Shown here: positions 1 through 64,000 of the stretch, in pieces
Numbering within the stretch: the first letter of the stretch is position 1
Layout: each line of letters starts with the position of its first letter
Assembly: GCA_022801715.1 (NCBI GenBank)
Contig: JAAWSV010000002.1
Coordinates: 1-64,000, forward strand
DNA: 64,000 bases
Reading direction: 5' to 3'
Origin: Oscillospiraceae bacterium
GTDB taxonomy: Bacteria > Bacillota > Clostridia > Oscillospirales > Oscillospiraceae
The notes under the pieces: model-generated
Database searches by the model: none
The model's input: the letters and a program-made list of their open reading frames with translations, nothing else
Told to the model about the DNA's origin: nothing
Made by a program: the position numbers and the translations under genes

Positions 1-117
1 GCATCATCAGCTGCCGACACTGCCGCCGATGCCATGAAAGATGCTGCCGATACTGCAAAAAAAGCCGCTGCGCCTCGGGCTTTGCCCTGCGACGCTCGCT
101 CCGCGAGAGGGATTTGA
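1..117 (+). CDS. 3' end of an upstream ORF (Ala/Asp/Lys-rich tail), truncated by window start
   Basis: Frame 1 is open from base 1 (ASSAADTAADAMKDAADTAKKAAAPRALPCDARSARGI*) with stop TGA at 115-117; low-complexity, so coding status is uncertain. Confidence 0.35.
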   Translation, partial: ASSAADTAADAMKDAADTAKKAAAPRALPCDARSARGI

Positions 118-195
118 TCCGAAAACGCGGTTTCCGGATCAAATGATTTTCATTGCTTTCGCGGCCTCCGGGCCGCGAAACTCTGCCGAGGGCGA
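61..195 (+). repeat. Intergenic multi-hairpin element, copy A
   Basis: Core stem 112-126/130-144 (ATTTGATCCGAAAAC-GCG-GTTTCCGGATCAAAT) and stem 157-166/171-180 (TTTCGCGGCC-TCCG-GGCCGCGAAA), followed by CTCTGCCGAGGG; shares order and sequence with copies B-D. Confidence 0.75.
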
Positions 196-374
196 TTCGG
201 GCACTGCGCCGTTGGCGCGTGCGGGGTATGGGAGGCGGGGGAGCGGGGGAGAATGAGAACAAATTGTAAATCCCGGCGGGGGGCTGGAACTTTTTGTGGG
301 GCGGGGCGTCTAAGATGCTGTGTTTGTGGATGAGAAGGCCGGGGAGTGCTTGGTTTTGGAAATGAGGTGGCTTT

Positions 375-1607
375 ATGAGGCGTTGGTTGGTTTGGATGGC
401 GGCGGCTGTGCTGCTGGTGAGCAGTCTGTTCTCCTGTGGGGAGGATTTGACGCCCTCGCCCTATGGGGAGGGGGACTTTGCCCAAGAGGGGGCGGTGCTC
501 TCGGTGGAGCATGAGCAGTATGACAAGAGTGTGGAGAGCTTTAATTATATCGTGGAGAATACCGGGGAGGAGGAGATCTCCTTCGGCGCGGAGTACGCCC
601 TCGAGGTGGAGCGGAACGGCCAGTGGTACGCCCTGCCGCTGGCGGAGAACGCGGGGTGGAACGAGATCGGGTATGTGGCCGCGCCGGGGGAGGTGTGGGA
701 GAACTCCTTCAGCTTTTTGCCCTACCGCTACACCGTCAGCGACGGGCATTACCGGCTGATCAAGGAGATCGGCGGGAAGCGGTACTGCGCCGAGTTCCAG
801 ATCGGCGTCGGGGAGGAGCAGGTGCGCTATGGGTACAGGGATCTGGAGCGCCTGTCCCTCGACCTAAAGGCCGAGGAGATTGACTGTGATCTGCGCATCG
901 ACGCCGCCGGGAGGGCGGATCAGGAGGGCGAGGCGCGGTTACAGGAGTTTTTGGGCCGTGTGTCCGGGGGGAACGGGGACATGCTGCGCATTGTCAGCAC
1001 CGCCGCCGGCGGCAGGCCGGTGATCTATGACGTGATCTTTGAGAACGGCCACTTCCTCCTGCGCAGGGACGACCGGCGCTGCGGCGGGACGATTCAGGAC
1101 CGGCGCTACAGCTTCCTAATCACCGACGGGGAGGCCGTCTACCTCAGCGACCGGGCGGCGCTGTCGGAGGAGCCCTTTGACGGGCGGCGGATCAGCACCG
1201 AGCGGTGGGCACTGCTGCACCGGGACTGGTTTGCTGACTGGGAGGCCGTGGCGTCGCTGGTGGAGGAACTGACGGACAGGCGTCTGGCGGACAGCGTGAC
1301 CCTGGCCCGGTTCTGGTCCGAGGACGGCACCTACTGGGTGGATCTGAGCCGGGAGGGGCTGGATTACACCGTCAGCACCAAGGGCTACGGCATGAGCCGC
1401 ACCATCACGGACTGGGGCGAGGACGGGGAGATCATCGCCGTCCGCTGGGAGTCCCCTACCCAGCTGCGCCTGTTCGGCGGGCCGAGGGGGGCCGGCGAGG
1501 AGGAGCAGATGGGGTGGTACGCGGTCTTTGACGTGGAACAGGAGCAGGTGGTGGTGCAGGGCAGCGCCATGCTGTCTATCGAGCAGACGCAAAACGGCGG
1601 GCAGTAG
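375..1607 (+). CDS. Hypothetical lipoprotein with Ig-like (Big_14-like) N-terminal domain
   Basis: Signal peptide with lipobox-like LFSC; ENTGEEEISFGAEYALEVERNGQWYAL resembles the bacterial Ig-like domain of Firmicutes lipoproteins. Confidence 0.7.
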   Translation: MRRWLVWMAAAVLLVSSLFSCGEDLTPSPYGEGDFAQEGAVLSVEHEQYDKSVESFNYIVENTGEEEISFGAEYALEVERNGQWYALPLAENAGWNEIGYVAAPGEVWENSFSFLPYRYTVSDGHYRLIKEIGGKRYCAEFQIGVGEEQVRYGYRDLERLSLDLKAEEIDCDLRIDAAGRADQEGEARLQEFLGRVSGGNGDMLRIVSTAAGGRPVIYDVIFENGHFLLRRDDRRCGGTIQDRRYSFLITDGEAVYLSDRAALSEEPFDGRRISTERWALLHRDWFADWEAVASLVEELTDRRLADSVTLARFWSEDGTYWVDLSREGLDYTVSTKGYGMSRTITDWGEDGEIIAVRWESPTQLRLFGGPRGAGEEEQMGWYAVFDVEQEQVVVQGSAMLSIEQTQNGGQ

Positions 1608-1750
1608 ATGGTCCGCGGCATACAGGGGGGGCGGTTCCTGCGGCAAAGGACCGCCTCCCGCTATTTTAAGATTGTAATATGGGGAAACTTGTGGTAAACT
1701 ATGCTATTGGTGAATGATTACGGATTTGTAATATGAAGGAGTATGGAAAT

Positions 1751-2452
1751 ATGGCTGACGAGGAGAATAAGACCCCGCGGGGGGAGATAGAACAGCCGGA
1801 GGCTTCGGCGGTCCCGGAGCGCGCCAGGGAGGTCCAGGGGGAGACGCCTGAGGAGACCGGTGAGAAGAAAAAGGAGGAGGGAAGCATCCTCTTTGACTGG
1901 GTGCGCTCCCTGCTGGGGGCGGTGCTGATCGTGGTGCTGCTGTTCCTGTTTGTGGCCCAGCTGATCACCGTGCAGGGGCCCTCCATGCAGCACACCCTCT
2001 ATGCCGGGGACAGGGTGCTGGTGCTGCGCGCCGGGCTCTGCGACATTCAGGCCGGGGATGTGGTGATGGTCCACCAGTTCAACGCCCCCTTGAATGAGAC
2101 CATTATCAAGCGGGTCATCGCCGTGGGCGGGCAGACGGTGGACATCGACTTCTACACCGGCACCGTCTATGTGGACGGGGTAGCCATAGAGGAGGGCTAC
2201 ATCGCCGAGCGGACCTACTCCGCCGAGGGGACGGACTTTCCCCTGACGCTGGCGGAGGGAGAGCTGTTTTTAATGGGGGACAACCGCAACCACAGTACCG
2301 ACAGCCGCAGCACCCTCCTGGGGCCGGTGGATGAGCGGTATGTGGTGGGGAAGGCGGTATTCGTTATCTTCCCCGGCCGGTCCGCCCAGTACACCGGGGA
2401 GCTTCCCGGCAGCGGGGAGCGGGATTTCAGCCGCATCGGGCTGATCCGTTGA
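1751..2452 (+). CDS. lepB: Signal peptidase I
   Basis: GPSMQHTL catalytic Ser motif, KRVIAVGGQTVDI Lys motif, LMGDNRNHSTDSR motif; RBS GAAGGAG before ATG 1751. Confidence 0.95.
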   Translation: MADEENKTPRGEIEQPEASAVPERAREVQGETPEETGEKKKEEGSILFDWVRSLLGAVLIVVLLFLFVAQLITVQGPSMQHTLYAGDRVLVLRAGLCDIQAGDVVMVHQFNAPLNETIIKRVIAVGGQTVDIDFYTGTVYVDGVAIEEGYIAERTYSAEGTDFPLTLAEGELFLMGDNRNHSTDSRSTLLGPVDERYVVGKAVFVIFPGRSAQYTGELPGSGERDFSRIGLIR

Positions 2453-2472
2453 AATCAGATCGAGAGGTATCT

Positions 2473-3327
2473 ATGAATATCCAGTGGTATCCCGGACACA
2501 TGACCAAGACACGGCGGATGGTGGCCGAGCAGATGAAGCACATGGACGCGGTGTGTGAGATTCTTGACGCCCGAATCCCCCTCTCCAGCCGGAACCCGGA
2601 CGTGGAGGAGCTGACGGCGGGGAAGCCCCGCCTTGTGGTGCTCAACCGCGCGGATCAGGCGGACCCGGCGGCCACCAAGCTGTGGCGGGACTATTTTGCC
2701 GGAAAGGGCTGCGCGGTGATCGAGACCAGCGCCAAGGAGGGACGGGGGACGGAGCGCTTCGCCGGCGCCGTCCGGGAACTGCTCCGGGAGAAGCTGGCCG
2801 CCTACGCCCAGCGGGGGCAGGCGGGCCGGGTGGTCCGTGTGATGGTGTTAGGTATCCCCAATGTGGGAAAATCCACCTTCATCAACAGGGTGGCCGGCCG
2901 GAAAACCGCCAAGGCCGAGGACCGGCCCGGCGTCACCCGCGCCAAGCAGTGGGTGGTGGTGGACCGGGGGCTGGAGCTGCTGGACACCCCGGGCATCCTC
3001 TGGCCCAGGTTCGAGGACGAGCAGGTGGGACTCCATCTGGCCTACACCGGGGCGGTGAAGGACGAGGTGATGGACGTAGAGGAGCTCTCCTGCCGCCTGA
3101 TCGCCTATCTGGCGGAGCACTACGGCGAGGCGCTGGTCCAGCGGTATAAGATCGAGATCGGGCCGGAGGACACCGGCTATGAGCTGCTTGAGAAGGCGGG
3201 GAGGAAGCGGGGCTTCGTCCTCCGGGGCGGCGAGATCGACACGGAGCGGATGGCCAAAATCCTCTTGGACGAGTTCCGGGGGGGCAAGCTGGGACGCTTT
3301 ACACTGGAGATGCCGGAGGATGTGTGA
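2473..3327 (+). CDS. rbgA: Ribosome biogenesis GTPase YlqF/RbgA
   Basis: MNIQWYPGHMTKTRR start, circularly permuted G motifs, GIPNVGKSTFIN; lepB-rbgA-rnhB synteny. Confidence 0.95.
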   Translation: MNIQWYPGHMTKTRRMVAEQMKHMDAVCEILDARIPLSSRNPDVEELTAGKPRLVVLNRADQADPAATKLWRDYFAGKGCAVIETSAKEGRGTERFAGAVRELLREKLAAYAQRGQAGRVVRVMVLGIPNVGKSTFINRVAGRKTAKAEDRPGVTRAKQWVVVDRGLELLDTPGILWPRFEDEQVGLHLAYTGAVKDEVMDVEELSCRLIAYLAEHYGEALVQRYKIEIGPEDTGYELLEKAGRKRGFVLRGGEIDTERMAKILLDEFRGGKLGRFTLEMPEDV

Positions 3328-3351
3328 GCCGCGGAGGCGGCGGAGAATCGC

Positions 3352-4002
3352 TTGAAGCGGGGAGGGAGAGAGATGTTAGGCTGGGAGCTGGAGGAGGCCG
3401 CCTACGCGGCGGGGTATGCCGCCGTGTGCGGGGTGGATGAGGCCGGGGCGGGGCCCTTGGCCGGTCCGGTGTACGCCGCCGCGGTGATTTTGCCCAGGGG
3501 GCTGGCGCTGCCCTACCTGAATGACTCCAAGCAGGTGACGCCGAAGCGCCGGGAGGCGCTGTTCGGGCAGATTCAGGAGCAGGCCCTCGCTTGGTCGGTG
3601 GCCTCTGTGGGGCCGGCGGAGATTGATGAGATCGACATTCTCAACGCCCGGATCAAAGCCATGCAGATGGCCGTTGACGGCCTCGGCACGGCGGCGGACT
3701 ACGCCCTTGTTGACGGCAACCGGGACCACGGGAGCCGCTGCGCCCTGCTGACGGCCCACGAGACCGCGGTGAAGGGGGACAGCCGCAGCGTCAGTATCGC
3801 GGCGGCCTCCATCCTGGCCAAGGTCAGCCGGGACCGGTATATGACGGAGGCGGCGGCGCAGTATCCCCAGTACGGCTTTGAGCGGCACAAGGGCTATGGC
3901 ACCAAGGACCACTATGCCGCGCTGGAGGCCCACGGGGCCTGTCCCCTCCACCGCCGGAGCTTTCTGAAGAAGTGGGAGGTTAGGCGTGGGGAGCAGGGAT
4001 GA
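3352..4002 (+). CDS. rnhB: Ribonuclease HII
   Basis: GVDEAGAGPLAGPVYAAAVIL and LNDSKQVTPKRRE motifs. Confidence 0.95.
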   Translation: MKRGGREMLGWELEEAAYAAGYAAVCGVDEAGAGPLAGPVYAAAVILPRGLALPYLNDSKQVTPKRREALFGQIQEQALAWSVASVGPAEIDEIDILNARIKAMQMAVDGLGTAADYALVDGNRDHGSRCALLTAHETAVKGDSRSVSIAAASILAKVSRDRYMTEAAAQYPQYGFERHKGYGTKDHYAALEAHGACPLHRRSFLKKWEVRRGEQG

Positions 4003-4339
4003 CATAGGCCGTCATGGCGAGGCCCTGACGGCGGGGTACTTACACCGAAAGGGACGCGTTGTCCTCCAGAGGCGCTACCGCTGCCGGGAGGGGGAGATCG
4101 ACCTGATCGCAAGGGACGGCGGCACCCTCTGCTTTGTGGAGGTCAAGACGCGGACCAATATAGCGATGGGACTGCCCAGAGAGTACGTGGGCCCTCAAAA
4201 GCAGGCGCACCTCCGCGCCGCCGCCGCGCGCTATCTCAGCGAGAAGGGGATCGACTGCCCCGCCCGCTTTGATGTGGCGGAGATCTATATTGATCCGGCG
4301 GGGAAGGGGTATATTCATTATATTGAGAATGCTTTTTAA
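3986..4339 (+). CDS. YraN family (UPF0102) endonuclease-like protein
   Basis: GEALTAGYLHRKG...GEIDLIARDGGTLCFVEVKTR; GTG start overlapping rnhB. Confidence 0.9.
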   Translation: MGSRDDIGRHGEALTAGYLHRKGRVVLQRRYRCREGEIDLIARDGGTLCFVEVKTRTNIAMGLPREYVGPQKQAHLRAAAARYLSEKGIDCPARFDVAEIYIDPAGKGYIHYIENAF

Positions 4340-4382
4340 TTCCTAACTCCTATATTTCTTATTAAAAATGGAGGCTGATGTG

Positions 4383-5255
4383 ATGATTCGATCCTATTTT
4401 GACGCGCATTGTGATACGCTCTGGTTTACCCATGCCAAGGGAGGGTCTTTGGAGCGGAGCTCCGGGCATGTGGATCTGGCGCGTCTGCGTGATTATGCGC
4501 CGATGGGACAGGTATTTGCGCTCTATGCCGACAGCGCGGAGCTGGCGGAGGCGGAGCGGTGGCCCTATATTCAGGGGCGGGCGCGGGACTTTATGGCGGC
4601 CAAGGCCGCCCAGCCGGCGCTGATGGAGAACTGCTGCCTCTCTATCGAGGGGGCGGAGCTGATGGACTGCGACATGGCCAAGATAGACACCGTGCGGGAG
4701 TGGGGGGTCCGGTGGGTGAATTTGACGTGGAATCACGCCAACGCCCTGGCCGGGCCGCACACCACGGATCAGGGGCTTACCGAGGCCGGTCGGGACTTTG
4801 TTCGGGCCCTCTGGCAGCGGGGGATGGCGGTGGATGTGTCCCACCTCAGCGACCGGGGGTTCTGGGAGATCATGGAGCTGGGGGAGGGGCCGGTGCTGGC
4901 CAGTCACTCCGACAGCCGTGCCCTGTGCCCCCACAGCAGGAATCTGACGGACGACATGGCCCGGGCCCTCTTTGCGCGGGGCGGGTTCGTGGGGATCAAC
5001 TTCTATGCCGATTTTTTGGGGGAGAATCCGACGGTGGAGACGGTCGCGGACCATATGGAGCACTTTTTGGCCCTGGGCGGGGAGAACGGCCTGGGGCTGG
5101 GCTCCGACTTTGACGGCGGAACGCTGGTCTTTGACGGCGTGGAGCAGGTGCCGGCGCTGTGGACGGCTATGGAGCGGCGGGGGCACCCGGAGACGCTGGT
5201 GGAGAAGGTGGCGTTTGGGAATTTGGCAAGGTTTATGGAGCAGCTTAGGCGTTAG
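4383..5255 (+). CDS. Membrane dipeptidase (peptidase M19)
   Basis: DAHCDTLW, LSIEGAELM, WNHANALAG, DVSHLSDRGF, SHSDSRAL, GLGSDFDG motifs. Confidence 0.9.
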   Translation: MIRSYFDAHCDTLWFTHAKGGSLERSSGHVDLARLRDYAPMGQVFALYADSAELAEAERWPYIQGRARDFMAAKAAQPALMENCCLSIEGAELMDCDMAKIDTVREWGVRWVNLTWNHANALAGPHTTDQGLTEAGRDFVRALWQRGMAVDVSHLSDRGFWEIMELGEGPVLASHSDSRALCPHSRNLTDDMARALFARGGFVGINFYADFLGENPTVETVADHMEHFLALGGENGLGLGSDFDGGTLVFDGVEQVPALWTAMERRGHPETLVEKVAFGNLARFMEQLRR

Positions 5256-5279
5256 GGATTTTTGGGAGGGAGAACCTTT

Positions 5280-6764
5280 ATGAAGTATTTGAGTACAAGG
5301 GATAAGACGCTGCGTTTTTGCGCGGCGGAGGCCATTCAGATGGGACTGAGCCGGGATGGGGGGCTGTTTACGCCGGAGTGCTTCCCTGTGCTGGGGCAGG
5401 AGGAGGTACAGGCCCTTTGCGGGATGGATTACCGGCAGAGGACGGCCTTTGTGATGGGGAAGTTTTTGGATGACTTCTCCCAGGAGGAGCTGCTGGAATT
5501 CGCGGAGTTTGCCTACAGCGGCGCCAAGTATGACCATCCGGCGGCGGCGCCGCTGCGGCAGGTGGGGGGGAGGACCTACTGCCTGGAGCTGTGGCATGGG
5601 CCCACCAGCGCATTTAAGGACATGGCTCTGCAGATGCTGCCCCAGCTCCTCAGCGCCAGCCTGCGGAAAACCGGGGAGCAGCGGACGGCCTGTATTCTGG
5701 TGGCCACCTCCGGGGACACCGGGAAGGCCGCCATGGAGGGGTTTGCCGATGTGCCCCAGACGAAGATCCTGGTGTTCTACCCCGAGCACGGGGTCAGTGA
5801 GATCCAGAAGATCCAGATGGTCACGCAGGAGGGGGAGAATGTGGGCGTCTGCGCCGTGGAGGGGAATTTTGACGATGCCCAGAGCGGCGTGAAGCGGATC
5901 TTCTCCGATGAGGCCATCCGGGAGGAGCTGTCCGGGCGGGGGTACTTCCTGTCCTCCGCCAACTCCATCAACTGGGGGCGGATCCTGCCCCAGGTGGTCT
6001 ACTATGTCTCCGCCTACTGCGATCTGCTGAACGAGGGGGCGGTGAAGCCGGGGGAGCAGGTGAATTACTGTGTGCCCACCGGGAATTTTGGGAATATTTT
6101 GGCCTGCTACTACGCCAGGAAGATGGGGATCCCTGTGGGGAAGCTGATCTGTGCCTCCAACCGCAACGACGTGCTGACGGATTTTATCCGCACCGGCGTC
6201 TACGACAGGAACCGGCCCTTCCACACCACGATGAGCCCCTCCATGGATATCCTGATCTCCAGCAATTTGGAGCGTCTGCTCTTTGACCTCTCCGGGGGGG
6301 ATGATGCCCTTGTGCGGGGGTATATGGAGGAGCTGGGCCGGACCGGGCGCTATGAGATCAGCGCAGAGATGCGGGAGAAGCTCCAGGAGCTGTTTTACGG
6401 CGGGTTCTGCGGCGAGGAGGACACCAAGAGCACCATCGCCGCAGTGTATGCCGACGGCTATCTCATTGACACGCACACCGCCGTGGCGGCCAAGGTGCTG
6501 GAGGACTATCGCCGGGAGACCGGGGACGGGAGGGCGGCTGTCTTTGCCTCCACCGCCAGCCCCTACAAGTTCTGCGACAGCGTCCTCGATGCCATCGGCG
6601 AGACGCCGGCGGCGGACAGTCTGGACCGGCTGGACCAGCTCCAGAGCGTCAGCGGCGTGGAGACGCCGGCGCGGCTGGCCGCCCTGCGGGGGAAGGCCGT
6701 CCGGTTTGACGCGGTGGCCAAGAAGGAGGACATGGAGCAGGTGGTGCTGCGCTTTTTGCGGTGA
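5280..6764 (+). CDS. thrC: Threonine synthase
   Basis: LELWHGPTSAFKDMALQMLP PLP-lysine motif, ATSGDTGKAAMEGF, VPTGNFGNILACYYARKMG. Confidence 0.95.
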   Translation: MKYLSTRDKTLRFCAAEAIQMGLSRDGGLFTPECFPVLGQEEVQALCGMDYRQRTAFVMGKFLDDFSQEELLEFAEFAYSGAKYDHPAAAPLRQVGGRTYCLELWHGPTSAFKDMALQMLPQLLSASLRKTGEQRTACILVATSGDTGKAAMEGFADVPQTKILVFYPEHGVSEIQKIQMVTQEGENVGVCAVEGNFDDAQSGVKRIFSDEAIREELSGRGYFLSSANSINWGRILPQVVYYVSAYCDLLNEGAVKPGEQVNYCVPTGNFGNILACYYARKMGIPVGKLICASNRNDVLTDFIRTGVYDRNRPFHTTMSPSMDILISSNLERLLFDLSGGDDALVRGYMEELGRTGRYEISAEMREKLQELFYGGFCGEEDTKSTIAAVYADGYLIDTHTAVAAKVLEDYRRETGDGRAAVFASTASPYKFCDSVLDAIGETPAADSLDRLDQLQSVSGVETPARLAALRGKAVRFDAVAKKEDMEQVVLRFLR

Positions 6765-7165
6765 GCCACGTTTCAGAGAAGAGGGAGGCGGCGGAGATGG
6801 GCGCGAGGGTTTCCAGAAAGTGGGCGAGAATCTCGCTGTCCTTTGCCATGGCCTCGGCGGCGGTGCTGGTGCTGACAGCGGTGCTGGGGCAGCTGCTGGA
6901 CTTGGGGCCGGCGGGGGCCGGATGGATGATCGGCGGGGTGCTGCTGGCGGGTCTGCTGATGATTTTGGCGGTGGCCGCCCTTTGGAAGCTGCGCTGTCCC
7001 AGCTGCGGGGAGCAGACCGTGCGGCCCCAGTGGGGGCCGGGGCGGCGGCTTTTCTGTCCCCTCTGCGGTGCGCCCCTCGTCTATGACGACGAGGAGGAGG
7101 GCGGAACAGAGCCGCCCCATGAGCATGGGGAGGAGGAGCGGTGGCGCTCCACCTTCCGGGATTGA
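6761..7165 (+). CDS. Membrane protein with C-terminal zinc-ribbon-like segment
   Basis: Two hydrophobic helices followed by CPSCGEQTV...FCPLCGAPL; start overlaps thrC stop. Confidence 0.6.
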   Translation: MSHVSEKREAAEMGARVSRKWARISLSFAMASAAVLVLTAVLGQLLDLGPAGAGWMIGGVLLAGLLMILAVAALWKLRCPSCGEQTVRPQWGPGRRLFCPLCGAPLVYDDEEEGGTEPPHEHGEEERWRSTFRD

Positions 7166-7214
7166 GCGGCGGGGGACGGAGCTTAGATGATTTTGACGGA
7201 GAGGGGGGAGGTCC

Positions 7215-7901
7215 TTGGCGCTGTACGCCATCGGGGATCTGCACCTGGGATTGGGCGTGAACAAGCCCATGGATATCTTTGGCCCCGGATGGGAGAACCA
7301 TGTGGAGCGGCTGCGGGAGGGCTTCTCCCCGCTGGGGGAGGAGGATGTCACCGTTTTGTGCGGGGACAGCTCCTGGGGGATGGATCTGCAGCAGAGCCTG
7401 CCGGACTTTCGGTTTATTGACGCCCTGCCGGGGAAAAAGCTCCTGCTCAAGGGCAACCACGACTACTTTTGGAACACCGCCAGCAAGATGGAGCGGTTCT
7501 TTGACGAGCATGGGATCACCACGATTGATATTCTCCACAACAACTGCCGCTTCTACGGGGACTATGCCCTCTGCGGCACCCGGGGGTGGTTCTTCGAGGA
7601 GGAGGCCAAGCCCCACACGGAGAAGATGCTGAAGCGGGAGGTCCTCCGGCTGGAGGCCTCCATGAAGCTCTCGGAGGGGCGTCGGATTCTGGCCTTTCTC
7701 CACTATCCTCCGCTGTACGAGGGCTATCGCTGCCCGGAGATCCTATGGAAGCTGCAGGAGTACGGCGTGGAGCGGTGCTTCTACGGACACCTGCACGGCT
7801 ACGCCCACCGCCGGGCTGTGGAGGGACATAGGGATGGCGTGGATTACGCGCTGGTGGCGGCGGATTACCTGCGCTTCGTCCCAAAAAAAATCTGTGACTA
7901 A
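7215..7901 (+). CDS. Metallophosphoesterase
   Basis: GDLHLG, CGDSSWG, LKGNHDYFW, YGHLHGYAH motifs; TTG start. Confidence 0.9.
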   Translation: MALYAIGDLHLGLGVNKPMDIFGPGWENHVERLREGFSPLGEEDVTVLCGDSSWGMDLQQSLPDFRFIDALPGKKLLLKGNHDYFWNTASKMERFFDEHGITTIDILHNNCRFYGDYALCGTRGWFFEEEAKPHTEKMLKREVLRLEASMKLSEGRRILAFLHYPPLYEGYRCPEILWKLQEYGVERCFYGHLHGYAHRRAVEGHRDGVDYALVAADYLRFVPKKICD

Positions 7902-8005
7902 AAATTATTTGATTTTTGCAGAAAACAGTAGATTTTTTCATATTTATATGCTACAATGCAGAATTGCCCGGATTGTGAGGGGCAAGTAAACGGAGGAAAA
8001 GGAAT

Positions 8006-9505
8006 ATGAGTGTTAAGAATTGTGAAAAACTGGAAAAGAATCAGGTTGCCTTGACCGTAGAGGTGGACGCTGCTGCCTTTGACGCCGCCATTGAGAAGGC
8101 CTACCGCAAGGTGCGCCATCAGATCAATGTGCCCGGCTTCCGCAAGGGCAAGGCCCCCCGGAAGATGATCGAGAACCTGTACGGTGTGGAGATCTTCTAC
8201 GACGAGGCTATCAATATCGCAATGCCCGACGCTTATGTGGCCGCTGTGAGCGAGGAGAAGCTGGAGCCCGTGGGCTATCCCGAGGTGGAGCTTCTCAGCG
8301 TGTCCAAGGACGGCTTTTCCTTCAAGGCCACGGTGTATGTGTACCCCGAGGTGACCTTGGGCCAGTACAAGGGGCTCAGCGCCCCCAAGGGCGAGGTGAA
8401 GGTCACGGAGGAGGACATTCAGGAGCGGCTGAACCAGCTGGCTGAGCGGAACACCCGTATGCTGGGCGTGGACCGGCCGGTGGAGAACGGCGATGTGGCC
8501 AATATCGACTTTGAGGGCTTCCTTGACAATAAGCCCTTTGATGGCGGCAAGGGGGAGAACTTCGATCTGGAGATCGGCTCCGGCAGCTTCGTCCCCGGCT
8601 TCGAGGAGCAGCTGGCGGGCATGGCCGCCGGGGAGGAGAAGGACATCGACATCACCTTCCCCGAGGACTATCACGCGGATCTGGCCGGCAAGGCCGTGGT
8701 GTTCCATGTGAAGGTCAACGCCGTGAAGCGCAAGGAGGTCCCCGCGCTGGACGACGAGTTTGCCAAGGATGTGTCCGAGTTTGACACCTTGGAGGAGCTG
8801 AAGAAGGACATCGAGGCCAAGATTGCCGCCGACCGGCAGAACGCCGTGGATCACGCCTTTGAGGAGGCGCTGATGGAGCAGGTGGCCGAGGGCATCCAGT
8901 GCGACGTGCCCCAGCCCATGGTGGATGAGCAGGCCCGGCGGTTCGTGGAGAACCTGAAGATGCAGATCCAGCAGCAGGGCATCCCCTATGAGCAGTATCT
9001 CAAGCTGGCCGGCCTTGACGATGAGTCCGTGATGGCGCAGGCGCAGACCCCGGCCCTGCGTCAGGTGCGTCTGGATCTGGCCTTAGAGGCGCTGGCCAAG
9101 GCCGAGGGCGTGGAGGTCAGCGACGAGGAGATCGAGGCCGAGTATGAGCGGGCCGCCGGCCAGTACGGCATGAAGGCGGAGGATCTGAAGAAGTACATTG
9201 ATCAGGGGACGATTAAGAATCAGCTGGTCAACACCAAGGCTGTGAAGGTGGTGGTGGACAGCGCCATCGCCACCAAGTTTGAGGAGAAGGCGCCGGAGGG
9301 CGAGGAGTCCGCCGAGGGGGAGGAGAAGCCCAAGAAGCGCGCCTCCAAGAAGGCCGCGGAATCCGCGGAGCCCGCCGAGGGGGAGGAGAAGCCCAAGAAG
9401 CGCGCCTCCAAGAAGGCCGCGGAGCCCACCGAGGGGGAGGAGAAGCCCAAGAAGCGCACCACCAAGAAGGCTGCCCCCAAGGACGAGGAGGAGCCCGAGG
9501 AGTAA
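8006..9505 (+). CDS. tig: Trigger factor with Lys/Ala/Glu-rich repeat tail
   Basis: RKVRHQINVPGFRKGKAPRKMIE, FKBP-like domain; C-terminal GEEKPKKRASKKAAE repeats. Confidence 0.95.
   Translation: MSVKNCEKLEKNQVALTVEVDAAAFDAAIEKAYRKVRHQINVPGFRKGKAPRKMIENLYGVEIFYDEAINIAMPDAYVAAVSEEKLEPVGYPEVELLSVSKDGFSFKATVYVYPEVTLGQYKGLSAPKGEVKVTEEDIQERLNQLAERNTRMLGVDRPVENGDVANIDFEGFLDNKPFDGGKGENFDLEIGSGSFVPGFEEQLAGMAAGEEKDIDITFPEDYHADLAGKAVVFHVKVNAVKRKEVPALDDEFAKDVSEFDTLEELKKDIEAKIAADRQNAVDHAFEEALMEQVAEGIQCDVPQPMVDEQARRFVENLKMQIQQQGIPYEQYLKLAGLDDESVMAQAQTPALRQVRLDLALEALAKAEGVEVSDEEIEAEYERAAGQYGMKAEDLKKYIDQGTIKNQLVNTKAVKVVVDSAIATKFEEKAPEGEESAEGEEKPKKRASKKAAESAEPAEGEEKPKKRASKKAAEPTEGEEKPKKRTTKKAAPKDEEEPEE
9311..9475 (+). 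repeat. In-frame tandem repeat encoding (A/T)EGEEKPKKR(A/T)(S/T)KKAA, 3 copies
   Basis: Near-identical blocks gccgagggggaggagaagcccaagaagcgcgcctccaagaaggccgc start at 9311 and 9374, with a third variant at 9428. Confidence 0.9.
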
Positions 9506-9533
9506 GCGTACAGCAGCGAGAGGTTTGATCTGA

Positions 9534-9640
9534 GGGAGGGGGAGTGTGCCCCCTCCCGCAGATTGCTTTTGGAAAGCAATGGGACTTTTGGCGGCGGTGA
9601 GGCGGATTGTGTGGAAGGAACCCCTGTTGGGTTCCTTTCA
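9534..9640 (+). repeat. Three consecutive hairpins in the tig-clpP intergenic region
   Basis: GGGAGGGGG/CCCCCTCCC (9534-9557), ATTGCTTT/AAAGCAAT (9562-9580), AAGGAACCC/GGGTTCCTT (9615-9637). Confidence 0.7.
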
Positions 9641-9831
9641 AGCGCAATTGCTCCCCTGCAGGCGGGCTTGGGGTCCGCGGGCCGGGGGGTGAAGCCCTTG
9701 GGGGCGGGCCTCCCTTGCGGTCCCTGACCGGCGGCGGGCATGGCGCTGTTTGATTTCCCATAAACTGGGTAGAATAGTGCTGTTGTATGTGCAGAGAGGG
9801 GTTCCCTATTTTTTGTCAGGAGGTTTACACT

Positions 9832-10413
9832 ATGAGCTTAGTTCCCTATGTCATCGAACAGACCAACCGGGGTGAGCGGTCCTATGACATCTTCTCCCGC
9901 CTGCTCAATGACCGGATTATCTTTTTAGGCGAGGAGGTCAACGACACCACGGCCAGTCTGGTGGTGGCCCAGCTGCTCCATTTAGAGTCCCAGGACCCGG
10001 ACAAGGACATCCAGCTGTATATCAACAGCCCCGGCGGCTCTGTCACCGCAGGGATGGCCATCTATGACACCATGCAGTATGTCCGCTGCGATGTGTCCAC
10101 CATCTGCGTGGGAATGGCGGCCAGCATGGGGGCCTTCCTTCTGGCGGCGGGGGCCAAGGGCAAGCGGATCGCTCTGCCCAACGCGGAGATCATGATCCAC
10201 CAGCCCTCCGCCGGTACACAGGGCCAGATCACCGATATGGCCATCCATCTCAAGCGTTTGGAGATCATCAAGACACGTATGAACCGCATCCTCTCCGAGA
10301 ATACCGGCAAGCCCATTGAGGTGGTGACGGCGGACTGTGAGCGGGACAACTTTATGAGCGCGGAGGAGGCCATGGCCTATGGCCTCATTGACAAAGTGCT
10401 GGATAAGAGGTAG
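9832..10413 (+). CDS. clpP: ATP-dependent Clp protease proteolytic subunit
   Basis: [46 protein letters not shown]. Confidence 0.97.
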
Positions 10414-10419
10414 ACGCCT

Positions 10420-11709
10420 ATGAGCGAGGAAAATAAGAAGTCCCTGCGCTGCTCCTTCTGCGGCCGCTATGAGGAGCAGGTGAGCCGGATGATCCAGGGA
10501 CCCGGTGTGCGTATCTGTGACAACTGCATCCGGCTTTGTATGAGCATCATTGAGGAGGAGTTTCCCGAGAGTGCCGAGGGGCTGGAGACGCCGGCGGAGG
10601 TGCCCACGCCCCGGGAGATCAAGGAGATCTTGGACCAGTATGTCGTCGGTCAGGACTCCGCCAAGGTGGCGCTGTCGGTGTCGGTGTACAACCACTACAA
10701 GCGCATCTTCTACGGCGGGGACGACGAGGTGGAGCTGCAGAAGAGCAACATCCTGATGGTGGGGCCCACCGGCTCGGGCAAGACGCTCTTTGCCCAGACG
10801 CTGGCCCGGATTCTGAAGGTGCCCTTCGCCATCGCTGACGCCACCACCCTCACAGAGGCCGGCTATGTGGGCGACGACGTGGAGAATATCCTTCTGCGCC
10901 TGCTTCAGGCCGCGGACTACGATGTGGAGCTGGCGGAGCGGGGCATCATCTATGTGGATGAGATCGACAAGATCGCCCGCAAGAGTGAGAATACCTCCAT
11001 CACCCGGGATGTGTCCGGCGAGGGGGTTCAGCAGGCTCTCTTGAAGATTTTAGAGGGCACGGTGGCCAATGTGCCCCCGCAGGGGGGACGCAAGCACCCC
11101 CATCAGGAGTTTATCCAGATCGACACACACAACATCCTTTTTATCTGCGGCGGCGCCTTTGACGGTCTGGAGAAGATCATCGAGAAGCGCCTGGACAAGA
11201 AGGGGATCGGCTTCGGCGCGGAGATCGAGAGCAAGCGGGAGCGGGATGTGGGGAGGCTTCTGAAGGAGGTCCAGCCCCACGATCTGCTGAAGTTCGGCAT
11301 CATCCCCGAGCTGGTGGGCCGCCTGCCGGTGATCGCGCCGCTGGAGTCCCTCGACAGGGGGGATTTGGTGCGGATTCTCACCGAGCCCAAGAACGCTCTG
11401 GTGAAGCAGTACCAGAAGCTGTTCTCCTATGACGAGGTGGAGCTTTGCTTCGACAAGGATGCCCTGGAGGCGGTGGCCGACAAGGCCATCGAGCGCAACA
11501 TCGGCGCCCGCGGGCTGCGGGCGGTGATGGAGGGCCTGCTCACCGAGATTATGTACGACATTCCCTCGGACCCCACGGTGGTGCAGGTCCGGGTGACCGC
11601 CCCCTGTGTCAGGGGGGAGGAGCTGCCGGAGATCCAGCGGGATATGGCCCACACCCATCGGCATATGTCCGCGGAGCAGAGCCGGGAGCGCCATGACTCC
11701 GCCTCGTAA
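10420..11709 (+). CDS. clpX: ATP-dependent Clp protease ATP-binding subunit ClpX
   Basis: [11 protein letters not shown] zinc finger, [34 protein letters not shown]. Confidence 0.97.
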
Positions 11710-11722
11710 GGGGAGGAGGAGA

Positions 11723-11755
11723 AAAAAGAGGCGCCCTCTGACGCCTCTTTTTCAA
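11723..11755 (+). terminator. Rho-independent terminator after clpX
   Basis: AAAAAGAGGCG-loop-CGCCTCTTTTT. Confidence 0.85.
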
Positions 11756-11818
11756 CGAATACTTTTTTTGCCTATCTCAGACAGGGCCTGTGCCCTGTGA
11801 GAAAGGAGCATTCTTACC

Positions 11819-14215
11819 ATGGAACAGACCACCTTAAATATTCCCGCCATGGCGCTGCGGGGACTGACGATCTTCCCCAATATGCTCATGAGCCTGGATG
11901 TGGAGCGGGAGGCCTCCATCCGGGCCCTGGAGCGGGCCATGGAGAACGACGAGGAGATCTTTTTGGTCGCCCAGCGGGAGATCGGCACCTTCCTGCCCTC
12001 GGAGGAGGACCTGTATGCCATCGGTACCGTCTCCGCCATCCGGCAGATTCTTCGGATCAGTGAGCGGGCCATCCGGGTTTTGATGGAGGGGAAGAGCCGG
12101 GCCGTGCTCAAGCGGCTGTGGCAGACCACCCCCTATCTCCGGGCCCATGTGGAGCTGCTGCCGGAGCGGAAGCCCCGGATCAGCCGGGATAAGCTGGAGG
12201 CCCTGCTGCGCCAGACCTTCTCCAATGTGCAGGAGTACTGTGAGCTGTCCCCGCGGGGCGGCGACGAGATCCTAAGCGTGGCGGCGGACAGCCGGGACCC
12301 GGGGTATCTGGCCGACTACATCGCCCAGAATCTGATGCTCCGCCATCAGGATAAGCAGCTTATTTTGGAGGAGCTGCGTCCCACCGCCCGTCTGGAGAAG
12401 ATGAATGAGCTCTTGAAGCGGGAGATGGACATCATCAACCTGGAGCAGGAGCTGGAGCGGAAGATCCGCCAGCACGTGGGGGAGGTCCAGCGGGACCACA
12501 TCCTCCGGGAGCAGCTTCAGGTGATCCGCCGGGAGCTGGGGGAGAGCGACGAGGACAACGAGATTGAGGAGTACCGCCAGAAGATTCTGGCCCTGCGGCT
12601 GGAGCGGGAGGCGGAGGAGAAGCTCCTCAAGGAGCTGGGGCGGCTCAGCAAACAGTCCTACAGCAGCGCCGAGGCGTCGGTGCTCCGCAGCTATTTAGAC
12701 ATCTGCCTGGAGGTGCCCTGGAACCACACCACCAGGGAGCGGGTGAATGTGGCCGCCGCCCGGAAGGCGCTGGATCAGGACCACTTCGGCCTGGAGAAGG
12801 TGAAGGAGCGGATTTTGGAGTTCATCGCCGTCAAGCAGATGAATCCGGAGGCCAAGGGGCAGATCCTCTGTTTGGTGGGCCCACCGGGCGTGGGCAAGAC
12901 CTCCATTGCCATCTCCGTGGCCAAGGCGCTGAATCGAAAGCTCAGCCGGCTGAGCCTGGGCGGCGTCCACGACGAGGCGGAGATCCGGGGACACCGCAAG
13001 ACCTACATAGGGGCCATGCCCGGGCGGATCATCGACGCGGTGATCCGCAGCGGGTCCATGAATCCCCTGCTGGTCTTGGACGAGATTGACAAGCTGGGCG
13101 CCGACCACCGGGGGGACCCGGCCTCGGCCCTCCTGGAGGTGCTGGACGCAGAGCAAAATTACGCCTTCCGGGACCACTATTTAGAGATTCCGGTGGATTT
13201 GAGCCGGGTGATGTTCATCACCACCGCCAACACCACCGACACCATCCCGCGGCCTCTGCTGGACCGGATGGAGGTCATTGAGCTCTCCAGCTACACCGAC
13301 GAGGAGAAGCTGCAGATTGCGAAAAACTACCTGCTCCCCAAGCAGATCAAGGAGCACGGGCTCAGCCGCCGTCAGCTCCAGATCAGCGACAGCGGCCTCC
13401 GGGCCCTGCTCTCCGGCTACACGCGGGAGGCCGGTGTCCGCCGGCTGGAGCGCCAGTGCGCCAAGCTGTGCCGAAAGGCCGCCATGCGTCTGGTGGAGGG
13501 CGGTGTAAAGCAGATTCGTTTGACAGAGAAGGACTTGGCTGACTATCTGGGACCCCGGCGGTACCACCCCAGCGGGGAGACCGGCCGGGAGCGGATCGGC
13601 GTGGTCAACGGGCTGGCCTGGACGGAGAACGGCGGGGAGCTGCTGGAGGTGGAGGTCAATGTGATGGAGGGCAGCGGCAAGCTGGAGCTGACGGGAAACC
13701 TGGGGGACGTGATGAAGGAGTCCGTCCACGCGGCCCTCAGCTGTCTGCGCAGCCGGACGGCGCCCCTGGGCATCCAGCCGGACTTCTACAAGACCAAGGA
13801 CATCCATGTCCACTTCCCCGAGGGGGCTGTGCCCAAGGATGGGCCCAGCGCGGGGATTGCCATCACCACCGCCATGCTCTCTGCCCTGACGGAGCGGCGG
13901 GTCCGGCCCTATTTGGCTATGACCGGGGAGGTGACCCTCCGGGGCCGGGTGCTGCCCATCGGCGGGCTGAAGGAGAAAACCATGGCCGCCTACCGCAGCG
14001 GCATCCGCACGGTGATTATCCCGCAGGAGAACCAGCGGGATCTGAGCGAGATCGACCCGGTGGTCCGGGAGGGCCTGCGCTTTGTGTCGGCGGAGACCAT
14101 TGATACCGTGCTGGCGGAGGCCCTGCTCTATCCGGAGCAGGCGGTGGTGAAGGAGGAGCTGAGCCTGTCCTTTCCGGCGGCGGAGAGCGGCGCGGAGACC
14201 GTGCTGCGCCAGTGA
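11819..14215 (+). CDS. lon: ATP-dependent protease La (Lon)
   Basis: [40 protein letters not shown] catalytic Ser, [21 protein letters not shown]. Confidence 0.97.
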
Positions 14216-14228
14216 CAGAGGAGGGACC

Positions 14229-14828
14229 ATGGGGGTCAATTTTAACAAGACGGAGTTCGTGCTCTCCGCGGTGTCCCGGCAGCACTTTCTGCGGGACGGC
14301 CTGCCCCAGCTGGCCTTCGCCGGCCGGTCCAATGTGGGGAAGAGCTCGGTGATCAACCGGCTGTTGGGCCGGAAGAACTTTGCCCGGGTGGGGGCCGCGC
14401 CGGGGAAAACCAGTCAGATCAACTACTTCCGCATCGACGGGAGGGGGTACTTGGTGGATCTGCCGGGCTACGGCTACGCCAAGGTGTCCAAGGCGGAGCG
14501 GGAGCGGTGGGGGAGGCTCATGGAGGACTACTTCGCCTCGGGACTTGTCACCTGCGGCGTGATGATCGTGGACGCCCGCCACGCCCCTACGGCGGACGAT
14601 GTGACCATGGCCGGCTGGTTCCGGGACACCGGCTGTCCGGTGATCACGGTGGCCAATAAGCTGGATAAGCTGAAGAAGTCCCAGGTGGAGCCCAATCTCT
14701 CCCTTATCCGGGAGCGCCTCGCCATCCCGGAGGAGGCGGAGCTGGTCCCCTTCTCCGCGGAGCGGGGGGACGGGCGGGAGGCGCTGGCTGAGGCGCTGGA
14801 GCGGTTCCTTCCGCAGATGAGCAGATGA
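14229..14828 (+). CDS. engB: Ribosome biogenesis GTP-binding protein YsxC/EngB
   Basis: AFAGRSNVGKSSVINRLLGRKNFARVGAAPGKTSQINYF. Confidence 0.95.
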   Translation: MGVNFNKTEFVLSAVSRQHFLRDGLPQLAFAGRSNVGKSSVINRLLGRKNFARVGAAPGKTSQINYFRIDGRGYLVDLPGYGYAKVSKAERERWGRLMEDYFASGLVTCGVMIVDARHAPTADDVTMAGWFRDTGCPVITVANKLDKLKKSQVEPNLSLIRERLAIPEEAELVPFSAERGDGREALAEALERFLPQMSR

Positions 14829-14835
14829 AATGAGA

Positions 14836-14880
14836 AATCCGCCGAAGGTGATGAATCTTCGGCGGATTTTGCTTTTTTGT
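14836..14880 (+). terminator. Rho-independent terminator after engB
   Basis: AAATCCGCCGAAG-GTGATGAAT-CTTCGGCGGATTT followed by TGCTTTTTT. Confidence 0.9.
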
Positions 14881-15058
14881 CGCGGTTTTATGATGGATTG
14901 TTTGAGAAAAATCGGCGGCGGGAGAGCGGGGAGAGGGGAATTTGAAACAATTTGAAAAATTTGCAAATATGTACTTTTCAAATGGGAGTTTTTATACTAA
15001 AATAGGAGCGGAACAATGAGAAATGTATGATATGAAATTCTGTAGGAGGAGATTGGCA

Positions 15059-15787
15059 ATGGCGGAAGTGATGTACAAGCGGGTGCTGCTGAAGATCAGC
15101 GGGGAGGCCCTGGCCGGGGAGAAGCACTCCGGGCTGGACTTTGATGTGATCAGCAGCGTCTGTGATGTGATTCAGGAGGCGGTGGAGCTGGGAGTGGAGG
15201 TCGGCGTGGTCATCGGCGGCGGCAACTTCTGGCGTGGGCTGAAGGACGGCAACGGCAAGATGGAGCGCACGCGGGCCGACCACATGGGCATGATGGCCAC
15301 GGCCATGAACTGTCTGGCCATGGCGGACGTGCTGGAGCAGAAGGGCGTGGACGTGCGGGTGCAGACCGCCGTGGAGATGCGGGCGGTGGCGGAGCCCTAC
15401 ATCCGCTCCCGGGCCATCCGGCATTTGGAGAAGGGCCGCGTGGTAATCTTCGGCTGCGGCACCGGGAATCCCTACTTCTCCACAGACACCGCGGCGGTGC
15501 TCCGGGCGGCGGAGATCAACGCGGACGTGATCTTGCTGGCGAAGAACATAGACGGCGTCTACAGCGCCGACCCCAACGTGGACAGCAATGCGGTGAAGTA
15601 CGAGAGCATCACCTATGATGACGTGCTGGCCAAGCACCTCCGGGTGATGGACTCCACCGCCACCAGCCTCAGCATGGACAACCGCATTCCCATCCTGGTC
15701 TTTGCGCTGAAGGACCCCAAAAATATCATCCGCGCCCTGAAGGGCGAGAAAATTGGTACGATTGTAAAGGAGGACCCTGCTCTATGA
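15059..15787 (+). CDS. pyrH: UMP kinase
   Basis: [33 protein letters not shown]. Confidence 0.96.
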
Positions 15788-16341
15788 TGAAGGACGAGTA
15801 TAAGGTATTCGAGGATAAGATGAAAAAGACCTTGGATTCTGTGGCCGCGGACTTTGGCGCCGTGCGCGCGGGGCGGGCCAACGCCGCTGTGCTGGACCGG
15901 ATCATGGTCAACTACTACGGCACCCCCACCCCCATCCAGCAGATCGCCTCCATCGGCTCACCGGACCCCCGGTCCCTGGTGATCACCCCGTGGGACGCCT
16001 CGGCGGTGAAGGCCATTGAGAAGGCCATTCAGGAGTCGGATTTGGGCATCAATCCCGCCAATGACGGCAAGTGCCTGCGCCTGCTCTTCCCCCAGCTGAC
16101 AGAGGAGCGCCGCAAGGAGCTTACCAAGCTCATTGCCAAGTACGCCGAGGGCGGCAAGGTGGCCATCCGCAACATCCGCCGGGATGCCATGGACAAGTTC
16201 AAGAAGATGGAGAAGGGCGGCGAGATGACCGAGGACGATCTGAAGATCGCCGAGAAGGACATCCAGAAGCTCACCGACGAGATGATCAAGAAGGTGGATG
16301 AGCTGTACGCGGTGAAGGAGAAGGAGCTTTTGGAGGTATAA
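15784..16341 (+). CDS. frr: Ribosome recycling factor
   Basis: [31 protein letters not shown]. Confidence 0.97.
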
Positions 16342-16344
16342 TTT

Positions 16345-16575
16345 TTCGTTTGAAATCTGCGGATTTCAAACAAATTGGGGGTTGCGCTGCGCTCTGCGCC
16401 TCGGACTTTGCCCCGTGGGGGCAAAGTCCTGCGACGCTCGCTTCGCGAGAGGGATTTTTCCCGAAAACGCGGTTTCCGGGAAAAATGATTTTGGATTTTT
16501 TGCGGCGTGCGCGCCGCAAACTCCTGCGGAGGGCTTTGGCTGTGGGCGGGGACCTTGTCCCCGCTCACAGCTAAG
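16345..16575 (+). repeat. Intergenic multi-hairpin element, copy B (most complete)
   Basis: Stems 16349-16357/16362-16370, 16403-16414/16418-16429, core 16454-16468/16472-16486, 16499-16507/16512-16520, 16539-16553/16557-16571. Confidence 0.85.
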
Positions 16576-16623
16576 AGTTCGGCGGGGGATAGATCGGGGC
16601 TTTGGCCTCCTCACGGAGGGGTT

Positions 16624-17394
16624 ATGGGAGTTTCTTGGTTTTCTAAAAAAGAGCGGGATGTGGCGGGTCAGGTGGATTTCGACCATTTGCCCCGTCACAT
16701 TGCGATTATACTGGATGGCAACGGCCGCTGGGCCAAAAAGCGGGGGCTGCCCCGCACCGCCGGGCACAAGGTGGGGGCGGAGACCTTCCGTTCTATCGCC
16801 ACCTACTGCCGGGATATCGGCATCGACTATCTGACGGTGTACGCCTTCTCCACGGAGAACTGGAAGCGTCCAAAGGATGAGGTGGACACCATTATGGCCC
16901 TGCTGCGGCAGTATCTGCTGGAGGCCATTGACACCATGGAGCGGGACAACGTGCGTCTCAGTTTTATGGGGGATCTGTCGGTGCTGACAGAGGAGCTGCG
17001 GGGACTGGCCGCTCAGTGCAATGAGATCTCCGGGAGGCTCACCGGCTGCCAGTGCAATATCTGTGTCAACTACGGGGGGCGTGCCGAGCTCGTTCACGCC
17101 GCCCAGCGCTTTGCGAGGGACTGTCTGATGGGGCTGGCGGAGCCCGCCGGGCTGACGGAGGAGGTTTTTGAGGGCTATCTCTATTCCGCCGGTATCCCCA
17201 GCCCGGATCTGCTGATCCGGCCGGGCGGGGAGCAGCGGCTCTCCAACTTCCTCCTTTGGCAGTGCGCCTACAGCGAGTTCTACTACACCGACGTGCTCTG
17301 GCCCGACTTCTCCAAGGAGGAGCTCCACCGGGCCATCGCCGCCTACCAGTGCCGGAACCGGCGCTTTGGCGGGGTATCAGGAGGCGGCGTATGA
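16624..17394 (+). CDS. uppS: Isoprenyl transferase (undecaprenyl diphosphate synthase)
   Basis: HIAIILDGNGRWAKKRGLPRTAGHK, YLTVYAFSTENWKRP, RPGGEQRLSNFLLWQ. Confidence 0.96.
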   Translation: MGVSWFSKKERDVAGQVDFDHLPRHIAIILDGNGRWAKKRGLPRTAGHKVGAETFRSIATYCRDIGIDYLTVYAFSTENWKRPKDEVDTIMALLRQYLLEAIDTMERDNVRLSFMGDLSVLTEELRGLAAQCNEISGRLTGCQCNICVNYGGRAELVHAAQRFARDCLMGLAEPAGLTEEVFEGYLYSAGIPSPDLLIRPGGEQRLSNFLLWQCAYSEFYYTDVLWPDFSKEELHRAIAAYQCRNRRFGGVSGGGV

Positions 17395-18188
17395 AATCGA
17401 GAATTTTGGTATCCGTGGTGGGGGTGCCCCTGCTGCTCTATGTGGTGCTCTTTGCCCCGGAGTGGGTGACGGCGGTGGCGCTGGCGATTCTGTCGGGCAT
17501 CGCCGCCGGGGAGCTGCTGGAGTGCGTGGGGCTTTTGAAGGAAAGCCGGTTTTTGAGCCGCATCACCGTCTATGCCGCCGTGTGGACGCCCCTCTGTGCC
17601 GCCTTCCTGCCCCAGTGGCGGGGACTGAGCCTGCTGATCTACTACCTCTTGGCCTTCGCCGTGGCGGTGTATCGGGCGGGGGAGATCAAATTCGCCCAGC
17701 TGATGGCGGCTCTCTTCGGGGGGCTTCTGATCCCCTACTCCTTCAGCGCCTTCCTGCTGGTGGAGGCCGCTGGGCACCGGGGCTATCTGCTGCTGCCCTT
17801 TATCTTCAGCTTCGGCAGCGACACCTGCGCCTTCTTCGCCGGCAACGCCTTCGGCAGGCACAAGCTGGCCCCCAGGGTGAGCCCCCACAAGACCGTGGAG
17901 GGCGCCGTGGGCGGGCTCCTGGGGGACCTGGTGCTGGCGATCGGCTTTGTCTATGTGATGAACCGTTATTTCAGCCAGTCCCTCCACTACGGCGGCATGG
18001 CCGTCATCGGCGTGGTGTGCAGCGCCATCGCCCAGCTGGGGGATCTGACCTTCTCCCTGATCAAGCGGGAGTTCGGCATCAAGGACTACGGCCACATCTT
18101 CTTGGCCCACGGCGGCGTTCTGGACCGCTTCGACAGCGTCCTATTCGTGGCCCCGGCCATGGCCCTGATCCTGCCACACCTGATGTAA
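17391..18188 (+). CDS. cdsA: Phosphatidate cytidylyltransferase
   Basis: GSDTCAFFAGNAFGRHKLAPRVSPHKTVEGAVGG; IKREFGIKDYGHIFLAHGGVLDRFDS. Confidence 0.95.
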   Translation: MKSRILVSVVGVPLLLYVVLFAPEWVTAVALAILSGIAAGELLECVGLLKESRFLSRITVYAAVWTPLCAAFLPQWRGLSLLIYYLLAFAVAVYRAGEIKFAQLMAALFGGLLIPYSFSAFLLVEAAGHRGYLLLPFIFSFGSDTCAFFAGNAFGRHKLAPRVSPHKTVEGAVGGLLGDLVLAIGFVYVMNRYFSQSLHYGGMAVIGVVCSAIAQLGDLTFSLIKREFGIKDYGHIFLAHGGVLDRFDSVLFVAPAMALILPHLM

Positions 18189-18197
18189 CACACCCAG

Positions 18198-18234
18198 CCT
18201 GCGGCGGGCCGATAATATATCGGCCCGCCGCAGG
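18198..18234 (+). repeat. Perfect 17-bp inverted repeat, no U-tract
   Basis: CCTGCGGCGGGCCGATA-ATA-TATCGGCCCGCCGCAGG. Confidence 0.9.
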
Positions 18235-18266
18235 AGTTGCGGGAATCATTTGAAAGGAAGATTGTC

Positions 18267-19415
18267 ATGTCCTCACAAACCATCTCCCTCCTTGGGTCTA
18301 CCGGGTCTATTGGGCGGCAGACGCTGGAGGTGGCGCGGGAGCTGCAGCTGAAGGTAGCCGCTTTGGCTGCCGGGCGCAGTGTCGATTTGATGGAGGCCCA
18401 GGCGCGGGAGTTTTTGCCGGAGCTGGCGGTGCTCTATGATATGGAGGCCGCCGTGGAGCTGGCCCGGCGGCTCAAAGGGCTGCCCGTTCGGGTGGCCTAC
18501 GGCCTGGAGGGGCTGCTGGAGGCGGCGGCGATCGACAGCGCGGATACCGTGGTCACGGCCTTGGTGGGCATGGTTGGCCTTCAGCCTACTCTGGCCGCGA
18601 TTGAGAAGGGGAAGCGGATCGCCCTGGCCAACAAGGAGACCTTGGTCTGCGCCGGGGAGCTGGTGATGGCCCGGGCGGAGGCGCGGGGGGCGGAGATTAT
18701 TCCGGTGGACAGCGAGCACTCCGCCATCTTCCAGTGCCTCCAGGGGTGCCGGGACAGGGGGGAGGTGCGCCGGCTGATTTTGACCTGCTCCGGCGGGCCC
18801 TTCTATGGGAGGCGGTTTGAGGAATTACAGCACGTCACCGCGGCGGAGGCGCTGCGGCATCCCAACTGGTCCATGGGGGCCAAGATCACTGTGGACTGCG
18901 CCACGCTGATGAACAAGGGGCTGGAAATTATCGAGGCCATGCGCCTCTACCGGATGCCCTTGGAGCAGGTGACGGCGGTGATCCACCGGCAGAGCATCGT
19001 CCACTCCTTGGTGGAGTTTCGGGACGGGGCGGTGCTGGCCCAGCTGGGGACGCCGGACATGAAGCTGCCCATCCGCTACGCGCTGACATACCCCAAGCGG
19101 GCGGAGAGCGCCGCGGAGCCGCTGGATTTGCTCGCCTGTCCGCCCCTGACCTTCGCTCTGCCGGACATAGAGGCCTTCCCCTGCCTGCGTCTGGCCATGG
19201 ACAGCGTCCGCGCCGGGGGCACCGCCTGCGCTGCCCTCAACGGGGCCAACGAGGCGGCGGTGGGCCGCTTCCTTCGGGGGGAGATTGGCTTTGGGGACAT
19301 CCCCCGGCTGGTGGAGCGGGCCTTGGAGCGGTGGAGCGGGGGGGATGCCATGTCCCTGGCGGCCATCGTGGAGGCCGACCGGGCCGCCCGTGAGGCGGCT
19401 ATGGAGAACGGATAG
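18267..19415 (+). CDS. dxr: 1-deoxy-D-xylulose 5-phosphate reductoisomerase
   Basis: LLGSTGSIGRQTLEV, ALANKETLVCAGELV, PVDSEHSAIFQCL. Confidence 0.96.
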   Translation: MSSQTISLLGSTGSIGRQTLEVARELQLKVAALAAGRSVDLMEAQAREFLPELAVLYDMEAAVELARRLKGLPVRVAYGLEGLLEAAAIDSADTVVTALVGMVGLQPTLAAIEKGKRIALANKETLVCAGELVMARAEARGAEIIPVDSEHSAIFQCLQGCRDRGEVRRLILTCSGGPFYGRRFEELQHVTAAEALRHPNWSMGAKITVDCATLMNKGLEIIEAMRLYRMPLEQVTAVIHRQSIVHSLVEFRDGAVLAQLGTPDMKLPIRYALTYPKRAESAAEPLDLLACPPLTFALPDIEAFPCLRLAMDSVRAGGTACAALNGANEAAVGRFLRGEIGFGDIPRLVERALERWSGGDAMSLAAIVEADRAAREAAMENG

Positions 19416-19488
19416 ACTGATTTCGATCTCTTTTGCGATTTGTGTTTTGATAGGAGAAGTATCCCAATAATAAGGAGATTTTGACCCT

Positions 19489-20565
19489 ATGATGTATATT
19501 CTTGCTGCCATCCTGATCTTCGGTGTGCTGGTGGCCGTCCACGAGGGGGGGCACTTTCTTGCCGCCCGGCTCTGCGGCGTCACGGTCCACGAGTTTGCCA
19601 TCGGCATGGGGCCCATTCTGTGGAAGAGGGAGCCGGAAGAGGGGACGGAGGGGACCCGCTACTCCCTGCGTCTGCTGCCTATCGGCGGGTTCTGCGCCCT
19701 GGAGGGGGAGGAGGAGGCCAGCGATAACCCCCACGCCCTGAATAATCAGGGGATTTTGAAGCAGATTTTCATCTTTGCCGCCGGGGCGGCTATGAACTTT
19801 TTGGTGGGCTTTTTGGTGATCCTGTGTGTCTACTCCAACGCGGAGGCCTTCCGCACGGCGGAGATTACCGGCTTCTATCCCGATTGCCCCCTTCAGGGGG
19901 CCGATGGGCTTCAGGTGGGGGACGTGATCGAGCGGGTGGATGGGCACCGGGTCCTGCTCTACAGTGATGTGGGCCTCTATCTGAGCCGGAGCGGCGGGGG
20001 GAACATGGATCTGGTGGTCCGCCGAAACGGGGAGCGTGTGGTGCTCCGCGACTTCCCCATGGTGACACGGGAGTATACCGGGGAGGACGGGAGCACCTTC
20101 ACCGGCTATGGGCTGTACCTTGGCGGCGTGGAAAAGGCCACGGTGGGCGCCAAGCTCCGGGTGAGCTGGAATTACGCGGTGGACATGGTGCGCCTCATTT
20201 GGATGAGCTTGGGGGATCTTGTCACCGGGAATGCCGGGGTGAAGGACCTGAGCGGTCCGGTGGGCATTGTCTCCGCCATCGGGGAGATGGGGGAGACGAG
20301 CAGAAGCTTGGCGGAGGCCGTGGAGAATATCGCCCTCTTTGGGGCGCTGATCGCGGTGAACTTGGCGGTGATGAACCTGCTGCCCATCCCCGCCCTGGAC
20401 GGGGGGAAGATCTTCTTCCTGCTGATCAACAGCGCGGCGATGCTGGTGTTTCGGCGGAGGATTCCGCCCAAGTACGAGGGCTATATCCACGCGGTGGGCT
20501 TCTTGCTGCTGATGGGGCTGATGCTGGTGGTGACCTTCCAGGACATCTTCCGGCTGGTGAATTAG
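19489..20565 (+). CDS. rseP: RIP metalloprotease RseP/SpoIVFB-like site-2 protease
   Basis: VHEGGHFLAARLCGV HExxH-type motif, PDZ region, NLLPIPALDGGK. Confidence 0.94.
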   Translation: MMYILAAILIFGVLVAVHEGGHFLAARLCGVTVHEFAIGMGPILWKREPEEGTEGTRYSLRLLPIGGFCALEGEEEASDNPHALNNQGILKQIFIFAAGAAMNFLVGFLVILCVYSNAEAFRTAEITGFYPDCPLQGADGLQVGDVIERVDGHRVLLYSDVGLYLSRSGGGNMDLVVRRNGERVVLRDFPMVTREYTGEDGSTFTGYGLYLGGVEKATVGAKLRVSWNYAVDMVRLIWMSLGDLVTGNAGVKDLSGPVGIVSAIGEMGETSRSLAEAVENIALFGALIAVNLAVMNLLPIPALDGGKIFFLLINSAAMLVFRRRIPPKYEGYIHAVGFLLLMGLMLVVTFQDIFRLVN

Positions 20566-20575
20566 GGGGAGAGAG

Positions 20576-21613
20576 ATGACAAAGAGATTGATGGTGGGAA
20601 GCGTCCCCTTGGGCGGCGGCGCGGCGGTGAGTATCCAGTCCATGTGCAACACCAAGACGGACGATATAAAGGCCACGGTGGGCCAGATTTTGGCTCTGGA
20701 GGCGGTGGGGTGCGAGATCGTCCGGGTGGCGGTGCCGGATATGGCGGCGGCAGAGGCCGTGGGGGCCATCCGGGCGCGCATCCACATCCCCTTGGTGGCG
20801 GACATCCACTTTGACCACCGCCTGGCGCTGGCCTGTGTCCGGCAGGGGATCGACAAGATCCGCATCAACCCCGGGAACATCGGCGGGGAGGAGAACGTAA
20901 AAGCGGTGGCGGAGGCCTGCGGCAAGGCCGGGGTCCCCATCCGTATCGGCGTCAATGGCGGGTCGCTGGAGAAGCCGCTGCTCCAGAAGTACGGCGGCGT
21001 CACGGCGGAGGCCTTGGTGGAGAGCGCCATGGGCCATGCGGCGCTGCTGGAGCAGTTTGATTTTACCGATATCTGCATCTCCGTGAAGTGCTCCCTGGTG
21101 CCGGTGATGGCGGCGGCCTACCGGCTGCTGTCGGAGCGGTGCGACTATCCCCTGCACCTGGGCGTCACCGAGGCGGGGACGCCGGAGATGGGCGTGGTGA
21201 AGAGCGCCATGGGTATCGGGGGGCTGCTGTGTCTCGGGATTGGGGACACCATTCGGGTGACGCTCACCGCCGATCCGGTGGAGGAGATCGCCGCGGCCAA
21301 GAAGATCCTCATGGCCGCGGGGCTCCGTCAGGAGGGGGTGAATCTTATCGCCTGTCCCACCTGCGGCCGGACCAATATTGATTTGATCCGTCTGACCCAG
21401 GAGGTGGAACGGCGGCTGGATGGCTGCCGAAAGCCCATCACGGTGGCGGTGATGGGGTGCGCGGTGAACGGCCCCGGTGAGGCGTCGGCGGCGGATGTGG
21501 GGATTGCCGGCGGCAAGGGGGAGGGCCTCCTCTTTGCCAAGGGAAAGATCCTCCGCAAGGTGCCGGAGGCGCGGCTGGTGGACGCGCTGATGGAGGAGAT
21601 TGACAGGCTGTGA
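20576..21613 (+). CDS. ispG: 4-hydroxy-3-methylbut-2-enyl-diphosphate synthase
   Basis: VPLGGGAAVSIQSMCNTKTDD, PLVADIHFDHRLA, CPTCGRTNIDL. Confidence 0.96.
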   Translation: MTKRLMVGSVPLGGGAAVSIQSMCNTKTDDIKATVGQILALEAVGCEIVRVAVPDMAAAEAVGAIRARIHIPLVADIHFDHRLALACVRQGIDKIRINPGNIGGEENVKAVAEACGKAGVPIRIGVNGGSLEKPLLQKYGGVTAEALVESAMGHAALLEQFDFTDICISVKCSLVPVMAAAYRLLSERCDYPLHLGVTEAGTPEMGVVKSAMGIGGLLCLGIGDTIRVTLTADPVEEIAAAKKILMAAGLRQEGVNLIACPTCGRTNIDLIRLTQEVERRLDGCRKPITVAVMGCAVNGPGEASAADVGIAGGKGEGLLFAKGKILRKVPEARLVDALMEEIDRL

Positions 21614-21687
21614 CGGCGCCGGCGCCCGCAGACGGCGGGGGCCGACGAACTTTTACTTATCTATACTGCGATAGGAATGAGCTACAA

Positions 21688-24600
21688 ATGGCAAAGAAGA
21701 TACCTTTTTTTGAACTTTTTAAGAACTTAGAGCTGAGCCGGGGGCTCCACATCGCCCTCAGTGACGCGGAGATCCAGAGCGCGGAGCTCAATCGAAAGGA
21801 CCGGTCCATGGCCCTGGATATGACCACCACCTGTGAGCTGGGGGAGCGGGCCATGGAGGAGCTCCGGCAGGCGGTGGCCGCGGCCTACGGCCTGGAGCGG
21901 GTGACCGTGCGACTCACGGTGGAGGCCCCGGTGCTGGAGACAGTGGCGCCTCCCCCCGGTGTCAAGGAGAAGGGGGAGGTGATCTTCGGCGGACCGGTCC
22001 GGGGAAAAGTGCAGCCCATGGAGGGCCTTAATCCCAAGATGGGGCAGGTCTGTGTGGAGGGACGGGTGTTCTTCTCCGACCTCTATGAGACCCGCCGGCC
22101 GGGGGTGTTCTGCCTGACCTTCGACATGACGGATTTCCAGTGCAGCGTCCGGGTGACCAAGTACCTGCAGAAGCAGGAGAAGGACAGCCTGAAAAAGGAG
22201 ATCAAGCCTGGGATGTGGCTCCGGGTGCAGGGCTTTATCAAGCTCAATCGGGACGGCAGCGATGTGCTGCTGGACCCCAAAGCCATCATGACGGTGAATC
22301 AGGGCCACGAGATGCGTCAGGACACCGCGGAGGTGAAGCGGGTGGAGCTCCATCTCCACACCACCTTCTCCAACATGGATGCCCTCTCCTCCCTGAGCAC
22401 CAAGGCCGGGCCGGAGGGGAATATTGTCAAGCGGGCGGAGGCCTGGGGGCATCCGGCAGTGGCGATCACCGACCACGGCGTGGTCCAGGGGTTCCCCGAC
22501 GCTTGGCACTCCGCTAAGAACATCAAGGTCCTCTACGGCATGGAGGGCTATTTCGTCAACAATTTGGATGACCGCATTGCCGTCCATGGTGACAAGGATT
22601 TTTGCTTTACAGATGAATATGTGGCTTTTGACATTGAGACCACGGGACTTAATGTAAAGCGGGAGGCCATTACAGAGATTGGGGCCGTGGTGATTCGCGG
22701 CGGTGAGATTGTGGATCGGTTCCAGACCTTTGTGGACCCCAACCGGCGGCTGACGCCGGAGATCATCGCCCTCACCGGCATCAGCGATGCGATGCTCAGG
22801 GGGGCGCCCAGCTTGAAGGAGGCGCTGACGGCTTTTTTGGCCTTTGCGGGGGACCGGCCTCTGGCAGCCCACAACGCGGAGTTTGACATCGGATTTATTC
22901 GGGCCGGCTGCGCCAAGGTGGGGCTTTCCTTCGATCCCACCTATGTGGACACGCTGATTTTGGCGCAGAATCTTCTGCCGGAGCTGAGCAAGTACAAGCT
23001 GGATATTGTGGCGGAGCACTTAAAACTCCCCGCCTTCCAGCACCATCGGGCCAGCGACGACGCGGCCACCTGCGGCCTCTTTTTGCCCCCCTTCTTTGAG
23101 AAGCTGCGGGGGATGGGGGTGGAGAGCCTCGCCGGGGTCAACGAGGCCATGCTGAAGCTGCGGCCCATGGGCACCGCCAACCGCCGGCCCCGGCACATTA
23201 TTTTGATTGCCAAGAATCGGGCGGGGCTGAAAAATCTCTATCAGCTGGTGTCCGCCTCCAATTTGAAGTACTTCCGACGGGTGCCGGTGATTCCCAAGAC
23301 GGAGCTGGCGGCCCACCGGGAGGGGCTGATCGTGGGCAGCGCCTGTGAGGCTGGGGAGCTGTTTCAGGCGGTGATAGAGAACAAGGACTGGGCGGAGCTG
23401 AAGCGGATCGCCTCCTTCTACGACTTTTTGGAGATTCAGCCCATCTGCAACAACCTCTTTATGCTGCGGGACGGCAAGGTCCAGAGCGAGGAGGAGCTGC
23501 GGGAGTTTAACCGCACCATCGTGCGCCTGGGGGAGGAGTTGGGGAAGCGGGTCTGCGCCACTGGGGATGTGCACTTTCTGGACCCGGAGGATGAGATTTT
23601 CCGCCACATCCTCCTCGATACGAAGAAGTTCTCCGACTGCGATTCGCCTCTGCCCATCTACTTCAAGACCACCGATGAGATGCTGAAGGAGTTTGCCTAC
23701 TTGGGGAAGGAGAAGGCCTTTGAGGTGGTGGTGACCAACACGCGGGCCATTGCCGACGAGGTGGAGCCACTGGAGCTGCTGCCCAAGGGGAAGCTCTTCC
23801 CGCCCAGGCTGGAGAACTCGGAGCAGGAGCTGAACCAGCTGGTGTGGGACAAGGTCCACGCCCTCTATGGGGAGGACCCGCCTCAGCTGATTGTGGACCG
23901 GCTGAATGTGGAGCTGGGGGGCATTTTGGGGAAGTACGACGTGGTGTACATGTCCGCCCAGAAGCTGGTGCAGCGGTCGCTGGAAAACGGGTATCTGGTG
24001 GGTTCCCGGGGGTCTGTGGGGTCCTCGTTAGTGGCCTATATGTCCGGCATCACCGAGGTCAACGCCCTGCCGCCCCACTACCGCTGTCCCAGGTGCAAGC
24101 ACAATGAGTTCATCTTAGACGGCTCCTATGGCTGCGGGGCGGATATGCCCGACAAGGACTGCCCCGTCTGCGGCACCAAGTATGTGAAGGACGGCTTTGA
24201 CATCCCCTTTGAGACCTTTTTGGGCTACGGCGGCGGCAAGGTGCCGGATATCGACCTGAACTTCTCCGGGGAGTATCAGGCGCGGGCCCACCGCCACGCC
24301 ATCGAGATGTTCGGTGAGAAGCAGGTGTTTCGGGCGGGCACCATCGGTACGGTGGCGGAGAAAACCGCCTATGGCTATGTGATGAAGTACCTCCAGGCCC
24401 GGGGGCTGAATCCCGGCCACGCGGAGGAGAACCGGCTGGCCCTGGGCTGCGTGGGGGTGAAGCGCACCACCGGGCAGCACCCGGGGGGGCTGGTGGTGGT
24501 CCCCGACGATCTGGACGTGGAGGACTTCTGCCCGGTGCAGCACCCGGCGGATGCCGCCGACAGCGATATCATCACCACCCACTTTGAATATCACTGCATG

Positions 24601-25677
24601 GAGGACAACCTCCTGAAGCTGGACATGCTGGGGCACGACGACCCCTCCATGGTCCGTATGCTGGAGGACCTCACCGGCGTCAACGCCAGGGAGATCCCCT
24701 TGGATGATCCGGACACCATGAGCCTCTTTATTACCAGCAAGGCGCTGGGGTTTGAGAATGACGATCTCCTGGGGCCCACCGGGGCGGTGGCGATTCCGGA
24801 GTTCAACACCAAGTTCACCCGTCAGATGCTGATTGACACACAGCCTAAGGATTTTAACACCTTGGTGCGCCTCTCTGGTTTCTCACACGGCACCGATGTG
24901 TGGCTGGGCAACGCCCGGGAGCTGATCTTGGACGGCACCGCCAGCGTTACGGAGACGGTGGGATGCCGGGACGACATCATGCTGTATCTCATCTCCATGG
25001 GGCTGGACCCCAAGATGAGCTTTAAGATCATGGAGTCCGTGCGAAAGGGCAAGGTGAAGAAGGGGGGCTTTGAGGAGGGCTGGGAGGAGGCCATGCGGGA
25101 GCACAAGGTGCCCGGCTGGTACATCGAGTCTCTGGCCAAGATCGGCTATCTGTTCCCCAAGGCCCACGCGGTGGCCTATGTGATGATGGCCTTCCGCATC
25201 GCTTGGTTTAAGGTGCACAGGCCCTTGGCGTTCTATGCCACCTTCTTTACCGTCCGGGCCAAGGCCTTTGACGCGGAGTTCTGCTGCGCGGGGCTGGAGG
25301 CGGTGAAGCGGAAGATCCTCTCCATTCAGAACAACAAGGAGGCCTCCGCCGTGGAGCAGGATTTAGCTACCACGCTGGAGGTGTGCTATGAGTTCTACCG
25401 CCGGGGGTTCCACTTCAAGACCATCGACATCTACCGCTCCGAGGCCATCAGGTTCCTGGTGGACGGGGACGGGCTGATCCCGCCCTTTACCTCCGTCCAC
25501 GGCTTGGGCGAGGCGGCGGCGATGGACACGGTGGAGAAGCGGGCGGGGAAGGAGTTTATCTCCATCGAGGAGTTCTCCATGTGTTGCAACAAGCTCTCCA
25601 AGACGCATATCGAGCAGCTGAAGGCGCTGGGGGCCTTCGCGGGAATGGCGGAGACCAGCCAGATCACACTGTTTTAA
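21688..25677 (+). CDS. polC: DNA polymerase III PolC-type alpha subunit
   Basis: PHP domain HLHTTFSNMDAL, embedded exonuclease YVAFDIETTGLN, GSRGSVGSSLVAYMSGITEVN, PDIDLNFSGEYQ. Confidence 0.97.
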   Translation: MAKKIPFFELFKNLELSRGLHIALSDAEIQSAELNRKDRSMALDMTTTCELGERAMEELRQAVAAAYGLERVTVRLTVEAPVLETVAPPPGVKEKGEVIFGGPVRGKVQPMEGLNPKMGQVCVEGRVFFSDLYETRRPGVFCLTFDMTDFQCSVRVTKYLQKQEKDSLKKEIKPGMWLRVQGFIKLNRDGSDVLLDPKAIMTVNQGHEMRQDTAEVKRVELHLHTTFSNMDALSSLSTKAGPEGNIVKRAEAWGHPAVAITDHGVVQGFPDAWHSAKNIKVLYGMEGYFVNNLDDRIAVHGDKDFCFTDEYVAFDIETTGLNVKREAITEIGAVVIRGGEIVDRFQTFVDPNRRLTPEIIALTGISDAMLRGAPSLKEALTAFLAFAGDRPLAAHNAEFDIGFIRAGCAKVGLSFDPTYVDTLILAQNLLPELSKYKLDIVAEHLKLPAFQHHRASDDAATCGLFLPPFFEKLRGMGVESLAGVNEAMLKLRPMGTANRRPRHIILIAKNRAGLKNLYQLVSASNLKYFRRVPVIPKTELAAHREGLIVGSACEAGELFQAVIENKDWAELKRIASFYDFLEIQPICNNLFMLRDGKVQSEEELREFNRTIVRLGEELGKRVCATGDVHFLDPEDEIFRHILLDTKKFSDCDSPLPIYFKTTDEMLKEFAYLGKEKAFEVVVTNTRAIADEVEPLELLPKGKLFPPRLENSEQELNQLVWDKVHALYGEDPPQLIVDRLNVELGGILGKYDVVYMSAQKLVQRSLENGYLVGSRGSVGSSLVAYMSGITEVNALPPHYRCPRCKHNEFILDGSYGCGADMPDKDCPVCGTKYVKDGFDIPFETFLGYGGGKVPDIDLNFSGEYQARAHRHAIEMFGEKQVFRAGTIGTVAEKTAYGYVMKYLQARGLNPGHAEENRLALGCVGVKRTTGQHPGGLVVVPDDLDVEDFCPVQHPADAADSDIITTHFEYHCMEDNLLKLDMLGHDDPSMVRMLEDLTGVNAREIPLDDPDTMSLFITSKALGFENDDLLGPTGAVAIPEFNTKFTRQMLIDTQPKDFNTLVRLSGFSHGTDVWLGNARELILDGTASVTETVGCRDDIMLYLISMGLDPKMSFKIMESVRKGKVKKGGFEEGWEEAMREHKVPGWYIESLAKIGYLFPKAHAVAYVMMAFRIAWFKVHRPLAFYATFFTVRAKAFDAEFCCAGLEAVKRKILSIQNNKEASAVEQDLATTLEVCYEFYRRGFHFKTIDIYRSEAIRFLVDGDGLIPPFTSVHGLGEAAAMDTVEKRAGKEFISIEEFSMCCNKLSKTHIEQLKALGAFAGMAETSQITLF

Positions 25678-25679
25678 TT

Positions 25680-25915
25680 CGCGTGAAATCTGCAAATTTC
25701 ACGCGAGGGGGGAATAGGGATTTCGTTTGAAATCCTTGGATTTCAAACGAGGATTTGATTTACGGGGAGCTTTTTTTCGGGAAGCGCCGGGGCGATTCCC
25801 GAAAAAAAGGTTCAAACCGAGTGCGGTTTGCAGGGTGTTTTTCCGAAAATGCGGTTTCCGGAAAAACGATTTTAGTTTATTTCGCGCCGCAGGCGCGAAA
25901 CTCTGCCGAGGGCTT
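25680..25915 (+). repeat. Intergenic multi-hairpin element, copy C (5' hairpin duplicated)
   Basis: GCGTGAAAT/ATTTCACGC, TCGTTTGAAATCC/GGATTTCAAACGA, TTTTTTTCGGGAA/TTCCCGAAAAAAA, core 25837-25850/25854-25867, TTTCGCGCC/GGCGCGAAA 25880-25900. Confidence 0.85.
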
Positions 25916-25970
25916 TTTGGTTTTGCAGAGCAAAACCATTTGCTGAAATGATAGAAACGGAGAGGACATC

Positions 25971-26522
25971 ATGAAGCGGATTGGGTTGTGGGGAGGTCTT
26001 TTGGTGCTGGTGCTGCTGCTCACTGCCTGCGTGGGGGAGTATTCCCCGGTGTATGAGGTGGAGTATGATGGCGAAACCTATACGGTTGACAGTGAGAAGC
26101 AGACCATTACCCATGGCGGTACAACAGTTCAGATGGAGTGGAGCAGGACAGGCGGCGGTTCTGAGGTGACCTTCGTCTACCCTGACGGTTCCACCTACCG
26201 GTGGAGACAGAACGACGGATTCGGCGCCGGCGGCGGCAGCGAGGACTATGCCCCGGAGCAGGGCATGGACGCGCAGACTCTGCTGGCGGTGATGGACCAG
26301 CATAGAACGGACAGCCGGAGCCCACGCTGGGGGAGCAATCCGCTGCTGGGGTTGGTGCTGATTGTCTTGGGGGCAGTCAACCTCGTGTTTCCCAAGGAGC
26401 TGTGGTTCCTTCGGTACGGCTGGCGCTATAAGAACGCCGAACCCTCCGAGATGGCGGTCTGGCTGCCCCGGGTCGGCGGCGGCATTGCTGTTCTTGTGGG
26501 GCTGGTTCTGCTGTTCGTCTGA
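25971..26522 (+). CDS. Hypothetical lipoprotein with C-terminal membrane helices (possibly DUF6199-like)
   Basis: Lipobox LLTAC; C-terminal LGLVLIVLGAVNLVFPKELWFLRYGWRYKNAEPSE...GLVLLFV. Confidence 0.6.
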   Translation: MKRIGLWGGLLVLVLLLTACVGEYSPVYEVEYDGETYTVDSEKQTITHGGTTVQMEWSRTGGGSEVTFVYPDGSTYRWRQNDGFGAGGGSEDYAPEQGMDAQTLLAVMDQHRTDSRSPRWGSNPLLGLVLIVLGAVNLVFPKELWFLRYGWRYKNAEPSEMAVWLPRVGGGIAVLVGLVLLFV

Positions 26523-26570
26523 GGGAAATTCCTAATGTCTCGTTCCCCACTTCCAATTGAAAAAACGCTC

Positions 26571-26599
26571 TTGACAAAACTACAAAAATACGGTATAAG
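26571..26599 (+). promoter_or_regulatory. SigmaA-type promoter of the flavoprotein gene
   Basis: TTGACA (26571-26576), 17-nt spacer, TATAAG (26594-26599), 41 nt before ATG. Confidence 0.75.
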
Positions 26600-26639
26600 C
26601 TACTCGGATGAATATACCAACGATTGACAGGAGACCAGT

Positions 26640-27803
26640 ATGAAAGACGTGTTTGTAACCGACTCTATCCGCTATGTGGGCGTGGACGACAGGACCATTG
26701 ATCTGTTTGAGAGCCAGTATAAGGTGCCGAACGGGGTGTCCTACAACTCCTATGTGATCTTGGATGACAAGGTGGCCGTTATGGACACCGTGGACCGTCG
26801 GGCCACGGAGGCGTGGCTGGAGAAGCTGGAGGGCGCCCTGCAGGGCCGCCGGCCGGACTATTTGGTGGTCCATCACATGGAGCCCGACCACGCCGCCAAT
26901 ATTCAGACCTTGGCGGAGCGGTACCCCAGTATGCAGATCGTGGGCAACGCCAAGACCTTTACCATGATGCAGCGGTTCTTCACCTTTGACCTCTCCGGCC
27001 GCACGGTGGAGGTGAAGGAGGGGAGCACCCTCTCTTTAGGGAGCCACACGCTGACCTTTGTTATGGCGCCTATGGTCCACTGGCCGGAGGCCATGGTCTC
27101 CTATGAGTCCAGCGAGAAGATCCTCTTCTCCGCCGACGGCTTCGGCAAATTCGGCGCTCTGGATGCCGACGAGCCTTGGGAGGACGAGGCCCGGCGCTAC
27201 TATCTGAACATCGTGGGCAAGTACGGCGCCCAGGTCCAGGCCCTGCTGAAGAAGGCGGCGGCGCTGGACATCGCCATGATCTGTCCCCTCCACGGGCCGG
27301 TGCTGAAGGAGAATTTGGGCCACTACATCGGCCTCTACGACAAGTGGAGCCGGTATGAGCCGGAGATTGAGGGCGTGTTTCTCGCCTATGCCTCCATCCA
27401 CGGCAACACCGCGCAGGCCGCCCGGTTTATGGCCGGGGAGCTGGAGCGCCGGGGGGTGCCGGTGAAGTGCGTCGATGTGTGCCGGGCGGACATGGCCCAG
27501 TGCGTGGCGGACGCCTTTACCTACAGCCGCATGATCTGCGCCGCCTCCAGCTACGACGGGGGGCTGTTCCCGCCGATGGAGGACTTCCTCCACCACCTGC
27601 GCGCCAAGACCTATCGGAACCGGAAGGCAGCCATTGTGGAGAACGGTACCTGGGCTCCCTCCGCCGGTAAGGTGATGGGGGAGATCTTGGGGGCCATGAA
27701 GGATGTGGCCATCTGTGAGAAGCAGGTGACGATTCCCTCGGCGGTGAAGGTGCCCACAGAGGCGGCGCTGCGGGAGCTGCTGGATGCGCTGCTGGCTATG
27801 TGA
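26640..27803 (+). CDS. FprA family A-type flavoprotein (MBL fold plus flavodoxin)
   Basis: HHMEPDHAAN metal-binding motif, PLHGPV, flavodoxin ASIHGNTAQAARF. Confidence 0.93.
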   Translation: MKDVFVTDSIRYVGVDDRTIDLFESQYKVPNGVSYNSYVILDDKVAVMDTVDRRATEAWLEKLEGALQGRRPDYLVVHHMEPDHAANIQTLAERYPSMQIVGNAKTFTMMQRFFTFDLSGRTVEVKEGSTLSLGSHTLTFVMAPMVHWPEAMVSYESSEKILFSADGFGKFGALDADEPWEDEARRYYLNIVGKYGAQVQALLKKAAALDIAMICPLHGPVLKENLGHYIGLYDKWSRYEPEIEGVFLAYASIHGNTAQAARFMAGELERRGVPVKCVDVCRADMAQCVADAFTYSRMICAASSYDGGLFPPMEDFLHHLRAKTYRNRKAAIVENGTWAPSAGKVMGEILGAMKDVAICEKQVTIPSAVKVPTEAALRELLDALLAM

Positions 27804-27809
27804 GATGAC

Positions 27810-27856
27810 AAAAAAATGGGACCGCCGGAAGCTGCTTCCGGCGGTCCCGTTTTTTG
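27810..27856. terminator. Bidirectional terminator between flavoprotein gene and potD
   Basis: AAAAAA-T-GGGACCGCCGGAA-GCTGC-TTCCGGCGGTCCC-GTTTTTT between convergent genes. Confidence 0.88.
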
Positions 27857-27929
27857 TCAGATGGGAGATGTGGTCGTATCCTGCTCTATCACAGTATGGG
27901 TAGGGGAGCAAGATGTGCCCCCGACATCA

Positions 27930-29015
27930 TTACTCGATGCCCAGCTGGACCCATAGGTCGCTGTACAGCGCCTGGGTCTCCGAGGGGAGGGCGTTGTAGG
28001 GCTCGCAGCGGGAGAGGACGCCGGCTGGGGCGGCCATGACCTCGTAGAGCATGGGGTCCAGCGGCTCGCCGTTCTTCTCCTCGTAGTAGGCCGGGTACTG
28101 CTCCAGCGCCTCGGCGTTGGGGGAGGCGTACCAGATGAAGTCCATGTTGGCAAGGCTGGACTCCGTCTTGCACAGGAAGTTGATCCAAGCCTCCGCCTCC
28201 TCCTTGTGCTCCGCGTCCTTCAGGACGCACATGGCGTCTACAAACCAGTTGCTGCCCTCCTTGGGCACCACAAAGCGCAGGTCGGAGTTGTTCATATACA
28301 TGGACAGGAAGTCGCCGGCGTAGTAGGTGCAGATGGCGGTCTCGCCGCTCTCCATCTTGTCGTAGAGCTGGTCCATGAAGAAGCCCTGATAGGCCCCGCC
28401 GCTCTTGGCGTCGCTGAGGAGCTGGTAGGCCTCCTCGATCTCCGCCTCGTTGGTGGTGTTCACCGAGTACCCGAGGTAGAGGAGGGCCGCGCCGATGGCG
28501 TCCCGGGGGTTGCCGATCATGCCGATGCTGCCCGCGTACCTGCCGCTGTCGGTGAACAGGACGCCCCAGCTGTCGATCTCCTCCGATACGATGGCGGAGT
28601 TGTAGATGATGCCCAAGGTGCCCCAGGTGTAGGGGACGGAGTACTTGTTCTCAGGGTCATAGGGGAGGTTCTTGTACTGGCTGTCGATGAGGGAGAAGTT
28701 GGGGATGTTGCCGAAGTTCAGCTCGGCCAGCATATCCTCCGCGATCATCTGGGCGATCATGTAGTCCGAGGGAACGATCACGTCGTAGTCCGCGCCGCCC
28801 TGCTTGATGAGGGCGTACATGGTCTCGTTGCTCTCGGCGGTGGCGTAGTTGACGGTGATGCCCGTCTCCTTCTCAAAGGCGGTGATCAGATCCGGGTCGA
28901 TGTTCTCGCCCCAGCCGCAGACGTTCACCACCCGGCCGCTCTTCTTGGCGCAGCCGGTGAGGGAGAGGGTCAGAACCATGGACAGGGTCAGCAGAAAGGC
29001 AAGTGTTTTTTTCAA
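27930..29015 (-). CDS. potD: Spermidine/putrescine ABC transporter substrate-binding protein
   Basis: Lipobox LSLTGC; VVNVCGWGENIDPDLITAFEKETGITVNYATAESNETMYA. Confidence 0.92.
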   Translation of the reverse strand: MKKTLAFLLTLSMVLTLSLTGCAKKSGRVVNVCGWGENIDPDLITAFEKETGITVNYATAESNETMYALIKQGGADYDVIVPSDYMIAQMIAEDMLAELNFGNIPNFSLIDSQYKNLPYDPENKYSVPYTWGTLGIIYNSAIVSEEIDSWGVLFTDSGRYAGSIGMIGNPRDAIGAALLYLGYSVNTTNEAEIEEAYQLLSDAKSGGAYQGFFMDQLYDKMESGETAICTYYAGDFLSMYMNNSDLRFVVPKEGSNWFVDAMCVLKDAEHKEEAEAWINFLCKTESSLANMDFIWYASPNAEALEQYPAYYEEKNGEPLDPMLYEVMAAPAGVLSRCEPYNALPSETQALYSDLWVQLGIE

Positions 29016-29060
29016 TGAAGGGTTCCTCCTGATAAGTTAAAATATGGGCGGGGTGAGAAT

Positions 29061-29936
29061 TCAGGCCTGCCGGGCCTGCCGGGCCTTCAGCGCCTTCTCC
29101 TGCCGGGCCTCCCGGATGTTGACGATCACCAGCAGGATCAGCACCGTGATAAAGAGCAGGGTGGAGATGGCGTTGATCTTGGGGCTGATGCGCTTTTTGG
29201 TCATGCCGTAGACCACCATGGCCAAGGTGGAGGCGGAGGAGCCGGCGGTGAAGTAGGAGATGACGAAGTCGTCCACGCTCATGGTGAAGGCGATCAGCAT
29301 CCCGGAGACCACACCGGGCTTGATCTCCGGCAGCACCACCTTCCAGAAGGCCTGCATCCACGTACAGCCCAAGTCCTGGGCGGCATCCACCAGGTTCTTG
29401 TCCATCTGCCGGAGCTTGGGCATGATGGAGAGGATCACATAGGGGATGTCGAAGGTGATGTGGGCGATCAGCAGCGTGCCGAAGCCCATATGGAGCTTGA
29501 CCGGCAGGGTGATGAAGCTCTGGGCCCCGTTCAGGTAGGCCGCCACAGGCTGCCAGGCGGCGAAGAAGGCCACAAACAGCAGGCACAGCGACACGCCGGT
29601 GACAATGTCCGCGTTGGTCATGGGGATGCTGTTCACCGTCATCAGAGGGGTGCGCCAACGCTTTTTCATGTTGTAGAACCCCACCGCGGCGAAGAGGCCC
29701 ACCGCCGTGGCTATTAGTGTGGCGATGAGGGACACCAGCAGCGTGGTGCTGAGGGCGTTGATAATATCCCGGTCCTGGAACAGCTCCAGATACCAGCGGA
29801 AGGTGAAGCCCTGCCACACGGTGCGGCTCTTGGAGTCGTTGAAGGAGAACACGATCAGCACGAAGATGGGGGCGTAGAGAAAGAGAAACACCAGCGCCAT
29901 AAAGAGGCGGGAGAGGGGGGAGGTCCTTGTCTTCAT
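29061..29936 (-). CDS. potC: Spermidine/putrescine ABC transporter permease PotC
   Basis: FLYAPIFVLIVFSFNDSK, EAA loop DAAQDLGCTWMQAFWKVVLPEIKPG. Confidence 0.92.
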   Translation of the reverse strand: MKTRTSPLSRLFMALVFLFLYAPIFVLIVFSFNDSKSRTVWQGFTFRWYLELFQDRDIINALSTTLLVSLIATLIATAVGLFAAVGFYNMKKRWRTPLMTVNSIPMTNADIVTGVSLCLLFVAFFAAWQPVAAYLNGAQSFITLPVKLHMGFGTLLIAHITFDIPYVILSIMPKLRQMDKNLVDAAQDLGCTWMQAFWKVVLPEIKPGVVSGMLIAFTMSVDDFVISYFTAGSSASTLAMVVYGMTKKRISPKINAISTLLFITVLILLVIVNIREARQEKALKARQARQA

Positions 29937-30883
29937 AGCATCACCGCCTGTTCCTCGCCCTCACCAAAGCGGTTCATCACCGCCATGCAGACGATAACCA
30001 CCACCATCATCACCAAGGAGATGGCGCTGCCCAAGTAGGGGTTGTAAGCCATGCCGGTGAACTGCGTCTCGATGAGATCGCCCAGCAGCAGCTGGTTCTT
30101 GCCGCCTAAGAGCTGGGAGATGGCGAAGGTGGACACCGACGGCACAAATACCATGGTGATCCCCGAGAGCACGCCGGAGAGGCTGAGGGGGAAAACCACC
30201 TTGCGGAACACCCGGAGGGTATCCGCCCCCAAGTCCCGTGCGGCCTCCAGGAGGCTGTTGTCCAGCTTCACGATTACCGAGTAGATGGGCAGCACCATGA
30301 AGGGCAGGTAGTTGTACACCATCCCTAACACCACCGCGCCGGGGGTGTTGATCATGTGGAAGAAGGTCATATCCGTGCTCCGCTTGGCGAACAGGGCAAG
30401 TTGGGTGCCCAGCTCCCCGTTGAGCCAAGCTAAAGGGCCGCTGTTCAGAGCGGCGCATAGGCTGTTCAGTCCGCCGTTGATCAGGTTTCCCAGGTCAATA
30501 ATGCCCACGGCGGCAAAGAGCCGGTTTAAGAGGCCCTTGTCCTCTAAAATGGACATCCAAGAGTAGGTCCGCAGGAGGAAGTTCATCCACATGGGCAGCA
30601 TGATGAGCATCATGGCCACCCGCTGCACGCCGGCGGTCTCACGGGCCAGCACGTAGGCCAAGGGGTAGCCGATGAGCAGGCACAGCAGCGTGGCAATCAG
30701 CGCCAGCTGGAAGGAGCGGGAGAACACCACCGCGTAGTCCTCCATGTGGGCGAAGTTCTCCAAGGTAAAGCCGCCATCGGCGGAGGAGAAGGCGTAGACC
30801 ACCACCAGCACGATGGGGGCTACCACGAAGAGGGCCATCCACACCACGTAGGGAAGGGCAAAGAGGCTCCGTCTATTCCGCAT
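29933..30883 (-). CDS. potB: Spermidine/putrescine ABC transporter permease PotB
   Basis: [45 protein letters not shown]. Confidence 0.92.
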
Positions 30884-32072
30884 GGCCCGCCTCCTCCTCG
30901 TCCTCCTCGTCCAAGAGGGTGACGTCGCCGATCTCGTCGTACTCCTCGGAGTAGGAGGAGTAGTCGCCGAACATGCCGGAGTAGGCGCTCTTGTGCATGA
31001 TATGGATGTCGTCGGGGTTCAGCACGATGCCGATGGTCTCCCCCACGTCGTGGAAGTCCGTGGTCTGGATCAGCCACTTGTAGCCCTTGAAGTCCACGAT
31101 GGTATCGTAGTGGACGCCCTTGAAGGTGACGGCGGTAACGGTGCCCTTCAGCTGTCCCTTGTCCACGGGAACAATGTCCACGTCCTCGGGCCGGATGACC
31201 ACGTCCACCGGCTCCATGGGGGCGAAGCCCTTATCTAAGCACTTGAACTTCCGGTTGAAGAACTCCACCACGTAGTCCTCGTGCATCACGCCGTCCAGGA
31301 TGTTGGACTCCCCGATGAAGTCCGCCACGAAGGCGTTCTTGGGCTCGTTATAGATATCCTCGGGGCGGCCGATCTGCTGGATTTTGCCCTGATCCATCAC
31401 CACGATGGTGTCGGACATGGCCAAGGCCTCCTCCTGGTCATGGGTGACATAGATAAAAGTGATCCCCATCTGCTGCTGAATCCGTTTCAGCTCGCTCTGC
31501 ATGTCCTTTCTAAGACGCAGATCCAAGGCGCCCAGAGGCTCGTCCAGAAGCAGTACCTTGGGGCGGTTCACCAGGGCCCGGGCGATGGCCACCCGCTGCT
31601 GCTGTCCGCCGGAGAGCTCGGTGATCCGGCGGTTCTCGAACCCCTTGAGGCTCACCACTGAGAGCATCTCCAGCACCCGCTCCCGGATCTCGCTCTCCGG
31701 GAGCTTGACCTTTCGCTTCACGGGTTTTCCCGCGGCGCTGGTCTCCTCAACCGTCTTGGGAATCCGCAGGCCGAAGGCCACATTCTCAAAGACGTTCAGG
31801 TGGGGGAAGAGGGCGTAGCGCTGAAAAACGGTATTCACCTGCCGCAAATGGGGGGGAATATCATTCATCCTCACCCCGTCGAACAGCACTTCTCCTGCCG
31901 TAGGCGTGGTGAAGCCGCCAATGATGCGCAAGGTGGTCGTCTTGCCGCAGCCACTGGGTCCAAGCAGTGTGAGGAACTCACTATCGTTAATGTACAGATT
32001 GATGTTATCGAGAACCAGCTCGTCGTCAAACGCCATGGAGCATCCCACTAGGCGAATCAACTCTTTGGACAT
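30873..32072 (-). CDS. potA: Spermidine/putrescine ABC transporter ATP-binding protein
   Basis: [48 protein letters not shown] domain; RBS GGGGGAGG before ATG at 32072. Confidence 0.94.
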
Positions 32073-32169
32073 TATCCTCCCCCGTTCTTTTGCTGTATTT
32101 TTTATCTTAGAACATAGAAAATCGCCCGTTTTTCCTGAGTACTTTTCCCCGGGAAAAACAGGCAAGGTA

Positions 32170-32198
32170 AATATATAGGAAATATGGGGAATTGTCAA
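32170..32198 (-). promoter_or_regulatory. SigmaA-type promoter of potABCD
   Basis: Minus strand TTGACA (32198-32193), 17-nt spacer, TATATT (32175-32170). Confidence 0.75.
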
Positions 32199-32232
32199 TA
32201 GCGTTGGGGAAATTTTTTAATGAGGAATGAGA

Positions 32233-32281
32233 AATTAGGAATGGATGTGTCCAGCTCCGCCGGACACATCCATTCCTAATT
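32233..32281. repeat. Perfect 20-bp inverted repeat between rluA-like gene and potA
   Basis: AATTAGGAATGGATGTGTCC-AGCTCCGCC-GGACACATCCATTCCTAATT; possible minus-strand terminator (TTAAAAAATTT downstream). Confidence 0.85.
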
Positions 32282-33238
32282 CTTAGCAAAGTATTTTGCC
32301 GCAAAGGGGACGGTTTCTACTTGGAAGGCCTGGCCGCGGAGGTACTCCAATATCCCGGCTTCGGTGGGGAAGTCGAAGCGGAGGTAGCAGCTGTAGAGGG
32401 CCTGGCGGGTCTCGTTGTAGCGGCGGTTGATTTCACCACGGCCGTATTTGCCGTCGCCCAAGAGGGGGCAGCCGATGTGGGACAGGCTGGCGCGGATCTG
32501 GTGGGTGCGGCCGGTGAGAAGCTCGGCCTCCACCAGGCTCAGCTCCCCGCGGGTCTCTATGGTGCGGTAGAGGGTGATGGCGGTCTTGCCGCCGGGGACG
32601 GGGCGGCGGTGGACCTTTACCTCGTTTTTGGCCTCGTCCTTCAGGAGAAAGCACTCGATGCGGCCCTCGGCCGGGTTGGGGCGGCCTACGGTGACGCAGA
32701 GGTATCGCTTGGTGATCTCGCGGTTTCGGATCTTGTCGTTCAGGATGCGCAGGGCCTCGGCGGTCTTGGCGGCGATGACGATGCCGCCGGTGTTTCGGTC
32801 GATCCGGTTGCAGAGGGCCGGGGTGAAGGCGTTCTCCCAGCGGGGGTTCCACTCCCGCTTCTGGTAGAGGTAGGCGCAGATGTGGTTGATGAGGGTGTTG
32901 ACCTTCTCCGCCTCGTCGGCGTGGACCACCACGCCGGGGCGCTTGTCCAGGAGAAGGATGTGCTCGTCCTCGTACAGGATGGTCAGCTGGGGCTTAAAGA
33001 GGGTGAGAAACAGGTTGTCCTCACGGGGGACGTCGAAAAACTCGTCGTTGATGTAGAGCTGGAGCACGTCCCCGGTCTGGAGGCGCTGGTCCCGCTGGCA
33101 CCGCTGGCCGTTGCATTTGATGCGCTTGATGCGGATATACTTTTGCATCAGGGCAGGGGGGAGCAGGGGCAGGGCCTTGGACACAAACCGGTCCAGCCGC
33201 TGTCCCGCGTCGTTTTTCCCGATGGTCAGCTCTCTCAT
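32276..33238 (-). CDS. RluA family pseudouridine synthase
   Basis: S4-like start, LCNRIDRNTGGIVIAAKT, ELLTGRTHQIRASLSHIGCPLLGDGKYG. Confidence 0.92.
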   Translation of the reverse strand: MRELTIGKNDAGQRLDRFVSKALPLLPPALMQKYIRIKRIKCNGQRCQRDQRLQTGDVLQLYINDEFFDVPREDNLFLTLFKPQLTILYEDEHILLLDKRPGVVVHADEAEKVNTLINHICAYLYQKREWNPRWENAFTPALCNRIDRNTGGIVIAAKTAEALRILNDKIRNREITKRYLCVTVGRPNPAEGRIECFLLKDEAKNEVKVHRRPVPGGKTAITLYRTIETRGELSLVEAELLTGRTHQIRASLSHIGCPLLGDGKYGRGEINRRYNETRQALYSCYLRFDFPTEAGILEYLRGQAFQVETVPFAAKYFAKN

Positions 33239-33546
33239 AGCCGCTCCTGACGCCGGGTGGAGAGCTTGAAGACCTTGGCCGCGCTGTCCGAGCGGTTCCA
33301 GATGGAGTGGGGGGTCATGCCGTCTACAAACAGGGACTCGTCCTGCTTGACGGTGACCTCCCGGTCCCCCAAGACGACCTGGACCTCACCCTCCGTTACC
33401 AAGAAGATGTGGTCTTCCGGGTGGGTGTGGCTGCCCTCCGGTCCGCCGCCGCCGGGCTGGATGTAGGCCACGGCGCCCCACTGGAGCGTGCCGCCCCCAT
33501 AGAAGAGCTTTTTGGCGGAAAAATTCTTGTGGCCGGGCGGTGTCAT
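33235..33546 (-). CDS. Cupin domain protein
   Basis: GSHTHPEDHIFLVTEGEVQVVLGDREVTVKQDESLFVDGMTPHSIWN. Confidence 0.85.
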   Translation of the reverse strand: MTPPGHKNFSAKKLFYGGGTLQWGAVAYIQPGGGGPEGSHTHPEDHIFLVTEGEVQVVLGDREVTVKQDESLFVDGMTPHSIWNRSDSAAKVFKLSTRRQERL

Positions 33547-33664
33547 AAACGTTTCCACGGTGAAGGCCCCCTTTGCTTTTCGCTTCGTTTTGGCGGTCTT
33601 GCCCGCCTGCCGCTCTATTGTAAGCGGAATTTGAAAATTTTGCAAGAAAAATCGGAAAAAGTAT

Positions 33665-33693
33665 TTGACAACTGGGGAAACATCTACTATAAT
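33665..33693 (+). promoter_or_regulatory. Perfect-consensus sigmaA promoter of yceD-rpmF
   Basis: TTGACA (33665-33670), 17-nt spacer, TATAAT (33688-33693). Confidence 0.9.
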
Positions 33694-33720
33694 ACTAATC
33701 GTGTCTTTGCGAGGTGTGCC

Positions 33721-34224
33721 ATGCTTCTAAGTGTAAAAAAGATCATCAACGCCCCCGGAGAGGGACAGGACTTCCTCTTTGAGCTGGACCTGTCCGATGT
33801 GGAATTCGGCGGCTTGTACCCAATCGACCGTCCGGTGGTGGTAACCGGCGGCGTGCGGAACATTGCGGGGATGCTCCTCCTACAGTTCGAGGCCAGCACA
33901 GTGCTGCGTCTGGTATGCGACCGCTGCGCGAAGCCGTTTTCCCGGGAGAAGGCCGTCCGGTGTGAGTATATGCTCTCCGAGGAGGCCGAGGACGAGGAAA
34001 ACGACAACATCGTTTTAATTGAGAACGACGCGGTGGACGTGGGCGATTTGGCCAGGACGGCATTCATTTTGGATATGGACACAAAGAACCTCTGCCAGGA
34101 GGACTGCAAGGGGCTGTGCCCCAGGTGCGGAGCCGATCTCAACCAAGGGAGCTGCGGCTGTCAGAAGAGAGACGTGGACCCCCGATTGGCTGTGCTTGCC
34201 AGGCTCTTGGAAGAGAAGGAATGA
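33721..34224 (+). CDS. YceD/DUF177 family protein
   Basis: RLVCDRCAKPFSREKAVRCEYMLSEE, LCQEDCKGLCPRCGADLNQGSCGC; precedes rpmF as usual. Confidence 0.92.
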   Translation: MLLSVKKIINAPGEGQDFLFELDLSDVEFGGLYPIDRPVVVTGGVRNIAGMLLLQFEASTVLRLVCDRCAKPFSREKAVRCEYMLSEEAEDEENDNIVLIENDAVDVGDLARTAFILDMDTKNLCQEDCKGLCPRCGADLNQGSCGCQKRDVDPRLAVLARLLEEKE

Positions 34225-34259
34225 AAAAACAAAATCCATTGATATAGGAGGTGTCATAC

Positions 34260-34448
34260 ATGGCAGTCCCCAAGGGTAAAGTCTCCAAGGCAAGACGTGA
34301 CAAGCGCCGCAGCTCCCACTGGAAGCTGGCGGTGCCCGGTCTGGTCAAGTGCCCCAAGTGCGGTGCTATGCGCCTGCCCCATAGAATGTGTCAGGAGTGC
34401 GGTACGTACAATGGCCGTCAGGTCAAGGTTGTTGATGCTGCTGACTAA
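34260..34448 (+). CDS. rpmF: 50S ribosomal protein L32
   Basis: [48 protein letters not shown]. Confidence 0.97.
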
Positions 34449-34483
34449 AAAAGAAGAAGGCCGCAGGGCCTTCTTCTTTTTTT
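34447..34483 (+). terminator. Rho-independent terminator after rpmF
   Basis: AAAAAAGAAGAAGGCC-GCAG-GGCCTTCTTCTTTTTT, overlapping the stop codon. Confidence 0.9.
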
Positions 34484-34569
34484 GTCGTTGGGGAGGGGGA
34501 GACGGGGGACGGTGTGCCGGGGGCGGCGCGGCCGATGGGGGATATCGGGGGTGCGGTTGGAAGCGGGGA

Positions 34570-34813
34570 ACGGGCCGGTGGGGACACCGGCCCCTGCGGG
34601 CGGGTGGTAGGGGGCGCCTGCGGGGAATCCCTTCACCGCTTTGGGGCGGTTGGCTTTGAGACACGCCTGCGGGCGCACAATACCCGCAAGGGGCACGCCG
34701 CATCCGTAAGCGGCAGAGCCGCCAACAGCTGCGCTGTGTGCGCCCCTACATGCGGTATACCGAAGTATTCCGATTAACGGGGGACGGGCCGGCGGGGACA
34801 TCGGGCCCTGCGG
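34570..34813 (+). repeat. Two direct copies of a 30-nt GC-rich intergenic repeat
   Basis: ACGGGCCGGTGGGGACACCGGCCCCTGCGG (34570-34599) and ACGGGCCGGCGGGGACATCGGGCCCTGCGG (34784-34813), 27/30 identical. Confidence 0.75.
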
Positions 34814-35129
34814 AGGGTGTTTTATTGGGGATTTCCGGAGGACGGACACGGCGCGCCGGGTCGTCGCGCCCTACAAAGATTTACGCAACAACAACATTAC
34901 CGGCAAGTACGGCGGCATTTGCCGCACTATGCCAGCGATTTGGCCTCTAAGTTCCGGAGGCAAGTCGGGCGACGGAGGCAGAGCGGCAGCGGGGGCTTAT
35001 AGCAAGGCTAAAGACGGGGGGATGCTTTCAGGACACCTTTATTTGTGCGGGAGTCACCGCTGCCGCGTCCGAAGCGCCAAGCTGAAAATCAAGCACCAGT
35101 CTGCCGAAACAGCGTCGTAACCTGGGGTT

Positions 35130-35281
35130 CTTAGGGGGGCGGGCGTAAGGACTGTGCCCCCGGAAGGGGGCTAAAGTCCGCCGGCCCGTCCCCCTAAGCG
35201 CGCTTTTGCTGACTTTTCTCGTGTGAGAAAAGTCAGTCGCCCGGGGGCGAAACCCCCGTCTCCTGTCCCCGCGTGGGGGAC
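35130..35281. other. Structured non-coding block: nested stem-loop plus three further hairpins
   Basis: Outer stem 35130-35144/35184-35198, middle GGACT/AGTCC, apical GCCCCC-GGAA-GGGGGC; then stems at 35209-35236, 35242-35258, 35265-35281. Confidence 0.6.
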
Positions 35282-35410
35282 GCGCCAAGGCTGAGGCGCC
35301 GCTCGCCGCCTTTTGGAAGTTTCCCTTGAATTATTAGGAAAAATTCAGTATACTATCTTGCGTATACTATAATAAATAACTCCCCAATGGGAAAATAAAA
35401 AGGAGCACCT

Positions 35411-36715
35411 ATGAGCACCATCATCACCTCCCTTGATCCCCGCTCGCCCGCACAGCGGGCGGGCGTCCGCTGCGGAGAAAAGCTGATCGCCATCAACGGG
35501 CACACTGTCACCGATGTGCTGGACTACCGCTTCTTCGGCTATGATTCCAGTCTGGAGCTGGTGCTGGAGAGTGAGGGGGGACAGCGGCGCACCCTCCGGG
35601 TGAAAAAGAGCGAGGGGGAGGAGCTGGGCCTCAACTTTGACACCTATTTGATGGACAATCCCACCCCCTGCTCCAACCACTGTCTGTTCTGTTTCGTGGA
35701 CCAGATGGCTCCCAATATGCGCTCTACCCTCTATTTTAAGGATGACGACGCCCGGTTGAGCTTTTTGATGGGCAACTATATTACCCTCACCAACCTCTCT
35801 GACCGGGAGACGGCGCGGATTATGGAGCTGCGGATCAGCCCCATCAATGTCTCTGTCCACGCCACGGACCCCAAGCTCCGGTGTACCCTCTTGGGGAACA
35901 AGGACGCCGGGAAAAGTTTGGAGACAATGCGCGCTTTCGGGGCGGCGGGGATTGCCATGAATGGGCAGATCGTGGTCTGTCCGGGGTGGAATGACGGTGA
36001 GCAGCTGCAAAAGACCATGGCGGATATGGAGGAGATGGGCTTCGTCAGCTGTTCCGTGGTTCCGGTGGGGCTCACCAAGTACCGGCAGGGGCTGTGCAAG
36101 CTCCGGCCGGTGGAGCGGTCGGAGGCCCAGACGATCATCGCCATGGTGGAGGAGTTCGGGGCGCAGTGCCTTCGGCGGCACGGGGAGAGGCGGTTTTTCT
36201 GCTCCGATGAGCTGTACTTGAAGGCCGGCCTGCCTCTGCCGGAGGAGGATTTCTATGAGGGCTATGTCCAGCTGGAGAACGGCGTGGGGATGGTCCGCAG
36301 TCTGATGGAGGAGTTTCGCAGCGGTCTGAAGCTGTCGGAGGCGCCGGCGGGGGAGAGACGGGTGGCCTTGGCCACCGGGGTGTCCTGTGCCCCGTTTCTC
36401 CGGGAGCTGCTAAGGGAGCTGACGGCGCGGTATCCGGAGGTGCAGGGGACGGTGTACCCCATCGTCAACGACTTCTTCGGCCACACCATTGATGTGGCGG
36501 GGCTGGTCACCGCCGGGGACTTGATCCGGCAGCTGGCGTCCCATAAAGAGGAGCTGCCGGACAGGCTGCTGCTGCCGGTGAACATGCTGCGCCACGGGGG
36601 GGACGTGTTTTTGGACGACCTCCGCGTGAGCGATGTGGAGGCGGCGCTGGGCGTGAAGGTCCGGGTGGTGGAACAGGACGGATTCGACCTGCTGGACGGG
36701 ATCTTGGAGGAGTAG
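35411..36715 (+). CDS. DUF512 family radical-SAM-like FeS protein with N-terminal PDZ
   Basis: PDZ-like start, NPTPCSNHCLFCFVDQM CxxxCxxC cluster, RLSFLMGNYITLTNL. Confidence 0.93.
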   Translation: MSTIITSLDPRSPAQRAGVRCGEKLIAINGHTVTDVLDYRFFGYDSSLELVLESEGGQRRTLRVKKSEGEELGLNFDTYLMDNPTPCSNHCLFCFVDQMAPNMRSTLYFKDDDARLSFLMGNYITLTNLSDRETARIMELRISPINVSVHATDPKLRCTLLGNKDAGKSLETMRAFGAAGIAMNGQIVVCPGWNDGEQLQKTMADMEEMGFVSCSVVPVGLTKYRQGLCKLRPVERSEAQTIIAMVEEFGAQCLRRHGERRFFCSDELYLKAGLPLPEEDFYEGYVQLENGVGMVRSLMEEFRSGLKLSEAPAGERRVALATGVSCAPFLRELLRELTARYPEVQGTVYPIVNDFFGHTIDVAGLVTAGDLIRQLASHKEELPDRLLLPVNMLRHGGDVFLDDLRVSDVEAALGVKVRVVEQDGFDLLDGILEE

Positions 36716-36732
36716 AGAGGAGAAACAACAAG

Positions 36733-37329
36733 ATGGAAGAGCAAAACCTGCAAGCAGTCATAACTCTGATCAACAAGATCGCCGACGGCGAGTACGCCCC
36801 GCCGGAGCCGGAGGATGTGGCGGAGGTGAACCGCCTCACCGGCCGGGACTGGGAGGCGGAGGACCTGTGGCTGATCTGCTGTGAGTACTGGAGCCACAAC
36901 TCCTTGGAGGAGACGGCCTATCAGTTGATCCACGGGGACCTTCCGGCTGTGCGGGAGACCGATTTGGCCTTCTGGCGCGCCAAGAGCGGCGCGGTGCTGG
37001 ACGCTGCCGCGGTGTACCTCAAATACTGCACCGGCGGCGCTATGAAGGCGTTGGAGGCGCTGCCTCTGGAGGAGATCATGGCCGCTGTGCAGGCTCTCCC
37101 CGGCTGGAAGGCAGAAGATGAAAAGGACCGTCGCTTCGACTGCGAGGAACAGGCGGAATACTGGAGCGATACCCACTTCTGGGTGTTCCCCTATGGCAAG
37201 GATGGGGCTGTGCAGATGGTAAGGCTCTCCTGCCACAATATGAGCGACGAACAGATACAGACTCTGGTGGCGTTAATGGCGCAGTTTGACTGTTCCGAGC
37301 AGTATCGAGAAGATAGAACTATTGATTAA
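36733..37329 (+). CDS. Hypothetical protein
   Basis: ORF with RBS GAGGAG; no family recognised. Confidence 0.75.
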
Positions 37330-37400
37330 CCCTCATTAAAGTTCTTTTTGATACTTTTTCTTTCAAGAAAAAGTATGTATACCTTAAAGGAGTATGTCTC

Positions 37401-38726
37401 ATGCCAAAACCAATTATTGCCATTGTAGGACGGCCCAATGTGGGGAAGTCCCTGCTGTTTAACAAGCTGGTGGGCCGGCGGCTGTCCATTGTGGAGGACA
37501 CTCCCGGCGTCACCCGGGACCGGATCTACGGGGAGAGCGACTGGAACGGCCGGCGGTTCACCCTGATCGACACCGGGGGCATCGAGCCCCGGACCGATGG
37601 GGAGATTCTGTCCTTCATGCGGGAGCAGGCGGAGATCGCCATCCGGCACGCCAATGTGATTGTCTTTCTCACCGACATCAAGACCGGTGTCACCGCCTCG
37701 GATCAGGAGGTGGCCAACCTCCTGCTGCGCAGCGGGAAGCCGGTGGTGTTGGCGGTGAACAAGGTGGATCAGGGGCAGAGCCCGGAGATCTATGAGTTTT
37801 ACAACTTGGGGATGGGGGACCCCATCGCTGTCTCCGCCGTCCACGGCCACGGCACCGGGGATCTTTTGGATGAGTGCGTCAAATACTTTCCCCCCGCCGA
37901 TGCCGACGAGGAGGCGGAGGATGACGCCATTCAGGTGGCTATCATCGGCAAGCCCAATGTGGGGAAGTCCTCTCTGACCAACCGGATTTTGGGGCAGGAG
38001 CGGGTCATTGTCTCCGATGTAGCCGGGACAACCCGGGACGCCATCGACTCCCGGTTTGAGAATGAGCAGGGCAAGTATGTGTTTATTGACACCGCCGGGA
38101 TGCGGAAGAAGGCCAAGGTGGACGAGGCCATTGAGCGCTACAGCGTCCTGCGGGCCCAGATGGCCATTGAGCGGTCTGACGTGTGCCTGATTCTGATTGA
38201 CGCCCAAGAGGGCGTCACCGAGCAGGACACCAAGGTGGCCGGTATGGCCCACGAGGCGGGGAAGGCCAGCATCATTGTGGTGAACAAGTGGGATCTGGTG
38301 GAGAAGGACGGCAAGACCATGGACCGGATGCGGGAGGAGATCCGCCGGGATCTGGGGTATATGACCTACGCCCCCATCCTGTTCATCTCCGCCCTCACCG
38401 GGCAGCGGGTGCCCCGGCTCTTTGAGCTGATCAACTACGTCAACAACCAGGCGGCCACCCGGATCACCACCGGGATGCTGAACAACGTCCTGGCCGACGC
38501 CCAGACACGGGTGCAGCCCCCTACGGACAAGGGGCGGCGGCTGAAGATCTACTATGTCACGCAGGCAGGGGTGAAGCCTCCCCACTTTATCTTCTTCTGC
38601 AACGACGCGCGGTTGTTCCACTTCTCCTACCAGCGGTATCTGGAGAACCAGCTCCGCAGCACCTTCGGGCTGGAGGGGACGCCTATCAGGATCACCATCC
38701 GTCAGAAGGGCGACAAGGAGGGGTAG
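37401..38726 (+). CDS. der: Ribosome biogenesis GTPase Der (two G domains)
   Basis: [16 protein letters not shown] and [28 protein letters not shown]. Confidence 0.97.
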
Positions 38727-38728
38727 AT

Positions 38729-39442
38729 ATGTATGACAAACTGACAGAGCTTTTCCGTCCGATCTACACGTTCATCATGGCGGTGGGCATTGCGCAAAGT
38801 CTGGCATGTTTTGCCGCTGCTGCCGCTGCCGCCTATTTCCTGGGGTGCTTCAACGGGGCGGTGATCGTCTCCAAGTATATCCTCCGCGACGACGTCCGCA
38901 CCCACGGCAGCGGCAACGCGGGGCTGACCAACTTCTACCGTACCTTTGGCGGACCCTTGACCCTGGTGGTCATTCTGTGCGACGTGATCAAGGCGGTTCT
39001 GGCCATATGGATCGGTGTTCTGGCCGTCTATTTCTCCATGGGATTTCTTCCTCAATATGTGATCTATGGCAAGTACTGGGCGGGCCTCTGGTGCCTCCTG
39101 GGCCACATGTTTCCCTGCATGTTCCACTTCAAGGGGGGGAAGGGCATCCTCTCCGGGGGCACCATCGCCATTATGATTGACTGGCGGGTGGCGCTGGTGG
39201 TGTGGGGGGGCTTTATTGTCCTCGCCGTTCTGACCAAATATGTGTCCCTGGGCTCCTGCTGGGCCGGGGCCACCTTCCCCATCGCTACCTTTATGTTCCA
39301 TCCGGGCACCCCGACAGTGGATCCGGTGATTGTGGCGCTGTCGGTGGTGATCGGGGGACTCATTTTGTACATGCACCGGGGGAACATCCGCCGTCTGGTC
39401 ACGGGGACGGAGAATAAGTTCCATCTGAAGAAAAAGACGTAG
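38729..39442 (+). CDS. plsY: Glycerol-3-phosphate acyltransferase PlsY
   Basis: GSGNAGLTNFYRTFG, LLGHMFPCMFHFKGGKGI. Confidence 0.93.
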   Translation: MYDKLTELFRPIYTFIMAVGIAQSLACFAAAAAAAYFLGCFNGAVIVSKYILRDDVRTHGSGNAGLTNFYRTFGGPLTLVVILCDVIKAVLAIWIGVLAVYFSMGFLPQYVIYGKYWAGLWCLLGHMFPCMFHFKGGKGILSGGTIAIMIDWRVALVVWGGFIVLAVLTKYVSLGSCWAGATFPIATFMFHPGTPTVDPVIVALSVVIGGLILYMHRGNIRRLVTGTENKFHLKKKT

Positions 39443-39456
39443 GGAGGGCTGCGGAG

Positions 39457-40458
39457 ATGAAGATTACCGTCTTAGGCAGCGGGGCTTGGGGCACCGCTTT
39501 GGCGATGGTTCTGGCGGGCAACAGCCACGATGTGACCCTGTGGAGCCACCGGGAGGAGATGACTGAGGCGCTGCGGACCGGGAGGGAGAGCCCCCGGCTG
39601 GGGGGCGTGGCCCTGCCGGAGGGGCTCCAGTACACCAGTGGCCTGGAGACTCTGCCGGAGAGTGAGCTGGTGGTGTTCGCCACGCCTTCCTTCGCTGTCC
39701 GGGAGACTGCCCGGCTGGCCGCTCCCCACCTGCGGGAGGGGGCGGTGCTGGTGTCGGTGACCAAGGGCATTGAGCCGGACACCGGGCTGCGGATGACGCA
39801 GATTATTGATCAGGAGACGGGGCGCAGATGTAAAGTGGTTGCCCTTTCCGGCCCTTCCCACGCAGAGGAGGTGGGACGTCAGCAGCCAACCGGCGTGGTG
39901 GCGGCCTGCGCGGATCTGTCCGCGGCGGAGCTGGTGCAGGAGGCCTTCATGTGCCGCTACTTCCGTGTGTACACCAACACGGATATTTTGGGCGTGGAGC
40001 TGGGCGGGGCGCTGAAAAATGTCATTGCCCTCAGCTGCGGCGTCACCGACGGCATCGGCCTGGGGGACAACATCAAGGCGCTGATGATGACACGGGGCAT
40101 GACGGAGATGGCCCGCTTGGGCGTGGCCCTCGGGGGGCGGTCGGACACCTTTGCCGGGCTCTCCGGCATGGGGGATCTGATTGTCACCTGTACCTCCATG
40201 CACTCCCGGAACCGCCGGGCGGGCATCTTAGTGGGGATGGGGTGCAGCGCGGCGGAGGCCATGGAGCAGGTGGGCGCGGTGGTGGAGGGCTATTACGCCG
40301 CCAAGAGCGCCTGTGAGCTGGCAAAAAAGGCCGGGGTGGAGATGCCCATCTGCCGCGCGGCCCATCAGGTGCTGTACGAGGGGAAGTCGGTGCACCTTGT
40401 GGTGGATGAGCTGATGAACCGGGACCGGAAGCATGAGGTGGACGAGAGCTGGATCTGA
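39457..40458 (+). CDS. gpsA: NAD(P)H-dependent glycerol-3-phosphate dehydrogenase
   Basis: VLGSGAWGTALAMVLA, LSGPSHAEEV, LGGALKNVIAL. Confidence 0.96.
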   Translation: MKITVLGSGAWGTALAMVLAGNSHDVTLWSHREEMTEALRTGRESPRLGGVALPEGLQYTSGLETLPESELVVFATPSFAVRETARLAAPHLREGAVLVSVTKGIEPDTGLRMTQIIDQETGRRCKVVALSGPSHAEEVGRQQPTGVVAACADLSAAELVQEAFMCRYFRVYTNTDILGVELGGALKNVIALSCGVTDGIGLGDNIKALMMTRGMTEMARLGVALGGRSDTFAGLSGMGDLIVTCTSMHSRNRRAGILVGMGCSAAEAMEQVGAVVEGYYAAKSACELAKKAGVEMPICRAAHQVLYEGKSVHLVVDELMNRDRKHEVDESWI

Positions 40459-40510
40459 GGCCCCACCGATGGATTCCAAGAGCCTTGGAGTACCTTTGCG
40501 ATATGTAAAA

Positions 40511-40537
40511 CAGGGGGACGGCTCTGCCGTCCCCCTG
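40511..40537. repeat. 12-bp perfect hairpin between gpsA and AraC gene
   Basis: CAGGGGGACGGC-TCT-GCCGTCCCCCTG. Confidence 0.8.
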
Positions 40538-40619
40538 ACCTCTCCCAATTCGTCCGCCTTCTGCGAGGACAGGCCGCGATGGGGAGGATATACTGGCAAA
40601 AGGAAAGGAGCTGGGAACC

Positions 40620-41465
40620 ATGGACTGGCTGAAGCAATGGAATGAGGCGCTGGACTACTTGGAGGAGCACCTGCTGGAGGAGATCTCCTTGGAGACCCTA
40701 GGGCGCATCGCCTGCTGCGGGGGCTACCACTTTCAGCGGATGTTCTCCTATCTGGCGGGGATGCCCCTGTCGGAGTACGTCCGCCGGCGGCGGATGACCT
40801 TGGCGGCGGCGGAGCTGTGTGGGGGCGCGCGGGTGATCGACACGGCCCTGCGCTACGGCTATGAGTCGCCCACCGCTTTCAACCGGGCCTTCCAGAGTGT
40901 CCACGGCCTGCCGCCCTCCGCTGTCAGGCGGGACGGGGCGGTACTGCGGTCCTATCCCCGTATCCGCTTCCATTTAGTCGTAAAGGGAGATGTGGAGATG
41001 GAATACTATATTGTCACAAGGCCGGCCTTCCGGATCGTGGGTCTGCGCACACCCCTGCCCAAGGAAGCTGAGGAGGGGTTTGCGTTGGTGCCCCAGTGCT
41101 GGGCGGAGGCCGGACCCAGACTGCCGGAGCTGCTGGGGCTGTCCTCGGGGGAGCCGGCGGGGGTCCTGGGTGTGAGCACCTGCCACCGGGAGAGGGACAA
41201 CTACTACTATATCGCCGTGGCCAGCCAGCAGGAGCCGCCGGCGGGGATGTATGCCGAGGAGATCCCCGGCTGTACGTGGGCGGTGTTTCAGGGCCGGGGC
41301 CGTCTGCCGGAGGCCATGCAGGATATGCAGCGGCGGATCGTGGCGGAGTGGCTGCCGGACGCGGGGTACGAGTGGGCCCAGGCGGCGGATGTGGAGGTGT
41401 ATTTGGAGCCACCGGGGCCGGGGGAGACGGCCTTTCAGGTCTGGCTGCCGGTGGTGAGGCGGTAG
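40620..41465 (+). CDS. AraC family transcriptional regulator with GyrI-like effector domain
   Basis: HTH ISLETLGRIACCGGYHFQRMFSYLAGMPLSEYVRRRRM; GyrI-like C-terminal half. Confidence 0.9.
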   Translation: MDWLKQWNEALDYLEEHLLEEISLETLGRIACCGGYHFQRMFSYLAGMPLSEYVRRRRMTLAAAELCGGARVIDTALRYGYESPTAFNRAFQSVHGLPPSAVRRDGAVLRSYPRIRFHLVVKGDVEMEYYIVTRPAFRIVGLRTPLPKEAEEGFALVPQCWAEAGPRLPELLGLSSGEPAGVLGVSTCHRERDNYYYIAVASQQEPPAGMYAEEIPGCTWAVFQGRGRLPEAMQDMQRRIVAEWLPDAGYEWAQAADVEVYLEPPGPGETAFQVWLPVVRR

Positions 41466-41620
41466 GTGGGAGCGGGCGGCGCGGGTCCGCTGTCCTTAGC
41501 TGGAAAAATTTTTGGAGATTTTCAAAAATTCTGCTTGCAATTTGACAAAAACCATGCTATTATAACCGATGTGGCTCGTATCAAGTGTACGAAAGTATGT
41601 CCGGCAAGGAGGTGCTACGG

Positions 41621-41809
41621 ATGGCTAAGTGTCAGTTCTGCGACAAGGGCGTTACCTTTGGCATTCAAGTTTCCCACTCCCACCGGCGGTCTAACCGGAC
41701 TTGGAAGCCCAACGTCAAGCGCGTGAAGGCAATCGTCGATGGTACCCCCCGCCATGTGTACGTCTGTACCCGGTGCCTGCGCTCCGGGAAAGTGACCCGC
41801 GCGGTCTAA
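41621..41809 (+). CDS. rpmB: 50S ribosomal protein L28
   Basis: MAKCQFCDKGVTFGIQVSHSHRRSNRTWKPNVKRVK. Confidence 0.96.
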   Translation: MAKCQFCDKGVTFGIQVSHSHRRSNRTWKPNVKRVKAIVDGTPRHVYVCTRCLRSGKVTRAV

Positions 41810-41817
41810 TGTGTGAT

Positions 41818-41855
41818 GAAAAGGACGGTCTCGACAGGAGACCGTCCTTTTTTCT
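41818..41855 (+). terminator. Rho-independent terminator after rpmB
   Basis: AAAGGACGGTCTC-GACAG-GAGACCGTCCTTTTTT. Confidence 0.9.
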
Positions 41856-41935
41856 TTGGAGGGTGCGGAGAAGCGGCGGGGCTGGCTTGGGGACACAGCC
41901 TGTGCGGACTTGGCGGGGGCTTTTTCATTGGGCGC

Positions 41936-41984
41936 TTGTATTTGGGCGAGGAATACGGTATAATAGCCGCAGAGCGGCTATTAT
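41936..41984 (+). promoter_or_regulatory. hprK promoter with overlapping 11-bp dyad
   Basis: TTGTAT (41936-41941), 17-nt spacer, TATAAT (41959-41964); dyad ATAATAGCCGC-AGA-GCGGCTATTAT at 41960-41984. Confidence 0.8.
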
Positions 41985-42150
41985 CCTTTTATTTGTGCCG
42001 ATATTTCCGCACCCTTTGGAGACGCGAAAAAGGCGGTATATGGTGCGATTTCAGCGCGCTTTCACCGCATCATACCGCTAAGTTGGCAAATCTGTCGCAT
42101 ATTCGCCGGGGTCGGCGATTACTATACTGTTACGCGGGAGGGATCATCCT

Positions 42151-43092
42151 ATGGTCATGGACGAGGTCAAAGGGACCATTAAGCTGAAAAAACTGGTGGA
42201 GCACTTCCAACTGAAGGTGCTCTTAGCCGGCGCGGACTACGAGCAGGCGGAGATCGGTATCAAGGATGTAAACCGGCCGGGGCTCCAGTTTGTGGGGTTC
42301 TTCGACTACTTTGATCCCCGGCGGCTTCAGGTGATCGGTATGGCGGAGACCAAGATGCTGGAGGGGATGACCCACGAGCGCCGGGCGGAGAGCTTTGCCA
42401 GGCTCTTTGACTACGACATCCCCGCCTTGGTGATCTCCCGGGATCTGGACTGCTTCCCCGAGTGCATGGAGATGGCCCGGAAGTACCGGCGCACGCTCCT
42501 CTCCACCAATGACACCACGGTGGTCTTTACCAGCAAGGTCATCGACTACCTCAACCACGAGCTGGCCGCCACGGTGACACGCCATGGTGTGCTCCTCGAC
42601 ATCTACGGGGAGGGGGTCATGATCATCGGCGACAGCGGCATCGGCAAGAGTGAGACCGCCATTGAGCTGGTGAAGCGGGGCCACCGCTTGGTAGCCGACG
42701 ACGCGGTGGACATCCGGAGAGTCTCCAACCAGCTTATCGGCAAGGCGCCGGAGCTGATCCGCCACTATATTGAGCTGCGGGGCATCGGGATTATTGATTT
42801 GCAGCAGCTCTTTGGGATGAGCGCGGTGAAGCTGGAGAGCCAGATCGACTTGGTGGTGGAGATGGAGCCCTGGGTAGAGGGGAAGTTCTATGACCGCTTC
42901 GGTTTGGATGAGCTGAGCATGAATGTGCTGGGAGTGGAGCTGCCCAAGGTGCTGGTTCCCGTGCGGCCGGGGCGGAATCTGGCCTCCATCGTGGAGGTGG
43001 CGGCGATGAACAACCGGCACAAGCGCTACGGCTTTAACTCGGCCCAGCAGCTGGCGGACGCGCTGATGAATCAGGGGAGCGCTGGGAATTAG
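42151..43092 (+). CDS. hprK: HPr kinase/phosphorylase
   Basis: GDSGIGKSETAIELVKRGHRLVADDAVDIRR, LRGIGIIDLQQLFG. Confidence 0.96.
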   Translation: MVMDEVKGTIKLKKLVEHFQLKVLLAGADYEQAEIGIKDVNRPGLQFVGFFDYFDPRRLQVIGMAETKMLEGMTHERRAESFARLFDYDIPALVISRDLDCFPECMEMARKYRRTLLSTNDTTVVFTSKVIDYLNHELAATVTRHGVLLDIYGEGVMIIGDSGIGKSETAIELVKRGHRLVADDAVDIRRVSNQLIGKAPELIRHYIELRGIGIIDLQQLFGMSAVKLESQIDLVVEMEPWVEGKFYDRFGLDELSMNVLGVELPKVLVPVRPGRNLASIVEVAAMNNRHKRYGFNSAQQLADALMNQGSAGN

Positions 43093-43131
43093 GAATGAGG
43101 AGTTTTTGGAAAGGGCTCAGGGAGGTTTACT

Positions 43132-44082
43132 GTGTATACAATAGGGATTGATGTGGGCGGAACCAATCTCAAGGCGGGGCTGGTGGATGGAACCGGGACG
43201 CTGACGGCGGCGGAGAAGATGCCGCTGAGGTGGGTCTCGCCGGAGAAGTTCGCGGAGGATTTGATCGGGCTGGCCCTGACGCTGGTGGAGAAGGCCGGGG
43301 TGCGTCAGGAGGAGATCGGGGCCATTGGAATGGGCTTTCCCGGACAGGTGGATACTAAGGCCGGGACAGTGGTGCGGACGGTGAATATTCCCATCCAGAA
43401 CCTGCCCATTGTGCAGCTGATGCAGGAAAAATGGAATGTGCCGGTGTACTTGGGGAACGACGCGGACTGCGCCGCCCTGGGGGAGTATCAGAATTTTGCC
43501 GCCCAAGGGATGGAGAGCCTGGTGCTGGTGACGCTGGGGACAGGGATCGGCACGGGGCTGATTCTGGACGGGAAGATTGTCCGGGGCGTCAACGGCTGCG
43601 GCGGCGAGGGGGGGCACATGGTCATCGTCAAGGACGGTGTGCCCTGTACCTGCGGCCGCCGGGGCTGCTGGGAGCGGTACGCCTCCGCCAGCGGTTTGAT
43701 CCGCATCACGCGGGAGGTGATGGCAGAGCACAGGGACAGCATCATGTGGACGATTGTCTCCGGCGATCTGGAGCAGGTGGGGGGACGCACTGCCTTTGAG
43801 GCCGCCAAACAAGGCGACGAGGCCGGTAGGCAGGTGGCGGAGCAGTACATCGGCTATCTGGCCGAGGGGCTGACCAATCTGATCAACCTCCTCCAGCCGG
43901 ATGTGGTGTGCATCGGCGGCGGCGTCAGCAATGAGGACGACGCCTACCTCCTCCGGCCCCTGCGGGATCGGGTTGCCCGCATTCGCTTCGACCAGATGGC
44001 GGACCGCCACAGCCTTATTGTCAAGGCCCGCTTGGGCAACGACGCCGGGATGATCGGCGCGGCGCTGCTCAGTGAGGCGTAA
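43132..44082 (+). CDS. ROK family glucokinase
   Basis: GIDVGGTNLKAGLVD, GTGIGTGLIL, GEGGHMVI, CTCGRRGCWERYAS; GTG start. Confidence 0.93.
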   Translation: MYTIGIDVGGTNLKAGLVDGTGTLTAAEKMPLRWVSPEKFAEDLIGLALTLVEKAGVRQEEIGAIGMGFPGQVDTKAGTVVRTVNIPIQNLPIVQLMQEKWNVPVYLGNDADCAALGEYQNFAAQGMESLVLVTLGTGIGTGLILDGKIVRGVNGCGGEGGHMVIVKDGVPCTCGRRGCWERYASASGLIRITREVMAEHRDSIMWTIVSGDLEQVGGRTAFEAAKQGDEAGRQVAEQYIGYLAEGLTNLINLLQPDVVCIGGGVSNEDDAYLLRPLRDRVARIRFDQMADRHSLIVKARLGNDAGMIGAALLSEA

Positions 44083-44133
44083 GGGCGTCTTGAGGCGCGG
44101 ATACATGAACCATAGTCTATAAGGAGGGGTGCT

Positions 44134-45051
44134 ATGCTCTGGTATCAGGACTTTGACCGGGTGAGAGAGGAACAGCTGCCCCAGGTGGAGGTGCGCTGTG
44201 AGGAGCCGATGGCCCCCCACACCACTTTCCGCATCGGCGGGCCGGCCCGCCGGATGGTCCTGCCCGCCACGGCGGAGGAGGCCGTACTGCTGCTGCGCCT
44301 GTCGGAGGAGCGGGGATGGCCGGTGCTGCTGCTGGGAGGTGGGTCCAATCTTCTGGTGGCCGACGAGGGGGTGGACTGTCTGGTGATTGCCACCGCCTCC
44401 CTCCAGCAGATAGCGGTGAATGAGGCGTCCGGCATCGTCACCGCCGGGGCCGGGGTGCGTCTGGCCCGTCTGGCTGTAGCCGCGGCGGATGCTGGGCTGG
44501 GCGGTATAGTGTTCGCCCACGGCATCCCAGGCACAGTGGGCGGGGCGGTGTTCATGAACGCCGGGGCCTATGGCGGCGAGATGGCCCAAGTGGTGGAGTC
44601 CGTGACAGCCTGGCTCCCGGGGAAGGGGCTGTGTACCCTCCATCGGGAGGAACTGGACTTCGGCTACCGCCGCAGCCGCTTCTCCGGCGGCGAGGGCGTG
44701 ATCCTCTCCGCCGTGTTCCGCTTGGAGAAGGGCTGTACCTCGGAGGCGCTGCGCCGGGACATGGAGGAGCTGATCCAGCGCCGCCGCGCCAGCCAGCCCT
44801 TGGAGCTGCCCAGCGCCGGCAGTACCTTCAAGCGACCGGAGGGCTACTACGCCGGCACCTTGATCGACCAGTGCGGTCTGAAGGGGCTGAGCGTCGGCGG
44901 CGCGGCGGTATCGGAGAAGCACGCGGGCTTCGTCGTGAACCGGGGCGGCGCCACCTGCGCCGACGTAACCGCCCTGATCGCGGAGATTCAGCGCCGTGTC
45001 CTTGAGGAGACGGGGGTTGGGCTGGAGACGGAAGTAAGAATTGTCAATTAG
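44134..45051 (+). CDS. murB: UDP-N-acetylenolpyruvoylglucosamine reductase
   Basis: HTTFRIGGPARRMV, LLGGGSNLLV, PSAGSTFKRPEGYYAGTLIDQCGLKG. Confidence 0.96.
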   Translation: MLWYQDFDRVREEQLPQVEVRCEEPMAPHTTFRIGGPARRMVLPATAEEAVLLLRLSEERGWPVLLLGGGSNLLVADEGVDCLVIATASLQQIAVNEASGIVTAGAGVRLARLAVAAADAGLGGIVFAHGIPGTVGGAVFMNAGAYGGEMAQVVESVTAWLPGKGLCTLHREELDFGYRRSRFSGGEGVILSAVFRLEKGCTSEALRRDMEELIQRRRASQPLELPSAGSTFKRPEGYYAGTLIDQCGLKGLSVGGAAVSEKHAGFVVNRGGATCADVTALIAEIQRRVLEETGVGLETEVRIVN

Positions 45052-45128
45052 GAGTTAGGAATGAGGAATTGCGGTGTCCAACTTTGCGGCCCCCAAAATT
45101 CCTGACGCCTAATTCCTCATTCCTGATT
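45046..45128. repeat. Inverted pair of AGGAATGAGGAATT repeats between murB and rapZ
   Basis: AATTAGGAGTTAGGAATGAGGAATT ... CCTAATTCCTCATTCCTGATTT, 14-bp perfect pairing. Confidence 0.8.
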
Positions 45129-45150
45129 TGAAAAATAGAGGGGTGATTTT

Positions 45151-46008
45151 TTGGAGATCCTGATTATCTCCGGGCTGTCCGGCGGGGGGAAGAGTAAGGC
45201 GGCCTCCTTTTTGGAGGATATGGGCTACTATATTGTGGACAATATGCCCGCTGGGATTATTTTGAAGTTTGCCGAGTTCTGTGCCGGGGCCCAGGGCCGC
45301 TATGATCGGGCGGCCTTGGTCTATGATGTGCGGGCCGGGGAGGATTTTCAGGAGTTCTTCCGGGTGCTGGATACCCTGCGGGAGGGGGCGATTACCTGCC
45401 GGCTGCTGTTTTTGGAGGCGTCGGTGGACACCCTGATCAAGCGGTACAAGGAGACCCGGCGTCGGCATCCCCTCTATGATGCGTATGGCTCCATTGAGGA
45501 GGCGGTGCGGGGGGAGATGGCCTTGATGGCCCCCGTGCGGGAGCGGGCGGACTTCGTGATCGACTCCTCCACCTATTCCACCAGCCGCCTCCGGGGGGAG
45601 CTGGCAAGGCTCTTCGGCGGCAGCGCGGCCAAGGTGGACATGACGGTAAACGTGGTGTCCTTCGGGTTTAAGCATGGGCTGCCTATGGAGGCGGATCTGG
45701 TGTTTGATGTGCGGTTTATGCCCAATCCCTACTACATCGATGAGCTTCGGAGCAAGACCGGGCTGGACAGCGAGGTCTACGACTACGTGTTCAGCTTTCG
45801 GCAGACGCGGGATTTTTTTGAGCGGCTCAGTGAGCTGCTGCGCTTTGTGCTGCCCTACTACAGAGAGGAAGGCAAGACGGTGCTGGTAGTGGCGGTGGGC
45901 TGTACCGGCGGGCACCACCGGTCTGTGGCGGTGACACGGGCGCTGGTGGACTTTATCCGGGCCCTGGGGTATCAGGTGACGGAGAATCATAGGGATATGA
46001 CGCGATAA
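45151..46008 (+). CDS. rapZ: RNase adapter RapZ / YvcJ nucleotide-binding protein
   Basis: IISGLSGGGKSKAASFLEDMGYYIVDNMP, VAVGCTGGHHRSVAV; TTG start. Confidence 0.95.
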   Translation: MEILIISGLSGGGKSKAASFLEDMGYYIVDNMPAGIILKFAEFCAGAQGRYDRAALVYDVRAGEDFQEFFRVLDTLREGAITCRLLFLEASVDTLIKRYKETRRRHPLYDAYGSIEEAVRGEMALMAPVRERADFVIDSSTYSTSRLRGELARLFGGSAAKVDMTVNVVSFGFKHGLPMEADLVFDVRFMPNPYYIDELRSKTGLDSEVYDYVFSFRQTRDFFERLSELLRFVLPYYREEGKTVLVVAVGCTGGHHRSVAVTRALVDFIRALGYQVTENHRDMTR

Positions 46009-46009
46009 T

Positions 46010-46200
46010 TCAAAAAAATGCAGGCATTTTTTTGAGCGGGGAATGGCGCTGCGCTCTGCGCCTCGCCTATGCCCCTCCCGTGGGGAGGGACATAGGTTCG
46101 ACGCTCGCTCCGCGTAAAGTATTTTTTCCGAGGACGCGGTCCCCGGAAAAAATGATTTTAGTTCATTTGCGGCGTGCGCGCCACAAACCCTTAGGGTGCG
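46010..46200 (+). repeat. Intergenic multi-hairpin element, copy D
   Basis: TCAAAAAAATGC/GCATTTTTTTGA, CCTATG-CCCCTCCC/GGGAGGG-A-CATAGG, core 46121-46135/46139-46153, TTTGCGGCG/CGCCACAAA 46166-46187. Confidence 0.85.
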
Positions 46201-46245
46201 GTTGATTTTGGGGAGTTTGTTCCTGTTTGGGATTGAGGATTTGCT

Positions 46246-47274
46246 ATGAGCTTGGATGCGATGCAGCGGCGCCGGGGGCCTCATGTGGTGGCCATTGGCG
46301 GCGGGACGGGGCTTAGTACGATGCTGCGGGGGCTGAAGACCTACACCGAGAATATTACCGCCATCGTTACCGTGGCCGACGACGGGGGCGGGTCCGGGGT
46401 GCTGCGGCAGGAGCTGGGGATGCTGCCGCCGGGGGATATCCGCAACTGTATGGAGGCGCTGGCCAACGTGGAGCCGCTGATGAGTGAGCTGCTTCACTAC
46501 CGTTTTACCGAGGGGAGCTTGGCTGGGCAGAGCTTTGGAAACCTGTTTCTGGCGGCTATGAATGGGATCTCCCCCTCCTTTGACATGGCGGTGACCCGGA
46601 TGAGCCAAGTGCTGGCCATCACCGGGCGGGTTCTGCCGGTGACTACCGCCGATGTGCAGCTTCGGGCGGAGCTGGAGAGCGGGGCCGCGGTGACGGGGGA
46701 GTCCAAGATCTTTTATGCCAAGAAGCTGGAGGACTGCCGTATCCGCCGGGTGGGGCTGGTGCCGGAGCGGCCCATGGCCCTGCCGGCGGCCTTGGACGCG
46801 ATTCACCACGCGGACCTGCTGGTGCTGGGGCCGGGGAGCCTCTACACCAGCATCATTCCCAACCTGTTGGTGGAGGGGGTGGTCCAAGCCATCCGGGCGG
46901 TGGACTGCCTGAAGGTCTACGTGGCCAACGTGATGACGCAGGAGGGGGAGACCGAGGGGTACACCCTCTCCGACCATATTGAGGCCCTGTTTACCCACGC
47001 CGGCGGCGCGGGGCTGTTCGATCTGTGTTTGGTGAACGACGCTCCGGTGCCGGAGGCAGTGCTCTGCCGTTACGCCGAGGAGGGCGCCGGTCCGGTGGAG
47101 GTGGACAGCGATGTCTGCACTGGCTTAGGCGTGGAGCTGGTGCGCGCCCCGGTGTCCACGGTGCGGGGGGCCTTGGTTCGGCATGATCCGGACCGCTTGG
47201 CCGCCGCGCTGCTGCACCTGCACAACACCAGAAGCGTCCGTCTGGCCGGCGGCGGGTATCGGAAGGAGCGGTGA
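46246..47274 (+). CDS. yvcK: YvcK family gluconeogenesis factor / CofD-like protein
   Basis: VVAIGGGTGLSTMLRGLK, VADDGGGSGVLRQELGMLPPGDIRNC. Confidence 0.95.
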   Translation: MSLDAMQRRRGPHVVAIGGGTGLSTMLRGLKTYTENITAIVTVADDGGGSGVLRQELGMLPPGDIRNCMEALANVEPLMSELLHYRFTEGSLAGQSFGNLFLAAMNGISPSFDMAVTRMSQVLAITGRVLPVTTADVQLRAELESGAAVTGESKIFYAKKLEDCRIRRVGLVPERPMALPAALDAIHHADLLVLGPGSLYTSIIPNLLVEGVVQAIRAVDCLKVYVANVMTQEGETEGYTLSDHIEALFTHAGGAGLFDLCLVNDAPVPEAVLCRYAEEGAGPVEVDSDVCTGLGVELVRAPVSTVRGALVRHDPDRLAAALLHLHNTRSVRLAGGGYRKER

Positions 47275-47367
47275 GCGCTGTCCCGCCGCGCTCTGTGCGG
47301 GCTCTGCGGCGCGGACCGGGGGCAGGTGTTGGTATTTGAGAGAGAAACATGTGAGAGGGGGGAGATT

Positions 47368-48264
47368 ATGTCCTTTTCCAGTGATGTGAAAAGCGAGCTG
47401 TGCCGGCTGGGTGTCTCTAAGCTCTGCTGCGCCCGGTCGGAGGCCTATGGAGTGCTGCTGTGCTGCAGCACCTTCACCGCCCGGGAGGTGCGGATCGTCA
47501 CCGAGAGCGCCGACTTTGCCGCCCGGCTGCCCAAGCTCTTTCAACGCTCCTTCGGCGTGGCCTTCGACCGCCTGCCGGAGGCGGAGGAGGGGCGAAAGTT
47601 CGTCTTTCAGATTACCGGACAGGACAAGCTCCACACCATCGTCGATCTCTTGGGCTATGAGGCCCGGCAGAATTTGGTCCTCCACATCAACTTCGCCATG
47701 CTGGAGGAGGACTGCTGCCGGGATGCCTTCCTCCGGGGGGCCTTTCTGGCTGGAGGCAGCGTCACCGACCCGGTGAAGCGCTACCACTTGGAGCTGACCA
47801 CCAGCCACCTCCAGGCCAGCCGGGAGCTGTCGGCCCTGCTGCGGGAGATGGGGTATGAGCCCAGGCAGGTGGTCAGAAGCGGCTACCAGGTGACCTATTT
47901 CAAGAGCAGCCGCCAGATTGAGGAGCTGCTGACCCGTGTGGGGGCGCCCCTCTCGGCCATGGAGCTGATGAACGCCAAGGCGGAGAAGGACCTGCGCAAC
48001 GGCGTCAACCGCCGGGTGAACTGCGAGGCGGCCAACGTGGGCAAGGTGGTGGACGCCGCCTTGGAACAGCTCTCCGCCATCAGCCGCCTCTATGAGCTGG
48101 GCCGTGTGGAGGACCTGCCGGAGAAGCTGAAGGAGACGATCATCCTCCGGGAGACCTACCCGGAGCTGTCCCTCAGCGAGCTGGCGGCGGAGTTTGACCC
48201 GCCTATCAGCAAATCCGCCCTGAGCCACCGCCTGCGTAAGCTCACCGAGCTGGCGCAGCAGTAG
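47368..48264 (+). CDS. whiA: DNA-binding protein WhiA
   Basis: MSFSSDVKSELCR, FLRGAFLAGGSVTDP, SEL-AAEFDPPISKSALSHRLRKL. Confidence 0.96.
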   Translation: MSFSSDVKSELCRLGVSKLCCARSEAYGVLLCCSTFTAREVRIVTESADFAARLPKLFQRSFGVAFDRLPEAEEGRKFVFQITGQDKLHTIVDLLGYEARQNLVLHINFAMLEEDCCRDAFLRGAFLAGGSVTDPVKRYHLELTTSHLQASRELSALLREMGYEPRQVVRSGYQVTYFKSSRQIEELLTRVGAPLSAMELMNAKAEKDLRNGVNRRVNCEAANVGKVVDAALEQLSAISRLYELGRVEDLPEKLKETIILRETYPELSLSELAAEFDPPISKSALSHRLRKLTELAQQ

Positions 48265-48276
48265 GAGAGAGACGCT

Positions 48277-49074
48277 ATGAGGAGGAGGATTGCCCTGCTG
48301 GCGGTGCTGGCCGCCGTTGTTTTATTGATAGCTGTCTATGTGAAGCGGAACACCTTCTCTTACACCAATTTGGTGGATGAGGCCGACCGGATTCAGGCCC
48401 GTGTCCTGCTGGAGGAGGCCGGGGTTTCCCGGGAAAATATAGACGGTCTCTTTTCTTTGATCGAGGCGTTCTACCAAGATCCCTATCCCTATCTGGCGGA
48501 GCAGGGCTTTCAAAGGGCACTGATCCCCCTCTTCTCCTACCGGGATCAGGATGCCTTCGACCACTTTGACCGACAGCCGGACAGCTCTCTGACCTGCCGC
48601 ATGGCGGCGTTTCTGCTTCTGAAGGACAGTATCCGGTTTCCCGATGTCCTTCCAACGGCGCCGGAGGAGAAGGACCCCATGAGCCAGCGGTGTCTCGCGG
48701 CAGAGCAGGATCGCCTCCACTACAATCTGCTCTTTGCCAACGTGGAGGGGCAGGCTGTCCGCTCCTCGGAGGATCTGGCCACCGGGGTGTCGGACTATTG
48801 GAGTGAGGTGGGGATTGATTTTTCAGGCGGTGTAAAGGCAAAACTTTTGACAGTCTATGGCTCCGATGGCGGAGAGATTCAGAACTTCCACACCGCTGTG
48901 GCGATTTCCTCGGGGGAGGAGATCTGGCTGTTGGAGAAGTATGACCCCCTCTACCCCTACCAGCTCTCCCGTTTCACCGGGGAGGCGCAGCTGGTGTGCT
49001 ACCTGCGGCGCCGGGTTTTGGGGTGTCCCTATGCCGCTGTCTTTCAGGGCGGCGAGTGCCTCTGGGTGAAATGA
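48277..49074 (+). CDS. Membrane-anchored hypothetical protein (possibly DUF4300)
   Basis: N-terminal TM; SYTNLVDEADRIQARVLLEEAGVSRENIDGLFSLIEAF. Confidence 0.65.
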   Translation: MRRRIALLAVLAAVVLLIAVYVKRNTFSYTNLVDEADRIQARVLLEEAGVSRENIDGLFSLIEAFYQDPYPYLAEQGFQRALIPLFSYRDQDAFDHFDRQPDSSLTCRMAAFLLLKDSIRFPDVLPTAPEEKDPMSQRCLAAEQDRLHYNLLFANVEGQAVRSSEDLATGVSDYWSEVGIDFSGGVKAKLLTVYGSDGGEIQNFHTAVAISSGEEIWLLEKYDPLYPYQLSRFTGEAQLVCYLRRRVLGCPYAAVFQGGECLWVK

Positions 49075-49150
49075 ATTGATATCTGTCAATATCTTAGATA
49101 AAAAGTGACGAAGTCCCGGAGAGAACCGGGGCGGAACAGGAGGAACTACT

Positions 49151-49606
49151 ATGGATCGTGCACAGAGGGCGGTGGCGCTCCACGATAACGGGGCCAACTG
49201 CGGCCAGGCGATTGTCTGCGCCTTCTCGGACATCACCGGACTCAGCGAGGAGATGGGTATGAAGGTCTGCGGTACCTTCGGCGGCGGCTTCCGCTGCGGG
49301 GAGATCTGCGGAGCGGTCAGCGGCGCGGGGGTGATATTGGGGATTCTCTATCCCCATGTGGAGATCCGGGACATGAAGGCCAAGTCCTTCGTCTCCAAGA
49401 AGATGATGGAGTTTGAGCGCCGCTTCTTAGAGCGCTTCCCGGCCCTCTGCTGCCGTGACATCCGTGATCTGCCGGTGAATACGGAGGCCAGCCCCACAGC
49501 CAAGCGGCTGGAGGTGAAGCGCTCCTGCTCGGTGTATATTGCGGCGGCGGCGGAGATTTTGGAGGAAATGATTGCGGAGAGCGGGGAAATGGGGAATGCG
49601 GAATGA
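49151..49606 (+). CDS. C-GCAxxG-C-C family protein
   Basis: NCGQAIVCAF...CGTFGGGFRCGEICGAVSGAGVILG. Confidence 0.85.
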   Translation: MDRAQRAVALHDNGANCGQAIVCAFSDITGLSEEMGMKVCGTFGGGFRCGEICGAVSGAGVILGILYPHVEIRDMKAKSFVSKKMMEFERRFLERFPALCCRDIRDLPVNTEASPTAKRLEVKRSCSVYIAAAAEILEEMIAESGEMGNAE

Positions 49607-49762
49607 AGGTTTCCGGATGCGCCGGATGATTTATAATGTGCGCTGTGATCCTTTCGTTCTGTCATTCTTTTGATTCATCTTTGTTTTTATTTAAGACAAG
49701 GATACTTTTCTGTTTTTTCATTTCAATCATTCCTAATTCCTAATTTGAAAGGGGGGCTTTCT

Positions 49763-52700
49763 ATGTCTTTCGTCCACCTCCATGTACATACGGAGTACAG
49801 CCTTCTTGATGGGGCTTGCCGGATTAAAGGGCTGGTGAAGCGGGTCAAGGAGCTGGGGCAGACAGCGGTGGCGATTACGGACCACGGGTGTATGTACGGG
49901 GTTATTGATTTCTACCGGGCCTGTGTGGCCGAGGGAATTAAGCCCATTATTGGCTGCGAGGTCTATATGACGCCCCCCGGGCGGTCCCGCTTGGATAAGA
50001 TACACGAGTTTGATGCCTCCAGCCGGCACTTGGTGCTGCTGTGCAAAAATGAGGAGGGCTATCGGAATCTGAGCTACTTGGTGAGCAAGGGGTACACCGA
50101 GGGGTTCTACATCAAGCCCCGGATTGACATGGAGCTGCTGCGGAAGCACTGCGGGGGGCTTATCGCCCTGTCGGCCTGTCTCGCCGGGGAGATTCCCAAG
50201 CGGATCTTGAACCAAGGCTTCGACAGCGCCAAGGAGTACGCCCTGGAGATGCAGGCGCTCTTCGGGGAGGGGAGCTTCTACTTGGAGCTGCAAAATCACG
50301 GCATTCGGGAGCAGCGGGAGGTAAACCGGGCGTTGCTGCGCCTCCATGAGGAGACGGGCATCCCCTTGGTGTGTACCAACGACTGCCACTACCTGAGCAA
50401 GGAGGATGCGGAGAGCCACGACGTGCTGCTGTGTATCCAGACGGGGAAGACTGTGGACGATGAGAACCGGATGCGCTATGAGCCGCGGAACTTCTATGTC
50501 CGGTCCACCGAGGAGATGGAGAGCCTTTTTGACGGCTACCCGGAGGCGGTGGAGAATACCCAGCGGATTGCCGATCTATGTGAGCTCACCTTCACCTTCG
50601 GCAAGTATCACCTGCCCCAGTTCCCCCTGCCGGAGGGGGAGACGGAGGCCTTCTCCTATCTAAAAAAGCTCTGTGAGGCGGGGTTTCAGCGGCGGTATGG
50701 GGAGGCCCACCCGGAGTATCGGGTACAGCTGGACTATGAGCTGAACATGATAGAGCGGATGGGGTTTACCGACTATTTTTTGATTGTCGCGGACTTTGTG
50801 AACTATGCCCGGGACGTGGATATCCCCGTGGGGCCCGGGCGGGGCAGCGCGGCGGGGAGCATCGTCTCCTACTGCCTATCTATCACCGATGTGGACCCCA
50901 TGCAGTACGGGCTGTACTTCGAGCGGTTTTTGAACCCGGAGCGGGTGAGTATGCCGGATATTGACATGGACTTCGGCGACACCCGGCGGGACGAGGTCTT
51001 TGACTACGTTCAGCGCAAGTACGGCGCGGATCACGTGGCCCACATTGTCACCTTCGGCACCATGGCCGCCCGGGGGGCCATCCGGGACGTGGGTCGGGTG
51101 CTGAATATGCCCTACGCCGACGTGGATGTGGTGGCCAAGCAGGTGCCCAGCGGGCCCAACAACCTGCACATCTCCTTGGCGGAGGCCCTGCGGCTGTCCA
51201 AGCCCCTGAAGGACATGTACGACGGCGACCCCCAGATCAAAAAGCTCATCGACACCGCCCAGTCCTTGGAGGGGATGCCCCGGCACGCCTCCACACACGC
51301 CGCCGGCGTGGTGATCACCAAGGAGCCGGTGGTGAACTATGTGCCCTTGGCCACCAACGACGACACCGTGGTCTGTCAGTACACCATGGTGACGCTGGAG
51401 GAGCTGGGGCTTCTCAAGATGGACTTTTTGGCTCTCAGAAACCTGACGGTGCTGGAGGACGCGGTGCAGATGCTCCGCCGGCGGGAGCCGGACTTCAATC
51501 TGAAGGATATCCCCGAGGATGACAGCGCCGTGTTCGAGATGCTGACGGCGGGGAAGACCAGCGGCGTGTTCCAGATGGAGTCGGCGGGGATGACCGGGGT
51601 CTGTGTGGGCCTCAAGCCCCAGTCCATTGAGGATTTAACCGCTATCGTGGCACTGTACCGGCCGGGGCCTATGGAATCCATCCCCCGGTTCATCGCCTGC
51701 AAGCACGACCCCAAGCTGGTGACCTATAAGCACCCGTCGCTGGAGCCGATTTTATCCATCACTTACGGCTGCATCGTTTATCAGGAGCAGGTGATGCAGA
51801 TTTTCCAGCAGCTGGCGGGGTACTCCTTGGGGCAGGCGGACATGGTGCGCCGGGCCATGAGCAAGAAGAAGGCCAAGGATTTGGAGCGGGAACATGCGGC
51901 CTTCCTCCACGGGGATGCGGACCGGGGGATCACCGGCTGCGTGGCCAACGGCATCCCAGAGGGCGTGGCACAGGCCATCTACAGCGAGATCTATGACTTC
52001 GCCAACTACGCCTTCAACAAAGCCCACGCGGTGAGCTACGCCATCGTGGCCTATCAGACCGCTTGGTTCAAGGTCCACCACCCCCGGGAGTACATGGCGG
52101 CCCTGTTGACCAGTGTGCTGGACAACTCCGACAGGGTGGGCGAGTACATCGCCGAGTGCAAGGAGTGGAACATCGCCCTGCTGCCCCCAGATGTGAACCG
52201 CTCCTCGGACAGCTTCACCGTGGAGGAGGAGGGCATCCGCTTCGGGCTGGTGGCCATTAAGAACATCGGCCGCAGCTTCATCCAGTCGGTGATGAGGGAG
52301 CGGGAGGAGAACGGGCCCTTCCTCAGCTTTCAGGACTTCTGCCAGCGCCTCAGCGGGGCGGACATGAACAAGCGGGCGGTGGAGAATCTGATCCGCGCCG
52401 GGGCCTTCGACAGCTTGGGCGCCCGCCGGTCCCAGCTTATTGCCGTCCACGAGCGGGTGCTGGACAGCATCAGTGACAGCCGGCGGCAGAATCTGGAGGG
52501 GCAGATGGACTTCTTCGGCCTCTCCGGGGAGCCGAGACATACGGAAATCCCCCTGCCGGACATCCCCGAGTACACGGCGGGGGAGCGGATGACCATGGAG
52601 AAGGAGACCACCGGCCTCTATCTCTCCGGCCACCCCATGGACGCCTACCGCGCGGCGGCCCGGAGGATCGGGGCGGTGCCCATTGTCCGCATCCACGAGG

Positions 52701-53257
52701 ACTTCGCCCGGGAGGAGGGGCCACAGCAATTTCAGGACGGACAGAGGGTGACAATTGCCGGTGTGATCACCGCCAGCAAGACCAAGACCACCAAAAATAA
52801 CACCCTCATGGCCTATGTCACCGTGGAGGACGACACCTCCTCCATTGAGCTGCTGTGCTTCAGCCGAACCCTCCAGACCTGCGGGGCCTATCTCCAGACC
52901 AACCAGAGTGTGGTGGTCCGGGGGAAGCTCTCTGTCCGGGACGAGAAGGCGGTACAGCTCCTCTGCGACAGCGCCGGCCCCCTCAGTGAGGACCCCAACG
53001 CCGCGGCTCTGCCGGGGGAGGGGGGCGACCGCCGCCCTCCGGTGGCCGGTGAGACAGTGTATCTACGCCTGAAGAGCGAGTCGGGCCGGGAGTTCCGCTA
53101 CCTGCAGCTTCTGCTGCAGATGTTCCCCGGTCAGACCCCGGTGAAGATTCGCCTCACCGACTCCGGACGCCTCTTGGGCGCCGCCTGCCTCCTCCACGCC
53201 TCCTTGGTGCGGGAGCTGAAGGAGGTCTATGGGGAGGAGAATGTGGTGATCAAGTAG
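49763..53257 (+). CDS. dnaE: DNA polymerase III alpha subunit DnaE
   Basis: MSFVHLHVHTEYSLLDGACRI, GPGRGSAAGSIVSYCL, PDIDMDFGDTRRDEV, C-terminal OB fold. Confidence 0.97.
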   Translation: MSFVHLHVHTEYSLLDGACRIKGLVKRVKELGQTAVAITDHGCMYGVIDFYRACVAEGIKPIIGCEVYMTPPGRSRLDKIHEFDASSRHLVLLCKNEEGYRNLSYLVSKGYTEGFYIKPRIDMELLRKHCGGLIALSACLAGEIPKRILNQGFDSAKEYALEMQALFGEGSFYLELQNHGIREQREVNRALLRLHEETGIPLVCTNDCHYLSKEDAESHDVLLCIQTGKTVDDENRMRYEPRNFYVRSTEEMESLFDGYPEAVENTQRIADLCELTFTFGKYHLPQFPLPEGETEAFSYLKKLCEAGFQRRYGEAHPEYRVQLDYELNMIERMGFTDYFLIVADFVNYARDVDIPVGPGRGSAAGSIVSYCLSITDVDPMQYGLYFERFLNPERVSMPDIDMDFGDTRRDEVFDYVQRKYGADHVAHIVTFGTMAARGAIRDVGRVLNMPYADVDVVAKQVPSGPNNLHISLAEALRLSKPLKDMYDGDPQIKKLIDTAQSLEGMPRHASTHAAGVVITKEPVVNYVPLATNDDTVVCQYTMVTLEELGLLKMDFLALRNLTVLEDAVQMLRRREPDFNLKDIPEDDSAVFEMLTAGKTSGVFQMESAGMTGVCVGLKPQSIEDLTAIVALYRPGPMESIPRFIACKHDPKLVTYKHPSLEPILSITYGCIVYQEQVMQIFQQLAGYSLGQADMVRRAMSKKKAKDLEREHAAFLHGDADRGITGCVANGIPEGVAQAIYSEIYDFANYAFNKAHAVSYAIVAYQTAWFKVHHPREYMAALLTSVLDNSDRVGEYIAECKEWNIALLPPDVNRSSDSFTVEEEGIRFGLVAIKNIGRSFIQSVMREREENGPFLSFQDFCQRLSGADMNKRAVENLIRAGAFDSLGARRSQLIAVHERVLDSISDSRRQNLEGQMDFFGLSGEPRHTEIPLPDIPEYTAGERMTMEKETTGLYLSGHPMDAYRAAARRIGAVPIVRIHEDFAREEGPQQFQDGQRVTIAGVITASKTKTTKNNTLMAYVTVEDDTSSIELLCFSRTLQTCGAYLQTNQSVVVRGKLSVRDEKAVQLLCDSAGPLSEDPNAAALPGEGGDRRPPVAGETVYLRLKSESGREFRYLQLLLQMFPGQTPVKIRLTDSGRLLGAACLLHASLVRELKEVYGEENVVIK

Positions 53258-53260
53258 CAG

Positions 53261-53313
53261 AAAACAGAAAGCAGGGACCGGAGCTTTGCTCCGGTCCCTG
53301 CTTTCTGTTTTCA
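53261..53313. terminator. Shared bidirectional terminator of dnaE and DUF4364 gene
   Basis: 24-bp perfect stem AAAACAGAAAGCAGGGACCGGAGC-TTT-GCTCCGGTCCCTGCTTTCTGTTTT. Confidence 0.9.
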
Positions 53314-53838
53314 ATCAAACTCGTATAATGCGCTGATAATTTTGGAGTACAGGGTCTCCGCGTCCTTGCGGAACCGCTTTTGCAGCTCCTTGGCCATGGC
53401 CTCCTTTGTTACCAGCAGCTCCAGCTTCATCACGCTCTCCTGCTCGTCGCTGAGGGAGAGGGTCACGGTATAGCTCCCCGAGGGGCGCTGGGTGATCTCA
53501 GCCCCAATCAGGGCGTTCCGGCGCAGGTGCTGGTTATAGACGGCGATGTTCTTCTCCGCCTGCATCCGCACGGAGTAGGGGAGGCTGTCCTCGGTGGCGG
53601 CGCTGTTGGATCGGCCCTTATCAGTGATGGCGTAGCGCCCCTCAGTGAGACGCAGGTGTTCCGTGCGTACCAAGTCGGCCATACACTGGGAGAAGTCGAA
53701 GTAGTCCACCCCCTCGTCGCACATGGAGAGCTCCTGAAGCGCCTCAAAGGGGACGCTCTCGGAGAGGCGGGCGGCGATGTAGAGGATCAGAAATTTGATT
53801 TCCAGCTTGTCGCTGATAAAACCGCCAAATTGGGGCAT
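53311..53838 (-). CDS. DUF4364 family protein
   Basis: FISDKLEIKFLILYIAARLSESVPFEALQELSMCDEGVDYFDFSQCMADLV. Confidence 0.85.
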   Translation of the reverse strand: MPQFGGFISDKLEIKFLILYIAARLSESVPFEALQELSMCDEGVDYFDFSQCMADLVRTEHLRLTEGRYAITDKGRSNSAATEDSLPYSVRMQAEKNIAVYNQHLRRNALIGAEITQRPSGSYTVTLSLSDEQESVMKLELLVTKEAMAKELQKRFRKDAETLYSKIISALYEFD

Positions 53839-53922
53839 AGGGGTCCCTCCTTTTGAGATGTGGATGGAAAAACATAAGTATAGTATACCGCTTTTGGCCT
53901 TTTTTGTACAGAGGGAGTTTTC

Positions 53923-53948
53923 ACCCTTATCGTTTGAAGGCATACACT
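53923..53948 (+). promoter_or_regulatory. Candidate sigmaK-like promoter of the Cys-rich gene
   Basis: AC (53923-53924), 16 nt, CATACACT (53941-53948), matching AC-N16/17-CATANNNT. Confidence 0.5.
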
Positions 53949-53997
53949 GGAATGAAAGAGCACATCTTTCAACAAGTACTTAATAGGAGGTTTTCCC

Positions 53998-54855
53998 ATG
54001 GCCGATAAGATTTTACCCGGCCCCATCAGCAAATGCGCTGACTATAAAGAGGCTGTTTGCATCCATACCAAGAAGATCTACGACTCCTGCCGCGACAAGG
54101 ACTGCATCGAGGATCTGCGCTTCTATCCCACGGCGGCGGGGCAGGAGGTGCTCAACCGCGCCATGAACGTCAAGGGGGATAAGGCGGAACTGCTTTACAC
54201 CTTTATCGACGTGGAGCCTGTGGCCTTCAACCGGGGCTTCTTCACCGTGGATATGCGCTTCTTCTACCGGGTGACCCTGTGCGCCTATGTGGGGTGCCCA
54301 CGGCCGGTGGAGGTAGAGGGCCTGTGCGTCTTTGACAAGCGGGTGATCCTCTTCGGCAGCGAGGGCAGCGCCAAAATTTTCTCCTCCAAGGTCCGCGTGG
54401 ACGGCTTGGACCGCCAGCTCTTGGAGCAGAGCAACATGCCCATCGCCGTTGTGGAGGCTGTGGACCCCATGATCTTGGATGCCAAGCTCCTGGAGTGCTG
54501 CGACAGCCGCTGCTGTGACTGTGATATCTGCGAGCTTCCGCCCTGCGTGTGCCAGTGCTTTAACTGCGATCTCACCATGGGCGACGACTGCCGTCGGGTC
54601 TTTATCACCTTGGGCCAGTTCTCTATCGTCCGCTTGGAGCGGGACAGCCAGCTGCTGATTCCCGTGCTGGATTACTGCCTGCCCAACAAGGAGTGCACCG
54701 GCGGTGGCAGCGTCAACAGCTGCACCTACGAGGACCCCTGCGAGCTCTTCAGCACCATCGCCTTCCCCGTGGGCGAGTTCTTCCCGCCCAACACGGTGGA
54801 CCCCTGCTGCTGCTGTGGCAGCGACACCAAGCCCGGCTGCGGCTGCGGCCGGTAG
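53998..54855 (+). CDS. Cys-rich conserved protein of unknown function, candidate spore coat component
   Basis: 285 aa with CCDSRCCDCDICELPPCVCQCFNCDL and CCCCGSDTKPGCGCGR; strong RBS AGGAGG; own terminator. Confidence 0.8.
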   Translation: MADKILPGPISKCADYKEAVCIHTKKIYDSCRDKDCIEDLRFYPTAAGQEVLNRAMNVKGDKAELLYTFIDVEPVAFNRGFFTVDMRFFYRVTLCAYVGCPRPVEVEGLCVFDKRVILFGSEGSAKIFSSKVRVDGLDRQLLEQSNMPIAVVEAVDPMILDAKLLECCDSRCCDCDICELPPCVCQCFNCDLTMGDDCRRVFITLGQFSIVRLERDSQLLIPVLDYCLPNKECTGGGSVNSCTYEDPCELFSTIAFPVGEFFPPNTVDPCCCCGSDTKPGCGCGR

Positions 54856-54863
54856 GATCAAGC

Positions 54864-54896
54864 AAAAAGCTGTGCGCTCTGCGCACAGCTTTTTTA
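54864..54896 (+). terminator. Terminator after the Cys-rich gene
   Basis: AAAAAGCTGTGCGC-TCT-GCGCACAGCTTTTT. Confidence 0.9.
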
Positions 54897-54939
54897 TGCC
54901 GCCGGACACCGGTCCGACCAACTGGAACCTGTAAAAATG

Positions 54940-55308
54940 TCAGGGAACTTGGGACAATTTTTCGACGGCCTCCTCTTGGGAGGCGGTGAAGAAGAAGTTT
55001 GTCCCTTGGTTGGACTCATAGATAAAATCGTGCAGGGGTTTGCTGGTATAGTGGGAGAAGTCGCCGTAGATGGCGACCTTGATGTGGTAGTTGATCCACT
55101 TCTGGAGGATCTCCCCGGCCAAGCCGGTGCTGAGAATGAAGAACGTCTCGTCAAACAGCCCCTTGCTCAGGACCAGCCGCGTGGCCCCGGTCTCGTACTT
55201 AACCGTCATGGCCAGATCAAGGGCGGACTGTACGTCTGTAATCATGGTTTCGTCACTGGAAATGACTGCAATATCCTTTCCGTGGCAGTGTAAAAGCTCT
55301 ATATTCAT
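54940..55308 (-). CDS. DUF4180 family protein
   Basis: MNIELLHCHGKDIAVISSDETMITDVQSALDLAMTVKYETGATRLVLSKGLFDE. Confidence 0.85.
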   Translation of the reverse strand: MNIELLHCHGKDIAVISSDETMITDVQSALDLAMTVKYETGATRLVLSKGLFDETFFILSTGLAGEILQKWINYHIKVAIYGDFSHYTSKPLHDFIYESNQGTNFFFTASQEEAVEKLSQVP

Positions 55309-55451
55309 CTATTTTCTCCTCTCGTGATGGCAGTACAAATTCTCATTGATGGGGTATCATAGCACATACCGTCCGCTTTGTCAAATTTCCGCCGGCAAGC
55401 ATATAGTGCAACAGGGCAGGGCCTGCCGGGTCGGGAGAGTGTGAGGTATCT

Positions 55452-55757
55452 ATGATTGATCTTACCCCTATTATCAATTCCGTCATCGCGCTGGCGGCGG
55501 CGCTGATCGCCTACTATGTCATACCTTGGCTCCGCCGGCACACCACGGAGAAGGAGCGGGAGGAGCTGCTGCGCTGGGTCAACATAGCCGTCAAGGCCGC
55601 GGAGCAGGTCCAGAAGCAGACCGATGGTCCGGGGCGGAAGTCCTACGTACAGTCTTTTTTGCAGTCCAAGGGCTTTGATATCAATGACGCCGCCGTGGAC
55701 GCGGCCATCGAGGCCGCTGTTCTGGAGATGAACCAAGTAATCAAGGGACAGAAATGA
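55452..55757 (+). CDS. Phage holin, LLH family
   Basis: N-terminal hydrophobic helix then LRWVNIAVKAAEQVQKQTDGPGRKSYVQSFLQSKGFDINDAAVDAAIEAAVLEMNQ. Confidence 0.8.
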   Translation: MIDLTPIINSVIALAAALIAYYVIPWLRRHTTEKEREELLRWVNIAVKAAEQVQKQTDGPGRKSYVQSFLQSKGFDINDAAVDAAIEAAVLEMNQVIKGQK

Positions 55758-55844
55758 TAAAGGGGACGCCGTGCAGAGTGCTGTGCGGCGTCCCCTCTAA
55801 GAAGATGTACCGATAGATAAGGGCATCTTCTCAGAAAACCCGTC

Positions 55845-55871
55845 ATACTGCCGGACAACCCCTCATAGAGT
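55845..55871 (+). promoter_or_regulatory. Candidate sigmaE promoter of spoIIIA operon
   Basis: ATA (55845-55847), 16 nt, CATAGAGT (55864-55871), 7/8 to CATACAnT. Confidence 0.55.
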
Positions 55872-55905
55872 AGGAGCAGAACAAATGGGACAAGGGGGCA
55901 TGACC

Positions 55906-56802
55906 ATGGACACTTATGCCGTTGGCCGCTACCGGGAGGCCTGCGCGCTGCTGCCGGAGGGGCTGCGTGCCGAGGCACTGGCTCTGCCGGTGCCGGTGCA
56001 GGGGACAGCAGAGGAGCTCAGGCTGCGGACAGGCTCCCCGCTCACCTGCGCCACGCCCTCAGGGGAGCGTCCGGCGGGAAAACGGGCTGTCTCCCCGTGG
56101 GACCTGGAGCAGGTGCTGGATGTGGTGACGGGTTACTCCCGCTATACCGCTGCCGAGACCCTGCGTCAGGGCTACCTCACCGCAAGGGGGGGCTTCCGGG
56201 TGGGCCTGTGCGGCAGCGCGGTGGTGGAGGACGGGGAGGTGCGGACGCTCACCGCCTTTTCCTCTCTCTCCATCCGGATTCCCCGGGAGCAGGTCGGGGT
56301 TGCCCTGCCCCTGCTGAAGCAGCTGACGGAGGACGGCCGGCCCTGCAGCACCCTGATCTTAGGACCGCCGGGGGAGGGCAAGACCACCCTCCTGCGGGAC
56401 CTGATCCGCCTGCTCTCCGACCGCATAGGCCTGCGGGTGGCCCTGGCCGACGAGCGGGGGGAGATCGCGGCCATGTACCGGGGCACGCCTCAGCTCCAAG
56501 TGGGCCGCCACACCGACGTAATGGATGCCTGCCCCAAGGCCTTGGCCATCCCGGCCCTGCTGCGGGCCATGAACCCGCAGGTCATCGCCGTGGATGAGGT
56601 GGCCCTCCCCGCGGACGTAGAGGCGATGGAGCGGGCCTCCCACACCGGCACAGCCCTTCTGGCCACCGTCCATGCCCGCACCCCCGACGACCTCCGCCGC
56701 CGCCCGCTCCTATCCTCCATGATGGAGCTGGGCATCTTCCAGAGGACTGTCACCATTGAGCGGGTGGAGGGCGGGAGAAGGTACCGGGTGGAGACGGGTT
56801 AG
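55906..56802 (+). CDS. spoIIIAA: Stage III sporulation protein AA
   Basis: LGPPGEGKTTLLRDLIRLLSD, ADERGEIAAMY; first gene of spoIIIA operon; alternative starts at 55885 and 55900. Confidence 0.93.
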   Translation: MDTYAVGRYREACALLPEGLRAEALALPVPVQGTAEELRLRTGSPLTCATPSGERPAGKRAVSPWDLEQVLDVVTGYSRYTAAETLRQGYLTARGGFRVGLCGSAVVEDGEVRTLTAFSSLSIRIPREQVGVALPLLKQLTEDGRPCSTLILGPPGEGKTTLLRDLIRLLSDRIGLRVALADERGEIAAMYRGTPQLQVGRHTDVMDACPKALAIPALLRAMNPQVIAVDEVALPADVEAMERASHTGTALLATVHARTPDDLRRRPLLSSMMELGIFQRTVTIERVEGGRRYRVETG

Positions 56803-56823
56803 GAATGAGGAGAGGGTGGTTTC

Positions 56824-57303
56824 ATGAAGCTTATTGGCGCTTTTCTTCTCCTCCTCTCTGCGCTGGCGCTGCGGCAGGCGCTGCTGCGGCGGCAGGGGGA
56901 GGGGATTGCGGCGGGGGAGGAGCTCTGTCGGGCGCTGGATCGGCTGCATCAAGGGATTTATCGGCTGCGACGGCCCCTGCCGGAGCTGGTGGCGCGGTGT
57001 CGGGAGGAGGCGGTGCTTACGGCCTCCTTCTGGAGGGCGGTGGAGGCGGGGCTTCAGGCGCGGCGGCCCTTTGAAGCGGTGTGGGAGGCGGCGCTGGCGC
57101 TGCTGCCTGAGCCCTATGGGACGCTGATGGCCCCGGCGGCGCTGGCCCTGACGGCGGGGGAGCGGGAGGATCTGCTACATTTGACAAGGGAGGAAGTGTA
57201 CCGCGCCGTCCAAGAGGGACGGCGGCAGCAAGGGGAGCGGGGACGGCTGGTGACCGCACTGTGCCTCTCCGGCGCGCTGCTGGTAATTGTGGTACTGCTG
57301 TGA
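56824..57303 (+). CDS. spoIIIAB: Stage III sporulation protein AB
   Basis: Position in operon; N-terminal TM, helical domain, C-terminal TM. Confidence 0.85.
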   Translation: MKLIGAFLLLLSALALRQALLRRQGEGIAAGEELCRALDRLHQGIYRLRRPLPELVARCREEAVLTASFWRAVEAGLQARRPFEAVWEAALALLPEPYGTLMAPAALALTAGEREDLLHLTREEVYRAVQEGRRQQGERGRLVTALCLSGALLVIVVLL

Positions 57304-57304
57304 T

Positions 57305-57499
57305 ATGGATATTGATCTGGTATTTAAGATTGCGGCTATTGGCATCATTGTGGCGGTGCTGAATCAGCTGCTGATCCGCTCGGGACGGGAGGAGCAGGCG
57401 CTGATGACCACCTTGGCCGGGCTTGTGGTGGTGTTGATGATTCTGGTACAGGAGATCAGCAATCTGTTTTCGCTGATTAAGACCCTATTTCAGTTTTAA
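57305..57499 (+). CDS. spoIIIAC: Stage III sporulation protein AC
   Basis: MDIDLVFKIAAIGIIVAVLNQLLIRSGREEQALMTTLAGLVVVL. Confidence 0.95.
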   Translation: MDIDLVFKIAAIGIIVAVLNQLLIRSGREEQALMTTLAGLVVVLMILVQEISNLFSLIKTLFQF

Positions 57500-57591
57500 T
57501 CCTCGGTTGAAGCCCGTTTCGTTGGGTTCCCTGCGGCTGAAGGGAAGCTGACGGGAAAGACCAAAATTTTACGGGAAGTTATGATACGCTT

Positions 57592-57987
57592 ATGGAACTG
57601 ATAGCTAAGACCGCGGTGATCTGTATTGTGGTATCCCTGACGGCGCTGCTGCTGCAAAGGGATACGCCGGAGCTGGCGCTGCTTCTGACGCTGGGGGCGG
57701 TGACGGTGGTGATGCTCTTCGCCCTCTCCTTCTATGAGGAGGTCCAAGCCATCTTTGCCGCCGTCTGGCAGCAATCCGGGCTGGATGGGGCGCTGTTTGC
57801 GCCGATTTTGAAGATCATCGCCATCTCCTTGGTGACCCGGCTGGGCGCCGACGTGTGCAAGGACAGCGGACAGGGGGCCTTGGCCTCCTTGGTGGACATG
57901 GCCGGTGTGTTCTGCGCCCTTTTGACCGCGGAGCCCCTGTTCTCCCAAGCCTTGGGGATTCTGACACAACTGGGGGGATGGGGATGA
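57592..57987 (+). CDS. spoIIIAD: Stage III sporulation protein AD
   Basis: LLLQRDTPELALLLTLGAVTVVMLF; SLVTRLGADVCKDSGQGALASLVDMAG. Confidence 0.94.
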   Translation: MELIAKTAVICIVVSLTALLLQRDTPELALLLTLGAVTVVMLFALSFYEEVQAIFAAVWQQSGLDGALFAPILKIIAISLVTRLGADVCKDSGQGALASLVDMAGVFCALLTAEPLFSQALGILTQLGGWG

Positions 57988-59045
57988 GGCGGGGGCTTTG
58001 TGTGCTTCTTCTGGTGTGGCTCTGCATGGGACAGGCTTGGGCTGTGGAGCTGCCGGGGGAGCTTTTGGACAGCGTCCCGCCCTCGGCGGCGGAGATCGGC
58101 GCGGCGGAGGGCTGGGAGCAGGGGAGCCGGAATCTGGCGGCCTTGATCCAGGACAGCTTCCTCCAGCTCCTGCGGAAGGGGCTGAAAGGGGTGGTGTCGC
58201 TGCTGCTGGTGGTGGTGCTCTGCGGCTTGGCGGAGACGATGCTGGCGGGGGTAAAGGGCCGGGAGGGGTTCTCCTGTCTGGACTTGGCGGCAGCGGCAGC
58301 GGTGGCTATGGTGGCGGCGGGCAACTTTACCCACCTGATGGGGCTGGGGCAGAGGACAGTACTGGAGCTGGACCAGTTCTCCAAGGTGCTTTTGCCCACC
58401 ATCGCCGCGGCCACCGCCTCCATGGGGATGGTGGGCAGCGCGGCAGTGCGGCAGATGGCCACCATGTTCTTCTGCGATATCCTCCTTACCGCCATCGACC
58501 GCTTGGTGCTGCCGCTGATTCAGCTGTACATAGCGGCCCTGTGCGCCGGCAGTATGCTTCGGGATGGGCGGCTGGACGCGGTGGCTGAGGCCATCAAGAA
58601 GGTGGTCACTTGGACACTCAGCGGCATTGTGATGGTTTTTACCCTCTACCTCTCCATTGCTGGGGCGGTGAGCGGTACGGCGGACGGCGCGGCGGCGAAG
58701 GTGGTGAAGAAGGCCATTGCCGCGGCGGTGCCGGTGGTGGGGAATATCGTCTCCGGTGCGGCGGACACGGTGATGGCCGGTGCGGGGGTGCTGAAAAACA
58801 CCATTGGCGTCTTTGGCGTGCTGGTGGTGCTGGCCGCCTGCGTGCTGCCCTTTTTGCAGATCGCGGTGCAGTACCTCCTCTACAAGGCGGCGGCGCTGGT
58901 CGCCGGAACGGTGGGTTCCCGGAATGTGGTGAAGCTGATTGACGGTCTGGGCGGGGCCTTTGGGCTGCTGCTGGGGGCGGTGGGCAGCTGTGCGCTGCTG
59001 CTGCTGATCTCCCTGATCTCCTCACTGATGGTGGTGATTCCATGA
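57984..59045 (+). CDS. spoIIIAE: Stage III sporulation protein AE
   Basis: Multi-TM protein with VSGAADTVMAGAGVLKNTIGVFG; operon position. Confidence 0.93.
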   Translation: MRRGLCVLLLVWLCMGQAWAVELPGELLDSVPPSAAEIGAAEGWEQGSRNLAALIQDSFLQLLRKGLKGVVSLLLVVVLCGLAETMLAGVKGREGFSCLDLAAAAAVAMVAAGNFTHLMGLGQRTVLELDQFSKVLLPTIAAATASMGMVGSAAVRQMATMFFCDILLTAIDRLVLPLIQLYIAALCAGSMLRDGRLDAVAEAIKKVVTWTLSGIVMVFTLYLSIAGAVSGTADGAAAKVVKKAIAAAVPVVGNIVSGAADTVMAGAGVLKNTIGVFGVLVVLAACVLPFLQIAVQYLLYKAAALVAGTVGSRNVVKLIDGLGGAFGLLLGAVGSCALLLLISLISSLMVVIP

Positions 59046-59512
59046 TGGACGCGGTGCGCATGTGGCTTTTGGGGGTGACGGTGACCTCCTTCCTCCTCTC
59101 TTTGGCGGAGACGCTGGTGACGCAGGAGGGGGTGCGGCGGGTGCTGCGCCTCAGCGGCGGGGTATTGCTGATTTTGGTGATGGTCCGGCCCCTGCTGGGC
59201 CTTGTGGGGGAGGTGCCGGCCTTCTCCTTCTCCCAGTACGCGGAGGAGGCGGAGGCTTTAGAGGAAAATTTTGAGCAGAGGCAGGAGGAGACACTCTCCG
59301 CGCTCATAGCCGAGGAGGCAGCCGCATATATATCGGACAAGGCGGAGGAGTTAGGTGTCCCCTGCGGCGTTACCGTGGCGGTAGGCGTGGAGGACGGTGT
59401 GCCCCTGCCCAAGGCCGTGGAGATGACCATTCCCTACCACGCCGGACTGAGCCAGTGGCTGGAGAGGGAGCTGAAAATCGGGGAGGAAAACCAATTATGG
59501 CAAGAGAAGTAG
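59042..59512 (+). CDS. spoIIIAF: Stage III sporulation protein AF
   Basis: Two TM helices; VRRVLRLSGGVLLILVMVRPLLG; operon position. Confidence 0.87.
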   Translation: MMDAVRMWLLGVTVTSFLLSLAETLVTQEGVRRVLRLSGGVLLILVMVRPLLGLVGEVPAFSFSQYAEEAEALEENFEQRQEETLSALIAEEAAAYISDKAEELGVPCGVTVAVGVEDGVPLPKAVEMTIPYHAGLSQWLERELKIGEENQLWQEK

Positions 59513-60045
59513 AGGGAAAGCGGACGGCGCCGGGGGCGCTGGCGCTGCTGTCAAAATATAAGTACGTGATGATTGTCCTGCTGGCCGGGATCGTCTGCTT
59601 GGCGTGGCCCTCCAAGGACCAGGCGGCGCCGGGGATTGAGGCACCGTCGGCGGTGCCGGCGTCAGAGCGGCAGGAGATTCTGCAGCTCCAGCAGGAGATG
59701 GAGGACATCTTGGGCAAGATGCAGGGCGTGGGGGAGCTGCGGCTGATGCTGACGCTGGACCAAGGGAGCTCCAAGGCCCTGGCGCAGGATGCCAGTCTCA
59801 ACTACAGCGGCACGCCCGCCGCGCCGGAGGACTACAGCCGCAGCGCCTCCACCGTGGTGGTCTCCAAGAGCGGCAGCGGCGAGAGCGTGGTGGTCCTTCA
59901 CGAGACCTACCCCCAGTTCCGCGGGGCGCTGGTGGTGTGTCAGGGCGGGGGGGACCCGGCGGTCCGATTGGCGGTTATCGAGGCGGTGTCCGCGCTGACG
60001 GGCCTCGGTTCCGATAAGATTTCAGTGGTGAAATGGCAATCATAG
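59497..60045 (+). CDS. spoIIIAG: Stage III sporulation protein AG
   Basis: GVGELRLMLTLDQG, YPQFRGALVVCQGGGDPAVRLAVIEAVSALTGLGSDKISVVK. Confidence 0.93.
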   Translation: MAREVEGKRTAPGALALLSKYKYVMIVLLAGIVCLAWPSKDQAAPGIEAPSAVPASERQEILQLQQEMEDILGKMQGVGELRLMLTLDQGSSKALAQDASLNYSGTPAAPEDYSRSASTVVVSKSGSGESVVVLHETYPQFRGALVVCQGGGDPAVRLAVIEAVSALTGLGSDKISVVKWQS

Positions 60046-60058
60046 GGAGGAAGCAGCA

Positions 60059-60640
60059 ATGAAACAGATTTGGAAGCGGAATATCGTAGCGGCCACCGTA
60101 CTCTTGTTCGTCTGCGGGGCGGTGTACCTCAACTGGAAGTACGCCAGCAGCGTGGCTGATCCGGCGGCGGACCAGTCCGGGAAGGTGCTGGGGCAGTCCA
60201 CCTTAGTCAGCGGTGACAACGGCGGCGAGACGGGAACAGAGGGGGAGAACATAGACACCGAGGGCGACAGCGCCAGTACATCCGGCGACTACTTCGCCAC
60301 CGCCCGCCTCACCCGTCAGCAGGCCCGTGACAACGCCATCGCCCTGCTCCGGGAGGCGGCGGAGAGCGAGAGCGCCGACAAGGAGGTAGCCAACGAGGCC
60401 GCGGCCGCCATCCAAGTGCTGGCCGGCTACGCCGTGGCCGAGGCCCAGATTGAGAATTTGGTCACCGCCAAGGGCTACCCCCAGTGTGTGGCCTTTATGG
60501 GGGACAGCAGCATCAGTGTGGTGGTCTCCCCCGCGGGCGAGACGGGGCTGGAGGCCGCCGATGTGGCCCGGATCACGGACATTGTGCTCAATGAGACCGA
60601 TTATACCGCCGGACAGATCACAATATTGGAGGCGGAGTGA
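60059..60640 (+). CDS. spoIIIAH: Stage III sporulation protein AH
   Basis: KRNIVAATVLLFVCGAVYLNWKY; YPQCVAFMGDSSISVVVSPAGETGLEAADVARITDIVLNETDY. Confidence 0.94.
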   Translation: MKQIWKRNIVAATVLLFVCGAVYLNWKYASSVADPAADQSGKVLGQSTLVSGDNGGETGTEGENIDTEGDSASTSGDYFATARLTRQQARDNAIALLREAAESESADKEVANEAAAAIQVLAGYAVAEAQIENLVTAKGYPQCVAFMGDSSISVVVSPAGETGLEAADVARITDIVLNETDYTAGQITILEAE

Positions 60641-60795
60641 TACAGGAAATGCGGGGACTTTTTGAGGGGACGGGGAGGGGACCTCTCCCCTAAGAGGTCC
60701 AAGTCCAGCGTGATCCACGGAGTATTTTCCGATATACGGCCGGGGAAGGGATGGGCGGGAGAAATTCATTTTCTTTGATTTCTTCCGTCCTTCCC

Positions 60796-60824
60796 TTGCT
60801 ATTTTCCGGCGGGTATGGTATACT
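60796..60824 (+). promoter_or_regulatory. SigmaA-type promoter of asp23-like gene
   Basis: TTGCTA (60796-60801), 17 nt, TATACT (60819-60824). Confidence 0.65.
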
Positions 60825-60897
60825 ACCAAAAAATTGACGGGTAAAATCCTCCGGGGGCCGGGGGATGCCGATTTCATGAAAAAGGAGCGTCGCCGCT

Positions 60898-61242
60898 ATG
60901 AATGAGAGCAGCAAGGACTACGTGGTCCATCCGGAGGAGATGGGCGCCATCCATATCTCCGAGGAGGTACTCAGCGCCATCGCCGCCTCCGCCGCCGCCG
61001 AGATCGACGGGGTGGCCGGGCTGATGAACGCCGGCAAGAAGGGGGCCTCCCGGGGGGTGAAGATCACCATCGGCGAGGAGAAGACCGTGGTGGATATCTA
61101 CCTGATGGTCAACTACGGCCAGCCCATCCCCGAGGTGGCCGAGAAGGTGCAGAACGCGGTGGTCTCCTCCATGGAGGCCATGGCCGGCTTCGGCGTGCAG
61201 GAGGTCAACGTGCACGTGGGCGGCGTTAGCTTTGCCAAGTGA
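60898..61242 (+). CDS. Asp23/Gls24 family envelope stress response protein
   Basis: GAIHISEEVLSAIAASAAAEIDGVAGL, VDIYLMVNYGQPIPEVAEKVQNAV. Confidence 0.94.
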   Translation: MNESSKDYVVHPEEMGAIHISEEVLSAIAASAAAEIDGVAGLMNAGKKGASRGVKITIGEEKTVVDIYLMVNYGQPIPEVAEKVQNAVVSSMEAMAGFGVQEVNVHVGGVSFAK

Positions 61243-61291
61243 CCATTCCGCAGAGAGACGACAAAAGATAAAGGAAACATAGGTAAGAGGT

Positions 61292-61744
61292 ATGGTCAGA
61301 AGCACTGCCAGAGAGATTGCCGTCCATCTGTCCTACGAGCTCAGCTTCGCCGGTGTGCCGGCGGATGAGGTGCTGGAGCGCCACCTGTCGGCGGAGAATT
61401 TTGCCTCCCTGGCCGGTGAGGACGAGGTGTACCAAGAGACGCCCAAGGGCAAGCAGCGGGAGTATATCACCCGCTTGGTCACAGGCGTGGACCAGCACGC
61501 TTTTGAGCTGGACAGCTATATTGAGAAGTACGCCAAGGGCTGGCGCTTCGCCCGAATGCCCTTGGTGGCCACGGCCATCATGCGGGTGGCTATGTATGAG
61601 ATGCTCTACATGGAGGATATCCCCACCGGCGTGGCGATCAACGAGGCGGTGGAGCTGTGCAAGAAGTACGAGAGCGACGAGGTGGTCAAGTTCGTCAACG
61701 GACTTCTTGGCACCTTCGCCAAGGAAGAAATCAAATCCACTTAG
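61292..61744 (+). CDS. nusB: Transcription antitermination factor NusB
   Basis: RSTAREIAVHLSYELSF, RMPLVATAIMRVAMYEMLYMEDIPTGVAINEAVELCKKY, NGLLGTF. Confidence 0.95.
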   Translation: MVRSTAREIAVHLSYELSFAGVPADEVLERHLSAENFASLAGEDEVYQETPKGKQREYITRLVTGVDQHAFELDSYIEKYAKGWRFARMPLVATAIMRVAMYEMLYMEDIPTGVAINEAVELCKKYESDEVVKFVNGLLGTFAKEEIKST

Positions 61745-61784
61745 AGAAGGCACCGCCTTTCTAAGCGGAGAGGGGACCAAGCCC

Positions 61785-61922
61785 AGCGCGGCTTGCCGCA
61801 GTGTTGAGAAAATGTGCCGCCGGTTCATTTTCAGCGCAGACCCCGACAGCTGTGCTGGCGGGGTCGTACTGGGTAAAGCAGTACGATGGTATTTGCGCAG
61901 TCGGCGCAAACTCGGCGAGGGT
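61785..61922 (+). repeat. Intergenic multi-hairpin element, divergent copy E
   Basis: GCGGC-TT-GCCGC, GACCCCG/CGGGGTC, CGTACTG/CAGTACG, TTTGCGC-AGTCG-GCGCAAA (61892-61910) then CTCGGCGAGGG, matching the 3' module of A-D. Confidence 0.55.
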
Positions 61923-61989
61923 TTCGGGGCCTGCGGAGCGTACATGGTGCGCTCTTTTTTCTTAGGGTATCGAGAGGGGGACAGGCTTT

Positions 61990-63195
61990 ATGGAGCGGCA
62001 TATCTACTCCGTATCGGAGGTAAACCAGCTGATCAAGTCCATGCTGGACAGGGAGCCCCAGCTGGGGGAGATCTTCCTCCGGGGGGAGATCTCCAACTAC
62101 AAGCTCTATCCCTCCGGCCACCACTACTTCACGCTGAAGGACGCGGAGGGGGCCATCCGCTGCGTCATATTCAAGGGGCAGGCCCTCCGCCTGCGCTTTC
62201 GGCCGGAGAACGGCATGAAGGTCATCGCCTTCGGCCGGATTACGGTGTTTCCCCGGGACGGGGTCTACCAGCTCTATTGCAGTGATCTCACCGCCGACGG
62301 GGTGGGGGACCTGCATATTGCCTTCGAGCAGCTCAAGGAGAAGCTCTACCGGGAGGGTCTTTTCGACAGTGCCCACAAGAAGCCCCTGCCGAAGTACCCC
62401 CAGCGCATCGCCATTATCACCAGTGCCGCCGGCGCCGCCGTCCACGATATGATCCGCATTCTCCGCCGGCGCTACCCCTTGGCCAAGGTGCTGCTGCTCC
62501 CCGTCCGGGTCCAGGGGCCGGAGGCCCCGCCGGAGATCGTGGGGGCCATCCGTTACGCCAACCGCTACCAGGTGGGGGACGTGATCATCACCGGCCGGGG
62601 GGGCGGATCCATTGAGGACCTGTGGGCCTTCAACGACGAGCGGGTGGCCCGGGCTATCTATGAGTCCGAAATCCCGATCATCTCCGCTGTGGGCCACGAG
62701 CCGGATGTGACCATTGCCGACTTCGTGGCGGATGTCCGGGCGGCTACCCCCTCTCACGCGGCGGAGATCGCCGTGCCGGACCAAGAGGAGCTGCGAGAAC
62801 GTCTGCTCTCCGCCCAAGGACGTATGGTGCAGGGGGAGGAGCGGCGTCTGGGCCTCCTCCGCACCCGGCTTACCGCCCTGTCGGAGAAGCGGGTCCTGCG
62901 GGATCCCATGGCCTTTTTGCAGGAGAAGCGGATGATCTTGGACTACGTTCAGCGGGCTTTGGCGGATCGGGGCGGGGCGATTTTGAGTGAGCCCAAGCGC
63001 CGCTTGGGAGCCCTCTCCGCCGCCTTGGACGCCATGAGCCCCTTGGCGGTGCTGGGCCGGGGCTACGCCATGCCCCAGCGGGAGGACGGCAGCGTCCTCC
63101 GCTCCGCCGCCGACGTATCGGCGGGGGACAAGCTCACGGTCACTATGGGGGACGGCGCTATCGACTGCCGGGTAGAGGAGGTAAGAACGCTGTGA
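61990..63195 (+). CDS. xseA: Exodeoxyribonuclease VII large subunit
   Basis: YSVSEVNQLIKSMLDREPQLGEIFLRGEISNYK, GRGGGSIEDLWAFNDE, ISAVGHEPDVTIADFVAD. Confidence 0.97.
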   Translation: MERHIYSVSEVNQLIKSMLDREPQLGEIFLRGEISNYKLYPSGHHYFTLKDAEGAIRCVIFKGQALRLRFRPENGMKVIAFGRITVFPRDGVYQLYCSDLTADGVGDLHIAFEQLKEKLYREGLFDSAHKKPLPKYPQRIAIITSAAGAAVHDMIRILRRRYPLAKVLLLPVRVQGPEAPPEIVGAIRYANRYQVGDVIITGRGGGSIEDLWAFNDERVARAIYESEIPIISAVGHEPDVTIADFVADVRAATPSHAAEIAVPDQEELRERLLSAQGRMVQGEERRLGLLRTRLTALSEKRVLRDPMAFLQEKRMILDYVQRALADRGGAILSEPKRRLGALSAALDAMSPLAVLGRGYAMPQREDGSVLRSAADVSAGDKLTVTMGDGAIDCRVEEVRTL

Positions 63196-63431
63196 AAAAA
63201 AGTGAGAATAAGAGGTCCTTTGAGGAGAATATTGCCCGTTTGGAGGAGATTGTGGCCCTGCTGGAGAAGGGGGACGCCCCCCTCAGCGACTCCCTGTCCC
63301 TGTTTCAGGAGGGGACGGGGCTGGTGGCCGTGTGCAATACCATGCTCAGTGAGGCGGAGCAGCAGGTGGTGAAGCTCCAGAAGGGTCCGGAGGGCGCCCC
63401 CGTTGAGCTGCCCTTCGCCGGGGAGGAGTGA
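63192..63431 (+). CDS. xseB: Exodeoxyribonuclease VII small subunit
   Basis: FEENIARLEEIVALLEKGDAPLSDSLSLFQEG. Confidence 0.95.
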   Translation: MKKSENKRSFEENIARLEEIVALLEKGDAPLSDSLSLFQEGTGLVAVCNTMLSEAEQQVVKLQKGPEGAPVELPFAGEE

Positions 63432-63435
63432 CCCC

Positions 63436-63876
63436 ATGATGCCCTATCGCCACACGGTACAGTACTATGAGACCGATAAGATGGGCATTACCCACCACTC
63501 CAACTACATCCGCTGGATGGAGGAGGCCCGGGTGGCCATGCTGGAGGAGATGGGCTGGGGCTATGACCGGCTGGAGTCCTTGGGTGTGGGATCCCCGGTG
63601 ATCGGCCTGCACTGCGAGTATAAGCACCCGACCACCTTCCGGGACGAGGTGGAGATCACCGCAGAGGTGCTGGAGTACCGGGGGGTCCATCTGGTGGTGT
63701 CCTACCAGATGCGCCGGTGCTCCGATGGGGAGACCGTGCTCACCGGCACCTCCCGTCACTGCTTTGTGGGGACAGATGGGAGGCTCCTGCGCCTGCGCCG
63801 GGTTTTGCCGGCGTTTGACGAGGCCCTGCGGGCGATGGTACCGCCGTCCCCGGCGAAGGGGACGGCGCAGAAGTAG
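63436..63876 (+). CDS. Acyl-CoA thioesterase (YbgC/4HBT family)
   Basis: YYETDKMGITHHSNYIRWMEEARVAML hot-dog fold motif. Confidence 0.92.
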   Translation: MMPYRHTVQYYETDKMGITHHSNYIRWMEEARVAMLEEMGWGYDRLESLGVGSPVIGLHCEYKHPTTFRDEVEITAEVLEYRGVHLVVSYQMRRCSDGETVLTGTSRHCFVGTDGRLLRLRRVLPAFDEALRAMVPPSPAKGTAQK

Positions 63877-63921
63877 AGACAGAATCTGCCGGGAATCGGC
63901 AGGCGGGAAAGGGGAGAGGAT

Positions 63922-64000
63922 ATGTACGAGGAGACCTATCAGACCTATCTGACGGAGATTGAGGGGTTTTTACAGGGGCTGTTTCTCACAAAAGCGCCCT
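63922..64000 (+). CDS. 5' end of a gene, probably polyprenyl synthetase (IspA-like), truncated by window end
   Basis: MYEETYQTYLTEIEGFLQGLFLTKAP; call rests mainly on xseA-xseB-ispA synteny. Confidence 0.4.
   Translation, partial: MYEETYQTYLTEIEGFLQGLFLTKAP

Follow-up and report, generated by a model that had tools for sequence, protein, structure and literature searches.

Between the genes frr and uppS, the window (the whole 64-kb stretch of DNA analysed here) carries a row of hairpins at positions 16342–16575 of the + strand, starting at most 6 nt from the frr stop codon (ORF end at 16341). This copy of a repeated element, called copy B, begins with hairpin P1 (16348–16371, GTTTGAAATC-TGCG-GATTTCAAAC, 10 bp). 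The P2 region (16380–16449) comes next and contains a variable hairpin, P2b (16403–16429, 12 bp), and a small hairpin (16437–16449). Hairpin P3 (16454–16486) holds the conserved core and is made of T-run and A-run arms forming about 14 bp with one A.C mismatch, followed by 2 bp and a 7-nt loop. The series is completed by P4 (16499–16520, TTTGCGGCG-TGCG-CGCCGCAAA, 9 bp), by P5 with the conserved 3′ end (16521–16534, CTCCTGCGGAGGGC) and by a site-specific 3′ hairpin, P6 (16539–16572, 15–18 bp). Five hairpins in series had been described here from the sequence alone, and the region does fold in this way: the minimum free energy of 16345–16575 is −126.4 kcal/mol, vs. −87.5 ± 4.9 kcal/mol for dinucleotide shuffles (z = −7.9). 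The pattern of an intrinsic terminator (a GC stem and then a U-run) is not found in P3 and P4, where T-runs precede the stem and A-runs come after it. Copy B as a whole has one weak terminator-like match, for 1.3 expected.

The core CCGARRACGCGGTYYCCGG is found exactly at 119, 16461, and 46128 and with one mismatch at 25843. These three exact matches and single one-mismatch match of the window are all on the + strand; when up to three mismatches are allowed, 11 matches are obtained for 3.9 ± 2.0 expected. The general order of the parts is P1, P2 (with the variable hairpin P2b), GAAGTATTTTT, P3, ATGATTTnAATTTnTTT, P4, and CTCTGCCGAGGGC, often followed by another site-specific hairpin. Two interchangeable versions of the interval separating P1 from P3 occur: copies B and D carry type I, and copy C carries type II. 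Bit scores given here are those of a covariance model, R1, built on the P3-P4 half of the element. Copy A (61–195, +) is truncated at its 5′ side and devoid of P1; it has P2, P3 (112–144), P4 (157–180), and the 3′ end CTCTGCCGAGGGC (match at 107–191, 81.4 bits). Copy B reaches 92.1 bits. Copy C (25680–25914, +, 92.7 bits) has two P1 hairpins (25680–25706 and 25724–25749), the type II P2 hairpins (25770–25809 and 25813–25830), P3 (25837–25867), and P4 (25880–25900). Copy D (46010–46198, +, 87.7 bits) consists of P1 (46010–46034), P2b (46066–46097), P3 (46121–46154), and P4 (46167–46187).

The sequence-only reading had also placed the same ordered architecture, in diverged form, near the end of the window. 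This part of the claim has to be revised, while the recurrence itself holds for the four clear copies, with the two P1-P3 forms and the missing P1 of copy A. Copy E (61740–61925, +) is a type II remnant, in which P1 (61740–61765), a P2′ fragment, P4 (61892–61910), and CTCGGCGAGGG remain and a second repeat family (about 61796–61888) has taken the place of the P3 region, as judged from comparison with loci L015, L020, L034, L035, and L046. This second repeat (CCGCAGYGTTRAGAAAATGTGCC...) is unrelated to the element and is also present within the same five loci and L027. It belongs to a multi-hairpin family organized as CCGCAGCGTTAAGAAAATGTGCC-hairpin-GGCACATTTTTAGCGTAGGCCCCGCC-hairpin, whose members are repeatedly found inserted into the first element, at its P3 or P4.

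Distribution of the Element

In the host genome (2.77 Mb, 113 contigs), R1 gives 84 matches, of which 14 are antisense echoes of the same sites, leaving about 70 sites. The core pattern has 35 exact and 15 one-mismatch matches there, a few of the latter being unrelated. Alongside the main family, a divergent subfamily is present (L124–L128 and L130–L134), whose two ends bear AAAGGGGG...CCCCCTTTRGATNCCCC hairpins and whose P3 loop is AGCGCGGT. A relative that is about 95% identical, G475, has about 75 copies.

The covariance-model search that had been suggested as a check finds the element well beyond the host. R1 matches occur in 105 of 201 genomes and 70 of 106 genera of Oscillospiraceae, spread over rumen and gut members, and within the order Oscillospirales many copies are present in two other families, represented by genus g112 (second family) and genus g203 (third family); in both genera the copies retain the core almost letter for letter. 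When 85,462 species were scanned for an exact pattern, matches came solely from Oscillospiraceae/Clostridia metagenome-assembled genomes, many of them ruminant-derived. The window copy had no match in plasmid and phage collections. When a full-length copy from genus g67 was used as a query, it matched the cultured Vescimonas fastidiosa and, weakly, two human faecal phage records that lack annotation, MT836333.1 (H2) and MT838656.1 (H3), in which the similarity is confined to the middle third of the query, at 79–82% identity.

Across genera, P3 keeps a recognizable signature: an N.C mismatch that is nearly always A.C (107 A.C, 5 T.C, and 2 C.C), two pairs, and a loop usually of 7 nt (for example, CACATGT, CGCATGT, TACACGC, or ACGCGGT). 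Comparison with Rfam gave no gathering-level match in the window and nothing relevant at the E-value threshold either, which rules out a known RNA family. Literature searches, whose coverage of subscription journals was mostly missing, returned no description of the element. The family is uncatalogued in that neither Rfam nor the searched literature contains it.

Genomic Context and Orientation

The single direction noticed for the copies of the window extends to the host genome, in which gene calls rest on a codon score rather than on pipeline annotation. Of 42 copies scored, 39 have an upstream flank that codes in the same direction as the element (p = 6e-9). Neighboring copies on contigs C16, C28, C43, C54, and C74 change orientation together with the gene strand, and opposite-strand neighbors, each sense to its own gene, can be as close as 2.5 kb (C16) or 7 kb (C54). 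Such flips between neighboring copies rule out an orientation set by the replication strand, of the IS200/IS605 type. Of 37 copies, 20 have a P1 that starts 0–7 nt past the stop codon, and another nine have a TGA at P1 as their first in-frame stop. At L012, L014, L020, L034, and other loci, the upstream predicted frame has no stop until the TGA inside P1; hence, these frames may take their stop codon from the element.

In Vescimonas, an annotated 150 kb contains 14 copies, all of them intergenic: five lie between convergent genes, five are sense, three antisense, and one lies between divergent genes. Orientation to genes, non-random in the host genome, is weak here; strict sense orientation is therefore lineage-specific. 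The record NZ_AP023416.1 (L261–L263), an 861-kb Vescimonas fastidiosa sequence called a plasmid, contains genes for ribosomal proteins as well as tuf, secA, and dnaB and has for this reason the appearance of a chromosome-type replicon.

The sense orientation that tracks gene strand and the close spacing to stop codons are what would be expected of a functional RNA of 3′ untranslated or intercistronic regions, whose hairpins would protect, process, or attenuate the mRNA and whose covariation would result from selection on the fold. The three of eight Vescimonas copies that are antisense between co-directional genes argue against such an RNA, as do the many copies outside the host that are located 3′ of a terminator-like hairpin, where poor transcription is expected.

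Covariation of the Stems

Strong stem covariation is normally taken as proof of RNA function. The claim that complementarity is kept despite differing stems is borne out, and the covariation proposed for checking is strong. Indeed, in 57 copies, 97.6% of the pair cells are standard pairs and 130 double changes are counted, vs. 32.5 ± 4.2 in shuffles and 13–21 in slid controls, with one-sided changes nearly absent. The covariation itself suits an RNA, whereas the near absence of one-sided changes does not. Selection on an RNA fold is also expected to tolerate G-U and not A-C. A symmetric finder applied to P1, P2b, and P4 (about 3,010 pairs) gave 2,886 Watson-Crick pairs, 28 G.T, and 50 A.C. The tRNAs of the same genome, a control somewhat biased since the ARAGORN model favors G-U, gave 38 G.T and no A.C in 543 pairs (Fisher p = 6e-13 for the contrast). 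Since the stem mismatches of the element show no G-U excess over A-C, pairing appears to be kept by a process that makes no distinction between the two strands. Stem pairing is thus probably maintained at the DNA level and not through RNA selection. The arms could change and yet stay complementary via template-switch correction (a repair mechanism treated in PMC8794818), via gene conversion between copies, or via selection for DNA hairpins. Loop inversion was considered as a template-switch signature and dropped as support, with one clear pair only, in P4 (L024 vs. L025/L031).

One observation counts against upkeep at the DNA level. On the sense strand, UNCG-type tetraloops far outnumber their reverse complements (30 to 0 in P4 and 20 to 1 in P1/P2), as an RNA would have it; inheritance of an ancestral loop by shared descent could account for this excess as well. 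Conservation across families of the P3 loop and of the single-stranded linkers, together with the conserved UGCG loops, would also suit an RNA, whereas the arms and loops of P1 and P2b are largely arbitrary from genus to genus and Rfam holds no match. Taken together, an RNA role accounts above all for the sense bias seen in a single lineage; it is otherwise unsupported, and we regard it as unlikely. Strong covariation is here not by itself evidence of RNA function. As covariation can arise without a G-U signature, a strand-aware test of G-U vs. A-C should accompany covariation claims.

Comparison of Orthologous Sites

Roughly 34 sites were compared between G475 and the host genome, and nearly all of them are occupied in both. 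At one, the element is present in G475 (L059) and the host site is cleanly empty (L183), with CATATTGATAAACCTCC and AGTGTTAAAGG directly joined; this pair shows no target duplication longer than 1–2 bp. A second absence is found in the host, L074 of G475 being missing at L185. Insertion polymorphism at orthologous sites, one of the marks of miniature inverted-repeat transposable elements (MITEs), is therefore observed. Many of the shared sites have also been rebuilt. That of copy D (L006/L194) carries type I in the window and type II in G475. L192 (G475:C14:33000-34000) has a tandem triplication of element units, with a single copy at the host site; P3 is lost at L190, and the 3′ half is replaced by the second repeat at L188.

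At L195 (G000:C15:700-2800), a type II copy is interrupted between its two P1 hairpins by about 1.4 kb containing hypothetical reading frames, and this insert is absent from the G475 orthologue L084. No transposase was recognized when the 1.4-kb insert and partial copies were inspected by eye for an autonomous version. Insertion sites conserved across genera, which would be a sign of site-specific function, were also considered: one site shared with the host genome (L021/L070) was found among about 45–60 sampled, which by our own estimate is about what chance would give.

Ends of the Element and Flanking Duplications

In other genera, including Vescimonas fastidiosa, copies are about 200–290 bp long and have imperfect inverted-repeat ends. 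These are AGCGTGTCGAAAA...TTTTTTGACAGTCT in g67 and its relatives and AGACTGTCGAAAA...TTTTTTGACACGCT in Vescimonas, where the element is 198 bp long. Both ends are found close to the element in 8 of 44 copies, vs. an average of 0.015 in shuffles. Terminal inverted repeats are not seen in the window's own copies, and this MITE feature characterizes part of the family only.

Sixteen copies in other genera sit between near-identical 25–38 bp copies of the site's own hairpin, which is usually terminator-like. A first scan found 8 of 58 copies scoring at least 20. Seven of these are counted (L147, L153, L154, L169, L172, L174, and L178); the eighth, L054, was left out as a repeat of an element-type hairpin. 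L181 was found separately. Four of 20 further copies (L241, L247, L256, and L258) are flanked in this way, with 0 of 200 in the mismatched-pair control, as are four of 14 in Vescimonas fastidiosa (L261:33388, L262:45465, L262:41400, and L263:39832), with 0 of 182 in the control. L173 is a weaker case. The duplication is seen in none of the 78 copies of the species pair formed by the host and G475.

Two sites are informative about the origin of these repeats. At L178, the duplicated stretch is part of the hairpin only, and at Vescimonas L261:33388, located between co-directional genes, the duplication runs past the hairpin into non-palindromic sequence. Both fit a target duplication and not two independent terminators. 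At most inspected junctions, the duplications are directly outside the inverted-repeat ends. Alternatively, the terminators would have been doubled by local duplication or gene conversion, the element lying between them by chance. Several flanked copies are indeed between convergent genes, hairpins in these genomes clearly duplicate and convert, and at L154 and Vescimonas L262:45465 the second hairpin carries an inverted loop, a feature not expected from simple target duplication. However, the position of the repeats relative to the ends, in several genera, together with L178 and L261:33388, makes this account quite improbable. No element-free orthologue was found for any terminator-flanked copy.

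Search for a Mobilizing Enzyme

Mobilization by a Y1 (RAYT) transposase was examined in the host and 36 other genomes. Y1_Tnp (PF01797) has no match in the host genome, nor in any of the four high-copy genomes tested in the second family. Genus g43 has a single RAYT-like Y1 transposase gene, of 244–246 aa (L231:1432-2166; L232:142-882), which in L231 is flanked by its own AAAATGAGTCAA/TTGACTCATTTT hairpins, unrelated to the element. The row of hairpins, the conserved stem mismatch, the strand-oriented copies, and the lack of evident terminal repeats in the window's lineage would suit a REP/RAYT-like or IS200/IS605-like element moved as single-stranded DNA, but with these enzyme searches, with orientation flipping along gene strand within 2.5–7 kb rather than simply following replication, and with inverted-repeat ends and long duplications that are not IS200/IS605 features, such an origin is highly improbable. 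No autonomous element with the same ends was found in 150 kb of Vescimonas or in the 8-kb loci, and these searches identified no transposase for the element.

A Model for the Element

The sequence-only reading had left a choice between an RNA-level role and an oriented, non-autonomous mobile repeat. The first is not supported, as the stems have no G-U excess and many copies elsewhere follow terminator-like hairpins or are antisense to flanking genes; the empty site, dispersal, inverted-repeat ends, and flanking duplications favor the second. We consider it probable that the element represents a MITE-like family of non-autonomous mobile elements, having no ORF and a fixed hairpin series, which insert at the ends of genes and duplicate a long target encompassing the terminator. 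This reading accounts for dispersal, polymorphism, inverted-repeat ends, and flanking duplications together. An enzyme acting in trans would recognize the ends or the conserved P3 hairpin, and insertion would occur at gene 3′ ends, at or just past terminators, with duplication of a long target including the terminator. In the lineage of the window, the ends may have been remodeled, and insertions would no longer leave a recognizable duplication. The sense bias of 39 of 42 copies requires further explanation beyond mobility; sense copies abutting stop codons may be those that persist.

More tentatively, with chances that we place a little short of even, the family may be one of transposons that insert at intrinsic terminators and duplicate the whole terminator, leaving one to each flanking gene. 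Since both genes would keep a terminator, insertion would be nearly harmless, and copies could build up to very high numbers at the ends of genes throughout a bacterial family.

Relationship to Known Repeats

The BOX, RUP, and SPRITE repeats of Streptococcus pneumoniae (PMC3049150) resemble the element in being small, modular, highly folded, intergenic, and of high copy number, as well as in slow insertion, many shared sites, and clustering with other repeats; their authors judged them parasitic. BOX and RUP have terminal repeats like those of known insertion sequences (IS) and demonstrated target duplications, whereas no mobilizing IS is known for the element. The element also differs in its freely replaced arms, in its range of at least a bacterial family, and in some 25–38 bp flanking duplications with a terminator-like hairpin. 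With MITEs (for example, MITEAba12, PMC6382973), it shares a short length, the absence of an ORF, inverted-repeat ends, flanking direct repeats, and folding; the very long duplication, the terminator-side placement, the ordered array of four to six hairpins with the P3 motif, and the fact that no parent IS was identified set it apart from MITEs in general.

Unusually long target duplications, of 16–28 bp, are made by the IS1202 long-duplication subgroup, for which the same study found no target preference (PMC10132070); the flanking duplications of the element measure 25–38 bp. The outer ends of IS1202 are 5′-TGT...ACA-3′ (PMC10132070), whereas the TGTC...GACA of the element is near the ends and not outermost, with about five more bases before the duplication. 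No relationship between the element and this subgroup is claimed. REP/BIME sequences and their RAYT (PMC2817692, PMC3733652) are, like the element, dispersed extragenic palindromes. In contrast, the element is a far longer multi-hairpin unit, the GTAG/CGTC tag was not noted in it, and its host genome is devoid of Y1 transposase. Finally, mobile hairpin repeats of mitochondria (for example, sponge RHE, PMC2800124) are likewise repetitive, hairpin-forming, and thought to be mobile, and they differ in being organellar.

The element is an abundant repeat (about 70 copies here and 14 per 150 kb in Vescimonas) of a common gut and rumen family, unlisted in Rfam. The cultured host Vescimonas fastidiosa MM35 makes it experimentally testable. 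If terminator duplication is true, it would name terminators as the target choice of an element with long target duplications and would provide a route by which a mobile element makes its own insertion nearly harmless.
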